This document shows positions 1-64,000 of a DNA stretch of 64,000 bases, piece by piece. The stretch's first letter is position 1. Each line of letters opens with the position of its first letter. A model generated the notes under the pieces. That model saw nothing but the letters and a program-made list of their open reading frames with translations. It was not told the DNA's origin and ran no database searches. Location: contig NZ_QAJM01000039.1 in the NCBI RefSeq assembly GCF_003852405.1, positions 1 to 64,000 of the forward strand, written 5' to 3'. Source of the stretch: Pseudomonas sp. KBW05 (GTDB lineage: Bacteria > Pseudomonadota > Gammaproteobacteria > Pseudomonadales > Pseudomonadaceae). The position numbers were made by a program, and so were the translations under genes.

Positions 1-26
1 CCGAGTGTTGGGGCAAGAGCCCTTTT

Positions 27-73
27 GGTTACTTTTGGGGCTCTTTTCCAAAAGTGACCCGCCGTAAGGGCGG
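27..73. repeat. Imperfect hairpin repeat upstream of the MFS gene
   Basis: Two adjacent hairpins: GGTTACTTTTGG (27-38) pairs with CCAAAAGTGACC (48-59), and CCCGCC (58-63) pairs with GGGCGG (68-73). From memory, this kind of 'AAAAGTGACCCGCCGTAAGGG' element recurs between Pseudomonas genes; that is recollection, not a search. Positions 74-234 show no gene that I can support and presumably hold the promoter of the MFS gene. Confidence 0.45.
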
Positions 74-234
74 AACCATAAGCCGCCGTTACCGAAGAAA
101 CGGATATGTACACCGCCAAGCCCAGCCCCCCACAGAAAAGCACACGCAAGATGGCAAGATACCCGCCCCTCAGGTTTACTACGCTCTGAGTATGGTTTTA
201 CCGACATCCCACGTCGGGTCATCTAGGTCATCGA

Positions 235-1878
235 ATGAACAACTACACCCCCCGCACCTGGCAGCCCCACGAGCGCCCGAGCCTGCCCGGTTCGCCGTCG
301 ACGCCGTTGCACCCCACGCACAAGCGTTGGCTGTTCGCACTGGTCGGCGTGCTGGTAGCAATCACCGGCGGCCTGGGCAACGCGCTGGTGATCGCCAACC
401 TGCAATACCTGCAAGGCGCCCTCGGCGCGACCACCGCCGAAATGGCCTGGCTGCCCGCCGCCTATGTCATGACCAACGTGTGCATGAACCTGCTGCTGGT
501 GAAGTTCCGCCAACAGTTCGGTCTGCGCGCGTTTACCGAAGTGTTCCTGGTGCTGTACGCGCTGGTGACCTTCGGCCATTTGTTCGTCAACGACCTCAGT
601 TCGGCCATCGCCGTGCGCGCGGCCCACGGCATGGTTGGCGCGGCGCTGAGTTCGCTGGGCTTGTACTACATGATCCAGGCGTTCCCGGCAAAATGGCGCT
701 TGAAGGCGCTGGTGCTGGGCTTGGGCACGGCGCAGTTGGCCTTGCCGCTGGCGCGGTTGTTCTCCGAGGATTTGCTGCAAATCGCCGAGTGGCGTGGCTT
801 GTACCTGTTTGAGCTGGGCATGGCGTTGATCTGCCTGGGCTGTGTGTTCCTGCTCAAGTTGCCGCCCGGTGACCGTTTCAAGACCTTTGAAAAACTCGAC
901 TTCCTCACCTTCGCGATCCTCGCCACCGGCGTTGCCTTGCTGTGTGCGGTGCTGTCCCTGGGGCGGATCGACTGGTGGCTGGAAGCGCCGTGGATCGGCG
1001 TGGCCTCGGCCTGTTCCCTGGTGCTGATCATGGCCGGGCTGGCCATCGAGCATAACCGCGCCAACCCGATGCTGATGACCCGTTGGTTGGGCAGCGGGGT
1101 AATGATCCGGTTGGCGTTGGCGGTGATCCTGATCCGCATGGTGCTGTCCGAGCAGTCCACCGGCGCGGTGGGGTTCATGCAAATGCTCAACATGAGCTAC
1201 CAGCAGATGCACACGCTGTACGTGGTGATGCTGGCCGGGGCGATTGCCGGGCTTGCGGTCAGCGCGTTGACGATCAACCCGGCGCACTTGTTGATGCCGC
1301 TGGTGATCTCCCTGGCGTTGATGGCGACGGGGTCGGTGATGGACAGTTTTTCCAGCAACCTGACCCGCCCGCAGAACCTGTATATCAGCCAGTTCCTGCT
1401 AGGCTTCGGCGGGACGTTCTTCCTCGGGCCGACCATGGTGCTGGGCACCAAGAACGTGCTGACCAACCCGCGCAATCTGGTGAGTTTTTCGGTGATGTTC
1501 GGTATTTGCCAGAACCTCGGCGGCCTGATGGGCGCGGCGCTGTTGGGCACGTTCCAGATCGTGCGCGAGAAGTTTCATTCGAGCATGATCGTCGAACACC
1601 TGAGCCTGCTCGACCCGCGTGTGGCCGCGCGGGTGTCGAGCGGCGGCTCGGCCTATGGCGGGGTGATTGCCGACCCGGAATTGCGCAACCTCATGGGTAT
1701 TCGCAGCCTGGCAACCGCGGCCACCCGTGAAGCGAACGTAATGGCCTACAACGATGTCTTCATGCTGATCGCGATCATCGCGATACTGACCATGATCTGG
1801 ATCTTTATCCGCAGTCTGTGGCTGATGAGCACCACGAAAGCAGCCACTCCTGTTCAACCCAGCGGCGCACCTCAATGA
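235..1878 (+). CDS. MFS multidrug exporter, EmrB/QacA (DHA2) type
   Basis: This 547-residue polytopic membrane protein should export small toxic molecules across the inner membrane by proton antiport. It has a hydrophilic N-terminus of about 30 residues and then roughly 14 hydrophobic segments, the number expected for the DHA2 family. The longest stretches of charge-free sequence lie at about residues 34-60, 320-400 and 500-525. The stop overlaps the ATG of the HlyD-type adaptor by four bases (ATGA), so the two are translationally coupled and form an EmrAB-like pair. No outer-membrane channel gene is adjacent, so a TolC-type partner must be encoded elsewhere. The start at 235 was chosen because it is the first in-frame ATG before the conserved region; the ribosome-binding site is weak. 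The substrate cannot be read from the sequence. Confidence 0.85.
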   Translation: MNNYTPRTWQPHERPSLPGSPSTPLHPTHKRWLFALVGVLVAITGGLGNALVIANLQYLQGALGATTAEMAWLPAAYVMTNVCMNLLLVKFRQQFGLRAFTEVFLVLYALVTFGHLFVNDLSSAIAVRAAHGMVGAALSSLGLYYMIQAFPAKWRLKALVLGLGTAQLALPLARLFSEDLLQIAEWRGLYLFELGMALICLGCVFLLKLPPGDRFKTFEKLDFLTFAILATGVALLCAVLSLGRIDWWLEAPWIGVASACSLVLIMAGLAIEHNRANPMLMTRWLGSGVMIRLALAVILIRMVLSEQSTGAVGFMQMLNMSYQQMHTLYVVMLAGAIAGLAVSALTINPAHLLMPLVISLALMATGSVMDSFSSNLTRPQNLYISQFLLGFGGTFFLGPTMVLGTKNVLTNPRNLVSFSVMFGICQNLGGLMGAALLGTFQIVREKFHSSMIVEHLSLLDPRVAARVSSGGSAYGGVIADPELRNLMGIRSLATAATREANVMAYNDVFMLIAIIAILTMIWIFIRSLWLMSTTKAATPVQPSGAPQ

Positions 1879-3020
1879 CCGAACCTTCAACCACCACCAC
1901 CACCGCCATCGCGGCAACCCCGGAAGGCAGCACACCGCCCGGTGCAGTGCCCACTGAATTGCGACCGTTGCGGGTGCGCATCCTCTCGTCCCTGGGCTTT
2001 GCCGCCATCGCCGTGGTCGGCGTGCTGATCGTGCTCTATGCCTGGCAATTGCCGCCGTTCAGCAGCGCAGTGGAAACCACCGAAAACGCCTTGGTGCGCG
2101 GGCAGGTGACGATCATCGGGCCGCAGCTCGCCGGTTATGTGTTTGAAGTGCCGGTGCAGGATTTCCAGTACGTGAAGGCCGGCGACCTGCTGGTGCGCCT
2201 CGATGATCGCATCTACAAGCAGCGCCTGGACCAGGCATTGGCGCAACTGGCGGTGCAGAAGGCCTCGCTGGCCAATGTGGTGCAGCAGCGCAACAGCGCC
2301 GAGGCCACCATCAAGCTGCGCCAGGCCGCGCTGGCGGATAGCGAGGCGCAGGCGCGCAAAAGCACCGCCGACTTGCGTCGCAATGAAGAGCTGATCAGCG
2401 ATGGTTCGGTGTCCCGGCGCGAGCTGGACGTGACCCGTGCGGCGAATGCGCAGACCCTCGCGGCCGTGGCGCAAGCCCAGGCCAGCCTGGAAATCGCGCG
2501 GCAGGATTTGCAGACGGTGATCGTCAATCGCGGCTCCCTGGAAGCGGCGGTGGCCAGTGCCGATGCGGCGGTGGAACTGGCGCGCATCGACCTGTCCAAC
2601 ACGCGCATCACGGCGCCGCGTGACGGCCAACTGGGGCAGATTGGCGTGCGCCTCGGTGCCTACGTCAACTCTGGCGCGCAGCTGATGGCGCTGGTGCCGC
2701 CGCAGCTGTGGGTGATTGCCAATATGAAAGAAACCCAGATGGACAATGTGCAGGTCGGCCAGCCGGTGACGTTCACCGTGGATGCGTTGAACCACCGCAA
2801 ATTTCACGGCACGGTGCAGCATATTTCGCCGGCCACGGGGTCCGAGTTCAGCCTGTTGCAGGCGGACAATGCCACCGGCAACTTTGTGAAGATTGCCCAG
2901 CGGGTGCCGGTGCGGATTACGGTGGACCCTGATCAGGAGCAGAGTGAGCGGCTAAGGCCGGGGTTGTCGGTGGTGGTCAGTATCGACACCGCAGGGCGTC
3001 TCAAGAACAGCCCGCCCTGA
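1875..3020 (+). CDS. HlyD/EmrA-family membrane-fusion (periplasmic adaptor) protein
   Basis: 381-residue periplasmic adaptor that should link the preceding MFS pump to an outer-membrane channel. There is one N-terminal transmembrane anchor (about residues 35-56). A lipoyl/barrel-sandwich half (about 70-110) follows, then a long Ala/Gln/Leu-rich coiled-coil hairpin (about 110-225). The second lipoyl half has the typical NTRITAPRDGQLGQ motif, and a beta-barrel domain with a VPPQLWVIANMKETQ stretch comes after it. Length and domain order are those of EmrA/HlyD proteins. The ATG at 1875 overlaps the upstream stop, which supports both this start and co-transcription. The Thr-rich N-terminus before the anchor is cytoplasmic and not conserved in the family. 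Confidence 0.88.
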   Translation: MTEPSTTTTTAIAATPEGSTPPGAVPTELRPLRVRILSSLGFAAIAVVGVLIVLYAWQLPPFSSAVETTENALVRGQVTIIGPQLAGYVFEVPVQDFQYVKAGDLLVRLDDRIYKQRLDQALAQLAVQKASLANVVQQRNSAEATIKLRQAALADSEAQARKSTADLRRNEELISDGSVSRRELDVTRAANAQTLAAVAQAQASLEIARQDLQTVIVNRGSLEAAVASADAAVELARIDLSNTRITAPRDGQLGQIGVRLGAYVNSGAQLMALVPPQLWVIANMKETQMDNVQVGQPVTFTVDALNHRKFHGTVQHISPATGSEFSLLQADNATGNFVKIAQRVPVRITVDPDQEQSERLRPGLSVVVSIDTAGRLKNSPP

Positions 3021-3044
3021 CACTGACACAACAGCGATCAAAAC

Positions 3045-3133
3045 TGTGGGAGCGGGCTTGCTCGCGAAAGCGGAGTGTCAGTCACTAAATCTGGGACTGA
3101 ACTGCCGCATTCGCGAGCAAGCCCGCTCCCACA
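3045..3133. repeat. REP doublet (REPIN), type A
   Basis: Two inverted REP arms: TGTGGGAGCGGGCTTGCTCG on the left and its complement ending GCTCCCACA on the right, about 40 bases apart. The 3' end of the downstream minus-strand epimerase gene reads into it, so its last codons and stop lie within the repeat. Confidence 0.9.
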
Positions 3134-3987
3134 TTTGGACTGTATTTCAGGTTGAATGCCAGGTGTGCCGACTGGTTGTGTTCCAACAACTTGAGGCCCG
3201 GCCTGCCCGGCAGGTGGTGCGCATTCACCGGATGACTCACCGGCTCGATGCAAAAGAACCCCAACCCCGGCGGACAATACAGCAGGAAGTAGTCGGCGCC
3301 GCTGGCCTGGCATTCCAGCGCATAACCCAGCTCCGGTTGCTCGATCCGGCAGTGTCCGTCCCACTGGCAAAAGCCGTTGTCGACAAGGCCTTCAGGCAAG
3401 GCCTTGAGCTTTTGGAAATCCCACTCCGCCGGAAGCGGCGCCAGCCCGGTAGGCAGTTTGGACGCATCGCTCATCCACACCTGCGAAGCCTTGGCCTGCA
3501 ACCGCGTGCCCGGTTGGCGCGGCAGGTACGGGTGCAACCCCAGGCCATGCCAGGCGGGCTTTACGGCCAGGTGCGTGACCGTCAATGCGATGCTCAGCTC
3601 GCCGTTATTCAAGCGAAACCGTTGCTCGGCACGATAGGCAAACGGCGTGTCGCACATCACCTCCAACACCACTTCAGCGGCCGATTGGCTGACCACTTGC
3701 CACGCCTGTTGCCACGCCGAACCATGGATCGGCAACGGGTCGGTCAGGCTGTTGGCCGACAGGGCCAGCCAGCCATCGGGGTTGTTGAAACCACCGTTGG
3801 CAATGCGGTTGGACCAGGGCGCCAGCGGATAACAGCCCAGCTTGCCCGCAAGCCCTGTGTTCACCGCGTGTTCATCGCTATGGCGCAATAACGGTTGGCC
3901 GCTGGCGATAACCTGCCAGTTGACGATGCTGCCGCCAGTGGCGGGCGCCAGGGTGAGGTGGGTGAGGGCGTCTTTGAGTTCGATCAT
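3085..3987 (-). CDS. Aldose 1-epimerase (mutarotase) family protein
   Basis: 300-residue galactose-mutarotase fold protein that should interconvert sugar anomers. Family landmarks are NRIANGGF (about residues 57-64), HGSAW (about 85-89) and GLGLHPYLPR (about 137-146), which carry the conserved His positions. It is the last gene of the udh/SMP-30 operon, starting 13 bases after the lactonase stop. A role in supplying the correct uronate or sugar anomer for oxidation is inferred from this context. The final residues (VGAGLLANA... to the stop) are encoded by the left part of a REP doublet. The ancestral C-terminus therefore probably ended near LAFNLKY and was extended by about 14 residues. A longer frame upstream exists but overlaps the lactonase; ATG 3987 fits the family start. 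Confidence 0.82.
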   Translation of the reverse strand: MIELKDALTHLTLAPATGGSIVNWQVIASGQPLLRHSDEHAVNTGLAGKLGCYPLAPWSNRIANGGFNNPDGWLALSANSLTDPLPIHGSAWQQAWQVVSQSAAEVVLEVMCDTPFAYRAEQRFRLNNGELSIALTVTHLAVKPAWHGLGLHPYLPRQPGTRLQAKASQVWMSDASKLPTGLAPLPAEWDFQKLKALPEGLVDNGFCQWDGHCRIEQPELGYALECQASGADYFLLYCPPGLGFFCIEPVSHPVNAHHLPGRPGLKLLEHNQSAHLAFNLKYSPNVGAGLLANAAVQSQI

Positions 3988-4000
3988 CAGGGCTATCCCG

Positions 4001-4876
4001 TCAGAGGGTGAAAGTCGGCTCGGCCACGCCCTGCACACCAGGATTGAGGGCAAACACAGCGCCCGACAGCGACTGTTCACTCTGATCATCACGGATCGAG
4101 GTGACGAACAGGGTATCCAGGCGGCTGCCACCAAACGCGCACATGGTGGGCTTTTTCACCGGTACGCTGAGGGAGCGGTCGAGGCGCCCGTCGGGGGTGA
4201 AACGGTGGATCAGCCCAGCGTCGTTGGCGCAGATCCAGTAGCAACCGTCGGCATCCACTGCGGCGCCGTCGGGGCGGCCTGGGTGTTCGTGCATGTCCAC
4301 GAACACGCGGCGGTTGGACGGCGTGCCGGTGTCGATGTCGTAGTCGAACGCCCAGATTTGCTGCACCAGCGGGTGTGAATCCGAGGCGTACATTGTGCGC
4401 CCATCGGGGCTGAAGGCCAGGCCGTTGAGGGTGATGAAACCGTCCAGCGCGGCATGGGGCACCCGGCCCGCCGCGTAGCGGTAGAGGATGCCCTCGGCGG
4501 CATTCAAACCCATGTTCAGCACCATGCTGCCGGCCCAGAAGCGGCCCTGGCGATCGCAGCGACCATCGTTCAGGCGCATGTCGGCGCGTGGGTGTTCGAC
4601 TTTGGCCAGGCGCGTGGCGTCGAGGCTGCCATCGTGGTGCGCGGTGAGTTGGAAGAAGCCGCTCTCCATCCCCGCGACCCAGTTGCCCGTGGTGGTGCGG
4701 GCAATGCAGGCAAGCATTTCCGTGGCTTTCCAGGCGGCGACGTGGCCGTTGGCGGCGCTCCAGCGTTGCAGGCCGCCGTTGGGGATGTCCACCCAGTACA
4801 GCGCGTTTTCCTCGGGCACCCACACCGGGCATTCGCCTACGGCGTTGCGCGCATCGACAATCAGTTCTGCGCTCAT
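4001..4876 (-). CDS. SMP-30/gluconolactonase/LRE-family lactonase
   Basis: 291-residue six-bladed beta-propeller lactonase. Visible metal-site motifs are GECPVW with the first-blade Glu (about residue 14), RLNDGRCD (about 101-108), TLNGLAFSPDG (about 148-158) and GRPDGAAVDADG with its Asp (about 199-210). These match the divalent-metal ligands of SMP-30 lactonases. The gene starts three bases after the uronate dehydrogenase stop. It most plausibly hydrolyses the aldaro-lactone that Udh makes from galacturonate or glucuronate. That substrate is inferred from the neighbour; the family also contains gluconolactonases and sugar lactonases of other specificity. The start at 4876 follows a GGGGA ribosome-binding site located inside the end of udh. 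Confidence 0.85.
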   Translation of the reverse strand: MSAELIVDARNAVGECPVWVPEENALYWVDIPNGGLQRWSAANGHVAAWKATEMLACIARTTTGNWVAGMESGFFQLTAHHDGSLDATRLAKVEHPRADMRLNDGRCDRQGRFWAGSMVLNMGLNAAEGILYRYAAGRVPHAALDGFITLNGLAFSPDGRTMYASDSHPLVQQIWAFDYDIDTGTPSNRRVFVDMHEHPGRPDGAAVDADGCYWICANDAGLIHRFTPDGRLDRSLSVPVKKPTMCAFGGSRLDTLFVTSIRDDQSEQSLSGAVFALNPGVQGVAEPTFTL

Positions 4877-4879
4877 GAC

Positions 4880-5698
4880 TTAGTCCCCGAACGGCCCGGC
4901 CGCGCAGAAGGCGCCGCCCTGGTAGACCTTGGCCGGATCATCGGCGGCCACCGGTGGCTGCGTTTCGACCTGGGCGCGGAACACTTCGGAGTTGTCTTTG
5001 GGCGCGTAGCCCAGGTGCGCGGCGTAGCGGTTGTCCCACCAGGTGTCGAGGTTGTCCGACATACCGTAAACCACCGTGTGGCCGACGTTTGGTGTGTACA
5101 GGGAGCGCTCCAGCAATTGGGTCAGGTCGTCGAAACTCAGCCAGGTGTGCATCATCCGGCGGTTCTGCGGCTCGGGGAACGAGGAGCCGATGCGGATGCT
5201 CACGGTCTGGATGCCGTAGCGATCGAAGTAGAAGCTGGCCATGTCTTCGCCGTAGGACTTGGACAGGCCGTAGTAACTGTCTGGGCGACGCGGCGAGTGG
5301 GCGTCAAGGATTTCGCCTTGCTTGTGGAAGCCGATCACATGGTTGGAACTGGCGAAGATCACGCGCTTGACGCCATGGCGGCGCGCGGCCTCGTAGATGT
5401 GGAAAATCCCGCTGATATTGGCGCCGAGCACTTCTTCGAAGGAGCGCTCAACCGAGACGCCGCCGAAGTGCAGGATCGCGTCGACGCCTTCTACCAGGTG
5501 GTGCACGGCCTGTTTGTCGGCGAGGTCGCAGGGTTGCACTTCTTCGCTGTCATCGGTGGCCGGGGCCATCTCGGCGATGTCCGACAGGCGCAGTACGTGG
5601 GCGTAAGGGCGCAGGCGTTCACGCAGGACTTTGCCCAGGCCGCCAGCGGCACCGGTGAGTAACAGGCGGTTGAAGGGAACGGCAGTGGTGGTGGTCAT
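4880..5698 (-). CDS. udh: Uronate dehydrogenase (NAD-dependent)
   Basis: 272-residue short-chain dehydrogenase/epimerase-fold enzyme that oxidises D-galacturonate or D-glucuronate to the corresponding aldaro-lactone using NAD. The Rossmann motif LLLTGAAGGLGK is at about residues 12-23. The catalytic YxxxK pair is in YYGLSK (Tyr143, Lys147), and the substrate-loop sequence IRIGSSFPEPQNRRMM follows. The wording of these motifs closely matches the uronate dehydrogenases characterised in P. syringae and P. putida. The ATG at 5698 gives the usual family N-terminus; an ATG four codons upstream is possible. It is the first gene of the udh–lactonase–epimerase operon, and an OprD porin gene lies upstream in the same direction with a REP doublet between them. 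Confidence 0.92.
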   Translation of the reverse strand: MTTTTAVPFNRLLLTGAAGGLGKVLRERLRPYAHVLRLSDIAEMAPATDDSEEVQPCDLADKQAVHHLVEGVDAILHFGGVSVERSFEEVLGANISGIFHIYEAARRHGVKRVIFASSNHVIGFHKQGEILDAHSPRRPDSYYGLSKSYGEDMASFYFDRYGIQTVSIRIGSSFPEPQNRRMMHTWLSFDDLTQLLERSLYTPNVGHTVVYGMSDNLDTWWDNRYAAHLGYAPKDNSEVFRAQVETQPPVAADDPAKVYQGGAFCAAGPFGD

Positions 5699-5722
5699 GG
5701 GCGGGTCCATTGTTGTTGTAGG

Positions 5723-5734
5723 TTGTCGTATGAC
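5723..5734. promoter_or_regulatory. Candidate operator upstream of udh
   Basis: TTGTCGTATGAC lies about 25 bases before the udh start and contains the near-palindrome GTCGTATGAC. A related palindromic stretch lies before the oprD gene (7231-7253). The style resembles FadR/GntR-family operators. No regulator gene is in view, so the assignment is an inference. Confidence 0.35.
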
Positions 5735-5799
5735 TGTGGTGGAGTATCGGTATTGATTCCCGGGGTTGTCAACGCTCCTTCAGGCGAGTGGGATCTAAA

Positions 5800-5889
5800 T
5801 GTGGGAGCGGGCTTGCTCGCGAAGGCGGCGGATCAGCTGGCACATGTATTGACTGACCCACCGCATTCGCGAGCAAGCCCGCTCCCACA
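5800..5889. repeat. REP doublet (REPIN), type A
   Basis: TGTGGGAGCGGGCTTGCTCG arm and its inverted partner ending GCTCCCACA, about 40 bases apart. It sits between the oprD and udh genes and may limit read-through or stabilise the oprD mRNA end. Confidence 0.9.
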
Positions 5890-5933
5890 GGGGATTTGCG
5901 TTGTGGCTGCGAGTCTGTGCTCGGCGCAAAGCC

Positions 5934-7196
5934 CTACAACAATGAAATCGGGTAACTGATGAAAATCCGGTTCTCATCGAACTCATTGTTGCTGAAATCC
6001 CGGCGCATGGTCGAGTTGCGCCATTTCACATTCAAGTTCTTCAGCGCGCCACTTTGCACGGTGTAAGCCAGTTCCGATTCACGGCCCCACTCCTTGCCGT
6101 CGGTGATCGCCCCGGTGTGCACATTACTGCCGCTGATATAGCGGTTCATCAGGGTCAGCCCCGGCACACCCAGCACCACGAAGTTGAAGTCATGCCTCAG
6201 CTGCCAGGATTTTTCCCTGGCGTTGTCATAGCTGGCGTTGTAGCTGTCGTTGGCCAGGGTGCCGCCGCTGGTGCCGTTGACCTTCATCCACACGCTGTTG
6301 CCGGTGAGTTTCTGCAGGCCCACGTAAAAGGTGTTGCCGCCGTAGCGTGCCGAGAGCAGGGCGAACGTGGTCTTGTTGTCGAGGTCGCCGGCCAGGGCGC
6401 TGCCGTCCTCCTTGCCGTTGAAGAAGCCGAGGTTGGCGCCCAGGGTCCAGTCGCCCACGGGTTGGCTGTGGGTGAGATTGAGGTATTGCTGCTGGTAGAT
6501 GTCGGTGAGTTCGGCGTACCACAGGCCGATCTGGGTGCGTTTGTCGTTGAACGTGTATTCACCGCCGCCGAAGTTGAAACGGTCCGAGGTGAACGCGGCT
6601 TTGCCGTTCATGAACATGTCTTCCATGCTCGCGTCGTTGCGTGGGCTGTTGCCACGGAACTGGCCGCCGTAGAGGGTCAGGCCGGCGATTTCGTTGGAGG
6701 TGACCTGGCCGCCACGGAAGGTCTGGGGCAGGGAGCGGCCGTCGTCGGAGCGCAGGATCGGCAACACGGGCATCCATTCGCCGACCTTCAATTCCGTCTT
6801 CGACAGCCGGGTCTTCAGCGCCACGCCGAGGCGGCCGAAGTTGTCGGCCGGGCGGCCGTCGCTATGGATCGGCAGCAACTGGGTACCGCCGGTGCCTTTG
6901 CCGCCGTCGAGCTTTTGCGAGTACAGGCCCAGCACATCGATGCCGAAACCCACGGTGCCTTGGGTGAAACCGGACTTGGCGTCGAGAATGAAGTTTTGCG
7001 TCCACTCCTCGGCCTTGGCTTGAGGATTGGTCGGGTTGGTGAAGTTGCGGTTGAAGTAGGCGTTGCGCAGGTTGAGCGTGGCCTTGGCATCGTCAATAAA
7101 ACCATCGGCCTGGGCGCAGAGGGGCAGGGCGGCGCTCAGGCTGCCGAGACCGATAAAGCCCAGGCGTGCGCAGGAATTGCGGGCGAAGTGACTCAC
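5934..7196 (-). CDS. OprD-family outer-membrane porin
   Basis: 420-residue outer-membrane beta-barrel porin for uptake of small carboxylated substrates. It starts with a signal peptide (about residues 1-30, ending LPLCAQA before DGFIDDAKA). OprD-family landmarks follow: the LNLRNAYFNRNF start of the barrel, EEWTQNFILDAKSGFTQGTVGFGID, and the alternating polar/aromatic strands to the C-terminus. The start is GTG at 7196 with GGGAG eight bases upstream. Position next to udh suggests uronate or aldarate uptake; this is contextual inference, since OprD paralogues differ widely in substrate. The terminus ends in Leu rather than the usual Phe, a minor oddity. Confidence 0.87.
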   Translation of the reverse strand: MSHFARNSCARLGFIGLGSLSAALPLCAQADGFIDDAKATLNLRNAYFNRNFTNPTNPQAKAEEWTQNFILDAKSGFTQGTVGFGIDVLGLYSQKLDGGKGTGGTQLLPIHSDGRPADNFGRLGVALKTRLSKTELKVGEWMPVLPILRSDDGRSLPQTFRGGQVTSNEIAGLTLYGGQFRGNSPRNDASMEDMFMNGKAAFTSDRFNFGGGEYTFNDKRTQIGLWYAELTDIYQQQYLNLTHSQPVGDWTLGANLGFFNGKEDGSALAGDLDNKTTFALLSARYGGNTFYVGLQKLTGNSVWMKVNGTSGGTLANDSYNASYDNAREKSWQLRHDFNFVVLGVPGLTLMNRYISGSNVHTGAITDGKEWGRESELAYTVQSGALKNLNVKWRNSTMRRDFSNNEFDENRIFISYPISLL

Positions 7197-7230
7197 AGTG
7201 GAGCTCCCTTTCTTTTGTTGTTTTTATTAT

Positions 7231-7253
7231 TTGTCGTACGTCGTCGTACAACA
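7231..7253. promoter_or_regulatory. Candidate palindromic operator upstream of the OprD porin gene
   Basis: The stretch contains TTGTCGTACG and, four bases later, CGTACAACA, which together form an imperfect palindrome 35-57 bases before the porin start. It shares TTGTCGTA with the site before udh, so both promoters may answer to one uronate-responsive repressor. This is inspection by eye only. Confidence 0.4.
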
Positions 7254-7346
7254 TTGGCTAGGATATTTGCGGGGTTTGTGTAGGTTGTCAATAAGAAGTT
7301 ATACGATGACTACGGTTTCACCGGTAAACAGTGGGCACGGTTCAAA

Positions 7347-7436
7347 TGTGGGAGCGGGCTTGCTCGCGAATGCGGTAGACCCGTCAATAAATCTTGTGAC
7401 TGATACACCGCATTCGCGAGCAAGCCCGCTCCCACA
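7347..7436. repeat. REP doublet (REPIN), type A
   Basis: Inverted arms TGTGGGAGCGGGCTTGCTCG and its complement ending GCTCCCACA. It lies between copD and the oprD promoter. Confidence 0.9.
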
Positions 7437-7463
7437 TTTTTGATTGGTGCTTGACTTGAGGGC

Positions 7464-8321
7464 TTAGTTGCTCATGACCATCGGCGGCAAGGTCCCCAGC
7501 AGGGAGACGGCGGCAACCGCTGCAACCCCCAGCAGCCACTCCAGCAGCACACTGGCCTTCAAGCTCGCGTGGCGTTCGTCACAGCGCTCGATCCGCAACC
7601 GGTTCAACAGCGCCAGGGCCAACATGCCCAGCACCAGCATGACCTTGACCAGCAGAATCAGGGCAAAACCGCTGAACAAGGGCGTCGGCCACAGTTGCCC
7701 GGTCAGTACGCGCACGTTAATCAGTCCGGTCACCAACAAGCCCGCAACCAGGCCATAGCCCACCCCGCTGAACCGCCGCAGGATCGGCTCCAGCCCATAG
7801 CCCTGAGGTTGGCGCAGGATCAACACCAGCACCAACAAGCCACCGAGCCACGCGCCGACGCACGCCAGGTGCACCACTTGGTTGAGGATCAGCAAGCGCC
7901 CGCTAAGCCCATCGAGCATGGCACCGTGGCCCACGGGCGCCAGGGTCACCAGCAGCAGCGCGAGCAGCGGCAGGCGCAACGCCGGCCAGGGCTTGGCCAG
8001 CGCAATCACCAGCAGCAGGTTGAACAGCAAATGCCAAGTCCACACCTGACCAAAAAAGGTCTTGCCCAGCACCAACTGCACGGTGGCCGGTTGCAGCGCC
8101 GCGCCCCAACTGCCGGCCATGCTGGCGGTGATCAGCAGCAACCAGGTCACACCCGACAACAGGCCGACCCAGGCCAGTGCCCGGGTGATGCGCAGCAGTG
8201 GCCGGTCGAGCGCCGGCTGTGGCCCCGCACCGAGTAGCAGGGGCCTGAACACGCAAGCCCCGAACATCAGCAGCACGACGATGAAATGCACAAAGCGGCA
8301 CAGCACCAGCAGGGTTGCCAT
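7464..8321 (-). CDS. copD: Copper resistance/homeostasis membrane protein CopD
   Basis: 285-residue inner-membrane protein with about eight hydrophobic segments and several intramembrane His residues. Examples are the HFIVVLLMFGACVFRP segment near the N-terminus and HLLFNLLL and HLACVGAWLGG in the middle. It belongs to the CopD family thought to move copper into the cytoplasm or handle it at the membrane, taking it from periplasmic CopC. The gene begins three bases after the copC stop, so the two form one operon. Length is normal for the family. No CopA/CopB or CopRS genes are nearby, which is common for stand-alone copCD pairs in Pseudomonas. Confidence 0.87.
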   Translation of the reverse strand: MATLLVLCRFVHFIVVLLMFGACVFRPLLLGAGPQPALDRPLLRITRALAWVGLLSGVTWLLLITASMAGSWGAALQPATVQLVLGKTFFGQVWTWHLLFNLLLVIALAKPWPALRLPLLALLLVTLAPVGHGAMLDGLSGRLLILNQVVHLACVGAWLGGLLVLVLILRQPQGYGLEPILRRFSGVGYGLVAGLLVTGLINVRVLTGQLWPTPLFSGFALILLVKVMLVLGMLALALLNRLRIERCDERHASLKASVLLEWLLGVAAVAAVSLLGTLPPMVMSN

Positions 8322-8324
8322 GGG

Positions 8325-8690
8325 TTATTGGCCAACCTTGAAGCTGTATTCGCCGTTGCTCTTGTGGGTGTCGACCGACACCGCGTTCCACACCACCTTG
8401 TAGTTGCCGGCGGCCAGTGGCGCGGCCGGCGTGACGACCAGGGTTTTCTTGTCGGCGTCTGGGGTTTCCAGGCCCTTGATGGCGATTTCCGTGCCGTCCT
8501 TGCTCAGGGAGACTTTGGTGAAAGTGGCTTCCACGCCTTCGCTGAAGGTCAGGCGCAGATCGGCCGGCGCGGCGACGGTGCTGTCGGCAGCGGGCGTGGC
8601 ACCTTTCAGGTGGGCGTGGGCAAAGGCTACCGAAGCGCCCAACAGCGAGGCGAGCAGGGCGACGGTGGTCAGGGTCTTTTTGATCAACAT
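8325..8690 (-). CDS. copC: Periplasmic copper-binding protein CopC
   Basis: 121-residue secreted protein with a clear signal peptide (about residues 1-24, ending SVAFA). The mature N-terminus begins HAHLKG, placing a His at position 1 as in the Cu(II) site of CopC proteins. The C-terminal VVWNAVSVDTHKSNGEYSFKV motif, with the conserved Asp-x-His, is the other half of that site. There is no Met-rich Cu(I) loop, so this is the shorter, Cu(II)-only type. The Ig-like beta-sandwich length is typical. It is the first gene of a copCD operon, transcribed divergently from the TetR regulator gene. Confidence 0.9.
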   Translation of the reverse strand: MLIKKTLTTVALLASLLGASVAFAHAHLKGATPAADSTVAAPADLRLTFSEGVEATFTKVSLSKDGTEIAIKGLETPDADKKTLVVTPAAPLAAGNYKVVWNAVSVDTHKSNGEYSFKVGQ

Positions 8691-8806
8691 TGGGCAATAC
8701 CAATCAATGGGGAGAAGGGGGCAGTGTACGAAGTTTCAGTATGGCCTGTCGCCGCGATCTAGAGCCGGTGGTAGTCTCTAACCCATGTTGTTGTCGGGGA
8801 GCCCTT

Positions 8807-9427
8807 ATGGGCAATCACAAGAGTGGCATTCGTCGGGTCAACGTCGAAAAAATCCTGCTGGCGGCGGAGAAGGTCTTCGCCGAGAAGGGCTATGGCAGCA
8901 CCGCCATGGCCGACATCGCCGAAGAAGTGCAACTGCCGCGCTCCAATCTGCATTACTACTTCACCACCAAGAGCGAGCTGTACAGCGCGGTGCTGTTCGA
9001 CCTGCTGGACCTGTGGAAGCAGGACGCCCTGAGCTTTGAAACCTTCGATGATCCACGCGTGGTGCTCAGCAGCTACATCCGCGCCAAGATGCAGCGCTCG
9101 CGTACGCGGCCGTATGGCTCCAAGGTCTGGGCCAATGAAATCATCCACGGCGCGCCCACCCTGGGTGAGGCGTTGGATGCGAGCCTGTACGACTGGGCCA
9201 AGATGAAGGAAGCGAAGATTCGCCAGTGGGTGGAAGACAAACGCATTCTGCCGGTGGAGCCGTCGAGCCTGCTGTATATGATCTGGGCGTCGACCCAGCA
9301 CTATGCCGACTTTGACCACCAGGTGAAGATTTTGAATGATCACCAGCCGTTGTCGGATAGGCAGTTTGAGAAGGCGATCCAGACGGTGACGGGGGTGATT
9401 TTGCGGGGGATTGGGTTGGAGCCTTGA
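8807..9427 (+). CDS. TetR-family regulator, RutR-like (pyrimidine catabolism)
   Basis: 206-residue dimeric repressor. The N-terminal TetR helix-turn-helix is at about residues 14-60 (ILLAAEKVFAEKGYGSTAMADIA, then SNLHYYFTTKSELYSAVL). The C-terminal part closely follows E. coli RutR, including the MIWASTQHYADF motif and the IIxGAP stretch. RutR senses uracil and controls pyrimidine degradation; this gene is convergent with preA of the reductive uracil pathway, which supports the same role here. The ATG at 8807 is preceded by GGGGA at a spacing of six; longer upstream frames lack a ribosome-binding site. Binding sites could not be assigned with confidence. Confidence 0.85.
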   Translation: MGNHKSGIRRVNVEKILLAAEKVFAEKGYGSTAMADIAEEVQLPRSNLHYYFTTKSELYSAVLFDLLDLWKQDALSFETFDDPRVVLSSYIRAKMQRSRTRPYGSKVWANEIIHGAPTLGEALDASLYDWAKMKEAKIRQWVEDKRILPVEPSSLLYMIWASTQHYADFDHQVKILNDHQPLSDRQFEKAIQTVTGVILRGIGLEP

Positions 9428-9453
9428 GGCTTGTGGTGATGCTGATGGCCTCA

Positions 9454-9523
9454 TCGCAGGCAAGCCAGCTCCCACATTTTGAATTGTGAACACCTTCAAA
9501 TGTGGGAGCTGGCTTGCCTGCGA
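9454..9523. repeat. REP-like inverted repeat, 'GCTGGCTTGCCTGCGA' subtype, tail-to-tail
   Basis: Left arm TCGCAGGCAAGCCAGCTCCC, right arm TGTGGGAGCTGGCTTGCCTG, separated by about 20 bases. The arms face the opposite way to most REP doublets in this window. It lies between the convergent TetR and preA genes and could act as a bidirectional transcript end. Confidence 0.85.
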
Positions 9524-9538
9524 TAGCGGTCTACAGCA

Positions 9539-10813
9539 CTACACAGCCTCCCGATACGGATTCCTCGGATCCTGCGTCCAATTCAAAAACGGCTGGCCTG
9601 TATCCACCGCCACCATCTCGATACAGTCCGCCACCGGGCAGGTGATCTGGCACAGGTTGCAGCCCACGCACTCCTCATCAATCACCTCGTAAACGTGCGT
9701 CCCATCAGGCTGTTTCAAACTGGCAATGGCCTGGTGCGAGGTGTCTTCACAGGCAATATGGCAACGGCCACAGCCAATGCACGCCGCCTGGTCGATCTTC
9801 GCGATCACCTGATAGTTGATATCCAGGTACTTCCAGTCCGTGGTATTGCCCACCGCCCGCCCGGAGAATTCCTGCAAGCTTTTGTAGCCTTGACTGTCCA
9901 TCCAGCGCGACAGCCCGTCCTTCATCTCGTCGACAATGCGAAACCCGTGCAGCATCGCCGCCGTGCACACCTGTATCGCGCCGCAGCCGAGGGCGATGAA
10001 CTCCGCGGCATCGCGCCAGTTGCCAATGCCACCGATGCCGCAGATCGGCAGGCCTTGGGTCTGCGGGTCGCGGGCAATCTCGGCGACCATGTTTAGCGCG
10101 ATGGGCTTGACCGCCGAGCCGCAGTAACCGCCGTGGGTGCTCTGGGTGCCGACCATCGGCAGGGCGACCATGCGTTCCAGGTCGACGCTGGTGATGGAAT
10201 TGATGGTGTTGATCAGCGACACCGCATCCGCCCCGCCGCGATACGCCGCCCGTGCGGCCACGCGGATGTCGGTGATATTCGGCGTGAGCTTGACGATCAC
10301 CGGCAGCGAGCAGTACGTCTTGCACCAGCGCGTCACCTGTTCCACATATTCCGGCACCTGGCCCACCGCCGCGCCCATGCCGCGTTCGGGCATGCCGTGG
10401 GGGCAGCCGAAATTCAGCTCGATGCCGTCGCAGCCAGTGGCTTCCACCAGCGGCAGGATATTTTTCCAGGACTCTTCCACGCACGGCACCATCAGCGAGA
10501 CGATCAGCGCACGGTCGGGCCAGTCCTTTTTCACCTGGGTGATTTCCCGCAGGTTGATCTCCAGGGAACGGTCGGTGATCAACTCGATGTTGTTGATGCC
10601 CAACACTTCACGGTTGGCACCGTAGTGGGCCGAGTAGCGTGAGGACACGTTGACCGCCGCCGGGTCTTCACCGAGGGTTTTCCACACCACGCCGCCCCAG
10701 CCGGCTTCGAAGGCGCGGACCACGTTGTAGGCTTTGTCGGTGGGTGGGGCGGAGGCCAGCCAGAACGGGTTGGGGGCTTTGATACCGGCAAATACAATCG
10801 AGAGATCGGCCAT
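9539..10813 (-). CDS. preA: NAD-dependent dihydropyrimidine dehydrogenase subunit PreA
   Basis: 424-residue FMN and iron-sulfur subunit that reduces uracil or thymine to the 5,6-dihydro form. The N-terminal TIM barrel resembles dihydroorotate dehydrogenase (PNPFWLASAPPT, then NFGCPHGMPERGMG). The C-terminal ferredoxin domain has two [4Fe-4S] motifs, CIGCGRCHIAC and CVGCNLCQITCPVADC, at about residues 343-395. It starts at an ATG that overlaps the preT stop by one base, so the pair is co-translated as the PreTA heterodimer. A longer frame upstream lies within preT. Length is normal for the bacterial PreA family, in which DPD is split into two proteins. Confidence 0.95.
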   Translation of the reverse strand: MADLSIVFAGIKAPNPFWLASAPPTDKAYNVVRAFEAGWGGVVWKTLGEDPAAVNVSSRYSAHYGANREVLGINNIELITDRSLEINLREITQVKKDWPDRALIVSLMVPCVEESWKNILPLVEATGCDGIELNFGCPHGMPERGMGAAVGQVPEYVEQVTRWCKTYCSLPVIVKLTPNITDIRVAARAAYRGGADAVSLINTINSITSVDLERMVALPMVGTQSTHGGYCGSAVKPIALNMVAEIARDPQTQGLPICGIGGIGNWRDAAEFIALGCGAIQVCTAAMLHGFRIVDEMKDGLSRWMDSQGYKSLQEFSGRAVGNTTDWKYLDINYQVIAKIDQAACIGCGRCHIACEDTSHQAIASLKQPDGTHVYEVIDEECVGCNLCQITCPVADCIEMVAVDTGQPFLNWTQDPRNPYREAV

Positions 10814-12180
10814 TACGCAGCCTCCACAGTCAGCATGAGTTGGGCGTGCATGGCTTCGGCCGCCAGCTTGCCGTGTTGCACCGCCTGCACGGTGAGGTCC
10901 TGGCCGAGGCTGACGCAATCGCCACCGGCGTACACGCCGGGAATGCTGGTACGCAGGTGTTCATCGACAAAAATCCGCTCGCCGACGCGGTGCAGTTGCT
11001 GGGCCAGTGGGTCGTGCAAGGCCTCGCTGTCAAAGCCTTGGCCGATGGCCTTGAAGATCGCATCGGCGGCCAGTTCGAAGGTCTCGCCGGTGGGGTGCAG
11101 GCGGCCGTTTTCCATGCGCGTGCGCAGGAAGCGCATGCCGCGCACGTGGCCCTGCTCATCCAGCAGGATTTCTTCGGGTTGGGCCCAGGTCAGCAGGCGG
11201 ACCTGGTTGGCCTTGGCGATATCCTGTTCGTGGTGGGTGGCGCCCATGTCCGCCAAGCCACGGCGGTACACAAGGTTCACATCGCGGGCGCCGAGGCGGG
11301 CCATTTGCACGGCCATGTCGATGGCGGTGTTGCCGGCGCCGAGCACGATGCAGCGGTCGGCCAGGGGCAGTTGGGTGAGGTCGTCGGTTTGGCGCAGTTC
11401 GCGGATGTAGTCGGTGGCGGCGAGCAGGCCTGGGGCGTCTTCATGGGGCAGGCCGAGCTGTTTGCTCGCGGCCAGGCCGAGGCCAAGGAACACCGCGTCG
11501 AATTGCTGGTGCAGTTCGCTCAAGGTGAGGTTGTCGCCCAGGCGTTGGCCGTGGCGGATCTCGATGCCGCCGATCTGCAGGAGGAAATCCAGTTCCTTCT
11601 GCGCAAAATCATCCACCAGCTTGTACTTGGCGATTCCGTATTCATTCAGGCCGCCGGCTTTTTCCCGTGCTTCGAACACCACCACGTCATGGCCGTGCAG
11701 GGCGCTGCGATGGGCGCAGGCCAGACCGGCCGGCCCGGCGCCGACCACGGCGATGCGTTTGCCGGTGGCAGCGGCGCGGTGGAACGGGTGTTCGCTGAAG
11801 TGCGCGTTGTCCACGGCATAGCGTTGCAGCAGGCCGATCAGCACCGGCGCGCATTCTTCGGCGTTGTTGCGCACGCAGGCTTGCTGACAGAGGATCTCGG
11901 TGGGGCAGACGCGGGCGCAGCTGCCGCCGAGGATGTTGGCCGAGAGGATCTTCTGCGCGGCGCCTTGCACGTTTTCAGTGTGGATATTGCGGATGAATGA
12001 CGGGATGTCGATCTCGCTGGGGCAGGCGTTCACGCACGGCGCGTCGTAGCAATACAGGCAGCGTGAGGCCTCCAGTTGGGCCTGGCGGGCGTTGAGGGGC
12101 GGGGCCAGGTCGGTGAAGTGGCTGGCGAGGGTGGGTCCATCCTCAGCGGGATGGGGGAGGTGGGTCAGGGTCTGGATCAC
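10813..12180 (-). CDS. preT: NAD-dependent dihydropyrimidine dehydrogenase subunit PreT
   Basis: 455-residue FAD/NADH subunit that passes electrons to PreA. The N-terminal region carries two Cys clusters for [4Fe-4S] centres (CLYCYDAPCVNACP and CARVCPTEILCQQAC). A glutamate-synthase-like FAD domain follows ([13 protein letters not shown]), then an NADH domain (VLGAGNTAIDMA) and the C-terminal FAD-contact motif GVYAGGDCV. The start is GTG at 12180 with GAGG about nine bases upstream. It forms an operon with preA; dihydropyrimidinase lies upstream in the same direction, separated by a REP doublet. Together these proteins perform the first two steps of reductive pyrimidine breakdown. Confidence 0.94.
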   Translation of the reverse strand: MIQTLTHLPHPAEDGPTLASHFTDLAPPLNARQAQLEASRCLYCYDAPCVNACPSEIDIPSFIRNIHTENVQGAAQKILSANILGGSCARVCPTEILCQQACVRNNAEECAPVLIGLLQRYAVDNAHFSEHPFHRAAATGKRIAVVGAGPAGLACAHRSALHGHDVVVFEAREKAGGLNEYGIAKYKLVDDFAQKELDFLLQIGGIEIRHGQRLGDNLTLSELHQQFDAVFLGLGLAASKQLGLPHEDAPGLLAATDYIRELRQTDDLTQLPLADRCIVLGAGNTAIDMAVQMARLGARDVNLVYRRGLADMGATHHEQDIAKANQVRLLTWAQPEEILLDEQGHVRGMRFLRTRMENGRLHPTGETFELAADAIFKAIGQGFDSEALHDPLAQQLHRVGERIFVDEHLRTSIPGVYAGGDCVSLGQDLTVQAVQHGKLAAEAMHAQLMLTVEAA

Positions 12181-12252
12181 GGTGGTGGCCTCACGGTTAT
12201 TGAGGTGCTGCCTCTGATGGGCATTGGTTTTTGTGTTGCCTGTGCTGGCCTC

Positions 12253-12335
12253 TTCGCGAGCAAGCCCGCTCCCACATTCGACCCCGTTTTGTCTGGAGGA
12301 ACGCAGTCGAATGTGGGAGCGGGCTTGCTCGCGAA
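12253..12335. repeat. REP doublet, type A arms in tail-to-tail orientation
   Basis: Left arm TTCGCGAGCAAGCCCGCTCC, right arm TGTGGGAGCGGGCTTGCTCG, with about 34 bases between. The order of arms is reversed relative to the other type A doublets. It lies between the dihydropyrimidinase gene and preT. Confidence 0.88.
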
Positions 12336-12342
12336 GGCGGTC

Positions 12343-13854
<1,512 letters not shown>

Positions 13855-13857
13855 TTA

Positions 13858-13881
13858 ATTCCTGTCATCGGTGACAGGAAT
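13858..13881. promoter_or_regulatory. Perfect inverted repeat upstream of dihydropyrimidinase
   Basis: ATTCCTGTCA (13858-13867) and TGACAGGAAT (13872-13881) are exact complements around a TCGG centre, about 75 bases before the dihydropyrimidinase start. It could be a repressor site or a transcript hairpin. The rest of 13783-14374 is AT-rich around 13910-14040 and must hold the divergent promoters, but I see no confident -35/-10 pair. Confidence 0.45.
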
Positions 13882-14317
13882 AGAAACTAGCCCGAGTTTT
13901 TCGATTGGGCAAGCAGATTTTTTATAAGCTTATATTGTTGTTAACTTGTTGATTTTTAATGATTAAAAACACAAATCACCAAAATGAAGCGCACGTTCAC
14001 CGTTTTGACGCACTTGACAGGTTCTTAAATTGAGCAACATTTCTTATTGCAAATCAGACGCTTGAGATATGCCGCTTGACGGCGATGGGAAATAAAAATA
14101 ATTGTGTTGCACCAGATTGAGTCCTGACAATTCGGGCAACTTCCACGTTGTTTAGCCTGAGTAACGTGGCAAGTACCGAGGGAACAATCGGAAAGCTGAT
14201 TAACATCAGCCAGTTATATAAGCGGTAGGGGTATGGCGACGGCTGTCGGCACGATTATTGAGTGCAGTGGCGGCTGGCCGGACCCGTGATGTCATGTTGT
14301 TTACGAGGTACTCCGGC

Positions 14318-14340
14318 CATCCAGCGCCAAGCGTTGGATG
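14318..14340 (+). promoter_or_regulatory. Leader hairpin upstream of the NCS1 permease
   Basis: CATCCAGCGC (14318-14327) pairs with GCGTTGGATG (14331-14340) with one G-T pair and a CAA loop, about 34 bases before the permease ATG. No T-run follows, so it is not a terminator. It may be a 5'-UTR structure or simply a palindrome. Confidence 0.35.
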
Positions 14341-14374
14341 AGCAACAATAATTCGAAAAAACCGTGGAGCGGCC

Positions 14375-15856
14375 ATGCAACAGAACAGATCGCAAGTCAT
14401 TGAACGCAACGGCCTGTACGAACTCGACGCCGGCCCCGACGTCCTCGACAGCCCCCGCTACAACCACGACATGGCACCGACCAAGGTGCATGAACGAACC
14501 TGGAACAAGTGGCACATCACCGCGCTGTGGGTCGGTATGTCGATCTGCGTGCCCACCTATACGCTGGGCGGGGTGCTCACCGCGTACTTCGGCTTGTCGG
14601 TGGGGGAGGCGCTGATGGCCATTCTGCTGGCCAATATCGTGGTGTTGATCCCGCTGACCCTTAACGCGTTTCCCGGGACCAAGTACGGCATTCCGTTTCC
14701 GGTGCTGTTGCGTTCGTCGTTCGGCATTCTCGGTTCCAACGTGCCGTGCCTGATTCGTGCGCTGGTGGCGTGCGGCTGGTTTGGTATCCAGACGATGTTT
14801 GGCGGGCTGGCTATTCACTTGTTTCTGGGCTCGATTTTCGAGGGCTGGAAGTCCCTTGGTGGCACCGGTGAAGTGATTGGCTTCATGATTTTCTGGTGCC
14901 TGAATTTGTGGGTGGTGCTGCGTGGCGCCGAGTCGATCAAGCGCCTGGAAACCCTGTCGGCGCCGCTGCTGGTGGCGGTGGGGATTGGTCTGCTGGTGTG
15001 GGCGATGCCGAACGTGTCCCTCAGCGAGTTGATGGCGATCCCGCCAAAACGCCCGGAGGGGGCGAGCCTCACCGGTTACTTCATGGCCGGCCTGACTGCG
15101 ATGGTGGGGTTCTGGGCCACCTTGTCGCTGAATATTCCCGACTTCAGCCGCTACGCGAAAAGCCAGAAGGACCAGATCCTCGGGCAGATTTTCGGCCTGC
15201 CGCTGACCATGTTCCTGTTCGCTGCACTGGGCGTGATCATGACGGCCGCGTCGGTGAAACTGGTGGGGGTGAGCGTGTCCGACCCGGTGACCTTGATCGG
15301 GCATATCCAGAGCCCGGTGTGGGTGGCCATTGCGATGCTGTTGATCATCATCGCCACCTTGTCCACCAACACGGCGGCGAACATTGTCTCGCCGACCAAT
15401 GACTTCCAGAACATCGCGCCGAAGCTGATCAACCGCACCACGGCGGTGATCCTCACCGGGTTGGTGGGGCTGGTGCTGATGGGGCATGAGTTGCTGAAAA
15501 AGCTTGGTTTGATCGTTTCCGATGTGAGCCTGGAGACCGTCTATTCCAACTGGTTGCTCGGTTACTCCAGCCTGCTGGGGCCGATTGCCGGGATCATGGT
15601 GGTGGACTATTTCATCACCCGCAAACAACAACTGGACCTGGCCGGCCTGTACCGCGATGACGTGTACCCGGCGTGGAACTGGAGCGGGTTTATCGCCTTT
15701 GGCGTGCCGGTGGTGCTGACGTTGTTGTCCCTGGGCAGTGATGCGTTCAGCTGGTTCTACAGCTATGGCTGGTTTACCGGTTCGGCGTTGGGTGGGGTGT
15801 TGTATTACGCCCTTAACGCCAAGCGCAGAGTCAGCCCAGTCGCGGTTAAAAGTTGA
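14375..15856 (+). CDS. NCS1-family nucleobase/hydantoin:cation symporter
   Basis: 493-residue inner-membrane permease with about 12 transmembrane segments. NCS1 landmarks are the N-terminal WNKWHITALWVGMSICVPTY segment, LRSSFGILGSNVP, the GFWATLSLNIPDFSRYAKS region, and NTAANIVSPTNDFQNIAP. Relatives carry uracil, allantoin or hydantoins. Being flanked by dihydropyrimidinase and an N-carbamoyl amidohydrolase gene, it most likely imports uracil, dihydrouracil or a hydantoin. The ATG at 14375 has GGAG a few bases upstream. It is divergent from dihydropyrimidinase and followed by a REP doublet and then the amidohydrolase gene. Confidence 0.88.
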   Translation: MQQNRSQVIERNGLYELDAGPDVLDSPRYNHDMAPTKVHERTWNKWHITALWVGMSICVPTYTLGGVLTAYFGLSVGEALMAILLANIVVLIPLTLNAFPGTKYGIPFPVLLRSSFGILGSNVPCLIRALVACGWFGIQTMFGGLAIHLFLGSIFEGWKSLGGTGEVIGFMIFWCLNLWVVLRGAESIKRLETLSAPLLVAVGIGLLVWAMPNVSLSELMAIPPKRPEGASLTGYFMAGLTAMVGFWATLSLNIPDFSRYAKSQKDQILGQIFGLPLTMFLFAALGVIMTAASVKLVGVSVSDPVTLIGHIQSPVWVAIAMLLIIIATLSTNTAANIVSPTNDFQNIAPKLINRTTAVILTGLVGLVLMGHELLKKLGLIVSDVSLETVYSNWLLGYSSLLGPIAGIMVVDYFITRKQQLDLAGLYRDDVYPAWNWSGFIAFGVPVVLTLLSLGSDAFSWFYSYGWFTGSALGGVLYYALNAKRRVSPVAVKS

Positions 15857-15869
15857 ATTGCAATCCAAC

Positions 15870-15959
15870 TGTGGGAGCGGGCTTGCTCGCGAAGGCGGTG
15901 TATCAGTCACCGAAAATGTTGCCTGAAAGACCGCATTCGCGAGCAAGCCCGCTCCCACA
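15870..15959. repeat. REP doublet (REPIN), type A
   Basis: TGTGGGAGCGGGCTTGCTCG arm and its inverted partner ending GCTCCCACA. It sits between the permease and amidohydrolase genes, 13 bases after the permease stop. Confidence 0.9.
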
Positions 15960-16015
15960 GTTTTGACCGAGTTCCGCCAGTTGAAACCATAAAAATATAG
16001 CCTGAGGAGATCCCC

Positions 16016-17299
16016 ATGAACGCTGCCCTCGACGTTCTGCAATCCACCCATCAGCACATCAATCGCGACCGTTTGTGGCAGTCCCTGATGGACCTCGCCA
16101 AACTCGGCGCCACACCCAAGGGCGGTGTGTGCCGCCTGGCCCTCACCGACCTCGACCGCCAGGCCCGCGACCTGTTCGTGCAGTGGTGCGAAGCCGCCGG
16201 TTGCACCGTGACCATCGACGGCATCGGCAACATCTTCGCCCGCCGCCCCGGGCGCAACCCCGACCTGCCACCGGTGATGACCGGCAGCCATATCGACACC
16301 CAACCCACGGGCGGAAAATTTGACGGCTGCTTTGGCGTGCTTGCCGGTGTGGAAGTGCTGCGCACCCTCAACGACCTCCAGCTGGAAACCGAGGCGCCGC
16401 TGGAAGTGGTGGTATGGACCAACGAAGAAGGCTCGCGCTTTCCGCCGTGCATGATGGGTTCGGGGGTGTTTGCCGAGAAATTCAGCCTGGCGGATACCCT
16501 GGCCAAGGTCGATGCCGATGGCGTCTCGGTAGGCGATGCGTTGAACGCGATTGGCTACGCCGGTACACGGGCGGAGAGCGGGCACAAGGTCGGCGCGTAT
16601 TTTGAAGCGCATATCGAACAGGGGCCGATTCTTGAGGACGAGAAAAAGACCATCGGCGTGGTATTGGGCGCACTGGGCCAGAAGTGGTTTGACCTGAAAC
16701 TGCGCGGCGTCGAAGCCCACGCGGGGCCGACGCCGATGCACCTGCGCAAGGATGCCCTGGTGGGCGCAGCCGCCGTGGTGGCGGCCGTGAATGCGGCGGC
16801 GCTGGGGCATCAGCCCCATGCGTGTGGCACGGTGGGCTGCCTGCAAGCCTATCCTGGCTCGCGTAATGTAATCCCCGGTGAGGTGCGCATGACCCTGGAT
16901 TTCCGTCACCTGGAGCCGGCGCGGTTGGATTCGATGATTGCCCAGGTGCGCAAGGTGATCGATGAGACCTGCGCCAAGCATGGCTTGAGCTTTGAAATGG
17001 AGCCAACGGCGGACTTCCCGCCGCTGTACTTTGACAAAGGCTGTGTGGACGCCGTGCGCGATGCAGCGAACGGCCTGGGCCTGTCGAACATGGACATTGT
17101 CAGCGGGGCAGGGCACGACGCGATCTTCGTCGCCGAGTTGGGCCCGGCGGGGATGATCTTTGTGCCGTGTGAAGGGGGCATCAGCCATAACGAAATCGAA
17201 AACGCCGCGCCGGATGATCTGGCGGCGGGCTGTGCGGTGTTGTTGCGCGCGATGGTCGCCGCCTCTGCCGCGATAGCGGGGCGCCAGATGGCTGCCTGA
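16016..17299 (+). CDS. Zn-dependent N-carbamoyl-beta-alanine / allantoate amidohydrolase family enzyme
   Basis: 427-residue M20/amidase-hydantoinase-family enzyme. It would complete uracil breakdown by hydrolysing N-carbamoyl-beta-alanine to beta-alanine, CO2 and ammonia. Metal-site motifs are SHIDTQPTGGKFDG (His and Asp, about residues 90-103), TNEEGSRF (Glu, about 136), EAHIEQGPILE (His, about 200), and the C-terminal GHDA and SHNEIE. A strong GAGGAG ribosome-binding site precedes the ATG at 16016. The family includes allantoate amidohydrolase and L-carbamoylases, so the specificity is assigned mainly from the preTA/hydA context. A clear terminator follows. Confidence 0.87.
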   Translation: MNAALDVLQSTHQHINRDRLWQSLMDLAKLGATPKGGVCRLALTDLDRQARDLFVQWCEAAGCTVTIDGIGNIFARRPGRNPDLPPVMTGSHIDTQPTGGKFDGCFGVLAGVEVLRTLNDLQLETEAPLEVVVWTNEEGSRFPPCMMGSGVFAEKFSLADTLAKVDADGVSVGDALNAIGYAGTRAESGHKVGAYFEAHIEQGPILEDEKKTIGVVLGALGQKWFDLKLRGVEAHAGPTPMHLRKDALVGAAAVVAAVNAAALGHQPHACGTVGCLQAYPGSRNVIPGEVRMTLDFRHLEPARLDSMIAQVRKVIDETCAKHGLSFEMEPTADFPPLYFDKGCVDAVRDAANGLGLSNMDIVSGAGHDAIFVAELGPAGMIFVPCEGGISHNEIENAAPDDLAAGCAVLLRAMVAASAAIAGRQMAA

Positions 17300-17354
17300 C
17301 ACGGTTTTTCTTCACTCACGGAGGCGCCACCTGGGCGCGTCCGCGCACACACAG

Positions 17355-17378
17355 AACCGGCGCCTAGCGCCGGTTTTT
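17355..17378 (+). terminator. Rho-independent terminator after the amidohydrolase gene
   Basis: ACCGGCGC and GCGCCGGT form an 8-bp GC-rich stem with a short loop, followed directly by a run of five T (TTTTT). Confidence 0.85.
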
Positions 17379-17419
17379 GCGTCTTTCCCCTTCTGAAAAA
17401 TATCGCCTGCCTGCTCTGG

Positions 17420-17451
17420 TACAGATGCTGGAGAAAACCACCATACAGATG
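17420..17451. promoter_or_regulatory. Direct repeat in the promoter region of the LysE/oxygenase operon
   Basis: TACAGATG occurs at 17420-17427 and again at 17444-17451, 24 bases apart, which is about two helical turns. An inverted pair AGAAAACCAC (17432-17441) / GTGGTTTTTCT (17480-17490) overlaps it. MocR-type regulators often bind direct repeats, and a MocR gene closes this cluster. The remaining intergenic region up to 17611 shows no other clear element. Confidence 0.35.
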
Positions 17452-17611
17452 GCCGGGCGTTCAACTGTGCATCAAAGAAGTGGTTTTTCTGGATCTTAAT
17501 TAAGTGCCAAGTAGCGTTAACAATAGCTTATTCGTTGAGTTGCGTTGGGCACGTCTTAATGCAAGTACCGGAAAACCTATTCGTCCAGTTGTATGTGTCC
17601 GGGGTTTAATA

Positions 17612-18247
17612 ATGACTATCTATGCGTGGTTGTCGTTCATTCTGATTACGATGGTGCAGGCCGGTTCGCCAGGGCCGTCAACGGTATTTTTGGTGAATAA
17701 CTCAATCAAGTATGGGCCACTGAAAGCGATTGGCGTATTGACCGGGGATGTATTTGCCATCTTGATCATGGGCTTGATCTCGTCACTGGGTATTGCCACT
17801 TTTTTTGCAGAACATCCGTCGATGTTTAATGCCTTGAAACTGGCCGGTGCGGCCTATCTTGTTTATCTGGGGGTGGGTGCGTTCAAGAAAAGCCGCGCGA
17901 TCATGACTGCTGCAAGTCCTGATGCACCGGTTGTCAGGGCGCCCGCCTTGACGCGCCAGTGGGCCCAGTCCTTTTTGATCGGTATCAGTAATCCAAAGGC
18001 GCTGGTGTACTTTACCGCGCTGCTGCCGCAGTTCGAAAAAAGTGGCACGCCCGATCTTCAGTTCTTTGCGTTTCTTGTGGTTATCAGCGCACTGATAAAG
18101 TTTTCGATTCTTTCCTGTTACGCCGTAGTGGCTACCAGGATCGCGTCGAAGTTGACGTCGCCCTCCGCCAGTAGAATCGGTTCCAAAGTAGTCGCTGTGT
18201 TCTTCGTATTTTTTGGTGCGGCATTAGGGTTCTCTACCATCCATTGA
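17612..18247 (+). CDS. LysE/RhtB-family amino acid exporter
   Basis: 211-residue inner-membrane exporter with about six transmembrane helices. The N-terminal motif MVQAGSPGPSTVFLVNNSIKYG (the family G-x-x-GP signature) is at about residues 14-35, and the GISNPKALVYFTALLPQF motif is in the middle. The family exports amino acids and close analogues. It is the first gene of an operon with a 2-oxoglutarate dioxygenase, a di-iron oxygenase, a ferredoxin and a GNAT. Export of a modified amino acid made by that operon is therefore the natural inference. ATG 17612 is preceded by TCCGGGG at good spacing; a longer upstream frame lacks this. Base composition is slightly more AT-rich than the neighbours. 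Confidence 0.86.
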   Translation: MTIYAWLSFILITMVQAGSPGPSTVFLVNNSIKYGPLKAIGVLTGDVFAILIMGLISSLGIATFFAEHPSMFNALKLAGAAYLVYLGVGAFKKSRAIMTAASPDAPVVRAPALTRQWAQSFLIGISNPKALVYFTALLPQFEKSGTPDLQFFAFLVVISALIKFSILSCYAVVATRIASKLTSPSASRIGSKVVAVFFVFFGAALGFSTIH

Positions 18248-18260
18248 AGGATATCAATCT

Positions 18261-19034
18261 ATGAAGTATGAAGGCTCTGCAGCCCGTTCATTGTCCACTG
18301 TGCAAAGCACCTCTGATCTGATCGAGCAGCAACTCAGGCACAGCGGGTATTGGGTGGGCAACTATTTCAACTACTTCGTGACGCTGGCCCATCGTTCCGC
18401 TGACTGGAGAGCGTTCCTGCAGACGTGGGACAGCTTGCCGCCGGATGAGTTTATGGCGGACGGCGGCAAATACCGTCGGCGGCGCTTTACCGAACTTCGC
18501 TACAGTGTGCTTAACGATGAAATCGGCATACTTCCGCATCGGCCGTTCTTTCAGGACAAGTACACGAATACCTTGAATGGCGGCGTGGATCGATACTTTG
18601 AACCGATCACCCCCTACATTGCGACGCACCCGTTCATAAAACGCATGATTCGCGATTATGTGGCGATCTTTACCCGCTATAAGGATGTGGCGGTGTGGCA
18701 GGTCTATTTGCACCAAGTGAGAATTACATCGTCGCGCGGTGTTGCCGGTTTCCCGACACCGGAAGGTATACATAAGGACGGTGTTACGTTTTCCAGTTTG
18801 TTTTGCGTCAACCGCACGGACAATTGCACCGGTGCAGAAAATTCCATCTATGACAACGACAAGGCCTTGCTCGAAAGTTTTACCCTCCAGCGCTATGGCG
18901 ACCTGGTGATCTTTGATGATTCCAAGGTTTATCACAGCGTCAGTCAAATGAACACGGCAGACGACGGTATCGCGTCGCGAGATATGTTGTTTTTGGAATT
19001 CACGGCGCAAGGGGCTGAGCATGTCGCGTCATAG
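18261..19034 (+). CDS. 2-oxoglutarate/Fe(II)-dependent dioxygenase (BsmA/IDO-like family)
   Basis: 257-residue enzyme of the 2OG-Fe dioxygenase family whose characterised members, such as L-isoleucine 4-hydroxylase, hydroxylate free amino acids. The iron triad is visible as His171 and Asp173 in PEGIHKDG and His225 in VYHSV. Arg240 in ASRDMLFLEF is a plausible 2-oxoglutarate contact. The gene follows the LysE exporter by 13 bases with AAGGA before its ATG, and its last 14 bases overlap the start of the di-iron oxygenase gene. The substrate is unknown. Context suggests hydroxylation or oxidative tailoring of an amino acid before or after N-oxidation by the next enzyme. Confidence 0.82.
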   Translation: MKYEGSAARSLSTVQSTSDLIEQQLRHSGYWVGNYFNYFVTLAHRSADWRAFLQTWDSLPPDEFMADGGKYRRRRFTELRYSVLNDEIGILPHRPFFQDKYTNTLNGGVDRYFEPITPYIATHPFIKRMIRDYVAIFTRYKDVAVWQVYLHQVRITSSRGVAGFPTPEGIHKDGVTFSSLFCVNRTDNCTGAENSIYDNDKALLESFTLQRYGDLVIFDDSKVYHSVSQMNTADDGIASRDMLFLEFTAQGAEHVAS

Positions 19035-19968
19035 TGGAATGGATATTGAAACCCGCGATTATTCACGGGAAGTGATTGAGCGCATCAGCCAAAGTTGGTC
19101 GTTTGACGCCGAAGTCATGCGCTTTAAAGGTATTACCAGTCTTGCGTTTGATATGCATGCGCCAGACTTTCTGGAGGCGATGGTGCCTTTCTCGTCGTTC
19201 GACGCGTGGCGCGCCCTGGAACCTCAAGATAAGAACGACTTGCTCTCTGCCGGGTGGATTATCTATCAGAGCAACACCATCTTTATTGAAACTGATTTAG
19301 TCACGCCGGCCTGTATCGAAGTCATTCGTTCGCGGCAAGACAACAGTGTCGGCCCCGAGATGGCACGCTCAATGGCGGAGGCGATGACTGACGAGGGCTA
19401 TCACACGCTGCTGGCAGTGCTCACCTGTGATGAGGTGCGGGCCAACCGGCAACTTGCGTTGTTTCCTGCGGACTTTCACTTGGTGAATGTCATGAATGCC
19501 TATATCCATGGGCTCGATAGCGAATGGAAGCGGCGCATTGCGCGTATCGCTACGGCCTGTTGCACAGAGAACCACATCACCGATTACCTGGACCTGCTGG
19601 CGAACGCGACGTCGATCCAGCCGATGTTTCTCGCGGCGGTCAATGCCCATGCCAAGGATGAGTGGAGCCATGGCTCACAGTTTGCGGTGTTGGCGCGGGA
19701 TGTCTATTGGCAGCTCTCTAAAGATGGAAAGCAGGTGTTCAAGGAAACCGTCGAACTGGTCGCGAAGAACTTCTTCCGGGCCGATCTCAATGCCTGGATC
19801 ACGGTGATCGATCAACTCGCGCGACCCTCACTCGATGGCGTGCGGGCGGCAGTGGTAGACAACGCAGTAGAGCTGCAGCGCGGGGTCGAGTTCACGAACA
19901 ACAATCGCGGCTTGATGAAACTCTACGACAGCCTGGAATGGGAATGGACCAACGATGACCGCCAATAA
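19021..19968 (+). CDS. AurF-type di-iron oxygenase (probable N-oxygenase)
   Basis: 315-residue ferritin-fold protein resembling AurF, which oxidises an amine to a nitro group, and the PvfB/HamC-type N-oxygenases. All seven expected iron ligands are present with AurF spacing: Glu90, Glu125, His128 (ExxH in DEGYH), Glu183 (TENH), His210, Glu214 and His217 (HAKDEWSH). Relative to AurF the first three are shifted by 11 and the last four by 13, so the active-site geometry appears complete. The start overlaps the dioxygenase stop by 14 bases with AAGGGG six bases upstream. The C-terminus overlaps the ferredoxin gene by 14 bases, suggesting a fixed stoichiometry with its electron donor. The substrate is unknown; an amino acid-derived amine is inferred from the operon. 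Confidence 0.82.
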   Translation: MSRHSGMDIETRDYSREVIERISQSWSFDAEVMRFKGITSLAFDMHAPDFLEAMVPFSSFDAWRALEPQDKNDLLSAGWIIYQSNTIFIETDLVTPACIEVIRSRQDNSVGPEMARSMAEAMTDEGYHTLLAVLTCDEVRANRQLALFPADFHLVNVMNAYIHGLDSEWKRRIARIATACCTENHITDYLDLLANATSIQPMFLAAVNAHAKDEWSHGSQFAVLARDVYWQLSKDGKQVFKETVELVAKNFFRADLNAWITVIDQLARPSLDGVRAAVVDNAVELQRGVEFTNNNRGLMKLYDSLEWEWTNDDRQ

Positions 19969-20233
19969 TTTCACGCTCGCGTGCGCAGGGCAGCGTGAGC
20001 CCATCGCCAGCGACGTTTTTTCCCTGGTCAACGCCTGTGAAAAAATCGGCCTGGTGCGTACCCGTTGCCGGCAGGGGCGGTGCGGTGCATGTCAGGTGAA
20101 GTTTGTCTCTGGTGAGTACAGCGAGTGGGCACCCATGCTTGCGCTCACGGAAAAGGAAAGAGGGCACAACGCAATCTTGCCCTGTGTGCTGGTGCCGCTC
20201 TCGGACATTGAAGTTGAGGCTTGGTACCCATGA
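19955..20233 (+). CDS. [2Fe-2S] plant-type ferredoxin
   Basis: 92-residue ferredoxin. Four Cys ligands are at Cys38, Cys43, Cys46 (CRQGRCGAC) and Cys77 (LPCVL), the CX4CX2C...C pattern of plant-type [2Fe-2S] ferredoxins. The surrounding GRCGACQVKFVSGEY is typical. It overlaps the di-iron oxygenase gene by 14 bases and the GNAT gene by four, so it is almost certainly the dedicated electron donor for the di-iron centre. No cognate reductase gene is in the operon; a housekeeping ferredoxin-NADP reductase would have to serve. Confidence 0.88.
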   Translation: MTANNFTLACAGQREPIASDVFSLVNACEKIGLVRTRCRQGRCGACQVKFVSGEYSEWAPMLALTEKERGHNAILPCVLVPLSDIEVEAWYP

Positions 20234-20718
20234 GCGAGATGATTTACGTAAAAAAACAAAACTTCGTGATTCGCAGCGCAAGACTCGAAGACGCTATCGC
20301 CATCCGGAAAATGGTATTCAAGACCTTCGTGGAGTACGGCATCGCGGCAGACCCTGACGATGATGACCGCGACATCATGTGCTTTGGTGTACCCAAGGCG
20401 AATGTCGTGGAGCTGGTCACGGTGTTTGGTGATGTGCCGGTGGGGTCCGCCATCCTCACGGGGGGCGACGATGGCCGGGTGAAGCTCACCAAGTACTACC
20501 TGGACAAGGACTACCGTGGTTTCGGTGCCGGTGTGGCGATGCTCCAGGCGGCGGTCTCGACGGCACGGCAACTGGGGTACAACGAGATTTTCCTGAAAAC
20601 CCGGGCACGCTACAAAGAGGCGGTTCAGTTGTACGAGTCAACCGGTTGGGTGAGGGGGGCGGACCAGCCAGGCCCTGGTCCGGAACGCGTCTACGCCATT
20701 CGTTTTTCTGAAGACTGA
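20230..20718 (+). CDS. GNAT-family N-acetyltransferase
   Basis: 162-residue acetyl-CoA-dependent acyltransferase. The pyrophosphate-binding motif A is seen in KYYLDKDYRGFGAGVAML (about residues 85-102), followed by the family ending LYESTGWVRG. Its ATG lies within the ferredoxin stop (ATGA overlap), so it is the last gene of the operon. Two roles are plausible: acetylating a biosynthetic intermediate, or protecting the producer by N-acetylating the product, as Ttr does for tabtoxin. Neither can be decided from the sequence. A hairpin with a short T-run follows. Confidence 0.83.
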   Translation: MSEMIYVKKQNFVIRSARLEDAIAIRKMVFKTFVEYGIAADPDDDDRDIMCFGVPKANVVELVTVFGDVPVGSAILTGGDDGRVKLTKYYLDKDYRGFGAGVAMLQAAVSTARQLGYNEIFLKTRARYKEAVQLYESTGWVRGADQPGPGPERVYAIRFSED

Positions 20719-20738
20719 CACCGATGCGCTGAGGCAGG

Positions 20739-20760
20739 CAGGCCGTCACCGGCCTGTTTG
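20739..20760. terminator. Hairpin terminator between the GNAT and MocR genes
   Basis: CAGGCCG (20739-20745) and CGGCCTG (20750-20756) form a perfect stem with a TCAC loop, followed by TTTG. It lies between convergent genes and may act in both directions. Confidence 0.55.
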
Positions 20761-20771
20761 TCGTTGAGGCA

Positions 20772-22238
20772 CTAGCGCAGCATGTTGGAAACGCTCAGGT
20801 CCAGCACCCGTTTGCCGATCATCTTGATCGCTTCCTCCACCCGCTCATCAAGCGCGCCGCCATAGTTGATGCGGATGCAGTTTTCATACTTGCCGGAAGA
20901 GGAGAATATTTTCCCGGTGGCAATTTGTATGTTGTGTTGCATCAGGTAGTCGCTGAGCTCATAGGCCGACACGCCGTCCGGGAGCTCCATCCACAAGAAA
21001 TACCCGCCCTGGGGCCGGCTGATCCGAATGCTCGGGTTGAAGTATTTGGAGATCCAACTGGTCATCAACTCGCGGTTGGCCTTGTAGTTGGCGCGCATGC
21101 GCCGCAGATGGATCTGGTACAAGCCCTTGCCCATGAACTCGGCAATGGCGCGTTGGTTCGCGGTGGCCGTGGCGCCGGAGCTGGTGTATTTGATATGCAG
21201 CACTTTGTCGTAGATTTTCCCGGGCACGACCCAGCCTACCCGCAGCCCGGGCGCGAGTGTTTTTGAGAACGACCCACACAGGATGATCTTGCCCTCGGTG
21301 TCCAGGGACTTGATGGTTTTGGGGCGCGGGTACGGGTACGTGAGGTCGCCGTAGGTGTCATCTTCGATGATAAAAAAGCCGAAGGTCCTGGACAGTTCTA
21401 CCAGGGTTTCCTTGCGTTCATCCGGCATCACATAACCCAGCGGGTTGTTGCAGTTCGGGTTGACCAGCACCGCGCGGATCGGCCAGCGCTGCGCGATCAG
21501 TTCCAGTGATTCCAGGCAGATGCCCGTCAGCGGGTGAGTGGGCACTTCAATGACTTTGATGCCGCAGACTTTGAGGGTCTGTATCGCCCCGTGAAAGCTC
21601 GGTGACTCGACGACAACAATATCCCCCTGGCTGCAAATGGCCCGTATGGAGCACATCAGGGCTTCCTGGCAGCCGGTGGTGATGATGATTTCTTCGGGGT
21701 CGACCAGGCAGCCGGAGTCGATAATCAAGCGGCTGACTTGCGTCCTTAGTTCCAGGTTGCCTTTGATGTTTTCATAGTTGAGCCCGTCCTTTTGCCAGCG
21801 TTTGGCTTCGTGGCTCAGGCTTTTCATCAGGGGCTTCAAGGTCGGTGTGTCAACGTGGGGCATGCCTCTGCCCAGTTGCAGCACCCGTTCGTCCGGGGTG
21901 CTGGTGGTCACCTTGTAGATTTCATCCCACTCGAGGATATCGAGGGGGTTTTTTTCGATTGCGCGCATGGTGGGCAATAGGTGCAGGTTCTGCCGGCGGG
22001 TGACGAAGTGGCCGGACTTGGGCGCGGGTGATGCCAGGCCTTCTTCTTCCAGCAAGCGATACGCCTGTTGCACGGTGCCCAGGCTGACGCCGTGTTCTGC
22101 GCTCAACATGCGCACAGAGGGAAGGCGTTGCCCCGCCTGGTACATGCCCATTTCTATTCTGCTGCGCAGTAAACGGGCCAACTCTGAATACTTTGCCACT
22201 GATCCCTCACCGCTAACCTGTCCTGTGCGTAGTGGCAT
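20772..22238 (-). CDS. MocR-family (GntR HTH + aminotransferase-like) regulator
   Basis: 488-residue fusion of a GntR-type winged helix (about residues 14-80; RLPSVRMLSAEHGVSLGTVQQAYRLLEEEGL) with a fold-type I aminotransferase-like domain. The PLP lysine is Lys326 in CGSFSKT, and the NPNCNNPLGYV and EDDTYGDL motifs are intact. MocR proteins sense an amino compound through PLP and usually control a neighbouring operon. It is convergent with the LysE/oxygenase operon, so it is a good candidate for its regulator. It also lies 53 bases after the RND outer-membrane gene in the same direction, so it could be read from that operon. A GTG at 22199 is an alternative start. The domain could conceivably also be a true aminotransferase. 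Confidence 0.85.
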   Translation of the reverse strand: MPLRTGQVSGEGSVAKYSELARLLRSRIEMGMYQAGQRLPSVRMLSAEHGVSLGTVQQAYRLLEEEGLASPAPKSGHFVTRRQNLHLLPTMRAIEKNPLDILEWDEIYKVTTSTPDERVLQLGRGMPHVDTPTLKPLMKSLSHEAKRWQKDGLNYENIKGNLELRTQVSRLIIDSGCLVDPEEIIITTGCQEALMCSIRAICSQGDIVVVESPSFHGAIQTLKVCGIKVIEVPTHPLTGICLESLELIAQRWPIRAVLVNPNCNNPLGYVMPDERKETLVELSRTFGFFIIEDDTYGDLTYPYPRPKTIKSLDTEGKIILCGSFSKTLAPGLRVGWVVPGKIYDKVLHIKYTSSGATATANQRAIAEFMGKGLYQIHLRRMRANYKANRELMTSWISKYFNPSIRISRPQGGYFLWMELPDGVSAYELSDYLMQHNIQIATGKIFSSSGKYENCIRINYGGALDERVEEAIKMIGKRVLDLSVSNMLR

Positions 22239-22291
22239 AGTCCTCCACCGCCCCGGTGGGTGGCAAGGGCGACGGCGGTGAGGGCGTGTCG

Positions 22292-23707
22292 TCAGTCTCG
22301 TTGCCAGCCACCTCCCAGCGCGGCCACTAAGCCGACACTCGCCTGCAACTGCCGCGTCTGCACGGCCTGCAAGGTCCGTTGCGCCTGCAGGGCGGCGGTC
22401 TGCGCCGTCACCACGTCCAGGTAACTCACAGCGCCCGCCTGGTAGCTGTTCATCGCCAAGGTCTGGGTGTGCTGCGCCGCATCTGCCGCCGCCTGTTCAT
22501 CCTCGGCTTGCTGCTGCAAGTCGCGCAGTTGGGCGAGGTTGTCCTCTACTTCGCGCACGGCTTTCAGTACATGGCTGCGGTACTGCGCCGAGGCTTCTTC
22601 GAATTCGGCCTTGGCCTGGCGTTCATTGGCGCTCAAGCGTCCGCCATCGAAGATGGGCAGGTTGACCAGCGGCCCCAGCGCCCAATAGCGGTTACTCGCC
22701 GACAGCAGGTTGCCGACGCCTTGCGTCTGCCCGCCGATCAACCCGGTCAAGCTGAAGTCCGGGTACCACGCCGCCTTGGCCACGCCGATGTTGGCGTTGG
22801 CCGCAAACACGCGCCGCTCTGCTGCTGCAATGTCCGGGCGACGTTGCAGCAGGTGGCTCGGCAGCTGCGCAGGAATGCCCGGTAGTGCGAGCAGCTGCGC
22901 ACTCGGCGCCAGGCTGAAGGTGCTGGCCGCCACGCCCACCAGTTCGCCAATCGCATGTTCGCTCAGGTTGCGTTGCCCGCGCACGTCATCCCATTGCGCC
23001 TTGGCTTCAGCCAGCTGGTTTTGCGCGCGGGTGAGGTCCAGTTCGGAGGCGATCTGGCCCTCGTAGCGGCTGCGCGTCAGTTGCAGCGCCTGGCGATAAT
23101 CCTCCAGTGAACCCTCGAGAATCCGCGCCTGCGCATCCAGCCCGTTGAGCTGCACATACAAGCTCGCCAATTGCTGTTGCAAGCTCAAGCGCGCCACCGC
23201 CAAGTCGTCGCCGGCCGCTTGCGCCTGGGCATCGCCCGCCGCGACCTGGTTGCGGATTTTGCCCCACAGGTCCAGGTCGTAGCTCAGGGAAAACCCTGCG
23301 GTGTTGCTGTTGTAGACCGACGGTTGCGTGGTGCCGCGCAGGGGCCGCGAGTCCGATTGGCGTTGGCGCAGCGGCTGCGCACTGGCATTGATTTGCGGGA
23401 ACAACCCGGCATGCAGTTGGCTGGCATACGCCTGGGATGCGTCGAAGTGCGCCAGCGCCGCGGCCAGGTCCGGGTTGGCCTTGAGCAGTTGCTGTTGCAG
23501 TCCACTCAGGCGCGGGTCGTTGTAGAGCGTCCACCATTCGGGCGCCAGTTGATCGGACGGTTGCGCGCTGTGCCACGGGCCGTCGCTGGTCTGTTCGCGA
23601 TAGCCAGCGGGCAGGTCAACGCTGGGTACCTGGTAGGTGGGTGCCATGGAGCACCCTTGCAGGGCCAGCAATATCAGGGCCGCGAAGGGTTTAAGCCTTG
23701 GGCGCAT
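22292..23707 (-). CDS. RND efflux outer-membrane lipoprotein (OprM/NodT family)
   Basis: 471-residue outer-membrane channel of a tripartite efflux pump. It begins with a lipoprotein signal peptide (MRPRLKPFAALILLALQGC, lipobox LQGC). Family motifs follow: APEWWTLYNDPRL, the duplicated alpha-helical coiled-coil halves, and LLQRRPDIAAAERRV, then SYLDVVTAQTAAL near the C-terminus. The ATG at 23707 overlaps the end of the adaptor gene by 17 bases. It is the third gene of the permease–adaptor–channel operon. Length is normal for NodT-type proteins. Confidence 0.92.
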   Translation of the reverse strand: MRPRLKPFAALILLALQGCSMAPTYQVPSVDLPAGYREQTSDGPWHSAQPSDQLAPEWWTLYNDPRLSGLQQQLLKANPDLAAALAHFDASQAYASQLHAGLFPQINASAQPLRQRQSDSRPLRGTTQPSVYNSNTAGFSLSYDLDLWGKIRNQVAAGDAQAQAAGDDLAVARLSLQQQLASLYVQLNGLDAQARILEGSLEDYRQALQLTRSRYEGQIASELDLTRAQNQLAEAKAQWDDVRGQRNLSEHAIGELVGVAASTFSLAPSAQLLALPGIPAQLPSHLLQRRPDIAAAERRVFAANANIGVAKAAWYPDFSLTGLIGGQTQGVGNLLSASNRYWALGPLVNLPIFDGGRLSANERQAKAEFEEASAQYRSHVLKAVREVEDNLAQLRDLQQQAEDEQAAADAAQHTQTLAMNSYQAGAVSYLDVVTAQTAALQAQRTLQAVQTRQLQASVGLVAALGGGWQRD

Positions 23708-24860
23708 GGGCACCTCCCGAGGCGTCGGCCAACTGCACCGGGTCACCTTCGCGCAGGGCGTCGGGCGGGTTGTCGATCACGCGGTCGGCGGGCTTGAGGC
23801 CCTGGTCGATCACCAGGCGTTCGCCGAGGTCGAGGCCGATATGGATGCTTTGCAGGTGCACGTGGTTATGCCCGTCGAGCACGGCGACTTGCGTGCCCTG
23901 GGCACGGAAGATCAGGGCGCTGGCGGGGATGCTGACGCCATGGGTGTCGGCTGGAATCGGCAAGGTCGCTTCGGCGTAATCACCGGGCAACAATTCGCCT
24001 TTGGGGTTGTCGGCGACGAACTGCGCGAGCAGGGTGCCGGAGCGCCGGTCGATGGCGGTGGAGTCGCCGATCAGGCGGGCCTTGAAGTGTTCACCAGGAT
24101 GTTCGGGCACGGTCAGCTCGGCTTCCAGGCCCGGGTGGATGACGGCCGCGTAGTTTTGCGGCACCGGCACGTACAGGCGCAACTGGTGGGTATCGGCGAG
24201 GTTGAACAGCTCCGGGTCGCTGTCGGTGTCAGCCTTTATCAACTGGCCGATATCGGTGTTGCGCGCGGTGATGGTGCCGGCGAACGGGGCGCGGATCGTC
24301 TTGTAGCCGGCCAGCGCCGACAAGCGCGCATAGTCGGCAGCGGCGGCTTCGGCGTTGGCTTTTGCGGCGGCGGCGTTGGAGGTTTTTTCATCGGCCTCCT
24401 GGCGTGACACCGAGTGGCTGGCCAACAGGTTTTGCCAGCGCGTTGCGGTGGTTTCGGCCAGGCGTGCGTTGGCCTGTTCCTGAATCAGCCGGGCGTGGGT
24501 TTGCGCCAGTTGCTGGTCGAGGTCCGGGCTGTCGATGTCGGCGAGGATTTGCCCGGCTTTGACTTGGGTGCCGATGTCGGCTTTCCAGTCTTTCAAGTAG
24601 CCGCTGACCCGTGCATGGATCGGCGCCTTGCTCCAGGCTTCCAGGTGCGCGGGCAAGCGCAGGGTATCGCCGGCGGCGTTCTGTTGCGGTTGGAACACCA
24701 GCACGTGCGGGATGGCGGCGGTTTCCGTCCAAGCGGTGACGGATTGTTCATGCAATGTGCGGGCATGCAGGCCGTTGGCGACCAGCAGGGCGGCCAGGGT
24801 CAGGCCGCCGACACCCAGGAGCATCAGACGCTTGCGCGAGGGTTTGTGATCAGACGACAT
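23691..24860 (-). CDS. RND efflux periplasmic adaptor subunit
   Basis: 389-residue membrane-fusion protein. One N-terminal hydrophobic anchor (about residues 14-30) is followed by the first lipoyl half (VSGYLKDWKADIGTQVKAGQILADIDSPDLDQQ), an Ala/Gln-rich alpha hairpin, and the second lipoyl half (KTIRAPFAGTITARNTDIGQLI). Beta-barrel and membrane-proximal domains with the SIPASALIF motif complete it. It starts inside the 3' end of the permease gene (11-base overlap), so translation is coupled. It forms a tripartite complex with the flanking gene products. The pump substrate is unknown. Confidence 0.92.
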   Translation of the reverse strand: MSSDHKPSRKRLMLLGVGGLTLAALLVANGLHARTLHEQSVTAWTETAAIPHVLVFQPQQNAAGDTLRLPAHLEAWSKAPIHARVSGYLKDWKADIGTQVKAGQILADIDSPDLDQQLAQTHARLIQEQANARLAETTATRWQNLLASHSVSRQEADEKTSNAAAAKANAEAAAADYARLSALAGYKTIRAPFAGTITARNTDIGQLIKADTDSDPELFNLADTHQLRLYVPVPQNYAAVIHPGLEAELTVPEHPGEHFKARLIGDSTAIDRRSGTLLAQFVADNPKGELLPGDYAEATLPIPADTHGVSIPASALIFRAQGTQVAVLDGHNHVHLQSIHIGLDLGERLVIDQGLKPADRVIDNPPDALREGDPVQLADASGGAHAPKA

Positions 24861-27800
24861 GTGGGGTTTCTCCGGCAACTGCGCGAGTAGGGTGACGGCC
24901 GTGGACCAGGCTGAAGACCACGGGGACAAACAACAGGGTGGCGACGGTGGCGAAGATCAAGCCACCGATTACCGCCCGGCCGAGAGGCGCGTTTTGTTCT
25001 TCGGAAAGGGCCAGCGGCAACATGCCGATGATCATCGCCAGGGCGGTCATGCACACCGGACGGAAGCGCGTGTAGCCGGCTTCCATTGCGGCCTTGAGTG
25101 CATCGCCATGCTCGGCCAGGCGTTCACGGCAGAAGCTCACCACCAGGATCGAGTTGGCGGTGGCCACGCCCATGCATAGGATGGCGCCGGTGAGCGCCGG
25201 CACCGACAGCGAGGTGCCGCTGAGGAAGAGCATCCACACGATGCCCGCGAGTGCGGCCGGCAGGGCGGTGATGATCACGAACGGGTCGGCCCACGACTGG
25301 AAGTTGACCACGATCAGCAGGTAGATCAGCACCACGGCGCCGAGCAGGCCCAGGCTCAAGCCACTGAAGGCTTCATGCAAGGCGTCGATCTGCCCATGCA
25401 GGCTGATGGTCGCGCCTTTGGGGCGCATGGCGGCGGTGTCATCCAGCACTTTTTGCACGTCGCGCGCTACGCCACCGAGGTCGCGGCCTTGCACGTTGGC
25501 GTACAGGTCCAGGGTCGGCTCGATGTTGTAGTGGGTCACCACCGCTGGGCTTTGCACCCGGGAAATACTCGCCACGCCGCCGAGGATCTGCGACTGGCCG
25601 TCGGCGCCGGTCACCGGCAGGGCTTCCAGCGACGGCAGGCTGTCGAGGCGGTATTGCGGGGTCGCCGCGACGATGGAGTACGACACGCCGTTGGCCGGGT
25701 TGAGCCAGAAGGTCGGCGCCGTCTGCGAACTGCCGGCCAGGGATGCAACCATGCTGTTGGTCACGTCGCGTTCGGTGATGCCCAGGCCGTTGGCGCGCAG
25801 GCGGTCGACATTGACTTGCAGCGACGGGTAGCCGGTGGACTGCTGGATGCGCAGGTCGGCGATGCCGGGGACGTGTTGCAGGCGACGTTCCAGCTCCACG
25901 GCATAGGCACGGTTTTCTGCATCGTTGCGCCCGGAGATTTTCACGTCCAGCGGGGCCGGGGCGCCGAAGTTGAGGATCTGGCTGCTGATGTCTGCGGGCA
26001 GGAACGCGAAGTGACTGCCGGGGAAACTGTGCGGCAGCGCTTCACGCAGTTTTTTCACGTAGTCGGCGGTGGGCGCGTGGTCCTTTTTCAGGGTGACCTG
26101 GATGTCGCCATCCTGCGGGCCAATGGTGCCGCTGCTGCTGTAGGCCATGTCGATGCCGCTGAGGGGAATGCCGATGTTATCGACGATGGTGTCGAGTTCA
26201 GCGCTGGGGATCACTTCACGAATCCGCGCTTCGATGCGGTCGAAGGCGGCGGCGCTTTCTTCGATGCGCGTGCCCAAGGGCAAACGCACGTGAAGGGCCA
26301 GGGCGCCGGCGTCGGTGGCGGGGAAAAAATCCTGGCCCAGGCTCGGCAGCAACAGGAACGACGCGAGCACGCAGGCGAGGAAACCGACGATAAAGCGCTT
26401 GCGCTTGCCCAGCGCCAACAGCAGCAGGCCGTGGTAGGTGTCGCGGATATTCGAGAAATGGCGCTCGAAACCCTGCTGGAAATTCAGCACCGCTTGCAGC
26501 GCGGCATGCCGCGGTTTGGCGTGCTGCTCGCCCTCGTGGTGGTTGATGAATTCATCTTCCGGGTGATGCCCGGCGCCTTGCTCCGGCGTGTGCGGCTTGA
26601 GCAGGAACATCGCCAGCGTCGGCACCAGGGTGCGCGAGAGGATGAACGAACTGGCCATGGCAAAGATCACCGCCAGTGCCATGGGGCGGAACAGGTAACC
26701 GGCAATGCCTTGCAGCATGAACATCGGCACGAAGACGATGCAGATGCACAGCAGCGAGACGAACGCCGGGCCGACAATTTGTGCGGCGCCGTCGAGGATT
26801 GCGGCTTTTACCGACTTGCCTTGTTCCAGGTGCCAGTTGATGTTTTCGATGGTCACGGTGGCGTCGTCCACCAAGATCCCCACCGCCAGCGCCAGCCCGC
26901 CGAGGGTCATCACGTTGAGGGTTTGCCCGCTGACGGCGAGCAGTGCGATGGCCGACAGCACGGCCAGGGGAATCGACGCGGCGATAATCAGCGTCGAACG
27001 CCAACTGCCGAGGAACAGCAGGATCATCGCACTGGTCAGCAGGGCGGCGATGATGCCTTCCTGGGCCACGCTGCCCACCGATTGCTTGACGAACACCGAG
27101 GCGTCGCCCAGCAGCGAGGTCTTCAGGGACGGCGGCAGGGTCTCGTCGATGCGCGGCAGCATCTGGCGGATGCCGTCGATGATCGACAGGGTGGAGATGC
27201 TGCCGTTTTTCAGCGCCGGCATCAGCACGGCGCGGTGGCCGTCGACGCGCACGATGTTGGTTTGCGGCGGTGAGCCGTCACGCACATGGGCTACTTGGCC
27301 GATGGTGATCAGCGCGCCATCCACGGTCTTGATCGGCAGGTCGTTGAGCTCATCAATCGCCTTGGGGCTGTTGTTGAGCAGGATCGTGTATTCGTTGGGG
27401 CCGAGTTTGGCGGTGCCCACCGGGATGATCTGGTTTTGCAGGGCCAGGGCGTTGCCCACGTCCTGGGCCGACAAGCCTTTGGCGGCGAGCGCCTGCGGGT
27501 CGAGGTCGAGGGTGATCTGGCGCTGCTTGCCGCCCATGGGCGTGGGCATGGCCAGGCCGGGCAGGGCGCTTAACGGCAGGCGGATATTGTTCTGCACCAG
27601 GTCGCGGATCTTCGCTTCCGACAGGCTCGGGCTGGAGAACGCCAGTTGCAGGATCGGCACCGTGGAGGCGCTGTAGTTTAGGATCAGCGGCGGTGTGATA
27701 CCCGGCGGCATTTGCTTGAGCACGGTTTGTGACACGGCCGTCACTTGGGCGTTGGCGGTGCGGATGTCCACGCCGGGCTGGAAGAAGATTTTGACGATGC

Positions 27801-28071
27801 CCATGCCAGGCAGCGATTGCGATTCGATATGTTCGATGTCGTTGACGGTGGTGCTCAGGGAGCGTTCATAGGTGTAGATCACCCGCCCGGCCATGGCATC
27901 CGGCGACAAGCCGTTGTACTGCCAGACCACGGCGACCACGGGGATGCCGATATCGGGGAAGACATCCGTGGGGGTTCGCAGGGCCGCCATCGGCCCGATG
28001 ATGCAGATGAATATAGCCAACACGATAAACGTGTACGGCTTGTGCAGTGCGGTCTTTACCAGCCCGAGCAT
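24850..28071 (-). CDS. RND efflux inner-membrane permease
   Basis: 1073-residue RND transporter with two internally repeated halves of about six transmembrane segments each plus large periplasmic loops. Motif A is [29 protein letters not shown] with the proton-relay Asp pair, and [16 protein letters not shown] is in the same half. The second half has [8 protein letters not shown]-like porter segments and [11 protein letters not shown]. Between the halves is a His- and acid-rich insert (about residues 508-545: [14 protein letters not shown]) that is unusual for drug-type RND pumps. The ATG at 28071 has GGAGG seven bases upstream. It is the first gene of the permease–adaptor–channel operon and is divergent from a small lipoprotein gene. 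Confidence 0.93.
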   Translation of the reverse strand: [1073 protein letters not shown]

Positions 28072-28268
28072 GCGTGAACCTCCATTGGAGCAGGATTGCA
28101 AACCCCGGCAGTCTTGCCCGACCCACCTAACACGCACCTTTCAGCCAGGTGAAGGAACATTTAGGGAGGGCCTGAAGATCGTTTCATATGTATTCATTTG
28201 TTCTACAAAGGGTCGCTCTCCAAGCTTGTGCCCCATTGGACACGTCGTCCTTTTTTTGGAGCCCTGCC

Positions 28269-28679
28269 ATGTCACTGAAACCTTTGTTGTTGATTCCCGC
28301 CCTTGGCGCCGTCTTGTTGTTGTCGGCGTGCGCCGGCCCGATCCCGAAGGCGGACCCGAGCGAGGCGTGGATTGGTTTGAAGGAAGAGGCGCCGAATGAC
28401 CTGATGGCCGAGCGCCTGGATGGCAAGCGTGTGGATGACGGGCGCTTTTTTGAAGTGCCGCCGGGTGCCCACCGGTTGGATGTGACGCTGTACGAAGAGG
28501 AACCTGGCGACGACAACCAGCAGGACTGCCAGGGCCGGGTCGAGTACAAGGATTTCAAGGCGGGTGAGCACTACACCCTGGTGGAGTCGAGCCTGGGCAC
28601 CACCGTGCGCGCATCCCTGATGGATGAGCACGGCAAGGAAGTCGCGGCGACCCAGGACTTCAACTGCATGCCCGGCTAG
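28269..28679 (+). CDS. Small lipoprotein of unknown function
   Basis: 136-residue secreted lipoprotein with a signal peptide and lipobox (LLLSAC, Cys at about residue 21). The mature part is polar, contains three further Cys-bearing or acidic stretches, and has an EVPPGAHRLDVTLYEEEPG segment that resembles PEGA-like or carboxypeptidase-regulatory beta modules. I do not recognise a named family. The ATG at 28269 is preceded by GGAG at a spacing of eight. It is divergent from the RND operon across about 197 bases (28072-28268) that must hold both promoters. Its stop overlaps that of a convergent 51-residue membrane protein gene. Confidence 0.75.
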   Translation: MSLKPLLLIPALGAVLLLSACAGPIPKADPSEAWIGLKEEAPNDLMAERLDGKRVDDGRFFEVPPGAHRLDVTLYEEEPGDDNQQDCQGRVEYKDFKAGEHYTLVESSLGTTVRASLMDEHGKEVAATQDFNCMPG

Positions 28680-28831
28680 GCGTGATGCACGGCGGCCTTG
28701 AGGGGCTTGGCCGGTTTTACGACGTGGGGGTGATGGTGGCGGCGCGTGATGCGCAACACCCCCCACAACATGGCGCCGGCTACTGCCAGCCAACCGCAGA
28801 CCAACATGAAAATCGTTGTTGCAAGGCTCAT
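28676..28831 (-). CDS. Single-pass membrane microprotein
   Basis: 51-residue protein with one hydrophobic helix (about residues 3-22) followed by a basic, His-rich tail (RITRRHHHPHVVKPAKP). A very strong AAGGAGG ribosome-binding site lies six bases before the ATG at 28831, which is the main reason to call it a gene. The last bases overlap the convergent lipoprotein stop. Function is unknown; the basic tail would lie in the cytoplasm by the positive-inside rule. Confidence 0.65.
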   Translation of the reverse strand: MSLATTIFMLVCGWLAVAGAMLWGVLRITRRHHHPHVVKPAKPLKAAVHHA

Positions 28832-29041
28832 ACGGGCCTCCTTTCGCCCCGATGGGGCATACACAGTCTTCTCAATGGACAGTCTAGCTACCTGGCGGTT
28901 GCCTGCTATTGACCAATGGTCGAGTCTGTCCAACTTCTTTGCTCTATCCCAGGCCCTTTACTGACACTTGAGGCTATACCCGCGTGGCGCAGCGCCCTAT
29001 GATCAGGACCCTTACCGGCAGTTGATCAAGAGAGTAAAAAA

Positions 29042-29704
29042 TTGCGGTTACGGTCGAACGTGAAAACATCGTTGTTGCTGGCCTGCGCCCTCGGGCTTGC
29101 GGCCTGTTCCGGCAGCCCCTCGAAACTGCCGGGCCTGCCGGAGCGGGTCGAGCTCAATGGCGTGCCGACCTTTCGCAGCGAGGCTTATCAAAGTGGCCCT
29201 GCGGCATTAGCCAGCATGCTGTCGCAACAAGGCATTGTCATGACACCGGGCTTGTTGGATAAGCCACTGCGCCTGCCGGGCGGCGAGGCGGACCTGGAGC
29301 GCAACATGCAGGTGCTGGCGCGTGAGTACGGGCTGATGGTGTATCCGCTGGATCCCCAGTTGACGGCGGTGCTGGCACAGGTTGCAGCCGGTTACCCGGT
29401 GATGGCGCGGATTGGCGGGAGCCTGTGGTCTGACGCACGGTACGTGGTCGTGGTGGGCTTCAATCAGCAGAAAAGCACGGTGTTGCTGCGCTCCGGGATG
29501 GACCGGCGCCTGTTGATGAGCTTCAGTGAGTTTGAATCGAAGTGGAAGAGCGCCGGGCGTTGGGCGATCCTCACCCAGCGGCCAAGTCAGTTGCCGGCCA
29601 AGGTCGATGCGCAGCGCTGGCGTGAGGCGGCGAACGCCACGGCCCAGGCCGGGCAGGAGCGGGCGGCAGCGCAGGCGCTTAAGGTGTTGGCGGAAACCAA
29701 GTAA
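29042..29704 (+). CDS. Peptidase C39-like lipoprotein lacking the catalytic Cys
   Basis: 220-residue protein with a lipoprotein-type signal peptide (LGLAACSG) and a C39-like papain-fold domain. In active members the segment reads Q-C-G-P-A-A-L; here it is YQSGPAAL, so Ser replaces the nucleophile. The usual catalytic His position before the VVVxG strand is Arg (DARYVVVVGFN). A helical Ala/Gln-rich tail follows. The protein is probably a non-catalytic binding module at the outer membrane. The start is TTG at 29042 with GAGAG at good spacing; GTG 29060 is the alternative. It is followed by a REP doublet. The region 28832-29041 upstream shows nothing recognisable. Confidence 0.72.
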   Translation: MRLRSNVKTSLLLACALGLAACSGSPSKLPGLPERVELNGVPTFRSEAYQSGPAALASMLSQQGIVMTPGLLDKPLRLPGGEADLERNMQVLAREYGLMVYPLDPQLTAVLAQVAAGYPVMARIGGSLWSDARYVVVVGFNQQKSTVLLRSGMDRRLLMSFSEFESKWKSAGRWAILTQRPSQLPAKVDAQRWREAANATAQAGQERAAAQALKVLAETK

Positions 29705-29742
29705 CAGGCAACCCCCGAGATCTCATAGGCGAGCGGGCTTTG

Positions 29743-29831
29743 TGTGGGAGCGGGCTTGCTCGCGAATGCGGTGTGTCAGTAACAGGTATTTCAACTGACC
29801 CATCGCATTCGCGAGCAAGCCCGCTCCCACA
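29743..29831. repeat. REP doublet (REPIN), type A
   Basis: TGTGGGAGCGGGCTTGCTCG arm and inverted partner ending GCTCCCACA, between the C39-like gene and the convergent pbpG. Confidence 0.9.
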
Positions 29832-29852
29832 CAAAGCAGCTCTCACATTCTT

Positions 29853-30776
29853 TTAGCGGCGCACTTCCGCCGCATTCGGGCGGTTCTTCAGGTTCTTGTC
29901 GGCCTTGTAGCGCAATGCTACATCGGGCACCGAACCGCTCTTGCCGGTCTCGACCCAATTGCGAATCCGGCTTGCATCGGCGAAGTGGGTGAATTTGCCG
30001 AACGCATCGAGGATCACCAGCGACACCGGACGGTTACCCATGCTGGTCACCAGCACCAGGCAGTGGCCGGCCTGGTTGGTGAAGCCGGTCTTGGTCAGCT
30101 TGATGTCCCAGTTGGCACGGTTGATCAGGTGGTCGGTGTTGGAGAAACCCAAGGTGTAGTTGGGTTTGCGGAACGACACCGTCTTTTCCTTGGTGGTGCT
30201 CAACTGGCTGAGCAACGGGTAATGACGCGCGGCGGCCAGCAGCTTGCTGAGGTCACGGGCGGTGGACACGTTGTGGATCGACAGGCCGGTGGGCTCGACA
30301 TAGTGGGTGCTGGTCATACCCAGCGCCTTGGCCTTGGCGTTCATTGCCGCGATAAACGCCGGGTAGCCGCCCGGGTAGTGGTGGGCCAGGCTGGCGGCAG
30401 CGCGGTTTTCCGAGGACATCAGGGCGATCAGCAGCATTTCTTTACGCGGCATTTCGCTGCCGATCTTCACGCGGGAGAACACGCCTTTCATTTCCGGCGT
30501 GTCCTTGATGTTGATGTCGATGTATTCGTCCATGTTCTGCTTGGCTTCCAGCACCACCAGGCCAGTCATCAGCTTGCTCACCGAGGCGATAGGCACCACC
30601 ACGTCGGGGTTGCTGGAGTAGATGACCTTGTTGGTCTGCAAGTCCACCAGCATGGCGCTGCCGGAGGCGATTTGCAGTTTGGACGTGTCACGCGGCGCCT
30701 GGGTGGTTTCGGCGGCGTGGGCGAAGGTGCCTGTAAAAACAAAAAATAGGCTGGCGATAGAGAGACGAATTTTCAC
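29853..30776 (-). CDS. pbpG: D-alanyl-D-alanine endopeptidase PbpG (PBP7)
   Basis: 307-residue periplasmic serine peptidase of the S11 family that cleaves D-Ala-meso-DAP cross-links in peptidoglycan. The signal peptide ends TFAHA. Catalytic motifs are SxxK in ASVSKLM (about residues 63-69), SxN in SSEN (about 121) and KTG in KLTKTGFT (about 226). I chose GTG 30776, which gives the usual short signal peptide ([15 protein letters not shown]). An upstream ATG adds 19 residues and is less likely. It is divergent from an alpha/beta hydrolase gene across about 330 bases (30777-31104) in which I see no other feature. Confidence 0.92.
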
Positions 30777-31104
30777 GCGGATGAACTCGCTAAAAAGTAA
30801 GGAAATACCGTTGGTAAACGGGTTTTGTGACAAATGCCGTTACATTTTAGGAGTATGGATCAGAAAACGATAGAGAGCCTTTAAATAAAGGCTGTAAGAC
30901 GATGATTGGTAGGGTTTGTAGCGATTTTTTACCGGTTGGGAATGTGCAGTCAGGTGGCCGGTTCGCGCCGCATGCAATCGTACGTAGTTGAGCTTTAATG
31001 AATACACCCAAAAACGTCTGCAGTCGGGTGCCTGAAGTCATGGTTGGACGGCTCGACACTGCTCCACTCTGCGGATCCTCTTCACTGACAGCGGAGTTCC
31101 AGCA

Positions 31105-31803
31105 ATGAGTAATAAACCGACGATTGTGCTTGTGCACGGGTTTTGGGGTGGTGCGGCGCACTGGAGCAAAGTGATTGTTGAGCTGAATCGCAAGGGTTAT
31201 ACGGCCATACGGGCGGTCGAGATGCCGCTGACCTCACTGGCCGACGATGCTGAACGTACGCGCAAAATGATTGCCCAGCAAAAAGGGCCAGTACTGCTGG
31301 TGGGGCATTCGTATGGTGGCGCGGTCATTACCGAAGCGGGCGACCAACCCGATGTCATCGGGTTGGTCTATATAGCGGCCTTCGCCCCGGATGCCGGGGA
31401 GAGCCCGGGCGAAATCACCCAGCGCAACCTGCCCCAGGCCGCAGCGAACCTTGAGCCTGACAGCGACGGGTACCTGTGGGTCAAACAGGATAAATACCAT
31501 GAGAGCTTCTGCCAGGACCTGCCTGCCGATGAGGCGTTGGTGATGGCGGTGACGCAAAAGGCACCGCTTGCCAGCACGTTTGGCGATACGGTCACGGCGC
31601 CGGCCTGGAAGAAGAAGCCGTCCTGGTATCAAGTGTCCAGCGACGACCGGATGATCCATCCTGAAAACCAGCGGCTGATGGCGGCAAGGCTCAAACCCCG
31701 GGGCACGATTACCTTGGCGACCAGCCACGCTTCGCTGGCAACCAAGCCCGCCGAGGTGGCCGCGTTAATTGATGAGGCTGCGGTTGCTGCTTCGAGCGCC
31801 TGA
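31105..31803 (+). CDS. Alpha/beta hydrolase (esterase-like)
   Basis: 232-residue serine hydrolase. The oxyanion-region motif LVHGFWGGAAHW is at residues 9-20, the nucleophile elbow GHSYGG at about 67-72, and the catalytic His probably lies in TSHASL near the C-terminus. The pattern resembles the pimeloyl-carboxyl-esterase/RsbQ-like group that often carries annotations such as 'putative esterase'. It is monocistronic and convergent with folD, with a shared terminator between them. The substrate cannot be inferred. Confidence 0.85.
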   Translation: MSNKPTIVLVHGFWGGAAHWSKVIVELNRKGYTAIRAVEMPLTSLADDAERTRKMIAQQKGPVLLVGHSYGGAVITEAGDQPDVIGLVYIAAFAPDAGESPGEITQRNLPQAAANLEPDSDGYLWVKQDKYHESFCQDLPADEALVMAVTQKAPLASTFGDTVTAPAWKKKPSWYQVSSDDRMIHPENQRLMAARLKPRGTITLATSHASLATKPAEVAALIDEAAVAASSA

Positions 31804-31838
31804 TCTTTGGGGTATCGTGGCGGGTTTTCTGTCGACAA

Positions 31839-31871
31839 TAAAAAAGCCCTGCGTGAGTGCAGGGCTTTTTC
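31839..31871. terminator. Bidirectional terminator between the hydrolase gene and folD
   Basis: AAAAAGCCCTGC pairs with GCAGGGCTTTTT around a GTGAGT loop; A- and T-runs on both sides let it work for both convergent genes. Confidence 0.9.
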
Positions 31872-31885
31872 ATGGCTGCCGGTTA

Positions 31886-32740
31886 TCAGCCGTGCAGCGT
31901 TTCTGCCGCATACAGCGTGTTTTCCAGCAGGCAGGCGCGGGTCATCGGGCCTACGCCGCCGGGTACCGGTGTAATCCAGCCGGCACGGGGCAGGGCGGTT
32001 TCGTACACCACGTCGCCGACCAGCTTGCCGTCTTCCTGGCGGTTGATGCCGACGTCGATGACGATGGCGCCTTCCTTGATCCACTCACCTTTCACCAGGC
32101 CCGGCTTGCCGGCGGCAACCACTACCAGGTCGGCACGGCCGACGTGGCCGGCGAGGTCTTTGGTAAAGCGGTGGGTCACGGTGACGGTGCAACCAGCCAG
32201 CAGCAGCTCCATGGCCATCGGGCGCCCGACAATGTTGGAAGCACCGACCACCACGGCGTCGAGGCCGTACAGATCCACACCGGTGCTTTCCAGCAAGGTC
32301 ATGATGCCTTTGGGGGTGCAGGGGCGCAGCAGCGGAATGCGCTGGGCGAGGCGGCCGACGTTATAAGGGTGGAAACCGTCAACGTCCTTGTCCGGGCGGA
32401 TGCGCTCCAGCAGCTTGGACGCATCCAGGTGCTCGGGCAGCGGCAATTGCAACAGGATGCCGTCGATGGCCGGGTCGTCATTCAGGCTGTCGATCAGGTC
32501 GGTCAGGGCCTGTTGGGTGGTGTCGGAAGGCAAGTCGTAGGCCTTGGAAATAAAGCCGACCTCTTCACAGTCTTTACGCTTGTGCGAGACATAAACCTGA
32601 GAGGCAGGATCGCTGCCGACCAGGATCACCGCGAGGCCAGGCGTGCGCAGGCCTTGCTGGCTACGCTCGGTGACTCGTTTGGCGATCTGCTGGCGCAGGC
32701 TGGCGGCGATTGATTTGCCGTCGATAAGTTGTGCAGTCAT
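31886..32740 (-). CDS. folD: Bifunctional methylene-THF dehydrogenase/methenyl-THF cyclohydrolase FolD
   Basis: 284-residue cytoplasmic enzyme that interconverts 5,10-methylene-THF and 10-formyl-THF with NADP. Family signatures are [10 protein letters not shown] (about residues 54-63, with the catalytic Lys), [11 protein letters not shown] (about 97-107), the [12 protein letters not shown] loop (about 140-151) and the Rossmann [15 protein letters not shown] (about 167-181). Near the C-terminus [16 protein letters not shown] is diagnostic. Length is exactly the usual one. It is divergent from the tRNA cluster, and the adjacency to tig/clp is typical of Pseudomonas. Confidence 0.97.
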
Positions 32741-32872
32741 TACGCGTGATTAACCATCGAGAGGGGGAAGAAATGTGTGCGCATTCTCGCATGCCACGGC
32801 GTGAGGGCAAAGGCGCTTGGTCTGCAAATTGCCCTAACCCCTTAAATAAAATGAATTTTTTTCAAAAAAGAT

Positions 32873-32899
32873 TTGACGGCTTTCCGAGGCGTCTATACT
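32873..32899 (+). promoter_or_regulatory. Sigma-70 promoter of the tRNA operon
   Basis: TTGACG (32873-32878) and TATACT (32894-32899) are separated by 15 bases, followed by a GC-rich start region. The transcript leader runs about 110 bases before tRNA-Arg. The rest of 32741-33019 shows no gene. Confidence 0.7.
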
Positions 32900-33019
32900 A
32901 TTCGTCGCACTTGTCGGGCACAGCCTAGCACTGGTTAAGAAGGTCGAGCAGAATAGAGTGTTGTTCTGCAAGGCTGGAAGCACTTAGTTTGTAATCCTCC
33001 AAGAGTACAGATTAATAAG

Positions 33020-33096
33020 GCGCCCGTAGCTCAGCTGGATAGAGCATCCGCCTTCTAAGCGGATGGTCGCAGGTTCGAGTCCTGCCGGGTGCGCCA
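33020..33096 (+). tRNA. tRNA-Arg (anticodon TCT)
   Basis: 77 bases. The acceptor stem GCGCCCG pairs with CGGGTGC (one G-T), the anticodon loop is CTTCTAA, the T-loop is TTCGAGT, and CCA is encoded. Confidence 0.96.
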
Positions 33097-33127
33097 TTAG
33101 GCAGCTTTGGCACAAGTAGCGTTAGAT

Positions 33128-33204
33128 GGTGGGCGTAGCTCAGTTGGTAGAGCACGGGATTGTGACTCCCGTTGTCGAGGGTTCGATCCCCTTCGTCCAC
33201 CCCA
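33128..33204 (+). tRNA. tRNA-His (anticodon GTG), first copy
   Basis: 77 bases including the extra 5' G typical of tRNA-His at 33128, opposite discriminator C. The acceptor GTGGGCG pairs with CGTCCAC, the anticodon loop is TTGTGAC, and CCA is encoded. It has the same sequence as the second copy at 33425. Confidence 0.96.
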
Positions 33205-33211
33205 TATTTTG

Positions 33212-33243
33212 AAAAGGCGCCAGATTAAACGTCTGGCGCCTTT
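33212..33243 (+). terminator. Terminator-like hairpin inside the tRNA operon
   Basis: AAAGGCGCCAGA and TCTGGCGCCTTT form a 12-bp stem, but only three T follow. It resembles the final terminator at 33508 and probably serves as a processing or attenuation structure. Confidence 0.6.
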
Positions 33244-33261
33244 GCTTTAAGAGCTTCAAGC

Positions 33262-33346
33262 GCGGATGTGGTGGAATTGGTAGACACACTGGATTTAGGT
33301 TCCAGCGCCGCGAGGCGTAAGAGTTCGAGTCTCTTCATCCGCACCA
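33262..33346 (+). tRNA. tRNA-Leu (anticodon TAG)
   Basis: 85 bases with a long variable arm. The acceptor GCGGATG pairs with CATCCGC, the anticodon lies in GATTTAGGT, and CCA is encoded. Confidence 0.96.
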
Positions 33347-33424
33347 ATTTCAAGGCGTCGCCCTGCCGTAAGGTGAGGTGAGGTTCAACAAAGAAGATGT
33401 TTGAGTTCTTTGTTAATGCAATAT

Positions 33425-33501
33425 GGTGGGCGTAGCTCAGTTGGTAGAGCACGGGATTGTGACTCCCGTTGTCGAGGGTTCGATCCCCTTCGTCCACCCC
33501 A
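33425..33501 (+). tRNA. tRNA-His (anticodon GTG), second copy
   Basis: 77 bases, same sequence as the copy at 33128, with the extra 5' G and encoded CCA. The similarity continues into the following GGCGCCAGA hairpin, pointing to a tandem duplication that included the terminator. Confidence 0.96.
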
Positions 33502-33507
33502 TATTCG

Positions 33508-33543
33508 AAAGGCGCCAGATTTAACAGTCTGGCGCCTTTTTTG
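33508..33543 (+). terminator. Terminator of the tRNA operon
   Basis: AAAGGCGCCAGA pairs with TCTGGCGCCTTT, followed by further T residues (six in a row in total). Confidence 0.9.
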
Positions 33544-33687
33544 GTTTTAGCGGTGCAGATTTTCGGCGGCTGCAGGTTCTGGGTCGCAAGGCCAGGGCGC
33601 TTCATCGTATTTATGTGTCTCGATGATGCTGCGCTGCCTGCCAGCCCTGCTTGCAGGGTGGGCCGTCAGGGAGATGAATGGCGACCT

Positions 33688-33703
33688 CTTCTATATATAG
33701 AAG
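33688..33703. other. AT-rich perfect palindrome upstream of tig
   Basis: CTTCTATATATAGAAG is a 16-base perfect palindrome in the gap between the tRNA terminator and tig (33544-33901). It could be a protein-binding site or extrude as a hairpin. The gap otherwise holds only the tig promoter candidate. Confidence 0.4.
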
Positions 33704-33813
33704 GGGCGGCGCAGAGCCCTGGCGTGATGGGATGTATTTGTCACCGGGGCGAGGTGCATCCGTGCCTTCGTACCGATAAATTGCCGGCTGTTTTCGGGCA
33801 TATTTCCAGCAGG

Positions 33814-33842
33814 GTGACTTCTTGAGTTTGACCCTCTAGAAT
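33814..33842 (+). promoter_or_regulatory. Candidate sigma-70 promoter of tig
   Basis: GTGACT (33814-33819) and TAGAAT (33837-33842) are separated by 17 bases, about 60 bases before the tig start. The match to consensus is moderate. Confidence 0.4.
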
Positions 33843-33901
33843 GCATGCCCTTGATTGGGGTCGGAAATGGCCGGCTAACGTCTGTGCAACGAGGAATATC
33901 C

Positions 33902-35212
33902 ATGCAAGTTTCTGTTGAAAATACTACTGCTATCGAGCGCCGCCTGAGCATTACTGTGCCGGCAGAGCGTATTGAGACTGCGGTCAACAAGCGTCTGCAG
34001 CAGACTGCCCAGAAGGCCAAGATCGCTGGTTTCCGTCCAGGCAAAGTGCCGATGAGCGAAATCAAGCGTCGTTTTGGTGCTGATGCGCGCCAGGACGCTG
34101 TGGGTGACGTGATCCAGGCTTCCTTCTACGAAGCCGTAGAAGCGCAGAACCTGAAACCAGCTGGTTCGCCTTCCATCGAGCCTAAGTCCCTGGAAGCTGG
34201 CAAGGACCTGGAATACGTTGCCGTATTCGAAGTGTTCCCAGAGTTCGAAGTTGCCGGTTTCGAAGGTATCACCGTAGAGCGCCTGAGCGCTGACGTGGCG
34301 GATGCCGACCTGGACAACATGCTGGAAATCCTGCGCAAGCAGAACACCCGTTTTGAAGTGACCGATCGCGCCGCTCAGAACGAAGACCAGCTGAACATCG
34401 ATTTCGTTGGCAAGGTTGACGGCGAAGTATTCGCTGGCGGCTCCGCCAAGGGTACTCAGCTGGTGCTGGGTTCCAATCGCATGATCCCTGGCTTCGAAGA
34501 CGGCCTGGTTGGCGCCAAAGCCGGCGAAGAGCGCGTTCTGAACCTGACTTTCCCTGCTGACTACCAGAACCTGGACCTGGCTGGCAAAGCCGCCGAGTTC
34601 ACCGTGACCGTCAACAGTGTTTCCGAGCCTAAGCTGCCAGAGCTGAACGAAGAGTTCTTCGCTCAATTCGGTATCAAGGAAGCGACCCTGGAAGGTTTCC
34701 GCACCGAAGTTCGCAAGAACATGGAGCGCGAGCTGCGCCAGGCGATCAAATCCAAGGTGAAGAACCAGGTGATGGACGGCCTGCTGGCTGCCAACCCGAT
34801 CGAAGTGCCTAAGGCCCTGCTGTCCAACGAAGTGGATCGCCTGCGCGTTCAAGCGGTTCAGCAGTTCGGTGGCAACATCAAACCTGACCAACTGCCGGCC
34901 GAGCTGTTCGAAGAGCAAGCCAAGCGCCGCGTTGTGCTGGGTCTGGTCGTGGCCAAAGTGGTTGAGCAGTTCGACCTCAAGCCTGACGAAGACCGCGTTC
35001 GCGAAATGATCCAGGAAATGGCTTCGGCCTACCAGGAGCCTGAGCAGGTCGTGGCTTGGTACTACAAGAACGACCAACAGCTGAACGAAGTACGTTCGGT
35101 TGTGCTGGAAGAACAAGTTGTGGATACTGTTCTGCAGAAGGCTAAGGTGACCGATAAAGCGGTCTCTTACGAAGAAGCAGTCAAACCGGCGGAAGCAGCA
35201 CAAGCCGACTGA
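33902..35212 (+). CDS. tig: Trigger factor, ribosome-associated chaperone/PPIase
   Basis: 436-residue chaperone that binds nascent chains at the ribosome exit tunnel. The N-terminal ribosome-binding domain holds the signature GFRPGKVP (about residues 43-50). The middle FKBP-type prolyl isomerase domain is at about 150-240 ([36 protein letters not shown]). The rest is the helical C-terminal domain. ATG 33902 has GAGGA six bases upstream. It heads the conserved tig–clpP–clpX–lon–hupB–ppiD block, all on the same strand. Codon usage is strongly biased, as expected for a highly expressed gene. Confidence 0.98.
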
Positions 35213-35238
35213 TTGTCCAACTCGTTGGAAATACAACC

Positions 35239-35270
35239 ATAAGCCAGCCTCGCGCTGGCTTATGCGTTTT
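35239..35270 (+). terminator. Terminator between tig and clpP
   Basis: ATAAGCCAGC (35239-35248) pairs with GCTGGCTTAT (35254-35263), followed by GCGTTTT. Confidence 0.8.
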
Positions 35271-35303
35271 CAAGACATGACTATTTGGGAGTAACTGCAG
35301 AGC

Positions 35304-35939
35304 ATGTTCCGTAATTCCTATATTCAGCAGAACTCTGATATCCAGGCCGCTGGCGGCCTGGTCCCGATGGTTGTCGAGCAGTCTGCTCGTGGCGAGCGCG
35401 CCTATGACATCTACTCGCGTCTTCTCAAGGAGCGAGTGATTTTCCTGGTCGGCCCTGTAGAGGACTACATGGCCAACCTGATCTGCGCGCAACTGCTGTT
35501 CCTTGAAGCGGAAAACCCGGACAAGGACATCCATCTCTACATCAACTCCCCAGGCGGTTCGGTAACGGCGGGTATGTCGATCTACGACACCATGCAGTTC
35601 ATCAAGCCAAACGTGTCGACCACCTGTATCGGCCAGGCCTGCAGCATGGGCGCATTCCTGCTGACCGCAGGTGCCGAGGGCAAGCGTTTCTGCCTGCCTA
35701 ACTCGCGTGTGATGATTCACCAGCCACTGGGCGGTTTTCAGGGCCAGGCGTCGGACATCGAGATTCACGCCAAGGAAATCCTCTTTATTCGTGAACGTCT
35801 CAACACGCTGATGGCCAAGCACAGCGGTCGCACCCTGGAAGAAATCGAGCGCGACACCAACCGTGACAACTTCATGAGCGCCGAAGCCGCACGTGATTAC
35901 GGGTTGATCGACGCTGTGATCGACAAGCGCCCCGCTTAA
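35304..35939 (+). CDS. clpP: ATP-dependent Clp protease proteolytic subunit ClpP
   Basis: 211-residue serine peptidase that forms the 14-subunit barrel of ClpXP and ClpAP. The catalytic triad is visible: Ser in [11 protein letters not shown] (about residue 112), His in [10 protein letters not shown] (about 137) and Asp in ERDTNRDNF (about 186). A short N-terminal propeptide region (about 15 residues) precedes the conserved [19 protein letters not shown] segment. It is followed by clpX after about 110 bases that contain two strong hairpins. Length is normal. Confidence 0.98.
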
Positions 35940-35961
35940 TATAAGCCGCTCAAAATAGGGC

Positions 35962-36004
35962 TGGTCGGCATGTCCGACCACTTGCGGGCTTGAAAAAGCC
36001 CGCA
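35962..36004 (+). other. Two consecutive hairpins between clpP and clpX
   Basis: TGGTCGG/CCGACCA (35962-35980) and TGCGGGCTT-GAAA-AAGCCCGCA (35983-36004; perfect 9-bp stem with a GAAA tetraloop). No T-run follows, so read-through into clpX is expected. They may set mRNA stability or the ClpP:ClpX ratio. Confidence 0.6.
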
Positions 36005-36051
36005 TAAGCCTTCATCTTGTGTTGCAAGCCTATCGGATTTGGATCGAACGA

Positions 36052-37335
36052 ATGACTGACACCCGCAACGGCGAGGACAACGGCAAGCTGCTCTATTGCT
36101 CCTTCTGCGGCAAAAGCCAGCATGAAGTGCGCAAGTTGATTGCCGGCCCCTCGGTGTTTATCTGCGACGAGTGCGTCGACCTGTGCAATGACATCATCCG
36201 CGAGGAGGTGCAGGAAGCCCAGGCCGAGAGCAGTGCGCATAAATTGCCTTCGCCTAAAGAAATCAGCGGCATCCTTGACCAGTATGTGATTGGTCAAGAG
36301 CGTGCAAAGAAGGTTCTGGCCGTAGCGGTGTACAACCACTACAAGCGCTTGAACCAGCGTGACAAGAAAGGCGACGAAGTTGAACTGGGCAAGAGCAACA
36401 TCTTGCTGATCGGTCCTACAGGCTCGGGTAAAACCCTGCTTGCAGAAACCCTCGCTCGCCTGCTGAACGTTCCGTTCACCATCGCCGACGCCACCACCCT
36501 CACCGAGGCTGGCTACGTGGGTGAAGACGTCGAGAACATCATTCAGAAACTGCTGCAGAAGTGCGACTACGACGTAGAGAAGGCCCAGATGGGTATTGTC
36601 TACATCGACGAAATCGACAAGATCTCGCGCAAGTCCGACAACCCGTCGATCACCCGGGACGTTTCCGGTGAAGGCGTGCAGCAAGCCCTGTTGAAACTGA
36701 TCGAAGGCACGGTCGCTTCTGTACCGCCACAAGGCGGCCGCAAGCACCCGCAGCAGGAATTCCTGCAGGTTGATACGCGTAACATCCTGTTTATCTGTGG
36801 TGGCGCGTTCTCCGGCCTCGAAAAGGTTATCCAGCAGCGTTCTACCCGTGGCGGTATTGGTTTCGGTGCGGAAGTGCGCAGCAAGGAAGAAGGCAAGAAG
36901 GTGGGCGAGTCCCTGCGTGAAGTCGAACCTGACGATCTGGTCAAGTTCGGTCTGATCCCGGAATTCGTTGGCCGTCTGCCAGTCCTGGCGACGTTGGACG
37001 AGCTGGATGAGGCTGCTTTGATTCAGATCCTCACCGAGCCGAAGAACGCCCTGACCAAGCAGTACGCGAAGCTGTTCGAAATGGAAGGCGTGGACCTCGA
37101 GTTCCGTACCGACGCGCTCAAATCGGTGGCCAAGCGGGCACTGGAGCGCAAGACCGGTGCACGTGGTCTGCGTTCGATCCTCGAAGGCGTATTGCTCGAC
37201 ACCATGTACGAAATCCCCTCGCAGTCCGAGGTGAGTAAAGTGGTGATCGACGAAAGCGTCATAGAAGGTAAGTCCAAGCCACTGTATATCTACGAAAACA
37301 GTGAGCCGGCTGCCAAGGCTGCGCCTGACGCGTAA
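36052..37335 (+). CDS. clpX: ATP-dependent Clp protease ATP-binding subunit ClpX
   Basis: 427-residue AAA+ unfoldase. The N-terminal zinc-binding domain has two CxxC pairs (CSFCGKS and CDECVDLC, about residues 15-40). Walker A is [15 protein letters not shown] (about 119-133), Walker B lies in [10 protein letters not shown] (about 182-191), and sensor and [12 protein letters not shown]-type motifs follow. The IGF loop that docks to ClpP is seen as [11 protein letters not shown] 36052 gives the standard N-terminus. It is downstream of clpP in the usual order and ends before a terminator-like hairpin. Confidence 0.98.
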
Positions 37336-37356
37336 GCGTTTGGCGGTTGCTTTACA

Positions 37357-37390
37357 AACAAGGGGCCTCTAGGGGCTCCTTTGTTTTTTG
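37357..37390 (+). terminator. Terminator between clpX and lon
   Basis: An imperfect stem ACAAGGGGCC...GGGGCTCCTTTGT is followed by TTTTTTG. Confidence 0.7.
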
Positions 37391-37440
37391 TATCAGTTTT
37401 AGCTGTAGGGATTTTCCTGCGTTTAACTGCTGGCATTGAG

Positions 37441-37469
37441 CTTGTTTTTTTCGCAAGCAGCCCCCATCT
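37441..37469 (+). promoter_or_regulatory. Sigma-32 (heat-shock) type promoter of lon
   Basis: CTTGTT (37441-37446) and CCCCATCT (37462-37469) are separated by 15 bases, matching the CTTGAA...CCCCATNT heat-shock consensus. It lies about 40 bases before the lon start. Heat induction of lon is well established in related bacteria. Confidence 0.7.
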
Positions 37470-37510
37470 TGGCTTCAAGCTTATTTTTCATCTGTCATAG
37501 AGGCGAAATC

Positions 37511-39907
37511 ATGAAGACCACCATTGAATTGCCTCTCCTGCCGTTGCGTGATGTCGTCGTCTATCCGCACATGGTTATCCCGCTGTTCGTGGGGCGCGAG
37601 AAGTCTATCGAAGCCCTTGAGGCAGCGATGACGGGCGACAAGCAAATCCTGCTGTTGGCCCAGAAGAATCCTGCTGATGATGATCCAGGCGAAGACGCCC
37701 TGTATCGCGTTGGCACCATTGCCACTGTCCTGCAATTGCTCAAGCTGCCTGATGGCACCGTCAAGGTGCTGGTGGAAGGCGAGCAGCGCGGTGCCGTCGA
37801 GCGCTTCATGGAGGTGGACGGTCACCTGCGCGCTGAAGTGGCGCTGATCGATGAAGTCGAAGCCCCAGAGCGCGAGTCCGAAGTTTTTGTACGCAGCCTG
37901 CTCTCGCAGTTCGAGCAGTATGTGCAGCTGGGCAAGAAAGTCCCGGCTGAAGTCCTGTCCTCCCTCAATAGCATTGATGAGCCGAGCCGCCTGGTCGATA
38001 CCATGGCCGCGCACATGGCGCTGAAAATCGAGCAGAAGCAGGACATCCTCGAAATCATCGACCTGTCCACCCGTGTCGAACACGTGTTGGCGTTGCTGGA
38101 TGCCGAAATTGACCTGTTGCAGGTTGAAAAGCGCATCCGTGGTCGTGTGAAGAAACAAATGGAGCGCAGCCAGCGCGAGTACTACTTGAATGAGCAGATG
38201 AAGGCCATTCAGAAAGAACTCGGCGACAGCGAGGACGGCCACAACGAAATCGAAGAGCTGAAAAAGCGCATCGATGCCGCAGGCCTGCCCAAAGACGCCC
38301 TGACCAAAGCCACTGCCGAGCTGAACAAGCTCAAGCAGATGTCGCCGATGTCGGCCGAAGCCACCGTGGTGCGCTCCTACATCGACTGGCTGGTGCAGGT
38401 GCCGTGGAAGGCGCAGACCAAAGTACGCCTGGACCTGGCCCGCGCCGAAGATATTCTCGACGCCGACCACTATGGCCTCGAAGAAGTCAAAGAACGCATC
38501 CTCGAATACCTCGCCGTGCAAAAACGCGTGAAGAAGATTCGTGGTCCGGTGTTGTGCCTGGTCGGTCCACCGGGTGTGGGTAAAACCTCCCTGGCCGAGT
38601 CCATCGCCAACGCGACCAACCGCAAATTCGTGCGCATGGCCCTCGGTGGTGTGCGTGATGAAGCGGAAATCCGTGGCCATCGCCGGACTTACATCGGTTC
38701 GATGCCAGGAAGATTGATTCAAAAGATGACAAAGGTGGGTGTGCGCAACCCGCTGTTCCTGCTCGATGAAATCGACAAAATGGGCAGCGACATGCGTGGC
38801 GACCCGGCGTCGGCCTTGCTGGAAGTGCTCGACCCCGAGCAGAACCACAATTTCAACGACCATTACCTGGAGGTCGACTACGACCTGTCCGACGTAATGT
38901 TCCTGTGCACCTCCAACTCCATGAACATTCCGCCAGCCTTGCTGGACCGGATGGAAGTGATTCGTCTGCCGGGTTACACCGAAGACGAGAAGATCAACAT
39001 CGCCGTCAAGTACCTCGCGCCCAAGCAGATTTCGGCCAACGGCTTGAAGAAGGGCGAGATCGAATTTGAAGTCGGCACGATCCGCGACATCGTCCGCTAC
39101 TACACCCGCGAGGCCGGTGTGCGTGGCCTGGAGCGCCAGATTGCGAAGATCTGCCGCAAGGCGGTCAAGGAGCATGCGCTGGAAAAACGCTTCTCGGTGA
39201 AGGTCACGGCCGACTCCCTGGAGCACTTCCTCGGCGTGCGTAAATTCAGCTACGGCCTGGCCGAGCAGCAGGATCAAGTCGGTCAGGTCACTGGCCTGGC
39301 ATGGACCCAGGTGGGCGGCGAGTTGCTGACCATCGAAGCTGCGGTGATCCCAGGCAAGGGCCAATTGATCAAGACCGGTTCGTTGGGTGATGTGATGGTC
39401 GAATCCATCACCGCCGCGCAGACCGTGGTGCGCAGCCGCGCCAAGAGCCTGGGGATTCCCCTGGACTTCCACGAGAAGCACGACACCCATATCCACATGC
39501 CAGAAGGGGCGACCCCGAAGGATGGCCCTAGCGCGGGTGTAGGCATGTGCACGGCCCTGGTGTCGGCGTTGACGGGTATTCCTGTGCGTGCGGATGTCGC
39601 CATGACCGGCGAAATCACCCTGCGTGGCCAGGTATTGGCGATCGGTGGCCTGAAAGAGAAATTGCTTGCAGCTCACCGTGGCGGCATCAAGACCGTGATC
39701 ATTCCTGAAGAGAATGTTCGCGACTTGAAGGAAATTCCTGACAACATCAAGCAGGATCTGCAGATTAAACCGGTTAAATGGATTGACGAGGTCCTGCAAA
39801 TTGCGCTGCAATACGCGCCGGAGCCCTTGCCGGATGTGGCTCCCGAGATAGTTGCAAAGGACGAAAAACGCGAGTCTGATTCCAAGGAAAGAATTAGCAC
39901 GCATTAA
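37511..39907 (+). CDS. lon: ATP-dependent protease Lon
   Basis: 798-residue AAA+ protease that degrades misfolded and regulatory proteins. The N-terminal substrate-binding domain (LPLLPLRDVVVYPHMVIPLFVGR) is followed by a coiled coil (about residues 190-280) and the ATPase module with Walker A GPPGVGKTSLA (about 355-365) and FLLDEIDKM. The C-terminal proteolytic domain has the catalytic Ser in PKDGPSAGVGM (about 678) and Lys in GGLKEKLLAA (about 721). ATG 37511 has GAGGCG upstream. The tail is acidic/basic and variable. A heat-shock type promoter lies upstream. Confidence 0.98.
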   Translation: MKTTIELPLLPLRDVVVYPHMVIPLFVGREKSIEALEAAMTGDKQILLLAQKNPADDDPGEDALYRVGTIATVLQLLKLPDGTVKVLVEGEQRGAVERFMEVDGHLRAEVALIDEVEAPERESEVFVRSLLSQFEQYVQLGKKVPAEVLSSLNSIDEPSRLVDTMAAHMALKIEQKQDILEIIDLSTRVEHVLALLDAEIDLLQVEKRIRGRVKKQMERSQREYYLNEQMKAIQKELGDSEDGHNEIEELKKRIDAAGLPKDALTKATAELNKLKQMSPMSAEATVVRSYIDWLVQVPWKAQTKVRLDLARAEDILDADHYGLEEVKERILEYLAVQKRVKKIRGPVLCLVGPPGVGKTSLAESIANATNRKFVRMALGGVRDEAEIRGHRRTYIGSMPGRLIQKMTKVGVRNPLFLLDEIDKMGSDMRGDPASALLEVLDPEQNHNFNDHYLEVDYDLSDVMFLCTSNSMNIPPALLDRMEVIRLPGYTEDEKINIAVKYLAPKQISANGLKKGEIEFEVGTIRDIVRYYTREAGVRGLERQIAKICRKAVKEHALEKRFSVKVTADSLEHFLGVRKFSYGLAEQQDQVGQVTGLAWTQVGGELLTIEAAVIPGKGQLIKTGSLGDVMVESITAAQTVVRSRAKSLGIPLDFHEKHDTHIHMPEGATPKDGPSAGVGMCTALVSALTGIPVRADVAMTGEITLRGQVLAIGGLKEKLLAAHRGGIKTVIIPEENVRDLKEIPDNIKQDLQIKPVKWIDEVLQIALQYAPEPLPDVAPEIVAKDEKRESDSKERISTH

Positions 39908-39929
39908 TGCGAATAAGCCTGGGGGCTTC

Positions 39930-39958
39930 CTTGACAGCTTTTTAGAGCCCTTGTTATA
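39930..39958 (+). promoter_or_regulatory. Sigma-70 promoter of hupB
   Basis: TTGACA (39930-39935), 17 bases, then TTATAA (39953-39958): close to consensus, as expected for an abundant nucleoid protein. It implies a leader of roughly 90 bases. Confidence 0.85.
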
Positions 39959-40057
39959 AAGCGGCTCTTATAAGTGTCTGTAGGCCATTCAGCACTGGTT
40001 TTTGCTTTCACCAAAAAACTTAGAATCATACTCAATAGATATATAAGGGGACTTAGA

Positions 40058-40330
40058 GTGAACAAGTCGGAACTGATTGATGCTATCGCTGCATCCGCTG
40101 ATATCCCGAAAGCTGCTGCTGGCCGTGCGCTGGATGCAGTAATCGAATCCGTCACTGGCGCTCTGAAGGCCGGCGACTCCGTAGTACTGGTAGGCTTCGG
40201 TACTTTCTCTGTGACTGACCGCCCAGCTCGCACTGGCCGTAACCCACAGACTGGCAAAGCACTGCAAATCGCTGCTGCCAAGAAACCAGGTTTCAAAGCC
40301 GGTAAAGCCCTGAAAGAAGCTGTTAACTAA
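40058..40330 (+). CDS. hupB: DNA-binding protein HU-beta
   Basis: 90-residue histone-like protein that bends and compacts DNA as a dimer. The sequence ([10 protein letters not shown] at the start, [22 protein letters not shown] for the DNA-binding arm, and [18 protein letters not shown] at the end) is diagnostic for HU. The start is GTG at 40058 with AAGGGGA eight bases upstream; the longer upstream frame is not conserved in character. A near-consensus promoter precedes it. The 3' region contains a strong hairpin, a tRNA-like segment and a terminator before ppiD. Confidence 0.97.
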
Positions 40331-40356
40331 GCTTCGATCCAGCCTTTACCTACCCG

Positions 40357-40376
40357 GGTCGAACGCAGGTTCGACC
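40357..40376 (+). other. Perfect hairpin downstream of hupB
   Basis: GGTCGAAC and GTTCGACC are exact complements with a GCAG loop and no T-run. It is the first of three structured elements in the hupB–ppiD gap. Confidence 0.6.
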
Positions 40377-40383
40377 TGGCAGC

Positions 40384-40458
40384 GGAGCGGCAGCAGACCC
40401 ACGTATCCATCGGGTCGCCAAGCCGGGGGGCGGATTCAAACCCCCGTCCGCTCCGCCA
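40384..40458 (+). pseudogene. tRNA-Asp-like remnant (or tRNA-like structured RNA)
   Basis: 75 bases begin with GGAGCGG and end with CCGCTCC-G-CCA, a perfect 7-bp acceptor stem with discriminator and CCA, as in Pseudomonas tRNA-Asp. The T-arm region GGGGGCGGATTCAAACCCCC resembles a tRNA T-arm but its loop is too long. The D and anticodon arms cannot be folded; instead GACCC...GGGTC forms one hairpin with an 11-base loop. I read it as a decayed or rearranged tRNA gene; a functional tRNA is unlikely. Confidence 0.5.
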
Positions 40459-40464
40459 GTTGCG

Positions 40465-40495
40465 AGAAGGCGCATCCTTGGATGCGCCTTTCTTA
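40465..40495 (+). terminator. Terminator downstream of hupB
   Basis: AAGGCGCATCC (40467-40477) pairs with GGATGCGCCTT (40480-40490), followed by TCTT. Confidence 0.8.
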
Positions 40496-40560
40496 TATCC
40501 GTACTCTACCCACGCTCCACGGTTGCCAATTTTTGAAGTTCAACCGTTTCTGGGGGACGC

Positions 40561-42435
40561 ATGCTGCAAAATATCAGGGACAATTCACAAGGCTGGATTG
40601 CCAAGACCATTATCGGGATCATCGTCGCGTTGATGGCGTTCACCGGTATCGAAGCCATTTTCCAGGCTTCCGGTAACAACAAGCAGGACGTGGCCAAGGT
40701 CAACGGTGAAGAGATTACTCAAACCGAATTGAGCCAGGCCGTCGACATGCAGCGCCGTCAGCTGATGCAACAGCTGGGCAAGGATTTCGACGCTTCGCTG
40801 CTGGACGAAAAACTGCTGCGCGAAGCGGCCCTCAAGGGTTTGATCGATCGTAAGCTGTTGCTGCAAGGCGCTGCGGACTCCAAGTTCGCCTTCTCCGAAG
40901 CGGCACTGGACCAGACGATCCTGCTGACGCCTGAGTTCCAGGTGGACGGCAAGTTCAGTGCTGAGCGCTTTGACCAGGTGATCCGTCAGCTGGGCTACAG
41001 CCGTATGCAGTTCCGTCAGATGCTGACCCAGGAAATGCTGATCGGCCAGGTTCGCGCAGGCATTGCTGGCAGCGGTTTTGTCACCGATGCTGAAGTGCTG
41101 GCATTCGCCCGTCTGGAAAAACAGACCCGCGATTTCGCCACCGTCAACATCAAGGCCGACCCGGCTGCGGTGAAGCTCACCGACGACGAGGTCAAGGCTT
41201 ATTACGACCAGCACGCCAAAGAGTTCATGACCCCGGACCAGGTGGTCATCGACTATCTGGAATTGAAGAAGTCGTCCTTCTTTGACCAGGTCACCGTCAA
41301 GGACGAAGAACTGCAGGCTGCCTATCAGAAAGAAACCGCCAACCTCGCTGAACAGCGTCGTGCCGCGCACATCCTGATTGAAGTCAACGACAAGGTCACC
41401 GAGGCGCAAGCCAAGGCCAAGATCGAAGAGATCCAGGCGCGCCTGGCCAAGGGTGAGAAATTCGAAGCCCTGGCCAAGGAGTTCTCCCAGGATCCAGGTT
41501 CTGCCAACAACGGCGGCGACCTCGGCTTTGCCGGCCCTGGCGTCTACGACCCGGACTTCGAAACCGCCCTGTACGCGTTGAACCAGGACCAGGTCTCGGC
41601 ACCGGTTCGCTCGTCCTTCGGTTGGCACTTGATCAAGCTGTTGGGCGTTGAAGCACCTCAAGTGCCATCGTTTGCCAGCCTGAAAGACAAGCTGACCCGC
41701 GAGCTCAAGACCCAGCAGGTCGAGCAGCGTTTTGTCGAAGCGACCAAGCAATTGGAAGATGCGGCATTCGAGGCCTCCGACCTGGCTCAGCCGGCGTCCG
41801 ACCTCAAGCTGACCGTGCACACCTCCGCGCCGTTTGGCCGTGAAGGTGGCGAAGGTGTTGCGGCCAACCGTGCCGTGCTCACCGCCGCGTTCAGCCCGGA
41901 AGTGCTGGATGAGGGTGCCAACAGCACCGCCATTGAGCTGGACCCGGAAACCATCATCGTGCTGCGTGCCAAAGAGCATCTGAAGCCAGCGCAACTGCCG
42001 CTGGAAAGCGTAGCAGCGGCGATTCGCGCACAGATGACCAAGGAACGTGCAAGCGCAGCTGCCAAGGCTCACGCTGACGAGTTGATCGCCAGCCTGCGTG
42101 AAGGCAAGACGCCATTGACCCAACCGGTCGATGGCCAGGCGTGGAAAGTGACTGAAGCGGCCAGCCGCAATCAGGAAGCGATCGACCCTGCTGTGCTGCA
42201 AGCCCTGTTCCGCATGCCTAAGCCTGCGGCCAAGGACAAGCCGACCTTCACCACCGTGACCCTGGCTGACGGTAGCCTGGTGATCGTGCGCTTGAACGGC
42301 GTCAACGAAGCGGCTGCCCCAACGGACGAAGAAAAGGCGCAAATCCGCCGCTTCCTCGCTTCCCGCGTTGGCCAGCAAGACTTTGCCGCGTACCGCAAGC
42401 AGTTGGAAAGCCAGGCTGACATCAAGAAGTTCTGA
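40561..42435 (+). CDS. ppiD: Periplasmic folding chaperone/peptidyl-prolyl isomerase PpiD
   Basis: 624-residue inner-membrane-anchored periplasmic chaperone acting on outer-membrane and secreted proteins near the Sec translocon. It has one N-terminal transmembrane segment (about residues 14-34, TIIGIIVALMAFTGIEAIF). A SurA-N-like chaperone domain (about 40-165) follows, then a parvulin-type PPIase domain (about 265-360; RRAAHILIEV, NNGGDLGFAGPG, VRSSFGWHLIKL) and a long C-terminal helical part. A strong GGGGGA ribosome-binding site precedes the ATG at 40561. Length is typical of PpiD. It ends the conserved protein quality-control block. Confidence 0.95.
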   Translation: MLQNIRDNSQGWIAKTIIGIIVALMAFTGIEAIFQASGNNKQDVAKVNGEEITQTELSQAVDMQRRQLMQQLGKDFDASLLDEKLLREAALKGLIDRKLLLQGAADSKFAFSEAALDQTILLTPEFQVDGKFSAERFDQVIRQLGYSRMQFRQMLTQEMLIGQVRAGIAGSGFVTDAEVLAFARLEKQTRDFATVNIKADPAAVKLTDDEVKAYYDQHAKEFMTPDQVVIDYLELKKSSFFDQVTVKDEELQAAYQKETANLAEQRRAAHILIEVNDKVTEAQAKAKIEEIQARLAKGEKFEALAKEFSQDPGSANNGGDLGFAGPGVYDPDFETALYALNQDQVSAPVRSSFGWHLIKLLGVEAPQVPSFASLKDKLTRELKTQQVEQRFVEATKQLEDAAFEASDLAQPASDLKLTVHTSAPFGREGGEGVAANRAVLTAAFSPEVLDEGANSTAIELDPETIIVLRAKEHLKPAQLPLESVAAAIRAQMTKERASAAAKAHADELIASLREGKTPLTQPVDGQAWKVTEAASRNQEAIDPAVLQALFRMPKPAAKDKPTFTTVTLADGSLVIVRLNGVNEAAAPTDEEKAQIRRFLASRVGQQDFAAYRKQLESQADIKKF

Positions 42436-42448
42436 TGCCCGCTTGAAC

Positions 42449-42486
42449 AAAAAGCCCCCGGCCTGAACAGACCGGGGGCTTTTTTA
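42449..42486. terminator. Bidirectional terminator between ppiD and the MFS gene
   Basis: AAAAAGCCCCCGG pairs with CCGGGGGCTTTTTT around CCTGAACAGA. The convergent MFS gene's stop codon lies in the T-run. Confidence 0.92.
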
Positions 42487-43641
42487 TGGGCGTTTGCAAA
42501 GGGCCAAGGCCATCAACGCCACCACCGCCCACGGAAATGCAATCACCCCCCAGCCCTGCAGCAGCAGGCCGCCGACTAATCCCCCGCCCGCGATGCCCAG
42601 GTTCCACACCGTGACCAGCATCGACTGCGCGGCATCCGCCGAGTCGCCAGCGGCCTTGGCCAGTGCCGTTTGCAACAAGGCCGGCAGGCCGCCGAACGCC
42701 AGGCCCCACAAGGCCACCGCGAGGTAGATCACGCTGGGGGAGGTGATCCAGAACGCCAACGCCAGGGCGATCAGGCCAAACAGCGCGCAACTGATCAGCA
42801 CCAGCTTGCGCAACCAGCGATCGATCAACACGCCCGTCAGCCAGATGCTCAACAACGCGGCGACACCAAAAACCAGCAGCACGCGGTCAATATCCGCCGC
42901 AAGGCCAGCGGGAACCAACAGTGGGGCGATGTAGGTATAGAGAATGTTGTGGGCCAGCACGTAGGTAAACGTCACCCACAGCACCGGACGAATCCCTGGC
43001 AAAGTCAGTACCTGACGCAGCCCCAGGCGCTTGCCTGTAGCTTGCCCGGCAAAATCCGGCAGTTGCCAGCGCGCCCAGATCAGCAACACCAGCGTCAGCC
43101 CGGTCATGATTGCAAAGCTCAGGCGCCAGCCTACGACGGTCCCCAGCAAGGTCCCCGCCGGTACGCCGAGGGATAACGCCAGCGGCGCCCCCAGCATCGC
43201 CACGGCAATTGCGCGGCCTTGCAGGTGCGGCGCGACCATCCGGCTCGCATAACCTGCCAGCAGCGCCCAGAGCAGTCCGGCGAAGACACCGGCGAAAAAG
43301 CGCGCCACCAGGATCAGCCCGTAATGGCTGGAGAACGCGGTGACGCTGTTGACCAAGGCAAAGCCGCCGATGGCCACCAGCAGCAACGGGCGCCGGCGCC
43401 AGCCGCGGGTCCACAACGTCAGCGGGATGGCAGCGAGCAATGAGCCCAGGGCGTACAGCGTGACCAATTGGCCGACGAGGGCGGGTGACACGCCCAGGCC
43501 TTCGCCCATTTGTGGCAGAAGCCCGGCGGGCATGGCTTCGGTGAGGATGGTGATAAACCCGGCGAACGCCAGCGCCAATAAACCACCCAGCGGTAGCGTA
43601 TCGCCCTGGGTTGTCGTTGCGGATTCGGTAAATGCTGTCAT
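42484..43641 (-). CDS. MFS transporter, DHA1 family (sugar/drug efflux type)
   Basis: 385-residue inner-membrane exporter with about 12 transmembrane segments. The N-terminal half has FITILTEAMPAGLLPQMGEGLGVS and the motif A region AIPLTLWTRGWRRRPLL. The motif C-like AMLGAPLALSLGVPAGTLLG of antiporters is at about residues 147-166. It resembles AraJ/YdhP-type proteins. It is divergent from a LysR regulator gene across about 115 bases (43642-43756), a classical regulator/target arrangement, so induction by a LysR co-inducer is likely. The substrate is unknown. Confidence 0.87.
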   Translation of the reverse strand: MTAFTESATTTQGDTLPLGGLLALAFAGFITILTEAMPAGLLPQMGEGLGVSPALVGQLVTLYALGSLLAAIPLTLWTRGWRRRPLLLVAIGGFALVNSVTAFSSHYGLILVARFFAGVFAGLLWALLAGYASRMVAPHLQGRAIAVAMLGAPLALSLGVPAGTLLGTVVGWRLSFAIMTGLTLVLLIWARWQLPDFAGQATGKRLGLRQVLTLPGIRPVLWVTFTYVLAHNILYTYIAPLLVPAGLAADIDRVLLVFGVAALLSIWLTGVLIDRWLRKLVLISCALFGLIALALAFWITSPSVIYLAVALWGLAFGGLPALLQTALAKAAGDSADAAQSMLVTVWNLGIAGGGLVGGLLLQGWGVIAFPWAVVALMALALCKRP

Positions 43642-43756
43642 GACGCTGTATCCCTGAAAAGGCCAAGGCGCCAGAGTAGGGGGCTGTGGGCGGCGGAAAA
43701 ACAGGCTAAGGTTCCGAACTTATCGGACAGGGGTGTCCGCAATTACGAGGCACATC

Positions 43757-44656
43757 ATGGACAGTCTGGGCAGTCTTTCGGTATTCGTGCAGGTGGCGGA
43801 AGCCCGCAGTTTCACCGCTGCCGGGCGAGTGCTGGGCATTTCTTCCTCAGCGGTAGGCAAAAGCATTGCACGCATGGAAGAACGTCTCGGCGTGCGCCTG
43901 TTCCACCGCAGCACGCGCAGCATCACCTTGACCGCCGAGGGTGCGCTGTTCCTTGAGCGTTCGCGGCGCATCCTGGCCGAGGTCGAGGCCGCCGAGCGCG
44001 AGCTGACCGAGGCCAGCGCCACACCTCGGGGCAAACTGCGCATCAGCGTGCCGCAAGTGCGCGGCCTGTTGATGCCGGTGCTCAGCGACTTCATGCGCGC
44101 CTACCCGGAGATCGAGTTGGATGTGGATTTTTCCGACCGCATGGTGGACGTGATCGAGGAAGGTTTCGACGCGGTGATTCGCACCGGCAAGCCGGAAGAT
44201 TCGCGCTTGATGGCGCGACATTTAGGGCATTACCAGTTGGTGCTGGTCGGCACGCCGGCGTACTTCCAGCAACACGGCACTCCACGGCGGCCCCTGGACC
44301 TGAGCAATCACGCCTGCCTGCGGCACAAATTCTGCGCCACCGGCAAACTCGAGGCCTGGCCGCTGCGCCTCGAACCCGGCGAGTCAGAGCCCGCCTTGCG
44401 CACGCCATTGGTCAGCACCACCATCGAATCCCTCAACCACGTGGTGCACGAAGGGCTGGGCATCGCCTGCCTGCCGGATTACATGGTCAACCAGGCCGTG
44501 GGGGCAGGGAGCTTGCAACGGGTGCTGGATGACTACCTGGAGCACCGTGGAAGTTTCTGGATGTTATGGCCCTCCAGCCGCCATGCCTCGGTCAAGTTGC
44601 GTGTGTTTATTGATCATATGTGTGCAGGGCTGTTTCCTGCAGGCCCCAGCGCGTAG
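43757..44656 (+). CDS. LysR-family transcriptional regulator
   Basis: 299-residue regulator with an N-terminal winged helix (about residues 3-62; SFTAAGRVLGISSSAVGKSIARMEERLGVRLFHRSTRSI). The periplasmic-binding-protein-like effector domain spans about 88-295. The KLRISVPQVRGLLMP start of that domain and the GLGIACLPDYM motif place it in the CrgA/AaeR-like subgroup. ATG 43757 is preceded by GAGGCAC; an upstream GTG adds eight residues. It is divergent from the MFS exporter, its likely target. Confidence 0.9.
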   Translation: MDSLGSLSVFVQVAEARSFTAAGRVLGISSSAVGKSIARMEERLGVRLFHRSTRSITLTAEGALFLERSRRILAEVEAAERELTEASATPRGKLRISVPQVRGLLMPVLSDFMRAYPEIELDVDFSDRMVDVIEEGFDAVIRTGKPEDSRLMARHLGHYQLVLVGTPAYFQQHGTPRRPLDLSNHACLRHKFCATGKLEAWPLRLEPGESEPALRTPLVSTTIESLNHVVHEGLGIACLPDYMVNQAVGAGSLQRVLDDYLEHRGSFWMLWPSSRHASVKLRVFIDHMCAGLFPAGPSA

Positions 44657-44745
44657 GCCTGTGACGTTTTACCGACAGGAATGCGCGCGCCAAGGCCTCG
44701 TTCTGTTGCACAATACCGCCCGGACCGTTTCTCTCAGGATTTTCA

Positions 44746-45525
44746 ATGTTGACATCATTTCACTTGCGCAGCCTTGGGCTGGCGCTGGTGCTGGCGGGCG
44801 CCGCGGGCTGCTCGTCACCCAAGACCGCTATTTATGAACATGAGAATTTCGACGACTCCGGTACGTTTTCCCGTGATTACCCAGTGACCGATGTGGCCGC
44901 GTGCGAAGCCGCGCGACGTGCGTTGCTGAGCCAGGGCTACATCATCACCAGCAGCGATCCGAAGCTGGTGGTGGGTAACAAGAGTTTCCAGCAGACCGGC
45001 GAGACCCATCTGCAGATCAGCTTCAACGTAGTGTGTGCCGATGATGGCAAGGGCACCAACCACTCGACGATGTTTGCCAACGCGTTGCAGGACCGTTACG
45101 CCCTGAAGAAGGTCAACAACTCTGCGAGTCTGGGAGTGGGCGTACTGGGTTCGGTGTCGATGCCGATTGGCTCTACCGATGACTCGATGGTCAAAGTCGC
45201 AAGCGAAACCGTCTCGGCGCCGAAGTTCTACGAGCGTTACTTTGCGCTGGTGGACGTGTTCCTGCCGCAAGAAGTGAAAAAGGCCGAGCATATCCCTGAG
45301 CAGCCAAAAGCTGACCTGGGTGTGCCGGAGCCGAAGGCCGCGCCGGTTGCCGAGAAGGTCGAGGCGCCGAAGGAAGAGCCTGCGGTTTCGGAGCCGCTTG
45401 CGCCGCCTGTCGAACCTGCGCCGATTGCGCCGCAGCAAGAGCCTGCCGCCGCACCGGCGACCAGCAATCCGACACTACCGGCACCGACAGAAGCGATTCC
45501 GCCCCTGCCGACACCGGCGCAGTAA
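44746..45525 (+). CDS. DUF2242 lipoprotein with Pro/Ala-rich tail
   Basis: 259-residue lipoprotein. The signal peptide ends in the lipobox LAGAAGC (Cys about residue 22). The conserved DUF2242 region (about 30-175) reads YEHENFDDSGTFSRDYPV, then ACEAARRALLSQGYIITSSDPKLVVGNKSFQ. The last 80 residues form a low-complexity Pro/Glu/Ala segment (EAPKEEPAVSEP..., ending in PTPAQ) that probably spans periplasmic space or peptidoglycan. Function is unknown in the family. It is convergent with the aceE paralogue, with only one base between the two stops. Confidence 0.85.
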   Translation: MLTSFHLRSLGLALVLAGAAGCSSPKTAIYEHENFDDSGTFSRDYPVTDVAACEAARRALLSQGYIITSSDPKLVVGNKSFQQTGETHLQISFNVVCADDGKGTNHSTMFANALQDRYALKKVNNSASLGVGVLGSVSMPIGSTDDSMVKVASETVSAPKFYERYFALVDVFLPQEVKKAEHIPEQPKADLGVPEPKAAPVAEKVEAPKEEPAVSEPLAPPVEPAPIAPQQEPAAAPATSNPTLPAPTEAIPPLPTPAQ

Positions 45526-45526
45526 A

Positions 45527-48112
45527 TCAGACCGTTACGGGGTTGGCCTTGTCGACGTTGATCCCGTAGCGCCTGATCGCCTCACTGACGTTATCGCGAT
45601 CGATCACGCCGTCATCCGCCAGCGCCTTGAGCGCCGCCAGTGCGATGAAGTGGCGGTCCACCTCGAAGAACGCACGCAAGGTTTCCCGCGTATCCGATTG
45701 CCCAAAGCCATCGGTGCCCAACGCAACAAAGCGACGGCTGGGGACGAACGGGCGAATCTGATCGGCAAACAATTTCATGTAGTCGGTCGCCACCACCACC
45801 GGCCCGGTTTGACCGGCCAGGCACTGTTCGACATAGCTCACCCGGGGCGCGCTTTGCGGGTGTAACAGGTTCCAGCGTTCCACCTCATGCCCGTCGCGGC
45901 GCAGTTCGGTGAGGCTGGGTGCGCTCCACACAGTGCTGTGCACGGAGAAGTCCTTCTCGAGTAACTCAGCCGCTGCAATCACTTCCCGCAGGATCGAGCC
46001 GCTGCCCATCAGTTGTACCTGCGCTTGCGCGTGTTGGGTGAGCGGGTAAATGCCCTTGAGAATGCCTTCCTCCACACCGTCCGGCATCGCCGGGTGCGGG
46101 TAGTTTTCATTGAGTAGGGTGATGTAGTAGTAAACGTCCTCCTGCTCGACATACATGCGCCGCATACCCTCGCGAATAATTACCGCGAGCTCGTAGGCAA
46201 AGGTTGGGTCGTAGGACACGCAGCACGGAATCACCGACGACAGGATATGGCTATGGCCATCGTCATGCTGCAAGCCTTCGCCCATCAGCGTAGTACGCCC
46301 GGCGGTGGCCCCCAGCAGGAAACCCCGCGCCCGCGCATCGCCGGCTGCCCAGGTCAGGTCGCCGACCCGCTGGAAGCCGAACATCGAATAGAAGATATAG
46401 AACGGAACCGTCATCAAACCGTGGTTGCTGTAGGACGTACTGGCGGCAATCCACGAGGAAATGGCACCGGATTCGTTCAGGCCTTCCTGCATGATCTGTC
46501 CGTCCTTGCTCTCCTTGTAGTAGCTCAGTTGCCCTGCGTCCTGTGGGGTATAGAGCTGGCCTACGGCGGAATGGATGCCGATCTGACGAAACAGGCTTTC
46601 CATGCCGAAGGTACGTGACTCATCCGGCACGATGGGCACGATCCGTTTGCCCAGGTGCGGGTCCTTGAGCAGGGTGCCGAGGATACGCACGAAGGCCATG
46701 GTGGTGGAGATCGCGCGCGCGCCCGTGTCCTGAAGTTGGGTGGCGAAGGTGGCCAGTTCGGGAATCTGCAGGGGGGCGACGGCGCTGTGACGCGCCGGCA
46801 CGTAGCCGCCCAGAGCCTGGCGACGCGCCGCAAAGTAGCGGGCTTCTTCGCTGTCGGCGGCGGGCTTGAGGTAGGGAATATCGGCGAGTTGCTCGTCAGC
46901 GACTTCCAGGCCAAAGCGATCGCGGAAGGCGCGTACCGCATCCGCGCCCATTTTCTTCAACTGATGATTGATGTTCTGGCCTTCACCCGCCTCACCCATT
47001 CCAAAGCCCTTGACGGTTTTCGCCAGGATCACCGTGGGTTGGCCGGTGTGACGCAGGGCGGCGGCGTAGGCGTTGTATACCTTGTCCGGATCATGCCCGC
47101 CTCGTGAGAGTTGCCAGATGTCGTCGTCGGACATGTCTGCAACCAGTGCCAGCAGCTCCGGGTATTTGCCGAAGAAATGTTCGCGCACATAGGCGCCGTT
47201 CTGGGACTTGTAGTTTTGGTAGTCGCCGTCCACGCACTCCATCATGCGTTGGCGCAGCAGGCCGCTCTGGTCTTGCTCCAGCAGGGCATCCCAGCCGCTA
47301 CCCCAGATGACTTTGATCACGTTCCAGCCGGCGGCGCGGTACAGGCTTTCGAATTCCTGGATCACTTTGGCGTTGCCGCGTACCGGGCCGTCCAGGCGTT
47401 GCAGGTTGCAGTTGACGACAAAGATCAGGTTGTCGAGCTTCTCCCGCCCGGCCATGGAAATGGCCGCCAGGGATTCCGGCTGGTCCATCTCGCCATCACC
47501 CAGGAACGCCCACACTTTGCGGCCCTGGTGCTGCTTGAGGCCGCGCAACTCCAGGTAACGCATGAAGCGCGCCTGATACGCCGCGGTGATCGGCCCGAGG
47601 CCCATGGACACCGTAGGAAATTGCCAGAAATCCGGCATCAGTCGTGGATGTGGATAGGAAGAAATACCCTCGCCACCGGCCTCGCGACGGAAGTTGTCCA
47701 GTTGCGCTTCGCTGATGCGGCCTTCGAGATAGGCGCGGCCATAGATGCCTGGTGAGGAATGGCCCTGGATGTACACCAGGTCGCCGTCAAAAGTGTCGGT
47801 TCGGCCACGGAAGAAGTGGTCGAAACCTACGTCATACAGCACAGCGGCTGACGCATAGGTAGCGATATGCCCACCGACACCGGAATGTTTGCCCGCCCGC
47901 AACACCATAGCCATGGCGTTCCAGCGGATGTAGGCATTGGTGCGACGCTCGATGGCCAGGTTGCCCGGGTAGGGCAGTTGGCGGTCCACCGCAATGGTGT
48001 TGACGTAGGGGGTGGTGACTCGCCCGTAGAAATCACCATGGCGCGCAACGTCGAAGTCCAGCAACTGATCGATCAGGTAATGGGCGCGCGGGCGGCCTTC
48101 GGTGGACAACAC
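45527..48112 (-). CDS. Pyruvate dehydrogenase E1 (AceE-type) paralogue, open part after an in-frame TGA
   Basis: 861 codons remain open of a homodimeric, thiamine diphosphate-dependent 2-oxo acid dehydrogenase E1. Landmarks are HYLIDQLL, GHSSPGIYGRAYLEG, and the ThDP/Mg motif GDGEMDQPESLAAISMAGREKLDNLIFVVNCN. The transketolase-like middle domain and the C-terminal domain (MGSGSILREV, GTDGFGQSDTRETLRAFFEVD) are complete. The natural start is ATG 48187, but codon 19 is TGA where the family has Trp (ETREW-LESIESV). GTG 48112 is the next possible start and lacks a ribosome-binding site. The gene is adjacent to MarR, so it is a paralogue, not the housekeeping aceE. A 2-oxobutyrate E1 similar to P. 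putida MdeB is an alternative role. Either a recent pseudogene or a recoded/late-start gene. Confidence 0.75.
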   Translation of the reverse strand: MLSTEGRPRAHYLIDQLLDFDVARHGDFYGRVTTPYVNTIAVDRQLPYPGNLAIERRTNAYIRWNAMAMVLRAGKHSGVGGHIATYASAAVLYDVGFDHFFRGRTDTFDGDLVYIQGHSSPGIYGRAYLEGRISEAQLDNFRREAGGEGISSYPHPRLMPDFWQFPTVSMGLGPITAAYQARFMRYLELRGLKQHQGRKVWAFLGDGEMDQPESLAAISMAGREKLDNLIFVVNCNLQRLDGPVRGNAKVIQEFESLYRAAGWNVIKVIWGSGWDALLEQDQSGLLRQRMMECVDGDYQNYKSQNGAYVREHFFGKYPELLALVADMSDDDIWQLSRGGHDPDKVYNAYAAALRHTGQPTVILAKTVKGFGMGEAGEGQNINHQLKKMGADAVRAFRDRFGLEVADEQLADIPYLKPAADSEEARYFAARRQALGGYVPARHSAVAPLQIPELATFATQLQDTGARAISTTMAFVRILGTLLKDPHLGKRIVPIVPDESRTFGMESLFRQIGIHSAVGQLYTPQDAGQLSYYKESKDGQIMQEGLNESGAISSWIAASTSYSNHGLMTVPFYIFYSMFGFQRVGDLTWAAGDARARGFLLGATAGRTTLMGEGLQHDDGHSHILSSVIPCCVSYDPTFAYELAVIIREGMRRMYVEQEDVYYYITLLNENYPHPAMPDGVEEGILKGIYPLTQHAQAQVQLMGSGSILREVIAAAELLEKDFSVHSTVWSAPSLTELRRDGHEVERWNLLHPQSAPRVSYVEQCLAGQTGPVVVATDYMKLFADQIRPFVPSRRFVALGTDGFGQSDTRETLRAFFEVDRHFIALAALKALADDGVIDRDNVSEAIRRYGINVDKANPVTV

Positions 48113-48130
48113 CGATTCGATGGACTCCAG

Positions 48131-48187
48131 TCACTCGCGGGTTTCCTGTGGGTCGTCGTCGTGTCTGACTGCGTTGTTCGGGGACAT
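48131..48187 (-). other. Original aceE-paralogue start, ended by in-frame TGA at codon 19
   Basis: ATG 48187, with TTGGAG about seven bases upstream, encodes MSPNNAVRHDDDPQETRE and then TGA (48131-48133). The frame continues as LESIESVLSTEGRPRAHYL, the usual AceE N-terminus, so one TGG-to-TGA change explains the interruption. No other disruption is seen. Confidence 0.85.
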
Positions 48188-48244
48188 GTGAGGCTCCAAG
48201 GTAGGCGGATTTCAGGTGGCGGGCTCCTTGTGGGAGTGCCGCCA

Positions 48245-48268
48245 ATGTAGTTGCAATTGCAACTACAT
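48245..48268. promoter_or_regulatory. Perfect palindrome: probable MarR operator between the aceE paralogue and marR-type gene
   Basis: A 24-base perfect palindrome centred between 48256 and 48257 with core AGTTGCAATTGCAACT. It lies in the divergent promoter region of the E1 paralogue and the MarR gene. The same TTGCAATTGCAA core recurs upstream of the second E1-like gene at 49857-49878. Confidence 0.8.
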
Positions 48269-48332
48269 GGCCGAATCTAGCGCGGGATGAGCTACTATTG
48301 CAACCTTCTTGAAATTCCCCGGATGGTGTTGC

Positions 48333-48785
48333 ATGTCGTCGAAAGAGCCGGATGTATGGTTCCGTTTTGTCAGGGCCCACAGGACCGTCATCCGTGAAAT
48401 CGAACGGCGCCTGGCCGTTGCCGGATTGCCGGCCTATGCCTGGTACGACGCCTTGTGGGGCCTGGAAAGCGGCCCCGAGGGCACCCGCCGCATGCACGAG
48501 CTGGCGGATGTGCTGGCCATCGAGCGCTACAACCTCACGCGGCTGGTGGACCGTCTGGAAAAAGATGGGCTGGTGGTGCGTTCGCGCTCTGACGGCGATG
48601 GCCGTGGGTCATTCGCCACCATCACGGAGGCGGGCAAGGTGTTGCGCAAGAAAATGTGGAAGATCTACGAAAGCACGGTGGATGAGTTGTTCCTGTCGCA
48701 AATTGAACCGGAGCAGCGCCAGGTGTTTGCCGATACCCTGGAGCGCACAGCCACGTTGGCAGTTCGCAGCCGCAGCAAAATCTGA
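48333..48785 (+). CDS. MarR-family transcriptional regulator
   Basis: 150-residue winged-helix regulator that should bind DNA as a dimer. The recognition region is MHELADVLAIERYNLTRLVDRLEKDGLVVRSRSDGDGRGSFATITEAGK (about residues 54-102), with the beta-wing Asp-Gly-Arg motif of the family. The N-terminal helices begin DVWFRFVRAHRTVIREIERRL. ATG 48333 was preferred over an upstream TTG. It lies between two E1-like genes, both transcribed on the opposite strand, and a perfect palindrome lies in its own promoter, which suggests autorepression. The ligand is unknown; a 2-oxo acid is a reasonable guess from context. Confidence 0.88.
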   Translation: MSSKEPDVWFRFVRAHRTVIREIERRLAVAGLPAYAWYDALWGLESGPEGTRRMHELADVLAIERYNLTRLVDRLEKDGLVVRSRSDGDGRGSFATITEAGKVLRKKMWKIYESTVDELFLSQIEPEQRQVFADTLERTATLAVRSRSKI

Positions 48786-48803
48786 AGCACCTTGAAGCCC
48801 ACT

Positions 48804-49808
48804 TCATGCCAGTGGATACCGGGCCATCGCCGTTTTTACCTGCTGTGAATCGATACGCCCCTCATCGGCCAACGCCCTGAGCGCCGCGACCACAATCCAA
48901 TAGCGGCTCGGCGCCGAAGCCTGCACTGTTCCCGCTCCCAGCGGTACAAACCGGGCATCCACATACCCCGCCAACTGATCCACGATCGGCTGCGGGTAAC
49001 CGGTGACCGCGATCACCGGCGCTTCACTCCCCGGCAGGCAACTGCGCAAGTGGCAACTGCGCCGGGGCACTGTGGGATGCAGGCGGTTCCAGCGTTCAGC
49101 GGCCGCCGCTTCACGGGCCAGGCGCGTGTAGCTGGGGCAACTCCACAGTTGTGCGCGGATATTCCAATCTTGCTTGAGCAAGCGCGCGGCGTGGACGACC
49201 TCTTCAAGCGCCCGGCCGGCGCCGAGCAAGCGCACATCCCCCGTATGGCCGCGCTGTAGCGGATACATGCCCTTGAGGGCGTCCTCACGGTCCTGCTCGC
49301 TCAAGGTCCGCGCACCGTCTCGATCATGCAACGCCAGGTAATAAAACCCAGGTTTGCCGTCGATATACAGCGCGTGTAGCCCCGCCAGCACAATCGCCCG
49401 AGTTTCTGTGCCCGAAGCCGGATCGTATGGCAGGCAGTGCGGGTTGGTGGCGAGCCACAACGGCAGGGACGGCTGCGCGCCCTTGGGCCAGGCGGAAGGA
49501 TGGTTCTCGATGTCATTGCACAGAATGCCACGCTGCGCCGTCTCCGCGGACAGCGCACACAATTGCGCCGACGACGCGGCGCTGTGCAGGTACAGCAGCG
49601 GTTTTTCTGCGGTATTGCGCGCAAACCAGCTGGGCCAGCTGCCTACCCGCCGCGAGCGGGACTGAGCGCGAATCACCCAGGCCTGCCTGCTTGATTCCAG
49701 GGTGTTGGCCATGGTCATCACCGTGTAGAGCGGCGAGTTGTGCGAATGCGCGGCGCTATTCAGCGCGGCGATGCAAAGTTGTGCGGCGTGGGCAGTGGAG
49801 GCGGGCAT
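48804..49808 (-). CDS. Stand-alone protein resembling the C-terminal part of pyruvate dehydrogenase E1
   Basis: 334 residues with no ThDP-binding domain. From about residue 130 it follows the end of AceE: YDPASGTETRAIVLAGLHALY, DALKGMYPLQ, LLGAGRALEEVVHAARLLKQDW, LWSCPSYTRL, AERWNRLHPTVPR, and the RALADEGRIDSQQVKTAMARY end matching ALKALADDGVIDRDNVSEAIRRY. The first 120 residues only weakly recall the transketolase middle domain. It therefore cannot be a decarboxylase on its own. It may be a decoy or regulatory subunit that pairs with E1, or a domain remnant that is kept. ATG 49808 has AGGGAA upstream, and a MarR-operator-like palindrome lies about 50 bases upstream. Confidence 0.75.
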   Translation of the reverse strand: MPASTAHAAQLCIAALNSAAHSHNSPLYTVMTMANTLESSRQAWVIRAQSRSRRVGSWPSWFARNTAEKPLLYLHSAASSAQLCALSAETAQRGILCNDIENHPSAWPKGAQPSLPLWLATNPHCLPYDPASGTETRAIVLAGLHALYIDGKPGFYYLALHDRDGARTLSEQDREDALKGMYPLQRGHTGDVRLLGAGRALEEVVHAARLLKQDWNIRAQLWSCPSYTRLAREAAAAERWNRLHPTVPRRSCHLRSCLPGSEAPVIAVTGYPQPIVDQLAGYVDARFVPLGAGTVQASAPSRYWIVVAALRALADEGRIDSQQVKTAMARYPLA

Positions 49809-49856
49809 GGGTGGGTTCCCTGAAGACGGATGCCCGTACCCTAATGGAGTTTTGTA

Positions 49857-49878
49857 TTTGATTGCAATTGCAACTAAA
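49857..49878. promoter_or_regulatory. Second TTGCAATTGCAA palindrome, probable MarR operator
   Basis: A 22-base palindrome with two mismatched pairs (positions 49860/49875 and 49861/49874) and the core TTGCAATTGCAA, located 49-70 bases before the start of the stand-alone E1-like gene. It shares the core with the site at 48245-48268. Confidence 0.75.
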
Positions 49879-49982
49879 AATCCAAGTGCTAAATCGATGT
49901 AACGCTGCTACGTTTAATCTTGGAGTGCAGGAACGTCATGACGCTGACTTTTTTTCGTCACGACGGCACTTTAGGCTGGTGA

Positions 49983-50001
49983 TGCAGGTCATTTACCTGC
50001 A
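49983..50001 (+). promoter_or_regulatory. Hairpin upstream of the 28-residue peptide gene
   Basis: TGCAGGT and ACCTGCA are exact complements around CATTT, ending 17 bases before the ribosome-binding site of the small gene. It may be an operator or a leader structure. Confidence 0.4.
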
Positions 50002-50030
50002 ACCGCTTTCAATCAGACAAGGAGCCCACT

Positions 50031-50117
50031 ATGGACGACTACCAGGAAGAACTGCTTGAGTTCAGCGCAATCGAGTTGGACCCGCTGGAACCCGCAGACG
50101 ACGCCACCGAGCTGTAA
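50031..50117 (+). CDS. 28-residue acidic peptide
   Basis: ATG 50031 follows a near-perfect AAGGAG ribosome-binding site at a spacing of six. It encodes MDDYQEELLEFSAIELDPLE plus PADDATEL, with twelve acidic residues, no basic residue and no Cys. I do not recognise a characterised family. The strong translation signal and coherent acidic composition argue that it is expressed. It could be a peptide precursor, an anti-regulator or a structural microprotein. It is convergent with the AraC gene, whose stop lies eight bases downstream, and lies next to the MarR module, but no link to either is shown. Confidence 0.6.
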   Translation: MDDYQEELLEFSAIELDPLEPADDATEL

Positions 50118-50125
50118 CCCCGACT

Positions 50126-51160
50126 TCAGGCGGAATGCCGCTGACTGCGGCGAAATTCCCCTGGGGTCTGGTTGTTCCATCGCCTGAACGCCCGTTGAAA
50201 CGCCTGGGCCGAGGCAAAACCGAGCAAGTAGGCGATTTCGCCGAACGCCAACTCCGTGTCGCGAATGTAGGTCATGGCCAGGTCGCGGCGGGTGTCGTTG
50301 AGAATCGCGCGGAACTGAGTGCCTTCATCGGCCAGTTTGCGGCGCAGTGTCCAGGTCGGCAGTTTCAAGCGTGCCGCCACTTCTTCCAGGTCGGGTTCCC
50401 GGCCGCCATTGAGCATCGGCCCGAGCAACCGGGTAATGCGCTCGCGCAAGCTGCGGGTGCGGGTCAACTGCTCCAATTCCCGTTCACACAGTTGCAACAA
50501 AAAGTGCCAGGTACTGGGGCAATGCTGTGGATTGCGCAGGGCCAGGGTCTGTTGGTTCAGACGCAGTTGGTTGGATTCGGCGCCAAACTGGATCGGACCC
50601 TCCCCCAGCACGCTGTAGGCGTCGGCGTAGTCCGGCGCGGCAAACTCGATTTCGATGCGTTGTGCCTGCACGGGCTGCTGGGCCAGGCCTGACAATTGGT
50701 GCAGCCAGCCGGCGATGATCGAGTCCACCACAAAGCGGTTGTAGGCGTTGTAGGGGCTGATGGAATAGAACCGCAGCCAGGCGCCCTCGGCATCTTCATG
50801 AAAACTCGACTGCCCACGATAGTTGGAGCCGTACAGCGCTTCGAAGCGTGTCAGTGTGCGCGCCGCTTCCCGCACGTTGGGCGCCTGGGCGGCGGTGACC
50901 CCGGCGAGCCCGGCCTGGCTCAAGCGGCTGAGTTGGCCCATGCGCAGGCCCAGGCCCGGCTCGCCGGTCAGCTGGATGGCGGCATGGCCCAGGCGCATAT
51001 AACGGGGGATGGATAAGCGTGCACCCGCTTCGGCGAGGCGCGCCGGGTCCAGGCCGTACTGCAGCAGCAGCGGTTGTGGGTCCAGGCCGTGGCTTTGAAT
51101 GGCATCGGCCAAGGTGTGCACAAAGCCCACCGACAGATCCCCCAGGCGTACCGGCTTCAC
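50126..51160 (-). CDS. AraC-family transcriptional regulator (OruR/ToxR-like, 'AraC_binding_2' type)
   Basis: 344-residue regulator. The long N-terminal effector domain (about residues 20-200, beginning SVGFVHTLADAIQSHGLDPQPLL) is of the type in the OruR/ArgR-like subgroup. The C-terminal double helix-turn-helix spans about 240-340 (LEEVAARLKLPTWTLRRKLADEGTQFRAIL, then FGEIAYLLGFASAQAFQRAFRRWNNQTPGEFR). The start is GTG at 51160, overlapping the stop of the upstream nitrilase-fold gene (GTGA). The two genes are thus co-transcribed, and the regulator may control that gene or a distant catabolic operon. Confidence 0.88.
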   Translation of the reverse strand: MKPVRLGDLSVGFVHTLADAIQSHGLDPQPLLLQYGLDPARLAEAGARLSIPRYMRLGHAAIQLTGEPGLGLRMGQLSRLSQAGLAGVTAAQAPNVREAARTLTRFEALYGSNYRGQSSFHEDAEGAWLRFYSISPYNAYNRFVVDSIIAGWLHQLSGLAQQPVQAQRIEIEFAAPDYADAYSVLGEGPIQFGAESNQLRLNQQTLALRNPQHCPSTWHFLLQLCERELEQLTRTRSLRERITRLLGPMLNGGREPDLEEVAARLKLPTWTLRRKLADEGTQFRAILNDTRRDLAMTYIRDTELAFGEIAYLLGFASAQAFQRAFRRWNNQTPGEFRRSQRHSA

Positions 51161-52287
51161 AGCCAGAGATTCAACAAACGTGCGCCCCGGGCTTCACCGT
51201 CGGCGCTGATCTGCCCGTTGTTGCTGAGAAAACTGTGGCCGGCGGTGCCCAGGTCCCAGAACTGCCCGCGCAGGAATACGCTCATGCCGGCGGTTGCCTG
51301 GCTGATGGGCTGCTGACTGATCAGCGTGAGGCGGCGCCAGGCCTCGCCTTCACTGAGTTCTTCGGGTTTGAGGCTGATCTCCGGCGGGGTGGATACGCTT
51401 TTAAAGCCGCGCCACGGTCGGTCCCAGGTATCACGACCGAGCACAAAGGCTGGCACCGCGATCAGTTGCGCGCCTTGTTCGTTGAGCTTGCGGTAGTTGT
51501 CTGGATACCAGCTGTCACTGCCCACCAGCACGCCGAGGCGCCCAGCCGGGGTATCGACCACACTGACGACATTCTCATCGCCGGGCGTGATAAAGCCGCG
51601 TTCATCGTAGATCGGGTAGAGCTGGCGCTGCGGCTGGCCCAGCGGAAAACCGTCGGCGTTGAACACCAGGCTGGCGTTGTACAGCGCGCCATGGCCCACG
51701 TGCAATTGCCCCTGGTTCACGCTGGGGTTGGGCAGGGCGATGGAGCCTGCCACCAGGGTGACGCCAAATTCTTTGGCCAAACCACCAAACAGCAGCTGAT
51801 AGTCCCGTGCCATACCAGACGCTTTCATGCGCAGATAGGCGTCGTCCATGCGGTTGTCACCCGTGGCGCTGAGCCACGCACGGGCAAACAGCAACGGATT
51901 GCTGGCCGACAGCCAGTTCATCGCGTCCTTGGCGTGCAGGGCCTGGTACACCTCGTTTTTTTCGCCGGTGAGCATCAGCCAGGTGCCGATATGTTCCGGC
52001 AGCACCACGATAGTCTTGTCGTTGATCAACCCCTGGTCGCGGGCGCTTTGCAGGTACGCCGCGAGTTTCAGGTGCAGGCGTTCCAGGCTTTGATAGTCGG
52101 CGGGGAACAACTCCGGCTGGATGCCCAGCACGTTGCCACGCTCGGCAGGCTCGCCTTCGTTGACGGCCAAGGTGATGCGCAGGTCTGACAGGTAATGCGC
52201 CACAGGGCGCTCCTGGGTCCAGACCATATACGCGGCGACGGCGGCAACCAGGGCCAGGGTGACGGTGAACGCTAGAAGTTTACGCAT
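51157..52287 (-). CDS. Nitrilase-fold (carbon-nitrogen hydrolase family) protein without the catalytic Cys
   Basis: 376-residue protein with an N-terminal transmembrane anchor (about residues 3-22), so the domain is periplasmic. The nitrilase fold is recognisable: Glu in VVLPEHIG, the YPIYDERGFITPGDE region, and GRLGVLVGSDSWYPDNYRKL. In active nitrilases the last motif reads G-x-x-x-C-x-D; here Gly occupies the Cys position, so hydrolysis by the normal mechanism is not expected. It may bind an amide or amino-acid ligand, perhaps as a sensor for the co-transcribed AraC regulator; that is speculation. ATG 52287 was chosen because it begins the hydrophobic anchor directly. Confidence 0.72.
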   Translation of the reverse strand: MRKLLAFTVTLALVAAVAAYMVWTQERPVAHYLSDLRITLAVNEGEPAERGNVLGIQPELFPADYQSLERLHLKLAAYLQSARDQGLINDKTIVVLPEHIGTWLMLTGEKNEVYQALHAKDAMNWLSASNPLLFARAWLSATGDNRMDDAYLRMKASGMARDYQLLFGGLAKEFGVTLVAGSIALPNPSVNQGQLHVGHGALYNASLVFNADGFPLGQPQRQLYPIYDERGFITPGDENVVSVVDTPAGRLGVLVGSDSWYPDNYRKLNEQGAQLIAVPAFVLGRDTWDRPWRGFKSVSTPPEISLKPEELSEGEAWRRLTLISQQPISQATAGMSVFLRGQFWDLGTAGHSFLSNNGQISADGEARGARLLNLWL

Positions 52288-52439
52288 GGGGCAACAGACA
52301 ACAGACCGTGTGCAGGGTTCGCCGACTAGGTTAGGGCCCATGGCACGGCTTGCCAAGGGGCTCTGCGCATTTGGATCAATAACTTGTCAGTTTCGGTCAT
52401 TGAGCCGTAGTCCAGCGAATCATAGGCTGTGGGACATAA

Positions 52440-54539
<2,100 letters not shown>

Positions 54540-54564
54540 GGTCGCCAGGCCGAGCAACACACCC

Positions 54565-54674
54565 TGTGGCGAGGGAGCTTTTGTGGCGAGGGAGCTTGCT
54601 CCCGCTGGAGTGCGCAGCGCTCCCAAGCTTTGGGGCCGCTACGCAGCCCAGCGGGAGCAAGCTCCCTCGCCACA
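54565..54674. repeat. REP doublet, type C (GTGGCGAGGGAGCTTGCTCCC), with a truncated leading copy
   Basis: The full left arm is at 54583-54608 and the inverted arm ends at 54674. A 16-base fragment TGTGGCGAGGGAGCTT (54565-54580) repeats the beginning of the left arm directly before it. Confidence 0.85.
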
Positions 54675-54751
54675 GGTGCATGACTCCACAGCATTAGCGC
54701 CGAGTGGGGGTGTTAGACTACCCGGCCCTTTTTTCATGCAGATGCATTCCG

Positions 54752-55636
54752 ATGGGCCCCTTCGATTGGCTTCCCCACGCTCCCCTCGAACCCTTGCACC
54801 TGGACTGGCTGCAAGGCGTCGAGTTGGCCGTACTGCGCCTGGACCGCATCGACCCGCTGATCAGTGGCAACAAGTGGTTCAAGCTCAGCGGGCACCTGGC
54901 GCAAGCGCAACACGCCAACGGCATCATCAGCCTCGGCGGCGCCTGGTCCAACCATCTGCACGCGCTGGCGGCGGCGGGGAAACGCTTTGGTTTCGCCACC
55001 GTCGGCCTGTTGCGTGGCCATCCCCAAGACACACCCACCGTTCTCGACCTGAAAGCGCTCGGCATGCAGCTGCATTGGCTGGGTTATGGCGGCTATCGTG
55101 CGCGCCATGAGCCGGGTTTCTGGTTGCCGTGGCTTGAACAATATCCCGATTTGCATCCCGTGCCCGAAGGCGGCGGCGGGCTCGCGGGTGCGCAGGGTTG
55201 CGCGGTGCTGGTCACGCAGGCGCGTGCGCAGTTGCACGTGCTGGGCTGGGCCGATTACGACGGCTGGTGGTTGGCGGCGGGCACCGGCACCACCCTGGCC
55301 GGGCTGGTGCTGACGGAGGCGGGCGCCCACACGGTGTACGGCGCCATGGCGGTGCCGGACGACCACGGTGTGGCGCAGAACGTTGGGGCGCTCGTGCAGG
55401 GCGGTTATGAGCTGCTGGACGCCAGCCGGGGTGGTTTCGCCAAAGTCGATCCAGAGCTACTGGCGTTTATCGAGCACACCGAAAAAACCTGCGGCCTGCC
55501 CCTGGAACCGCTCTACACCGGCAAAGCGCTGTTGGCCCTGAAGCAACAGATCGAGGCCGGGCGTTTCGCCCCCGGCACTCGCCTGATCTTCATCCACACC
55601 GGCGGCCTTCAGGGCAGTCGGGGCTTTGCAGGCTAG
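54752..55636 (+). CDS. 1-Aminocyclopropane-1-carboxylate deaminase/D-cysteine desulfhydrase family protein
   Basis: 294-residue fold-type II PLP enzyme. The PLP lysine lies in SGNKWFKL (about residues 38-45), the SLGGAWSNHLHALAAAGKRFG substrate loop at about 60-80, and the phosphate-binding loop as AAGTGTTLAGL (about 176-186). True ACC deaminases are longer (about 340 residues). The shorter size and loop wording suggest a D-cysteine desulfhydrase-like or unassigned member. ATG 54752 follows no strong ribosome-binding site. A REP doublet begins 12 bases after the stop. Confidence 0.83.
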   Translation: MGPFDWLPHAPLEPLHLDWLQGVELAVLRLDRIDPLISGNKWFKLSGHLAQAQHANGIISLGGAWSNHLHALAAAGKRFGFATVGLLRGHPQDTPTVLDLKALGMQLHWLGYGGYRARHEPGFWLPWLEQYPDLHPVPEGGGGLAGAQGCAVLVTQARAQLHVLGWADYDGWWLAAGTGTTLAGLVLTEAGAHTVYGAMAVPDDHGVAQNVGALVQGGYELLDASRGGFAKVDPELLAFIEHTEKTCGLPLEPLYTGKALLALKQQIEAGRFAPGTRLIFIHTGGLQGSRGFAG

Positions 55637-55647
55637 CGCGGATCCCA

Positions 55648-55736
55648 TGTGGGAGCGGGCTTGCTCGCGAATGCGATCTATCAGTCAGCCGTTTTGGTGG
55701 CTGTTCCGCCGCCTTCGCGAGCAAGCCCGCTCCCAC
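55648..55736. repeat. REP doublet (REPIN), type A
   Basis: TGTGGGAGCGGGCTTGCTCG arm and inverted partner. The stop codon and last residues of the minus-strand cytochrome b561 gene lie within it. Confidence 0.9.
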
Positions 55737-56274
55737 CTGGCATCATTCTCAAGGCAGTGTTATCGCGCAGCACATAATGGTGAAAGATCCCCGCCAACGC
55801 ATGCAGCCCGATCAACCAATACCCGGCCTTGCCAAACCACACGTGCCAGCCTTCAATCTCCTTGGCCAGCGCTTTGTTCTCGGCGATCAGCGGCGGCAAT
55901 TCCATGCCATAGAACATCACCGAGTGACCCTCGGCACTGACGATCAGCCAGCCGGCAATCGGCATGCCGATCATCAACGCGTACAACGCAAAGTGCATCA
56001 GCGTCGCCAACAGGCTTTGCCATTGCGGCGGCGCCGGCACGATCTTCGGCGCCACGCCCAGGCTGCGGGCAAACAGGCGTAGCCACACCAGCACAAACAC
56101 CGTGAGGCCGAGCATGAAGTGCATCTCGACAATCAACGTGCGTGCGCCGCTGCCTTTGGGAAACTGGCCGCGCAATTCAATGCAGGCGTAGACCACCGCC
56201 AGCAGCACCACCATCAACCAATGCAACGCAATCGACATGGTGCTGTAACGCGTATCGGAGTTTTTCCACGGCAT
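55681..56274 (-). CDS. Cytochrome b561
   Basis: 197-residue di-haem inner-membrane protein with four transmembrane helices that can pass electrons between quinol and periplasmic acceptors. The start MPWKNSDTRYSTMSIALHWLMV carries the first haem His. Further His ligands are seen in EMHFMLGL, in MHFALYALMIGMPIAGW, and in HALAGIFHHYVLRD. The C-terminal GSGLAREGGGTATKTAD is translated from the REP doublet, so the ancestral end was probably near LRMMPG. ATG 56274 has GAGGAA eight bases upstream. Confidence 0.9.
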   Translation of the reverse strand: MPWKNSDTRYSTMSIALHWLMVVLLAVVYACIELRGQFPKGSGARTLIVEMHFMLGLTVFVLVWLRLFARSLGVAPKIVPAPPQWQSLLATLMHFALYALMIGMPIAGWLIVSAEGHSVMFYGMELPPLIAENKALAKEIEGWHVWFGKAGYWLIGLHALAGIFHHYVLRDNTALRMMPGGSGLAREGGGTATKTAD

Positions 56275-56408
56275 TGCTGGTTTCCTCACTCATCAGGGCA
56301 AACAGTTTCATCACGGAATAGCAGTGCGTTCTTGAGTGACGCAGTGACTTAACTGTATGCCGGTTTTGAGCGGCGCGCCTGGCACAAATGCCTTTGTCTT
56401 GACCTCCA

Positions 56409-57236
56409 TCAGTCGCTTTGTGGCATTTCCCCACGGGCCAACCGCGCGTTGATATCAGCGATCACCCCCGGCAGGTCGTTGATCGTGTCGATCAGGTAGT
56501 GCGGGCGCGAGCCTTTGAACAGTGTTTCGATGCGCGCACGCTCGGTGGCGAGGGTGGTGCCATCCAGGTCACGGAATTGCGCGTAGGTCAGGCCCAGCGC
56601 GTTACCGGAGCAAGTCAGCGCCACGGTCCACATGCCGGCGCGGCGGCCTTCGAGGATCCCCGGCACGGTGTCGTCGACCTTCACGCACGCCGCCACGTCG
56701 TCAATGCCCAGGGCGATCACGTTGGCCAGGGCCTGGGCGGGCCAGGGGCGGCCGTTGGGCACTTCGTCGGTGGCGACCACGTGGTCGGCGACGTAGCCGT
56801 TGGTCGCGGCCAGGGCGACGACCTTATCCATCACTTGCTTGGGGTAGCCGGAGCAGGAGCCGATCTTCAGGCCCAGGCCGCGTAGGGCGGCGATGGTGTC
56901 GAGGGCGCCGGGGATCAGCGCCGAGTGCTCGGCGATTTTCTCGATCTGCAACGGCATGAAGCGCAGGTAGATTGCGGTCACGTCGTCATCCGTCGGCGTA
57001 CGGCCAAACACCTGGCGATAGCGTTCGGCTACCTGCGGCTGATTGCACAGGGTGCGGATGTGGTCCCACTTGCCCATGCCCATCGGGCCACGGGCTTCTT
57101 CGATGGACACTTGCACGTCGAACTCGGCAAACGCCTCGACAAAAATCTGTGTGGGTGCGAACGAGCCGAAATCGACCACGGTGCCCGCCCAATCGAGGAT
57201 CACGGCTTGCAGGGTCTTGGGGTTTTGATAGTTCAT
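56409..57236 (-). CDS. phnX: Phosphonoacetaldehyde hydrolase (phosphonatase)
   Basis: 275-residue HAD-superfamily enzyme that cleaves the C-P bond of phosphonoacetaldehyde to acetaldehyde and phosphate. The nucleophile Asp lies in [12 protein letters not shown] (about residues 15-26), and the Schiff-base Lys is expected in GMGKWDHI (about 52-59). Motif II region [12 protein letters not shown] and motif [15 protein letters not shown] complete the active site. It starts inside the phnW stop (four-base ATGA overlap), so the two steps of 2-aminoethylphosphonate degradation are translationally coupled. Confidence 0.96.
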
Positions 57237-58354
57237 GCTGGCGATCCGATAGATGAAAGAGTAATGCCCATGGCGTGCAGCGCCTCGCCGATGGCGGCGA
57301 CGGCGGCGTGCATCTCGGCGGCGTCAACGTGGCCGATGCAGCCGACGCGGAAGGTGTCCACCTGGGTCAATTTGCCCGGGTAGAGGATGAAACCCTTGGC
57401 CTTGACCCGCGAATAGAAGTCCTTGAACTGGTAGCGCGCATCTTGTGGCGCGTGGAAGGTGACGATGATCGGGGCCTGGATCGCGGCCGGCAGGAAACTG
57501 CGCAGGCCCAGTTCGGCCATGCCCTCCAGCAGCGTCTGGCAGTTACGTGCATAGCGTTGCTGGCGTGCGGGCAGGCCACCTTCTTCTGCATATTGCAGCA
57601 GCGCTTCGTGGAGGGCGGCGACCACGTGGGTCGGCGGGGTGAAGCGCCATTGGCCGGTCTTGGCCATGTAGGCGTGCTGGTCGAACAGGTCCATCGCCAG
57701 GGAATGGCAGTTGCCCTGGGCGGCGGCCAATGCCTGTTTGTCGGCGAAGACAAAGCCCATGCCGGGCACGCCTTCCAGGCATTTGCCGGAAGCGGCGATC
57801 AGCGCGTCGAAGGGCACTTCGCGGGCGTCGATGGGCAGGGCGCCGAAGGAACTCATGGCGTCGACGATCAGGCGCTTGCCGTGGTGTTTCACCACCTGGG
57901 CGATCTCGGCCAGGGGGTTGAGGATGCCGGTGCTGGTTTCGCAGTGGATCAACGCGACATGGCTGATGGCCGGGTCGGCGTGCAGCAGGCGGTCCACATC
58001 GGCGGCGGTGCTAGGTTGGTCTTCGGCGGTTTCAAAGGTGCTGAAATCGCGGCCGAGCACTTCGCAGATCTTCGCCAGACGCTGGCCGTAGGCGCCGTTG
58101 ATCAGCACCAGCACCTTGCCATCGCGCGGCACCAGCGTGCCGATGGCGGACTCGACGGCGAAGGTGCCGCTGCCTTGCAAGGGCACGCAGTGGTGGCTGG
58201 CGGCGCCGTCGATGATCGCCAGCAGTTGCTCGCAGACGCTGGCGGTCAGTTGGTTGAAGCGTTCATCCCACGAGCCCCAATCCACCATCATCGCCTGGCG
58301 GGTGCGGGCGGAGGTAGTCAGGGGGCCTGGGGTGAGCAGGATAGGCGCGGTCAT
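57233..58354 (-). CDS. phnW: 2-Aminoethylphosphonate–pyruvate transaminase
   Basis: 373-residue fold-type I PLP aminotransferase that converts 2-aminoethylphosphonate and pyruvate to phosphonoacetaldehyde and alanine. Landmarks are [28 protein letters not shown] at the N-terminus, [15 protein letters not shown] (about residues 60-74), [13 protein letters not shown] (about 167-179) and [14 protein letters not shown] with the PLP Lys (about 190-203). ATG 58354 follows GAGGA at a spacing of seven. It is the first gene of the phnWX operon, divergent from a LysR gene. Confidence 0.96.
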
Positions 58355-58465
58355 TGCAGGTCCTCGTCAAGCGTTCGGTTCAAGCTACGGCGCCTAAATT
58401 GCAGTTTGGCTTGTTATCAATCAAATTGTTTGTTGTTATGCGAGCTATCAGTTAGGCCGATAGCT

Positions 58466-59323
58466 ATGAATCTATTCCAACTGCGTGCATTCGATGCTGT
58501 GGCCCGTGAGGGCAGTTTTACCCGGGCGGCGGCGCGGCTGTTTATCAGCCAGCCGGCGGTGACCGGGCATATCAAGGCGCTGGAGGAGCACTACCAGATC
58601 CCCTTGCTGCGGCGTACCGCGCGACGGGTGGAGCTGACCGAGGAAGGCGCGCGGCTGGCGGCCATCACCCGGGCGATCTTTGGCCTGGTGGATGAGGCGC
58701 AGACGATGCTGGAAGCCAACCGCCAATTGCTCACCGGACGCCTGGAGGTCGCGGCCGACGGCCCGCATCTGGTGATGCCGATGATCGCCAGCCTGCGTGC
58801 GCGTTACCCTGGCATCACCGTCAACCTGCGCCTGGGCAATGCCCAGGAAACGTTGGCGGCGTTGCTGTCGGAGCATGCGGATGTGGCGGTGCTGACCGAG
58901 GTGGAACCGCGCAACGGCCTGCATCTGCAAGCGTTGGGTGAGTCACGCATCTGCGCGCTGGTGCCCGTCAACCATGCCTGGGCCACGCAGGCGACGGGCA
59001 TTCGCCTGGAGCAACTGCACGAGCAGATCATGGTGCTGCGCGAGCCCAGCTCCATCACCCGGCGCACCTTTGATGACGCCTGCCAGGCGGCGGCGGTGAT
59101 GCCCAAGGTGTTGCTGGAACTGGACAGCCGCGAAGCGGTGAGCGAAGCCGTCGCCGCTGAATTGGGGGTAGGCGTGGTGTCGTCCATGGAGGTCAGCCCG
59201 GACCCGCGCGTCAAGGCGATTGCCCTGCAAGGCGCTGGGCTGGTCAACCGGCACATGCTCGGCTGCATGGAACGGCGGCGCTCGTTGCGCCTGATCCAGG
59301 CGTTTTTCGAGTTGGCGCCCTGA
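58466..59323 (+). CDS. LysR-family regulator of the phnWX operon
   Basis: 285-residue LysR-type regulator. The winged helix is at about residues 3-62 (LFQLRAFDAVAREGSFTRAAARLFISQPAVTGHIKALEEHYQIPLL), and the effector domain follows with GVGVVSSMEVSPDP near the end. It is divergent from phnW across about 110 AT-rich bases, the standard layout for an activator and its target. Regulation by 2-aminoethylphosphonate is inferred. ATG 58466 lacks a strong ribosome-binding site but gives the canonical LysR N-terminus. Confidence 0.88.
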   Translation: MNLFQLRAFDAVAREGSFTRAAARLFISQPAVTGHIKALEEHYQIPLLRRTARRVELTEEGARLAAITRAIFGLVDEAQTMLEANRQLLTGRLEVAADGPHLVMPMIASLRARYPGITVNLRLGNAQETLAALLSEHADVAVLTEVEPRNGLHLQALGESRICALVPVNHAWATQATGIRLEQLHEQIMVLREPSSITRRTFDDACQAAAVMPKVLLELDSREAVSEAVAAELGVGVVSSMEVSPDPRVKAIALQGAGLVNRHMLGCMERRRSLRLIQAFFELAP

Positions 59324-59422
59324 CGGTTTTTTGGTGGAACGTTGCGTTTTTGCCCTATAAACTCTGCCCCCAAAGCGCCGGCCAGTAGACGTCTCGGCGC
59401 CATGGATATTAGAGAGTGAGTC

Positions 59423-60130
59423 ATGGGCGCACAGTGGAAAGTCAAACATAAAGAAGCGGCATCCAATGCCAAGGGCAAGATCTTCGGCAAGCTGGTGAAA
59501 GAAATCACCATCGCCGCCCGCAACGGTGCCGACACCGCCACCAACGCCCACCTGCGACTGGTGGTGGAACAGGCCAAAAAGGCCTCGATGCCCAAGGAAA
59601 CCCTGGACCGCGCCATCAAGAAAGGCGCAGGCCTCTTGGGTGAAACCGTGCAGTACCACCGCGTGACCTACGAAGGTTTTGCGCCGCACCAGGTGCCGTT
59701 GATCGTCGAGTGCGTCACCGACAACATCAACCGCACCGTGGCGGAAATCCGCGTGGCGTTCCGCAAGGGCCAACTGGGTGCTTCCGGTTCCGTGGCCTGG
59801 GACTTCAACCACGTCGGCCTGATCGAAGCGTCGCCGGATACCCCGGATGCTGATCCGGAGATGGCCGCCATCGAAGCCGGCGCCCAGGATTTCGAAGACG
59901 GCGAAGAAGAGGGCACCACCCTGTTCATCACCGAGACCACCGACCTGGATGCCGTACAGAAAGCGCTGCCGGAGCAGGGTTTCACCGTGCTGTCGGCCAA
60001 GCTGGGCTACATCGCGAAGAACCCGGTGAGCGGTTTGACCGATGAGCAGATGGCTGAAGTCGAGGCGTTCCTGGAAGGCCTGGACAACCATGATGACGTG
60101 CAGGATATGTTCGTCGGCCTGGCTGGCTGA
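59423..60130 (+). CDS. YebC/PmpR-family DNA-binding regulator (YeeN-like)
   Basis: 235-residue three-domain protein of the YebC/TACO1 family. The N-terminal [35 protein letters not shown] (family form: GRxxKWxxIxHKKxxxDxxRGKxFxKLxREI) and [25 protein letters not shown] place it in the YeeN-type subgroup. Members act as DNA-binding regulators or, in some bacteria, help ribosomes at stalling sequences. ATG 59423 has AGAGAG upstream. It stands alone and is followed by compound REP repeats. Confidence 0.92.
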
Positions 60131-60158
60131 TTTTTAACTGAATCAACACAGTCCACAA

Positions 60159-60264
60159 TGTGGGAGCTGGCTTGTGTGGGAGCGGGCTTGCTCGCGAAGA
60201 CGGAGTGTCAGTCAACAGATGTACCGACTGATCCACCGCTTTCGCGAGCAAGCCCGCTCCCACA
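60159..60264. repeat. REP doublet (type A) preceded by a truncated subtype-B REP
   Basis: TGTGGGAGCTGGCTTG (60159-60174) belongs to the subtype seen at 9454 but is cut after 16 bases. It is joined directly to a complete type A doublet (60175-60264). Confidence 0.85.
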
Positions 60265-60269
60265 TTGGT

Positions 60270-61571
60270 TTAGTGGTGCTGGATAGAGTGCAGCAGTGTT
60301 TCGATTTCTTCGAAGCCCGGACGCGCCAGCACATCCGGCTGGCAGCAACGCTCGCTCAGCGCCACCAGTTCCTCACTCACCCCCGCGTCAACCCGCTCCA
60401 GCAATTCCCCCAGCAACACCCCAAACGCGCGCACTTCAATACGCTGCAATGCCCGAGTCTCTACAGTGTCCGCCGTGGCATGGAACGACGCCGCACCAAA
60501 ATCCCCGAGCAGGCAATCGCCGGCCTCATTCCACAGAATGTTGTGGCCGTACAGGTCGCCGTGGGTGATGCCATGGCGGTGCAGGTGCGCGGCCACCGAG
60601 GCAATGCCTCGAGCCATGCGCAAAGCCACGTCCAGGCTGAACACCGTTCCCGGCGCGTAGACGTCGCGGGTGCACGACGCCAGGCTTGGCAGGGCGGCGA
60701 GGTTGCGGTAGCTGGGGGCGATCAGGTCCATCACCAGCGCGGCCTGATCATCCGGGTGGCCGACGACACGGCCTTCCACCTTGATCAGGTTGGGGTGCAG
60801 CCCGGCGGCGATGCACGCCTGCATTTCGTGCAGCGGCGAGCCGTCGCTGGTGATGGTGCCTTTGTAGAGTTTTACCGCGACGGATTGCCCAGCGGGCTTC
60901 CACAGGGCCTTGTGGATCACCCCCGAGGCACCTTCTCCGAGTACTTCAGCCAGTTCCAACTCGGACCAGGGAATGTCCGGCGTGTTGTCATCGTCAGCCA
61001 GCTGCACCGCCATTTCCACCGGGTTCCCCGCGTACGCCAGCCAGGTCAGGCTCGGCAGCGCCAGCAGCCACTCGGGCAGGCGGGTGAAGCGGTTGGCAGC
61101 GATGCGCAGTAGTTCAAGGTTATGGCAGTTGGCCAGGCTTTCTGGCAATTGCGTCAGGTGATTGCCGGCCAGCATCAGTTTTTGCAGCAGTGGCCGCTCG
61201 CCCAGTTCCACGGGCAACTGGCTGATCTGGTTGTCGGTGAGGATCAGCCAGCGCAACCGTGGCGGCAGCGCGGCGGCGGGTACGTGGGTGATCTGGTTGG
61301 CCTTGAAACCGACCATGCTCAGCGTGGTGCACTGGCCCAGGCATTCGGGCAGTTCGGTGAAGGCGTTATCGGAGCAGAACAGCACGCGCAGGTGCGGCAG
61401 GCGGTGCAGGTCGTCGGGCAGTCGACTCAGGGCGTTGCCGCTGAGATTGAGGATTTCCAGCGAGTCGGCCAACGCGAAGATTTCCTCGGGGAATTCGATC
61501 AGCCCGCAGGACAGGTCCAGGCGCGTGATCCCGGCCAATTGGCCGGCCTTGAGTTGGGCGAGGGTATGCAT
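60270..61571 (-). CDS. Leucine-rich repeat–protein kinase fusion
   Basis: 433-residue protein. The first half (about residues 10-185) contains about seven leucine-rich repeats of the LxxLxLxxNxLxxLPxxL type. The second half (about 203-430) is a eukaryote-like Ser/Thr kinase with the Gly-loop GEGASG (212-217), VAVKLYK (catalytic Lys234), HGDLYGHNIL (Asp339, Asn344; HGD instead of HRD) and DFG at 357-359. All catalytic residues are kept, so activity is expected. There is no signal peptide or transmembrane helix, so it should be cytoplasmic. It is followed by REP repeats and lies downstream of zapE on the same strand. Partner and substrate are unknown. Confidence 0.85.
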   Translation of the reverse strand: MHTLAQLKAGQLAGITRLDLSCGLIEFPEEIFALADSLEILNLSGNALSRLPDDLHRLPHLRVLFCSDNAFTELPECLGQCTTLSMVGFKANQITHVPAAALPPRLRWLILTDNQISQLPVELGERPLLQKLMLAGNHLTQLPESLANCHNLELLRIAANRFTRLPEWLLALPSLTWLAYAGNPVEMAVQLADDDNTPDIPWSELELAEVLGEGASGVIHKALWKPAGQSVAVKLYKGTITSDGSPLHEMQACIAAGLHPNLIKVEGRVVGHPDDQAALVMDLIAPSYRNLAALPSLASCTRDVYAPGTVFSLDVALRMARGIASVAAHLHRHGITHGDLYGHNILWNEAGDCLLGDFGAASFHATADTVETRALQRIEVRAFGVLLGELLERVDAGVSEELVALSERCCQPDVLARPGFEEIETLLHSIQHH

Positions 61572-61613
61572 GAACGGCGCGGTCTCTGGGCAAAGGGGCG
61601 TAAATGGCGCTCA

Positions 61614-62693
61614 TCATAGCGGTTGCGCGCTGCTCTGTTGCAATTGCCCGAGGCGACTTGCCGTGCGCGCAAGGTCGATGGCCTGGCCGTGCAAGGCCTG
61701 TTCAAGGGGCTGTTCACCGATGAGGATCAGGTGCTTGTCCCTGTCGTAGAGCACGTCCACCAGGTTGATAAAGCGCTGTTGCACGGCAATCGGGCAATCC
61801 GCCAGCACGGGCAGGCCGTCGATGATCCAGTGGTCGAAGTCGTGGCACAGCAGCAGATAGTCCATCACCGCCGTGAGCTGCTCGCACAGGTCGTTGAAGG
61901 TGAAGGCGATGGTGCGCCCCTGAAGCCTGCGGCATTGTAACTGGCGGTTGCCGACGGCCAGGGACCGCGCAGGGCAATCCGCGGCAGGCAGGTCGAACGC
62001 TTCCCGTTGGCTCGCGGTGCCCGGCCACAGGTAGTGCCCGGCGGTGAAACGTTGCGTGCTGTGGGCTTGGGGCAGGCTGCGGAAGTCCTCGGGCGAGCTG
62101 ACTTCCAACACGTCCATGCGCGCGGCGATCAGGTCGATCACCGGCTTGAACCGTTGGTGGTACAGCGGGTTGGGCAGCAGGCCAGCGGGCGGGTAGTTGG
62201 AGGTGACCAGCACCCACACACCGCGCTGAAACAATGCCTTGAACAGCCGACTGATAAGCATGGCATCGCCAATGTCATGCACGTGGAACTCGTCGAAACA
62301 CAGCACCTGGCAATCGGCCAGCAGCTCGTCCAGGGTCACCGCCAGGGCATCGTCCTGTGCGCGGTGCTTGAACATGCCCCGGTGCAACCGCGCAAAGAAA
62401 TCGTGGAAGTGCACACGCTGCTTTTCGGCCATCGGCAGCGCCTGGAAAAAACCGTCCAGCAGCCAGCTTTTGCCGCGCCCCACCGGACCGTGCAGGTACA
62501 GGCTGCGGGTCGGCTGGCGTGCCAGCAGGTGCCGGGATTCGCGGGCCAGGGCGCTGATGGCGCGGGTTTGCCCGGCGCTGAGGGTATAGCCCTGTTGTGC
62601 GGCTTTTTGCGCAAAAAACGTGGTGATAGGCGAAGCGTCGTGGGGCACGGTTTTTTTACCGAGCAAGCGACGGATCAGTGAAAGCGCGGCCAA
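61614..62693 (-). CDS. zapE: Cell division protein ZapE (AFG1-like ATPase)
   Basis: 359-residue P-loop ATPase related to mitochondrial AFG1 and to ZapE, which affects Z-ring stability. Walker A is LHGPVGRGKSWLLD (about residues 68-81), Walker B is VLCFDEFHVHDIGDAM (about 132-147), and the VLVTSNYPPAGLL (about 163-175) and DYLLLCHDFDHWIIDGLP motifs are typical. The start appears to be TTG at 62693, giving MAALSLIRRLLGKK; no better ATG lies nearby. Length is normal for the family. It is 42 bases upstream of the kinase gene and on the same strand. Confidence 0.9.
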   Translation of the reverse strand: MAALSLIRRLLGKKTVPHDASPITTFFAQKAAQQGYTLSAGQTRAISALARESRHLLARQPTRSLYLHGPVGRGKSWLLDGFFQALPMAEKQRVHFHDFFARLHRGMFKHRAQDDALAVTLDELLADCQVLCFDEFHVHDIGDAMLISRLFKALFQRGVWVLVTSNYPPAGLLPNPLYHQRFKPVIDLIAARMDVLEVSSPEDFRSLPQAHSTQRFTAGHYLWPGTASQREAFDLPAADCPARSLAVGNRQLQCRRLQGRTIAFTFNDLCEQLTAVMDYLLLCHDFDHWIIDGLPVLADCPIAVQQRFINLVDVLYDRDKHLILIGEQPLEQALHGQAIDLARTASRLGQLQQSSAQPL

Positions 62694-62881
62694 TGGGGAT
62701 CACTCTGTCTACCGGTGGTCGCCTACTTTAGGGCGGCCATCGCGTTTTGACCAATACAGAAGGGCCCCTCGCGCTATCTCGAAAAAGCATGACACGCCTG
62801 CGTTGCCCGGTGAGCTGGCAGTTTCCCCCTGACTGGCTAGGCTCATACACAGCAGTCACCCCTGTACAAGGATTTGGGGCA

Positions 62882-63409
62882 GTGAAGGGACGAGCAGTAT
62901 TGGCAGTCATAAGCGCGACGCTCTGCACCACGGCGTACGCTGCGCAGCTTCAGGTCGAAGTGCGCATCGACGTGCAGCGGGGTTGCCAGTTGGTGGGTAT
63001 CACCCGCGAGGCGGGCATCGAGCAACTGGGCGTGTTGGATTTTGGCAGCGGCCCGCGTCTGGACGACCCGGCCGGGCCCTTGAGTGCGGCCTTGATCAGC
63101 CAACGCCAGCCGCGCCTGGAGTGCAACCCCGACACGCCCTATCAGATGCGCGTTGACGGCGGCCTGCATGGTGGCACTGGCGAAGTGCGTTACCTGAGCG
63201 CCGTTGCCCCTTCGAGCAAACCCATTCCCTATCGCATTTATGCCGACGCCGCGCGGCGCATCCCGTTGCCGGTGGATGTGCCGCTCAGCGGTCGGGTGCC
63301 GGATTCCGGCAGCGTCGATTTGCCCCTCTACGGTCGTATTGAACCGCTCAAGGATATTCCCGTCGTTGGGCGTTATTCCGACCTGCTCAAGGTCACGGTC
63401 ACATGGTGA
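62882..63409 (+). CDS. Csu-type (spore coat U domain) pilus subunit, first
   Basis: 175-residue secreted protein with a signal peptide (VKGRAVLAVISATLCTTAYAA) and an SCPU domain. The latter is seen in the early Cys (GCQLVG), LDFGSG, LECNPDTPYQMRVDGG, KPIPYRIYADAARR and the C-terminal YSDLLKVTVTW. Such proteins are subunits of archaic chaperone-usher (Csu) pili used in biofilm formation. The start is GTG at 62882; an upstream ATG at 62789 is possible but would put about 31 residues before the signal peptide. Its stop overlaps the next gene by seven bases. Confidence 0.8.
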   Translation: MKGRAVLAVISATLCTTAYAAQLQVEVRIDVQRGCQLVGITREAGIEQLGVLDFGSGPRLDDPAGPLSAALISQRQPRLECNPDTPYQMRVDGGLHGGTGEVRYLSAVAPSSKPIPYRIYADAARRIPLPVDVPLSGRVPDSGSVDLPLYGRIEPLKDIPVVGRYSDLLKVTVTW

Positions 63410-63945
63410 GCCGCGGCTTGGCCCTTGTGGCAATGGGCGGCTTGTTGCTGCTGGCGGATGACGCGCAGGCGGCGGTCACCGGGCAGATCCACGCGCGCCT
63501 GGTGATTACCGCCAGTTGCGAGGTGAGCAAAGGCGCCGCCACCACCCCGGTGACCCCGGACAGTGGCGCGGCCGTGCTGGATTTCGGCAGCCACGGGCCG
63601 ACCTGGGACAACCGCTTGACCAGCGGTGTCACCGATGGCGAGAAGGCGCCGCTGGCCGTGTCCTGCAATCCCTCGCTGGTCAGCAGCTTTACGGTGACCA
63701 TCGACGGCGGCGTCAACGGTGATGGCACCACACGGCGCCTGAGCAACGGGCGTCAGACCATTCCCTATCGTTTGTCGGCTGATGCTCTGGGGCGTAGCGC
63801 CTACAGCATCGGCCAGCAACGCAATTTCGTCGTGACCAAGGGCACACAAGTACCGATTCCGGTATTCGGCTCGGTGGTGGCGAATACCAGGGCCCTACCG
63901 GCCGGCATTTATACAGACACCCTGACGGTGACTCTGGATTGGTAA
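63403..63945 (+). CDS. Csu-type (spore coat U domain) pilus subunit, second
   Basis: 180-residue secreted SCPU-domain protein with a signal peptide ending DAQAA. Conserved features are TASCEVSKG, LDFGSHGPTWDN, SCNPSLVSSFTVTIDGG, QTIPYRLSADALGR and the terminal GIYTDTLTVTLDW. The sequence is parallel to the previous gene product, indicating duplication within a Csu pilus operon. The ATG overlaps the upstream stop. A third gene starts within a few bases downstream and runs off the window; the chaperone and usher genes are expected beyond. Confidence 0.83.
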   Translation: MVSRGLALVAMGGLLLLADDAQAAVTGQIHARLVITASCEVSKGAATTPVTPDSGAAVLDFGSHGPTWDNRLTSGVTDGEKAPLAVSCNPSLVSSFTVTIDGGVNGDGTTRRLSNGRQTIPYRLSADALGRSAYSIGQQRNFVVTKGTQVPIPVFGSVVANTRALPAGIYTDTLTVTLDW

Positions 63946-63948
63946 ACC

Positions 63949-64000
63949 ATGAGGATGAAGATCATGCATGCACGTGTATCCAAGGTTGTTTTTCCATTAC
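63949..64000 (+). CDS. Start of a third secreted protein of the Csu operon (truncated by window end)
   Basis: An open frame from ATG 63949 (MRMKIMHARVSKVVFPL) runs to the window edge. AGGATGAAG precedes ATG 63964, which is an equally likely start. The basic/hydrophobic beginning fits a signal peptide. Identity as a further pilus subunit is inferred from position. Confidence 0.45.
   Translation, partial: MRMKIMHARVSKVVFPL

Follow-up and report, generated by a model that had tools for sequence, protein, structure and literature searches.

Diazeniumdiolate clusters of the pvf/ham type combine an AurF-type N-oxygenase with an NRPS, and the gvg cluster of Pseudomonas presumably operates without one. 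The latter is a small cluster for 4-formylaminooxyvinylglycine, an oxidized free amino acid, that contains LysE genes and has the carbamoyltransferase GvgF alongside GvgA and GvgC among its core genes, as described in PMC8064604. In the hormaomycin (HrmI/HrmJ) and belactosin (BelK/BelL) pathways, a di-iron N-oxygenase and then a 2OG enzyme of the PF10014 type act on a free amino acid; the account in PMC10764440 has lysine converted to 6-nitronorleucine by HrmI/BelK and then cyclized by HrmJ/BelL. In trichostatin formation, the AurF-like enzyme TsnB7 hydroxylates glutamine with the helper protein TsnB6 (described in PMC5719088). The dnf (Dirammox) cluster of Alcaligenes and the dnf-like clusters of Pseudomonas, which hold the closest AurF kin in that genus, carry an AurF-like enzyme, a [2Fe-2S] partner, and a MocR-type regulator.

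The window analyzed here, a 64,000-nucleotide stretch of Pseudomonas sp. KBW05, contains five plus-strand genes that form one tight operon, followed by a convergent mocR gene (Table 1). The gene families named in the original prediction, together with the 13-base gap, the overlaps of 14, 14, and 4 bases, and the convergent regulator, were borne out by the open reading frames and by Pfam matches that all exceed their cutoffs. As had also been predicted, no NRPS, PKS, or carrier protein was found by Pfam among the six proteins, which separates the locus from the pvf/ham clusters, and no precursor-forming enzyme is present in the operon. Membership of the gvg family was rejected on gene content, as judged by Pfam alone, with no carbamoyl- or formyltransferase among the operon proteins. 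The GNAT frame has an alternative in-frame TTG at 20221, ahead of the ATG at 20230.

Table 1. Operon, regulator gene, and candidate operator in the window
Feature	Position	Strand	Support
lysE, predicted LysE-type amino acid exporter, 211 aa	17612..18247	+	PF01810, 101 bits
Fe(II)/2OG oxygenase, 257 aa	18261..19034	+	2OG-Fe_Oxy_2 PF10014, 182 bits
AurF-type ferritin-like di-iron protein, 315 aa, probable N-oxygenase	19021..19968	+	AurF PF11583, 102 bits
Stand-alone plant-type [2Fe-2S] ferredoxin, 92 aa	19955..20233	+	Fer2 PF00111, 33 bits
GNAT N-acetyltransferase, 162 aa	20230..20718 (from ATG)	+	Acetyltransf_1 PF00583, 45 bits
MocR regulator, 488 aa	20772..22238	-	GntR HTH PF00392, 52 bits; Aminotran_1_2 PF00155, 125 bits
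Candidate MocR operator, 36-bp block with TACAGAT-N17-TACAGAT	17416..17451 (repeat 17420-17450)	+	Conservation and uniqueness

The reading that we favor, at a probability of roughly 0.6, is that of a horizontally acquired, MocR-switched operon that would oxidize a free amino acid at both N and C and export the resulting small amino acid. It joins observed features (the genes, the intact metal ligands, the linkage, purifying selection, and a conserved repeat) to a chemistry, order of steps, ligand, and MocR binding that we infer. Two oxygenase families meet here in a minimal operon and, as it lacks an assembly line, the proposed free-amino-acid chemistry is directly testable with two or three purified proteins.

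The conserved five-gene order that the original prediction proposed to look for was found, with the mocR gene, in Pseudomonas sp. CBZ-4 and in a diverged form in Pseudomonas farris, so that three of 399 Pseudomonas genomes, a sample of the larger Pseudomonas group, carry the operon, the source included. A scan of genome contigs (84,980 species by its description) with exact 8-residue patterns, which distant operons would escape, returned two loci. Among the literature matches listed, from a coverage that excludes most subscription journals, there was no description of the five-gene order. Across the six genes, comparison of the window with P. farris gave pS values of 0.78 to 0.92 and pN values of 0.12 to 0.21, with MocR 80% identical, and the P. 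farris copy lies at a different genomic place. As the order is kept at that other place, synonymous sites are near saturation, and pN is far below pS, the operon is a unit under purifying selection. Packing by chance is ruled out by the same order having been kept despite near-saturated synonymous sites. The low GC content of the operon, a nearby integrase in P. farris, and a transposase occupying the corresponding spot in two relatives suggest that the operon was gained horizontally; the genes that flank it adjoin each other in two relatives, where the operon is absent. The LysE frame of P. farris is broken (170 codons), and export may thus be dispensable there, or that copy may be decaying. 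A decaying island of loosely linked genes, in which the oxygenases would have different substrates and no single product, would fit this broken frame and the rarity of the operon; it is nevertheless very improbable given the overlapping frames, the single five-gene order in three genomes, and the strong purifying selection.

The AurF-type protein belongs to PF11583 (101.9 bits against a cutoff of 29.6) and, by alignment to 5hyg and 3chh (AurF and CmlI), retains all seven di-iron ligands, three His and four Glu (E90, E125, H128, E183, H210, E214, and H217); their spacing equals that given for DnfA in PMC9478400 except for one residue. It is probably an N-oxygenase, with the ferredoxin its probable electron donor. 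Identity with the arylamine N-oxygenases AurF and CmlI was rejected, as the 4-aminobenzoate N-oxygenase model scored 89.8 bits against a cutoff of 620. In a tree built without Alcaligenes DnfA, TsnB7, PvfB, and HamC, the protein lies outside the six-row clade that contains AurF and CmlI, and its isolated, long-branched clade joins a Dnf-like neighbor clade with support of 92/91, less than a firm branch would require. Such Dnf-like clusters of an AurF-type gene with a reductase, the nearest AurF kin in Pseudomonas, were absent from the comparison made in the original prediction. Each of the 12 loci examined from this neighbor clade (11 from Pseudomonas and one from Pantoea) has a flavin/2Fe-2S reductase gene, and eight of them also have one resembling an amidotransferase, which corresponds to the DnfA/B/C layout. 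Ten of 15 loci with AurF homologues, each locus spanning at most 14 kb, include a MocR-like gene; these 15, and the 15 PF10014 loci described below, were handpicked, mostly as best matches, from 67 and 105 genomes, respectively, plus one further genome, and the figures are counts rather than rates. Partner genes in the surveyed loci were mostly called by tblastn with probes rather than by Pfam.

This kinship raises a more specific form of the favored reading, in which the AurF-type enzyme and ferredoxin would oxidize an amide to glutamate gamma-hydroxamate or the asparagine analogue, after which the 2OG enzyme would add a C-hydroxyl and the product would be exported. The neighbor clade and its gene layout, the hydroxylation of glutamine by TsnB7 with TsnB6, and the MocR-like nature of DnfR (as stated in the title of a work cited in PMC9136411) are all consistent with this. 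However, Pfam revealed neither an FNR/2Fe-2S reductase (DnfB) nor a class-I glutamine amidotransferase (DnfC) among the operon proteins; in their place are the 92-aa ferredoxin and the added 2OG enzyme, LysE, and GNAT. In addition, a long branch separates the clades of a tree that contains neither Alcaligenes DnfA nor TsnB7, a TsnB9-like transferase is absent from the operon, the likeness to TsnB7/TsnB6 is drawn from their described roles, and glutamine oxidation by DnfA is without direct proof in the discussion of it in PMC11440038. The amide route is possible, if somewhat unlikely.

The 2OG enzyme has an intact metal-binding triad (H171-x-D173 and H225) as well as R240, and it carries the TPEG-x-H-x-D signature common to the HrmJ and BelL structures, unlike IDO. 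Its best PDB sequence match is 9dqp, titled HrmJ (E value of 2.3e-27); 9dq0 (titled HrmJ) and 8jms (titled BelL) match as well. By sequence match, its closest solved relative is HrmJ; the structural matches of its model served mainly for their entry titles. The AlphaFold2 models of the two oxygenases, from three-sequence alignments, were poor (pLDDT of 46 and 39). An IDO-type amino acid hydroxylase was rejected, since the window has PTPEGIHKDGVTF in place of the IDO motif SSPIWLHxDDEP and the enzyme lies outside the IDO/8w8h pair in the tree. Because enzymes of the HrmJ kind build a cyclopropane out of a nitro amino acid, ring closure by the 2OG enzyme is also possible. The original prediction of an exported, N-oxygenated and hydroxylated amino acid-like compound is partly supported, by the families, the tight packing, the linkage in a diverged genome, and the absence of NRPS, PKS, and carrier proteins, but "hydroxylated" is narrower than the evidence allows.

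A second specific form of the favored reading follows the HrmI/HrmJ model: the AurF-type enzyme would turn a basic amino acid's terminal amine into a nitro group, and from this intermediate the 2OG enzyme would form an amino acid with either a nitrocyclopropyl ring or both nitro and hydroxyl groups. Although the PDB matches, the shared signature, the lysine chemistry of the model pathways, and the formation of nitro groups by AurF and CmlI (described in PMC13108848) point this way, the 2OG enzyme falls in neither the HrmJ nor the BelL clade but forms its own lineage in a star-like tree with flagged long branches, residue x of its H-x-D is Lys (as in IDO) rather than Arg (9dqp) or His (8jms and 9dq0), and the AurF-type protein does not group with the nitro-forming AurF and CmlI in its own tree. 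This form is unlikely. The operon also differs from both model pathways in gene content: their N-oxygenase is heme-oxygenase-like (PF14518), whereas the neighbor of the 2OG gene in the window is of the AurF type, and the locus adds ferredoxin, LysE, GNAT, and MocR, with no NRPS or ligase in the operon. In 15 other Pseudomonas PF10014 loci, the adjacent partner was a LysE-like gene in four, an argininosuccinate-synthase-like gene with an EamA exporter in three, and a heme-oxygenase-like di-iron protein in two; in six, none of these partners was found.

In the favored reading, the ferredoxin would pass electrons to the AurF-type enzyme, which would oxidize a side-chain nitrogen to an N-hydroxy (amide to hydroxamate) or nitro group, and the HrmJ/BelL-related 2OG enzyme would hydroxylate a C-H of the same molecule, or close a ring, before or after N-oxygenation. 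LysE, whose top NCBIfam models are homoserine/threonine exporters, under their cutoff, would export the product. GNAT, for which no NCBIfam model passes its cutoff and whose role is a guess, might acetylate product or precursor for tailoring or self-protection. It is conceivable, though rather doubtful, that such oxidation of the side-chain nitrogen and then of the carbon chain was invented a second time, independently, with a ferredoxin-fed AurF-type enzyme replacing the heme-oxygenase-like HrmI/BelK before a PF10014 2OG step that acts by oxidation or ring closure, to give an exported nitro or hydroxamate, possibly cyclopropyl, free amino acid. To our knowledge, no such exported amino acid is known from Pseudomonas. 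If the AurF-type protein acts like HrmI/BelK or TsnB7, the operon would be an example of N-oxygenase exchange between pathways and might yield a compact module for biocatalysis along with a new amino acid antimetabolite.

The regulator has the GntR HTH and aminotransferase-like domains of the MocR class (PF00392 and PF00155). Spaced direct repeats are frequent binding sites of MocR proteins, which often regulate how amino compounds, GABA, taurine, and ectoine among them, are utilized (described in PMC5320631). A catabolic or detoxifying operon, in which MocR would respond to an external amine or amino acid that the oxygenases attack, with GNAT and LysE clearing the products, would accord with such control and with the M20 amidohydrolase-type gene and cytosine/purine-type permease found beyond the operon in the window, where genes further out look like those of pyrimidine degradation. 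Against this, the operon has two oxygenases yet no hydrolase, dehydrogenase, or importer, the flanking genes adjoin without it in two relatives, and the P. farris copy is sited elsewhere, making a catabolic role quite improbable.

Under the favored reading, MocR would sense an amino-acid-like ligand or PLP and act as a switch through a TACAGAT-N17-TACAGAT direct repeat 161 bp ahead of lysE. The repeat is new in this analysis, is present in all three operon genomes, and is a candidate MocR operator. The 36-bp block that contains it is identical at 29 of 36 bases between the window and P. farris, whereas the remainder of the upstream region matches at 134 of 264 bases (51%). The pattern occurs once in the 6.5-Mb genome, its reversed-pattern control does not occur, and no common 7-mer and period arose in 1,000 shuffled pairs. 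As 7-mer repeats of period 24 are not rare by themselves (33 places in the window), only conservation and uniqueness count. A point against the favored reading is that a scan for sigma-70-like promoters from 17280 to 22700 gave no sites (mean of 2.6 in shuffles). A terminator scan gave fewer sites than in shuffles. Exact 7-mer repeats with a period of 18 to 31 were absent from the stretches taken upstream of three other AurF clusters (L068, L069, and L061), and the one present in the stretch from a fourth (L057) is unrelated; the motif is thus documented for the three operon genomes. The predicted operator offers a simple route to finding the inducer.

The two-oxygenase operon is real, rare and conserved. 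Most likely it produces and exports a free amino acid carrying oxidations on carbon and on a side-chain nitrogen, with the nitrogen predicted as either a hydroxamate or a nitro group and the carbon as either an alcohol or a ring. Open reading frames in the window bore out the gene coordinates, gap and overlaps of the original prediction, and Pfam matched each of the six families named there (LysE exporter, 2OG/Fe(II) oxygenase, AurF-type di-iron protein, ferredoxin, GNAT and MocR). The translated ferredoxin carries C-x4-C-x2-C and a distal Cys, which we take to be a [2Fe-2S] motif. Counting the genome of the window, 67 of the 399 Pseudomonas genomes searched had matches to the AurF-type protein (E ≤ 1e-10), with close matches in only three (100, 98 and 74% identity) and the next best at no more than 36%. 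Similarly, the 2OG enzyme had matches (E ≤ 1e-8) in 105 of the 399, close in the same three genomes and at most 37% identical in the others. A scan of an 84,980-species collection returned two operon loci, in Pseudomonas sp. CBZ-4 and P. farris SWRI79, giving three known carriers with the window's genome included. Among 368 further genomes from the class, a single one gave an AurF match at 1e-30 (29% identity), and plasmid records gave best matches of 36% for AurF (11 records) and 39% for the 2OG enzyme (among the best 25 of 41 matches).

Conservation of the five-gene order had been proposed as a check, and the same order was found in both other carriers. CBZ-4 carries MocR and all five genes at 94 to 99% identity. 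They are also present in P. farris at 68 to 80%, where MocR lies 1.4 kb further along and on the opposite strand relative to the operon compared with the window. Comparison of the window with P. farris gave a pS of 0.78 to 0.92, with synonymous sites near saturation, and a pN of 0.12 to 0.21. The P. farris LysE frame is broken after 170 codons, which counts against the operon being a fully working unit in every carrier, although the break may be a sequencing error.

The operon was probably transferred between genomes. It is GC-poor (minimum of 0.534 in a 2-kb profile), its five genes having a GC of 0.51 to 0.59 and third-position GC of 0.61 to 0.72, compared with 0.64 and 0.79 for the adjacent M20 gene; the MocR gene has values of 0.58 and 0.77. 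CBZ-4 shares the M20 and efflux genes flanking the window operon. Of eight relatives picked for the M20 gene, two lack the operon, and their M20 and efflux genes stand side by side (G004 and G017); the other six carry the M20 gene, with no efflux match found in the stretch around it. A Y1/IS200-like transposase gene, presumably of the REP-associated type, occupies the operon's spot in G017, with a similar frame in G004, and integrase-like and DUF3987 genes lie within 5 kb of the P. farris operon. The joined flanking genes, the transposase and the integrase-like gene fit horizontal gain.

Coordinates and residues of the features described
Feature	Location	Basis
Operon (five genes)	window 17612-20718 (+)	
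MocR gene	window 20772-22238 (-)	
2OG enzyme residues	H171-x-D173, H225, R240	aligned with solved relatives
AurF di-iron ligands	E90, E125, H128, E183, H210, E214, H217	alignment to 5hyg/3chh
P. farris operon locus with integrase-like and DUF3987 genes within 5 kb	L004:1971-5376 and 6598-7110	
Transposase gene, G017	L112:7980-8438	
PF10014 gene beside haem-oxygenase-like protein	L072:3727-9986; L073:3678-9465	
Argininosuccinate-synthase-like and PF10014 genes	L071:5547-8415; L075; L128; L080; L121; L122	
Second AurF-family protein, window genome	L002, G000:C2:190499-191278	
KamA-like/AurF cluster	L068:2761-9280; L069:3908-11512	
P. agglomerans plasmid genes	L076:4390-10173	

Upstream of lysE, a 36-bp block is identical at 29 of 36 positions between the window and P. 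farris, versus 134 of 264 for the rest of the upstream region. Within it, TACAGAT-N17-TACAGAT is present in all three operon genomes, occurs once in the 6.5-Mb genome, and shows conservation equalled by none of 1,000 shuffled pairs. Spaced direct repeats are described as common MocR targets (PMC5320631), and the repeat is a candidate MocR operator. A scan of the operon region found no sigma-70-like promoter.

The catalytic roles of the four 2OG residues tabulated are presumed. Among solved proteins the best match was 9dqp (E = 2.3e-27), followed by 3pl0, 9dq0, 8jms, 8w8h and the IDO 6lnh; by entry title, 9dqp and 9dq0 are HrmJ from two Streptomyces and 8jms is BelL. HrmI and BelK, haem-oxygenase-like di-iron enzymes, are reported to convert lysine to 6-nitronorleucine, from which HrmJ and BelL form a cyclopropane ring (PMC10764440, PMC13108848). 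A TPEG-x-H-x-D motif is common to the window enzyme, 9dqp, 9dq0, 8jms and 3pl0, and comparison with the solved relatives found no IDO motif in the window enzyme. As it formed a separate lineage with no supported partner in a tree of 31 proteins, no reaction can be named for it. In the middle column of H-x-D, the three operon proteins and IDO have Lys, 23 of the 31 rows (9dqp among them) have Arg, and 9dq0 and 8jms have His. Stereochemistry is reported to be set by position 136, His in BelL and Arg in HrmJ (PMC10764440); equating this position with the middle column is a guess, weakened by the His in HrmJ-titled 9dq0.

Fifteen further Pseudomonas PF10014 loci, mostly the best 2OG matches from the 399 genomes, were inspected. 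A LysE-like gene adjoined at four (one Pfam-checked), an argininosuccinate-synthase-like gene with an EamA exporter was present at three, and a desaturase-like gene, haem-oxygenase-like di-iron protein and ThiF at two. None of these partners was found at the remaining six, one of which had a weak KamA-like match 1.5 kb off. The very common 30%-identity group was represented by a single locus (L136), where a partner gene was sought and not found. Partnership with an exporter or another di-iron protein thus recurs without being constant, which fits free-amino-acid chemistry. At L072 and L073, from two Pseudomonas genomes, the PF10014 gene is accompanied by genes for the haem-oxygenase-like di-iron protein, a fatty-acid-desaturase-like protein, ThiF and a semialdehyde dehydrogenase. 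Three Pseudomonas genomes, as well as plasmids from Rhizobium, Bradyrhizobium and Burkholderia, have an argininosuccinate-synthase-like gene near a PF10014 gene; four of the six loci also include an EamA/DMT exporter.

The window AurF-type protein aligned with 5hyg (E = 8e-34), taken as CmlI on the basis of PMC13108848, which names 5HYH, and with AurF 3chh, keeping all seven ligands. Their spacing differs by one residue from that given for DnfA (E88, E123, H126, E182, H209, E213 and H216; PMC9478400). The AurFs of the three operons grouped in one clade of a 32-protein tree, separate from that of CmlI and AurF and adjoining an 18-row Pseudomonas/Pantoea clade at 92/91, not a firm branch. Across 15 AurF-homologue loci (L056 to L070), matches within the same stretch included a flavin/2Fe-2S reductase (11), an amidotransferase (9) and MocR (10; two at 35% identity and eight at only 21 to 27%, one of these eight Pfam-checked). 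Among the 12 loci inspected from the neighbour clade, Pantoea counted, a reductase match was present at all 12 and an amidotransferase match at 8, which is the dnfABC layout. PMC11160463 cites glutamine-to-hydroxamate work for DnfA; PMC11440038 found no direct proof of this role, and DnfA function is debated. Glutamine is reportedly hydroxylated by TsnB7 with its helper TsnB6 (PMC5719088). In part the operon resembles both the HrmI/HrmJ and the Dnf system. It lacks, however, the haem-oxygenase-like partner that defines the former and the reductase fusion or amidotransferase that defines the latter, and was therefore assigned to neither.

The window genome also encodes another, diverged member of the AurF family, with a DUF3050/haem-oxygenase-like protein next to it. 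A different cluster in two Pseudomonas genomes (L068 and L069) comprises KamA-like (named by sequence resemblance, without a Pfam match), class IV aminotransferase, TauD-type 2OG oxygenase, AurF-type and MBL-fold hydrolase genes, with a convergent MocR 35% identical to that of the window; further Pseudomonas loci at 27 to 30% AurF identity may have a cluster of this type. On a large plasmid of Pantoea agglomerans, arylamine N-acetyltransferase, hydrolase, MFS, AurF, reductase and ATP-grasp genes are consecutive.
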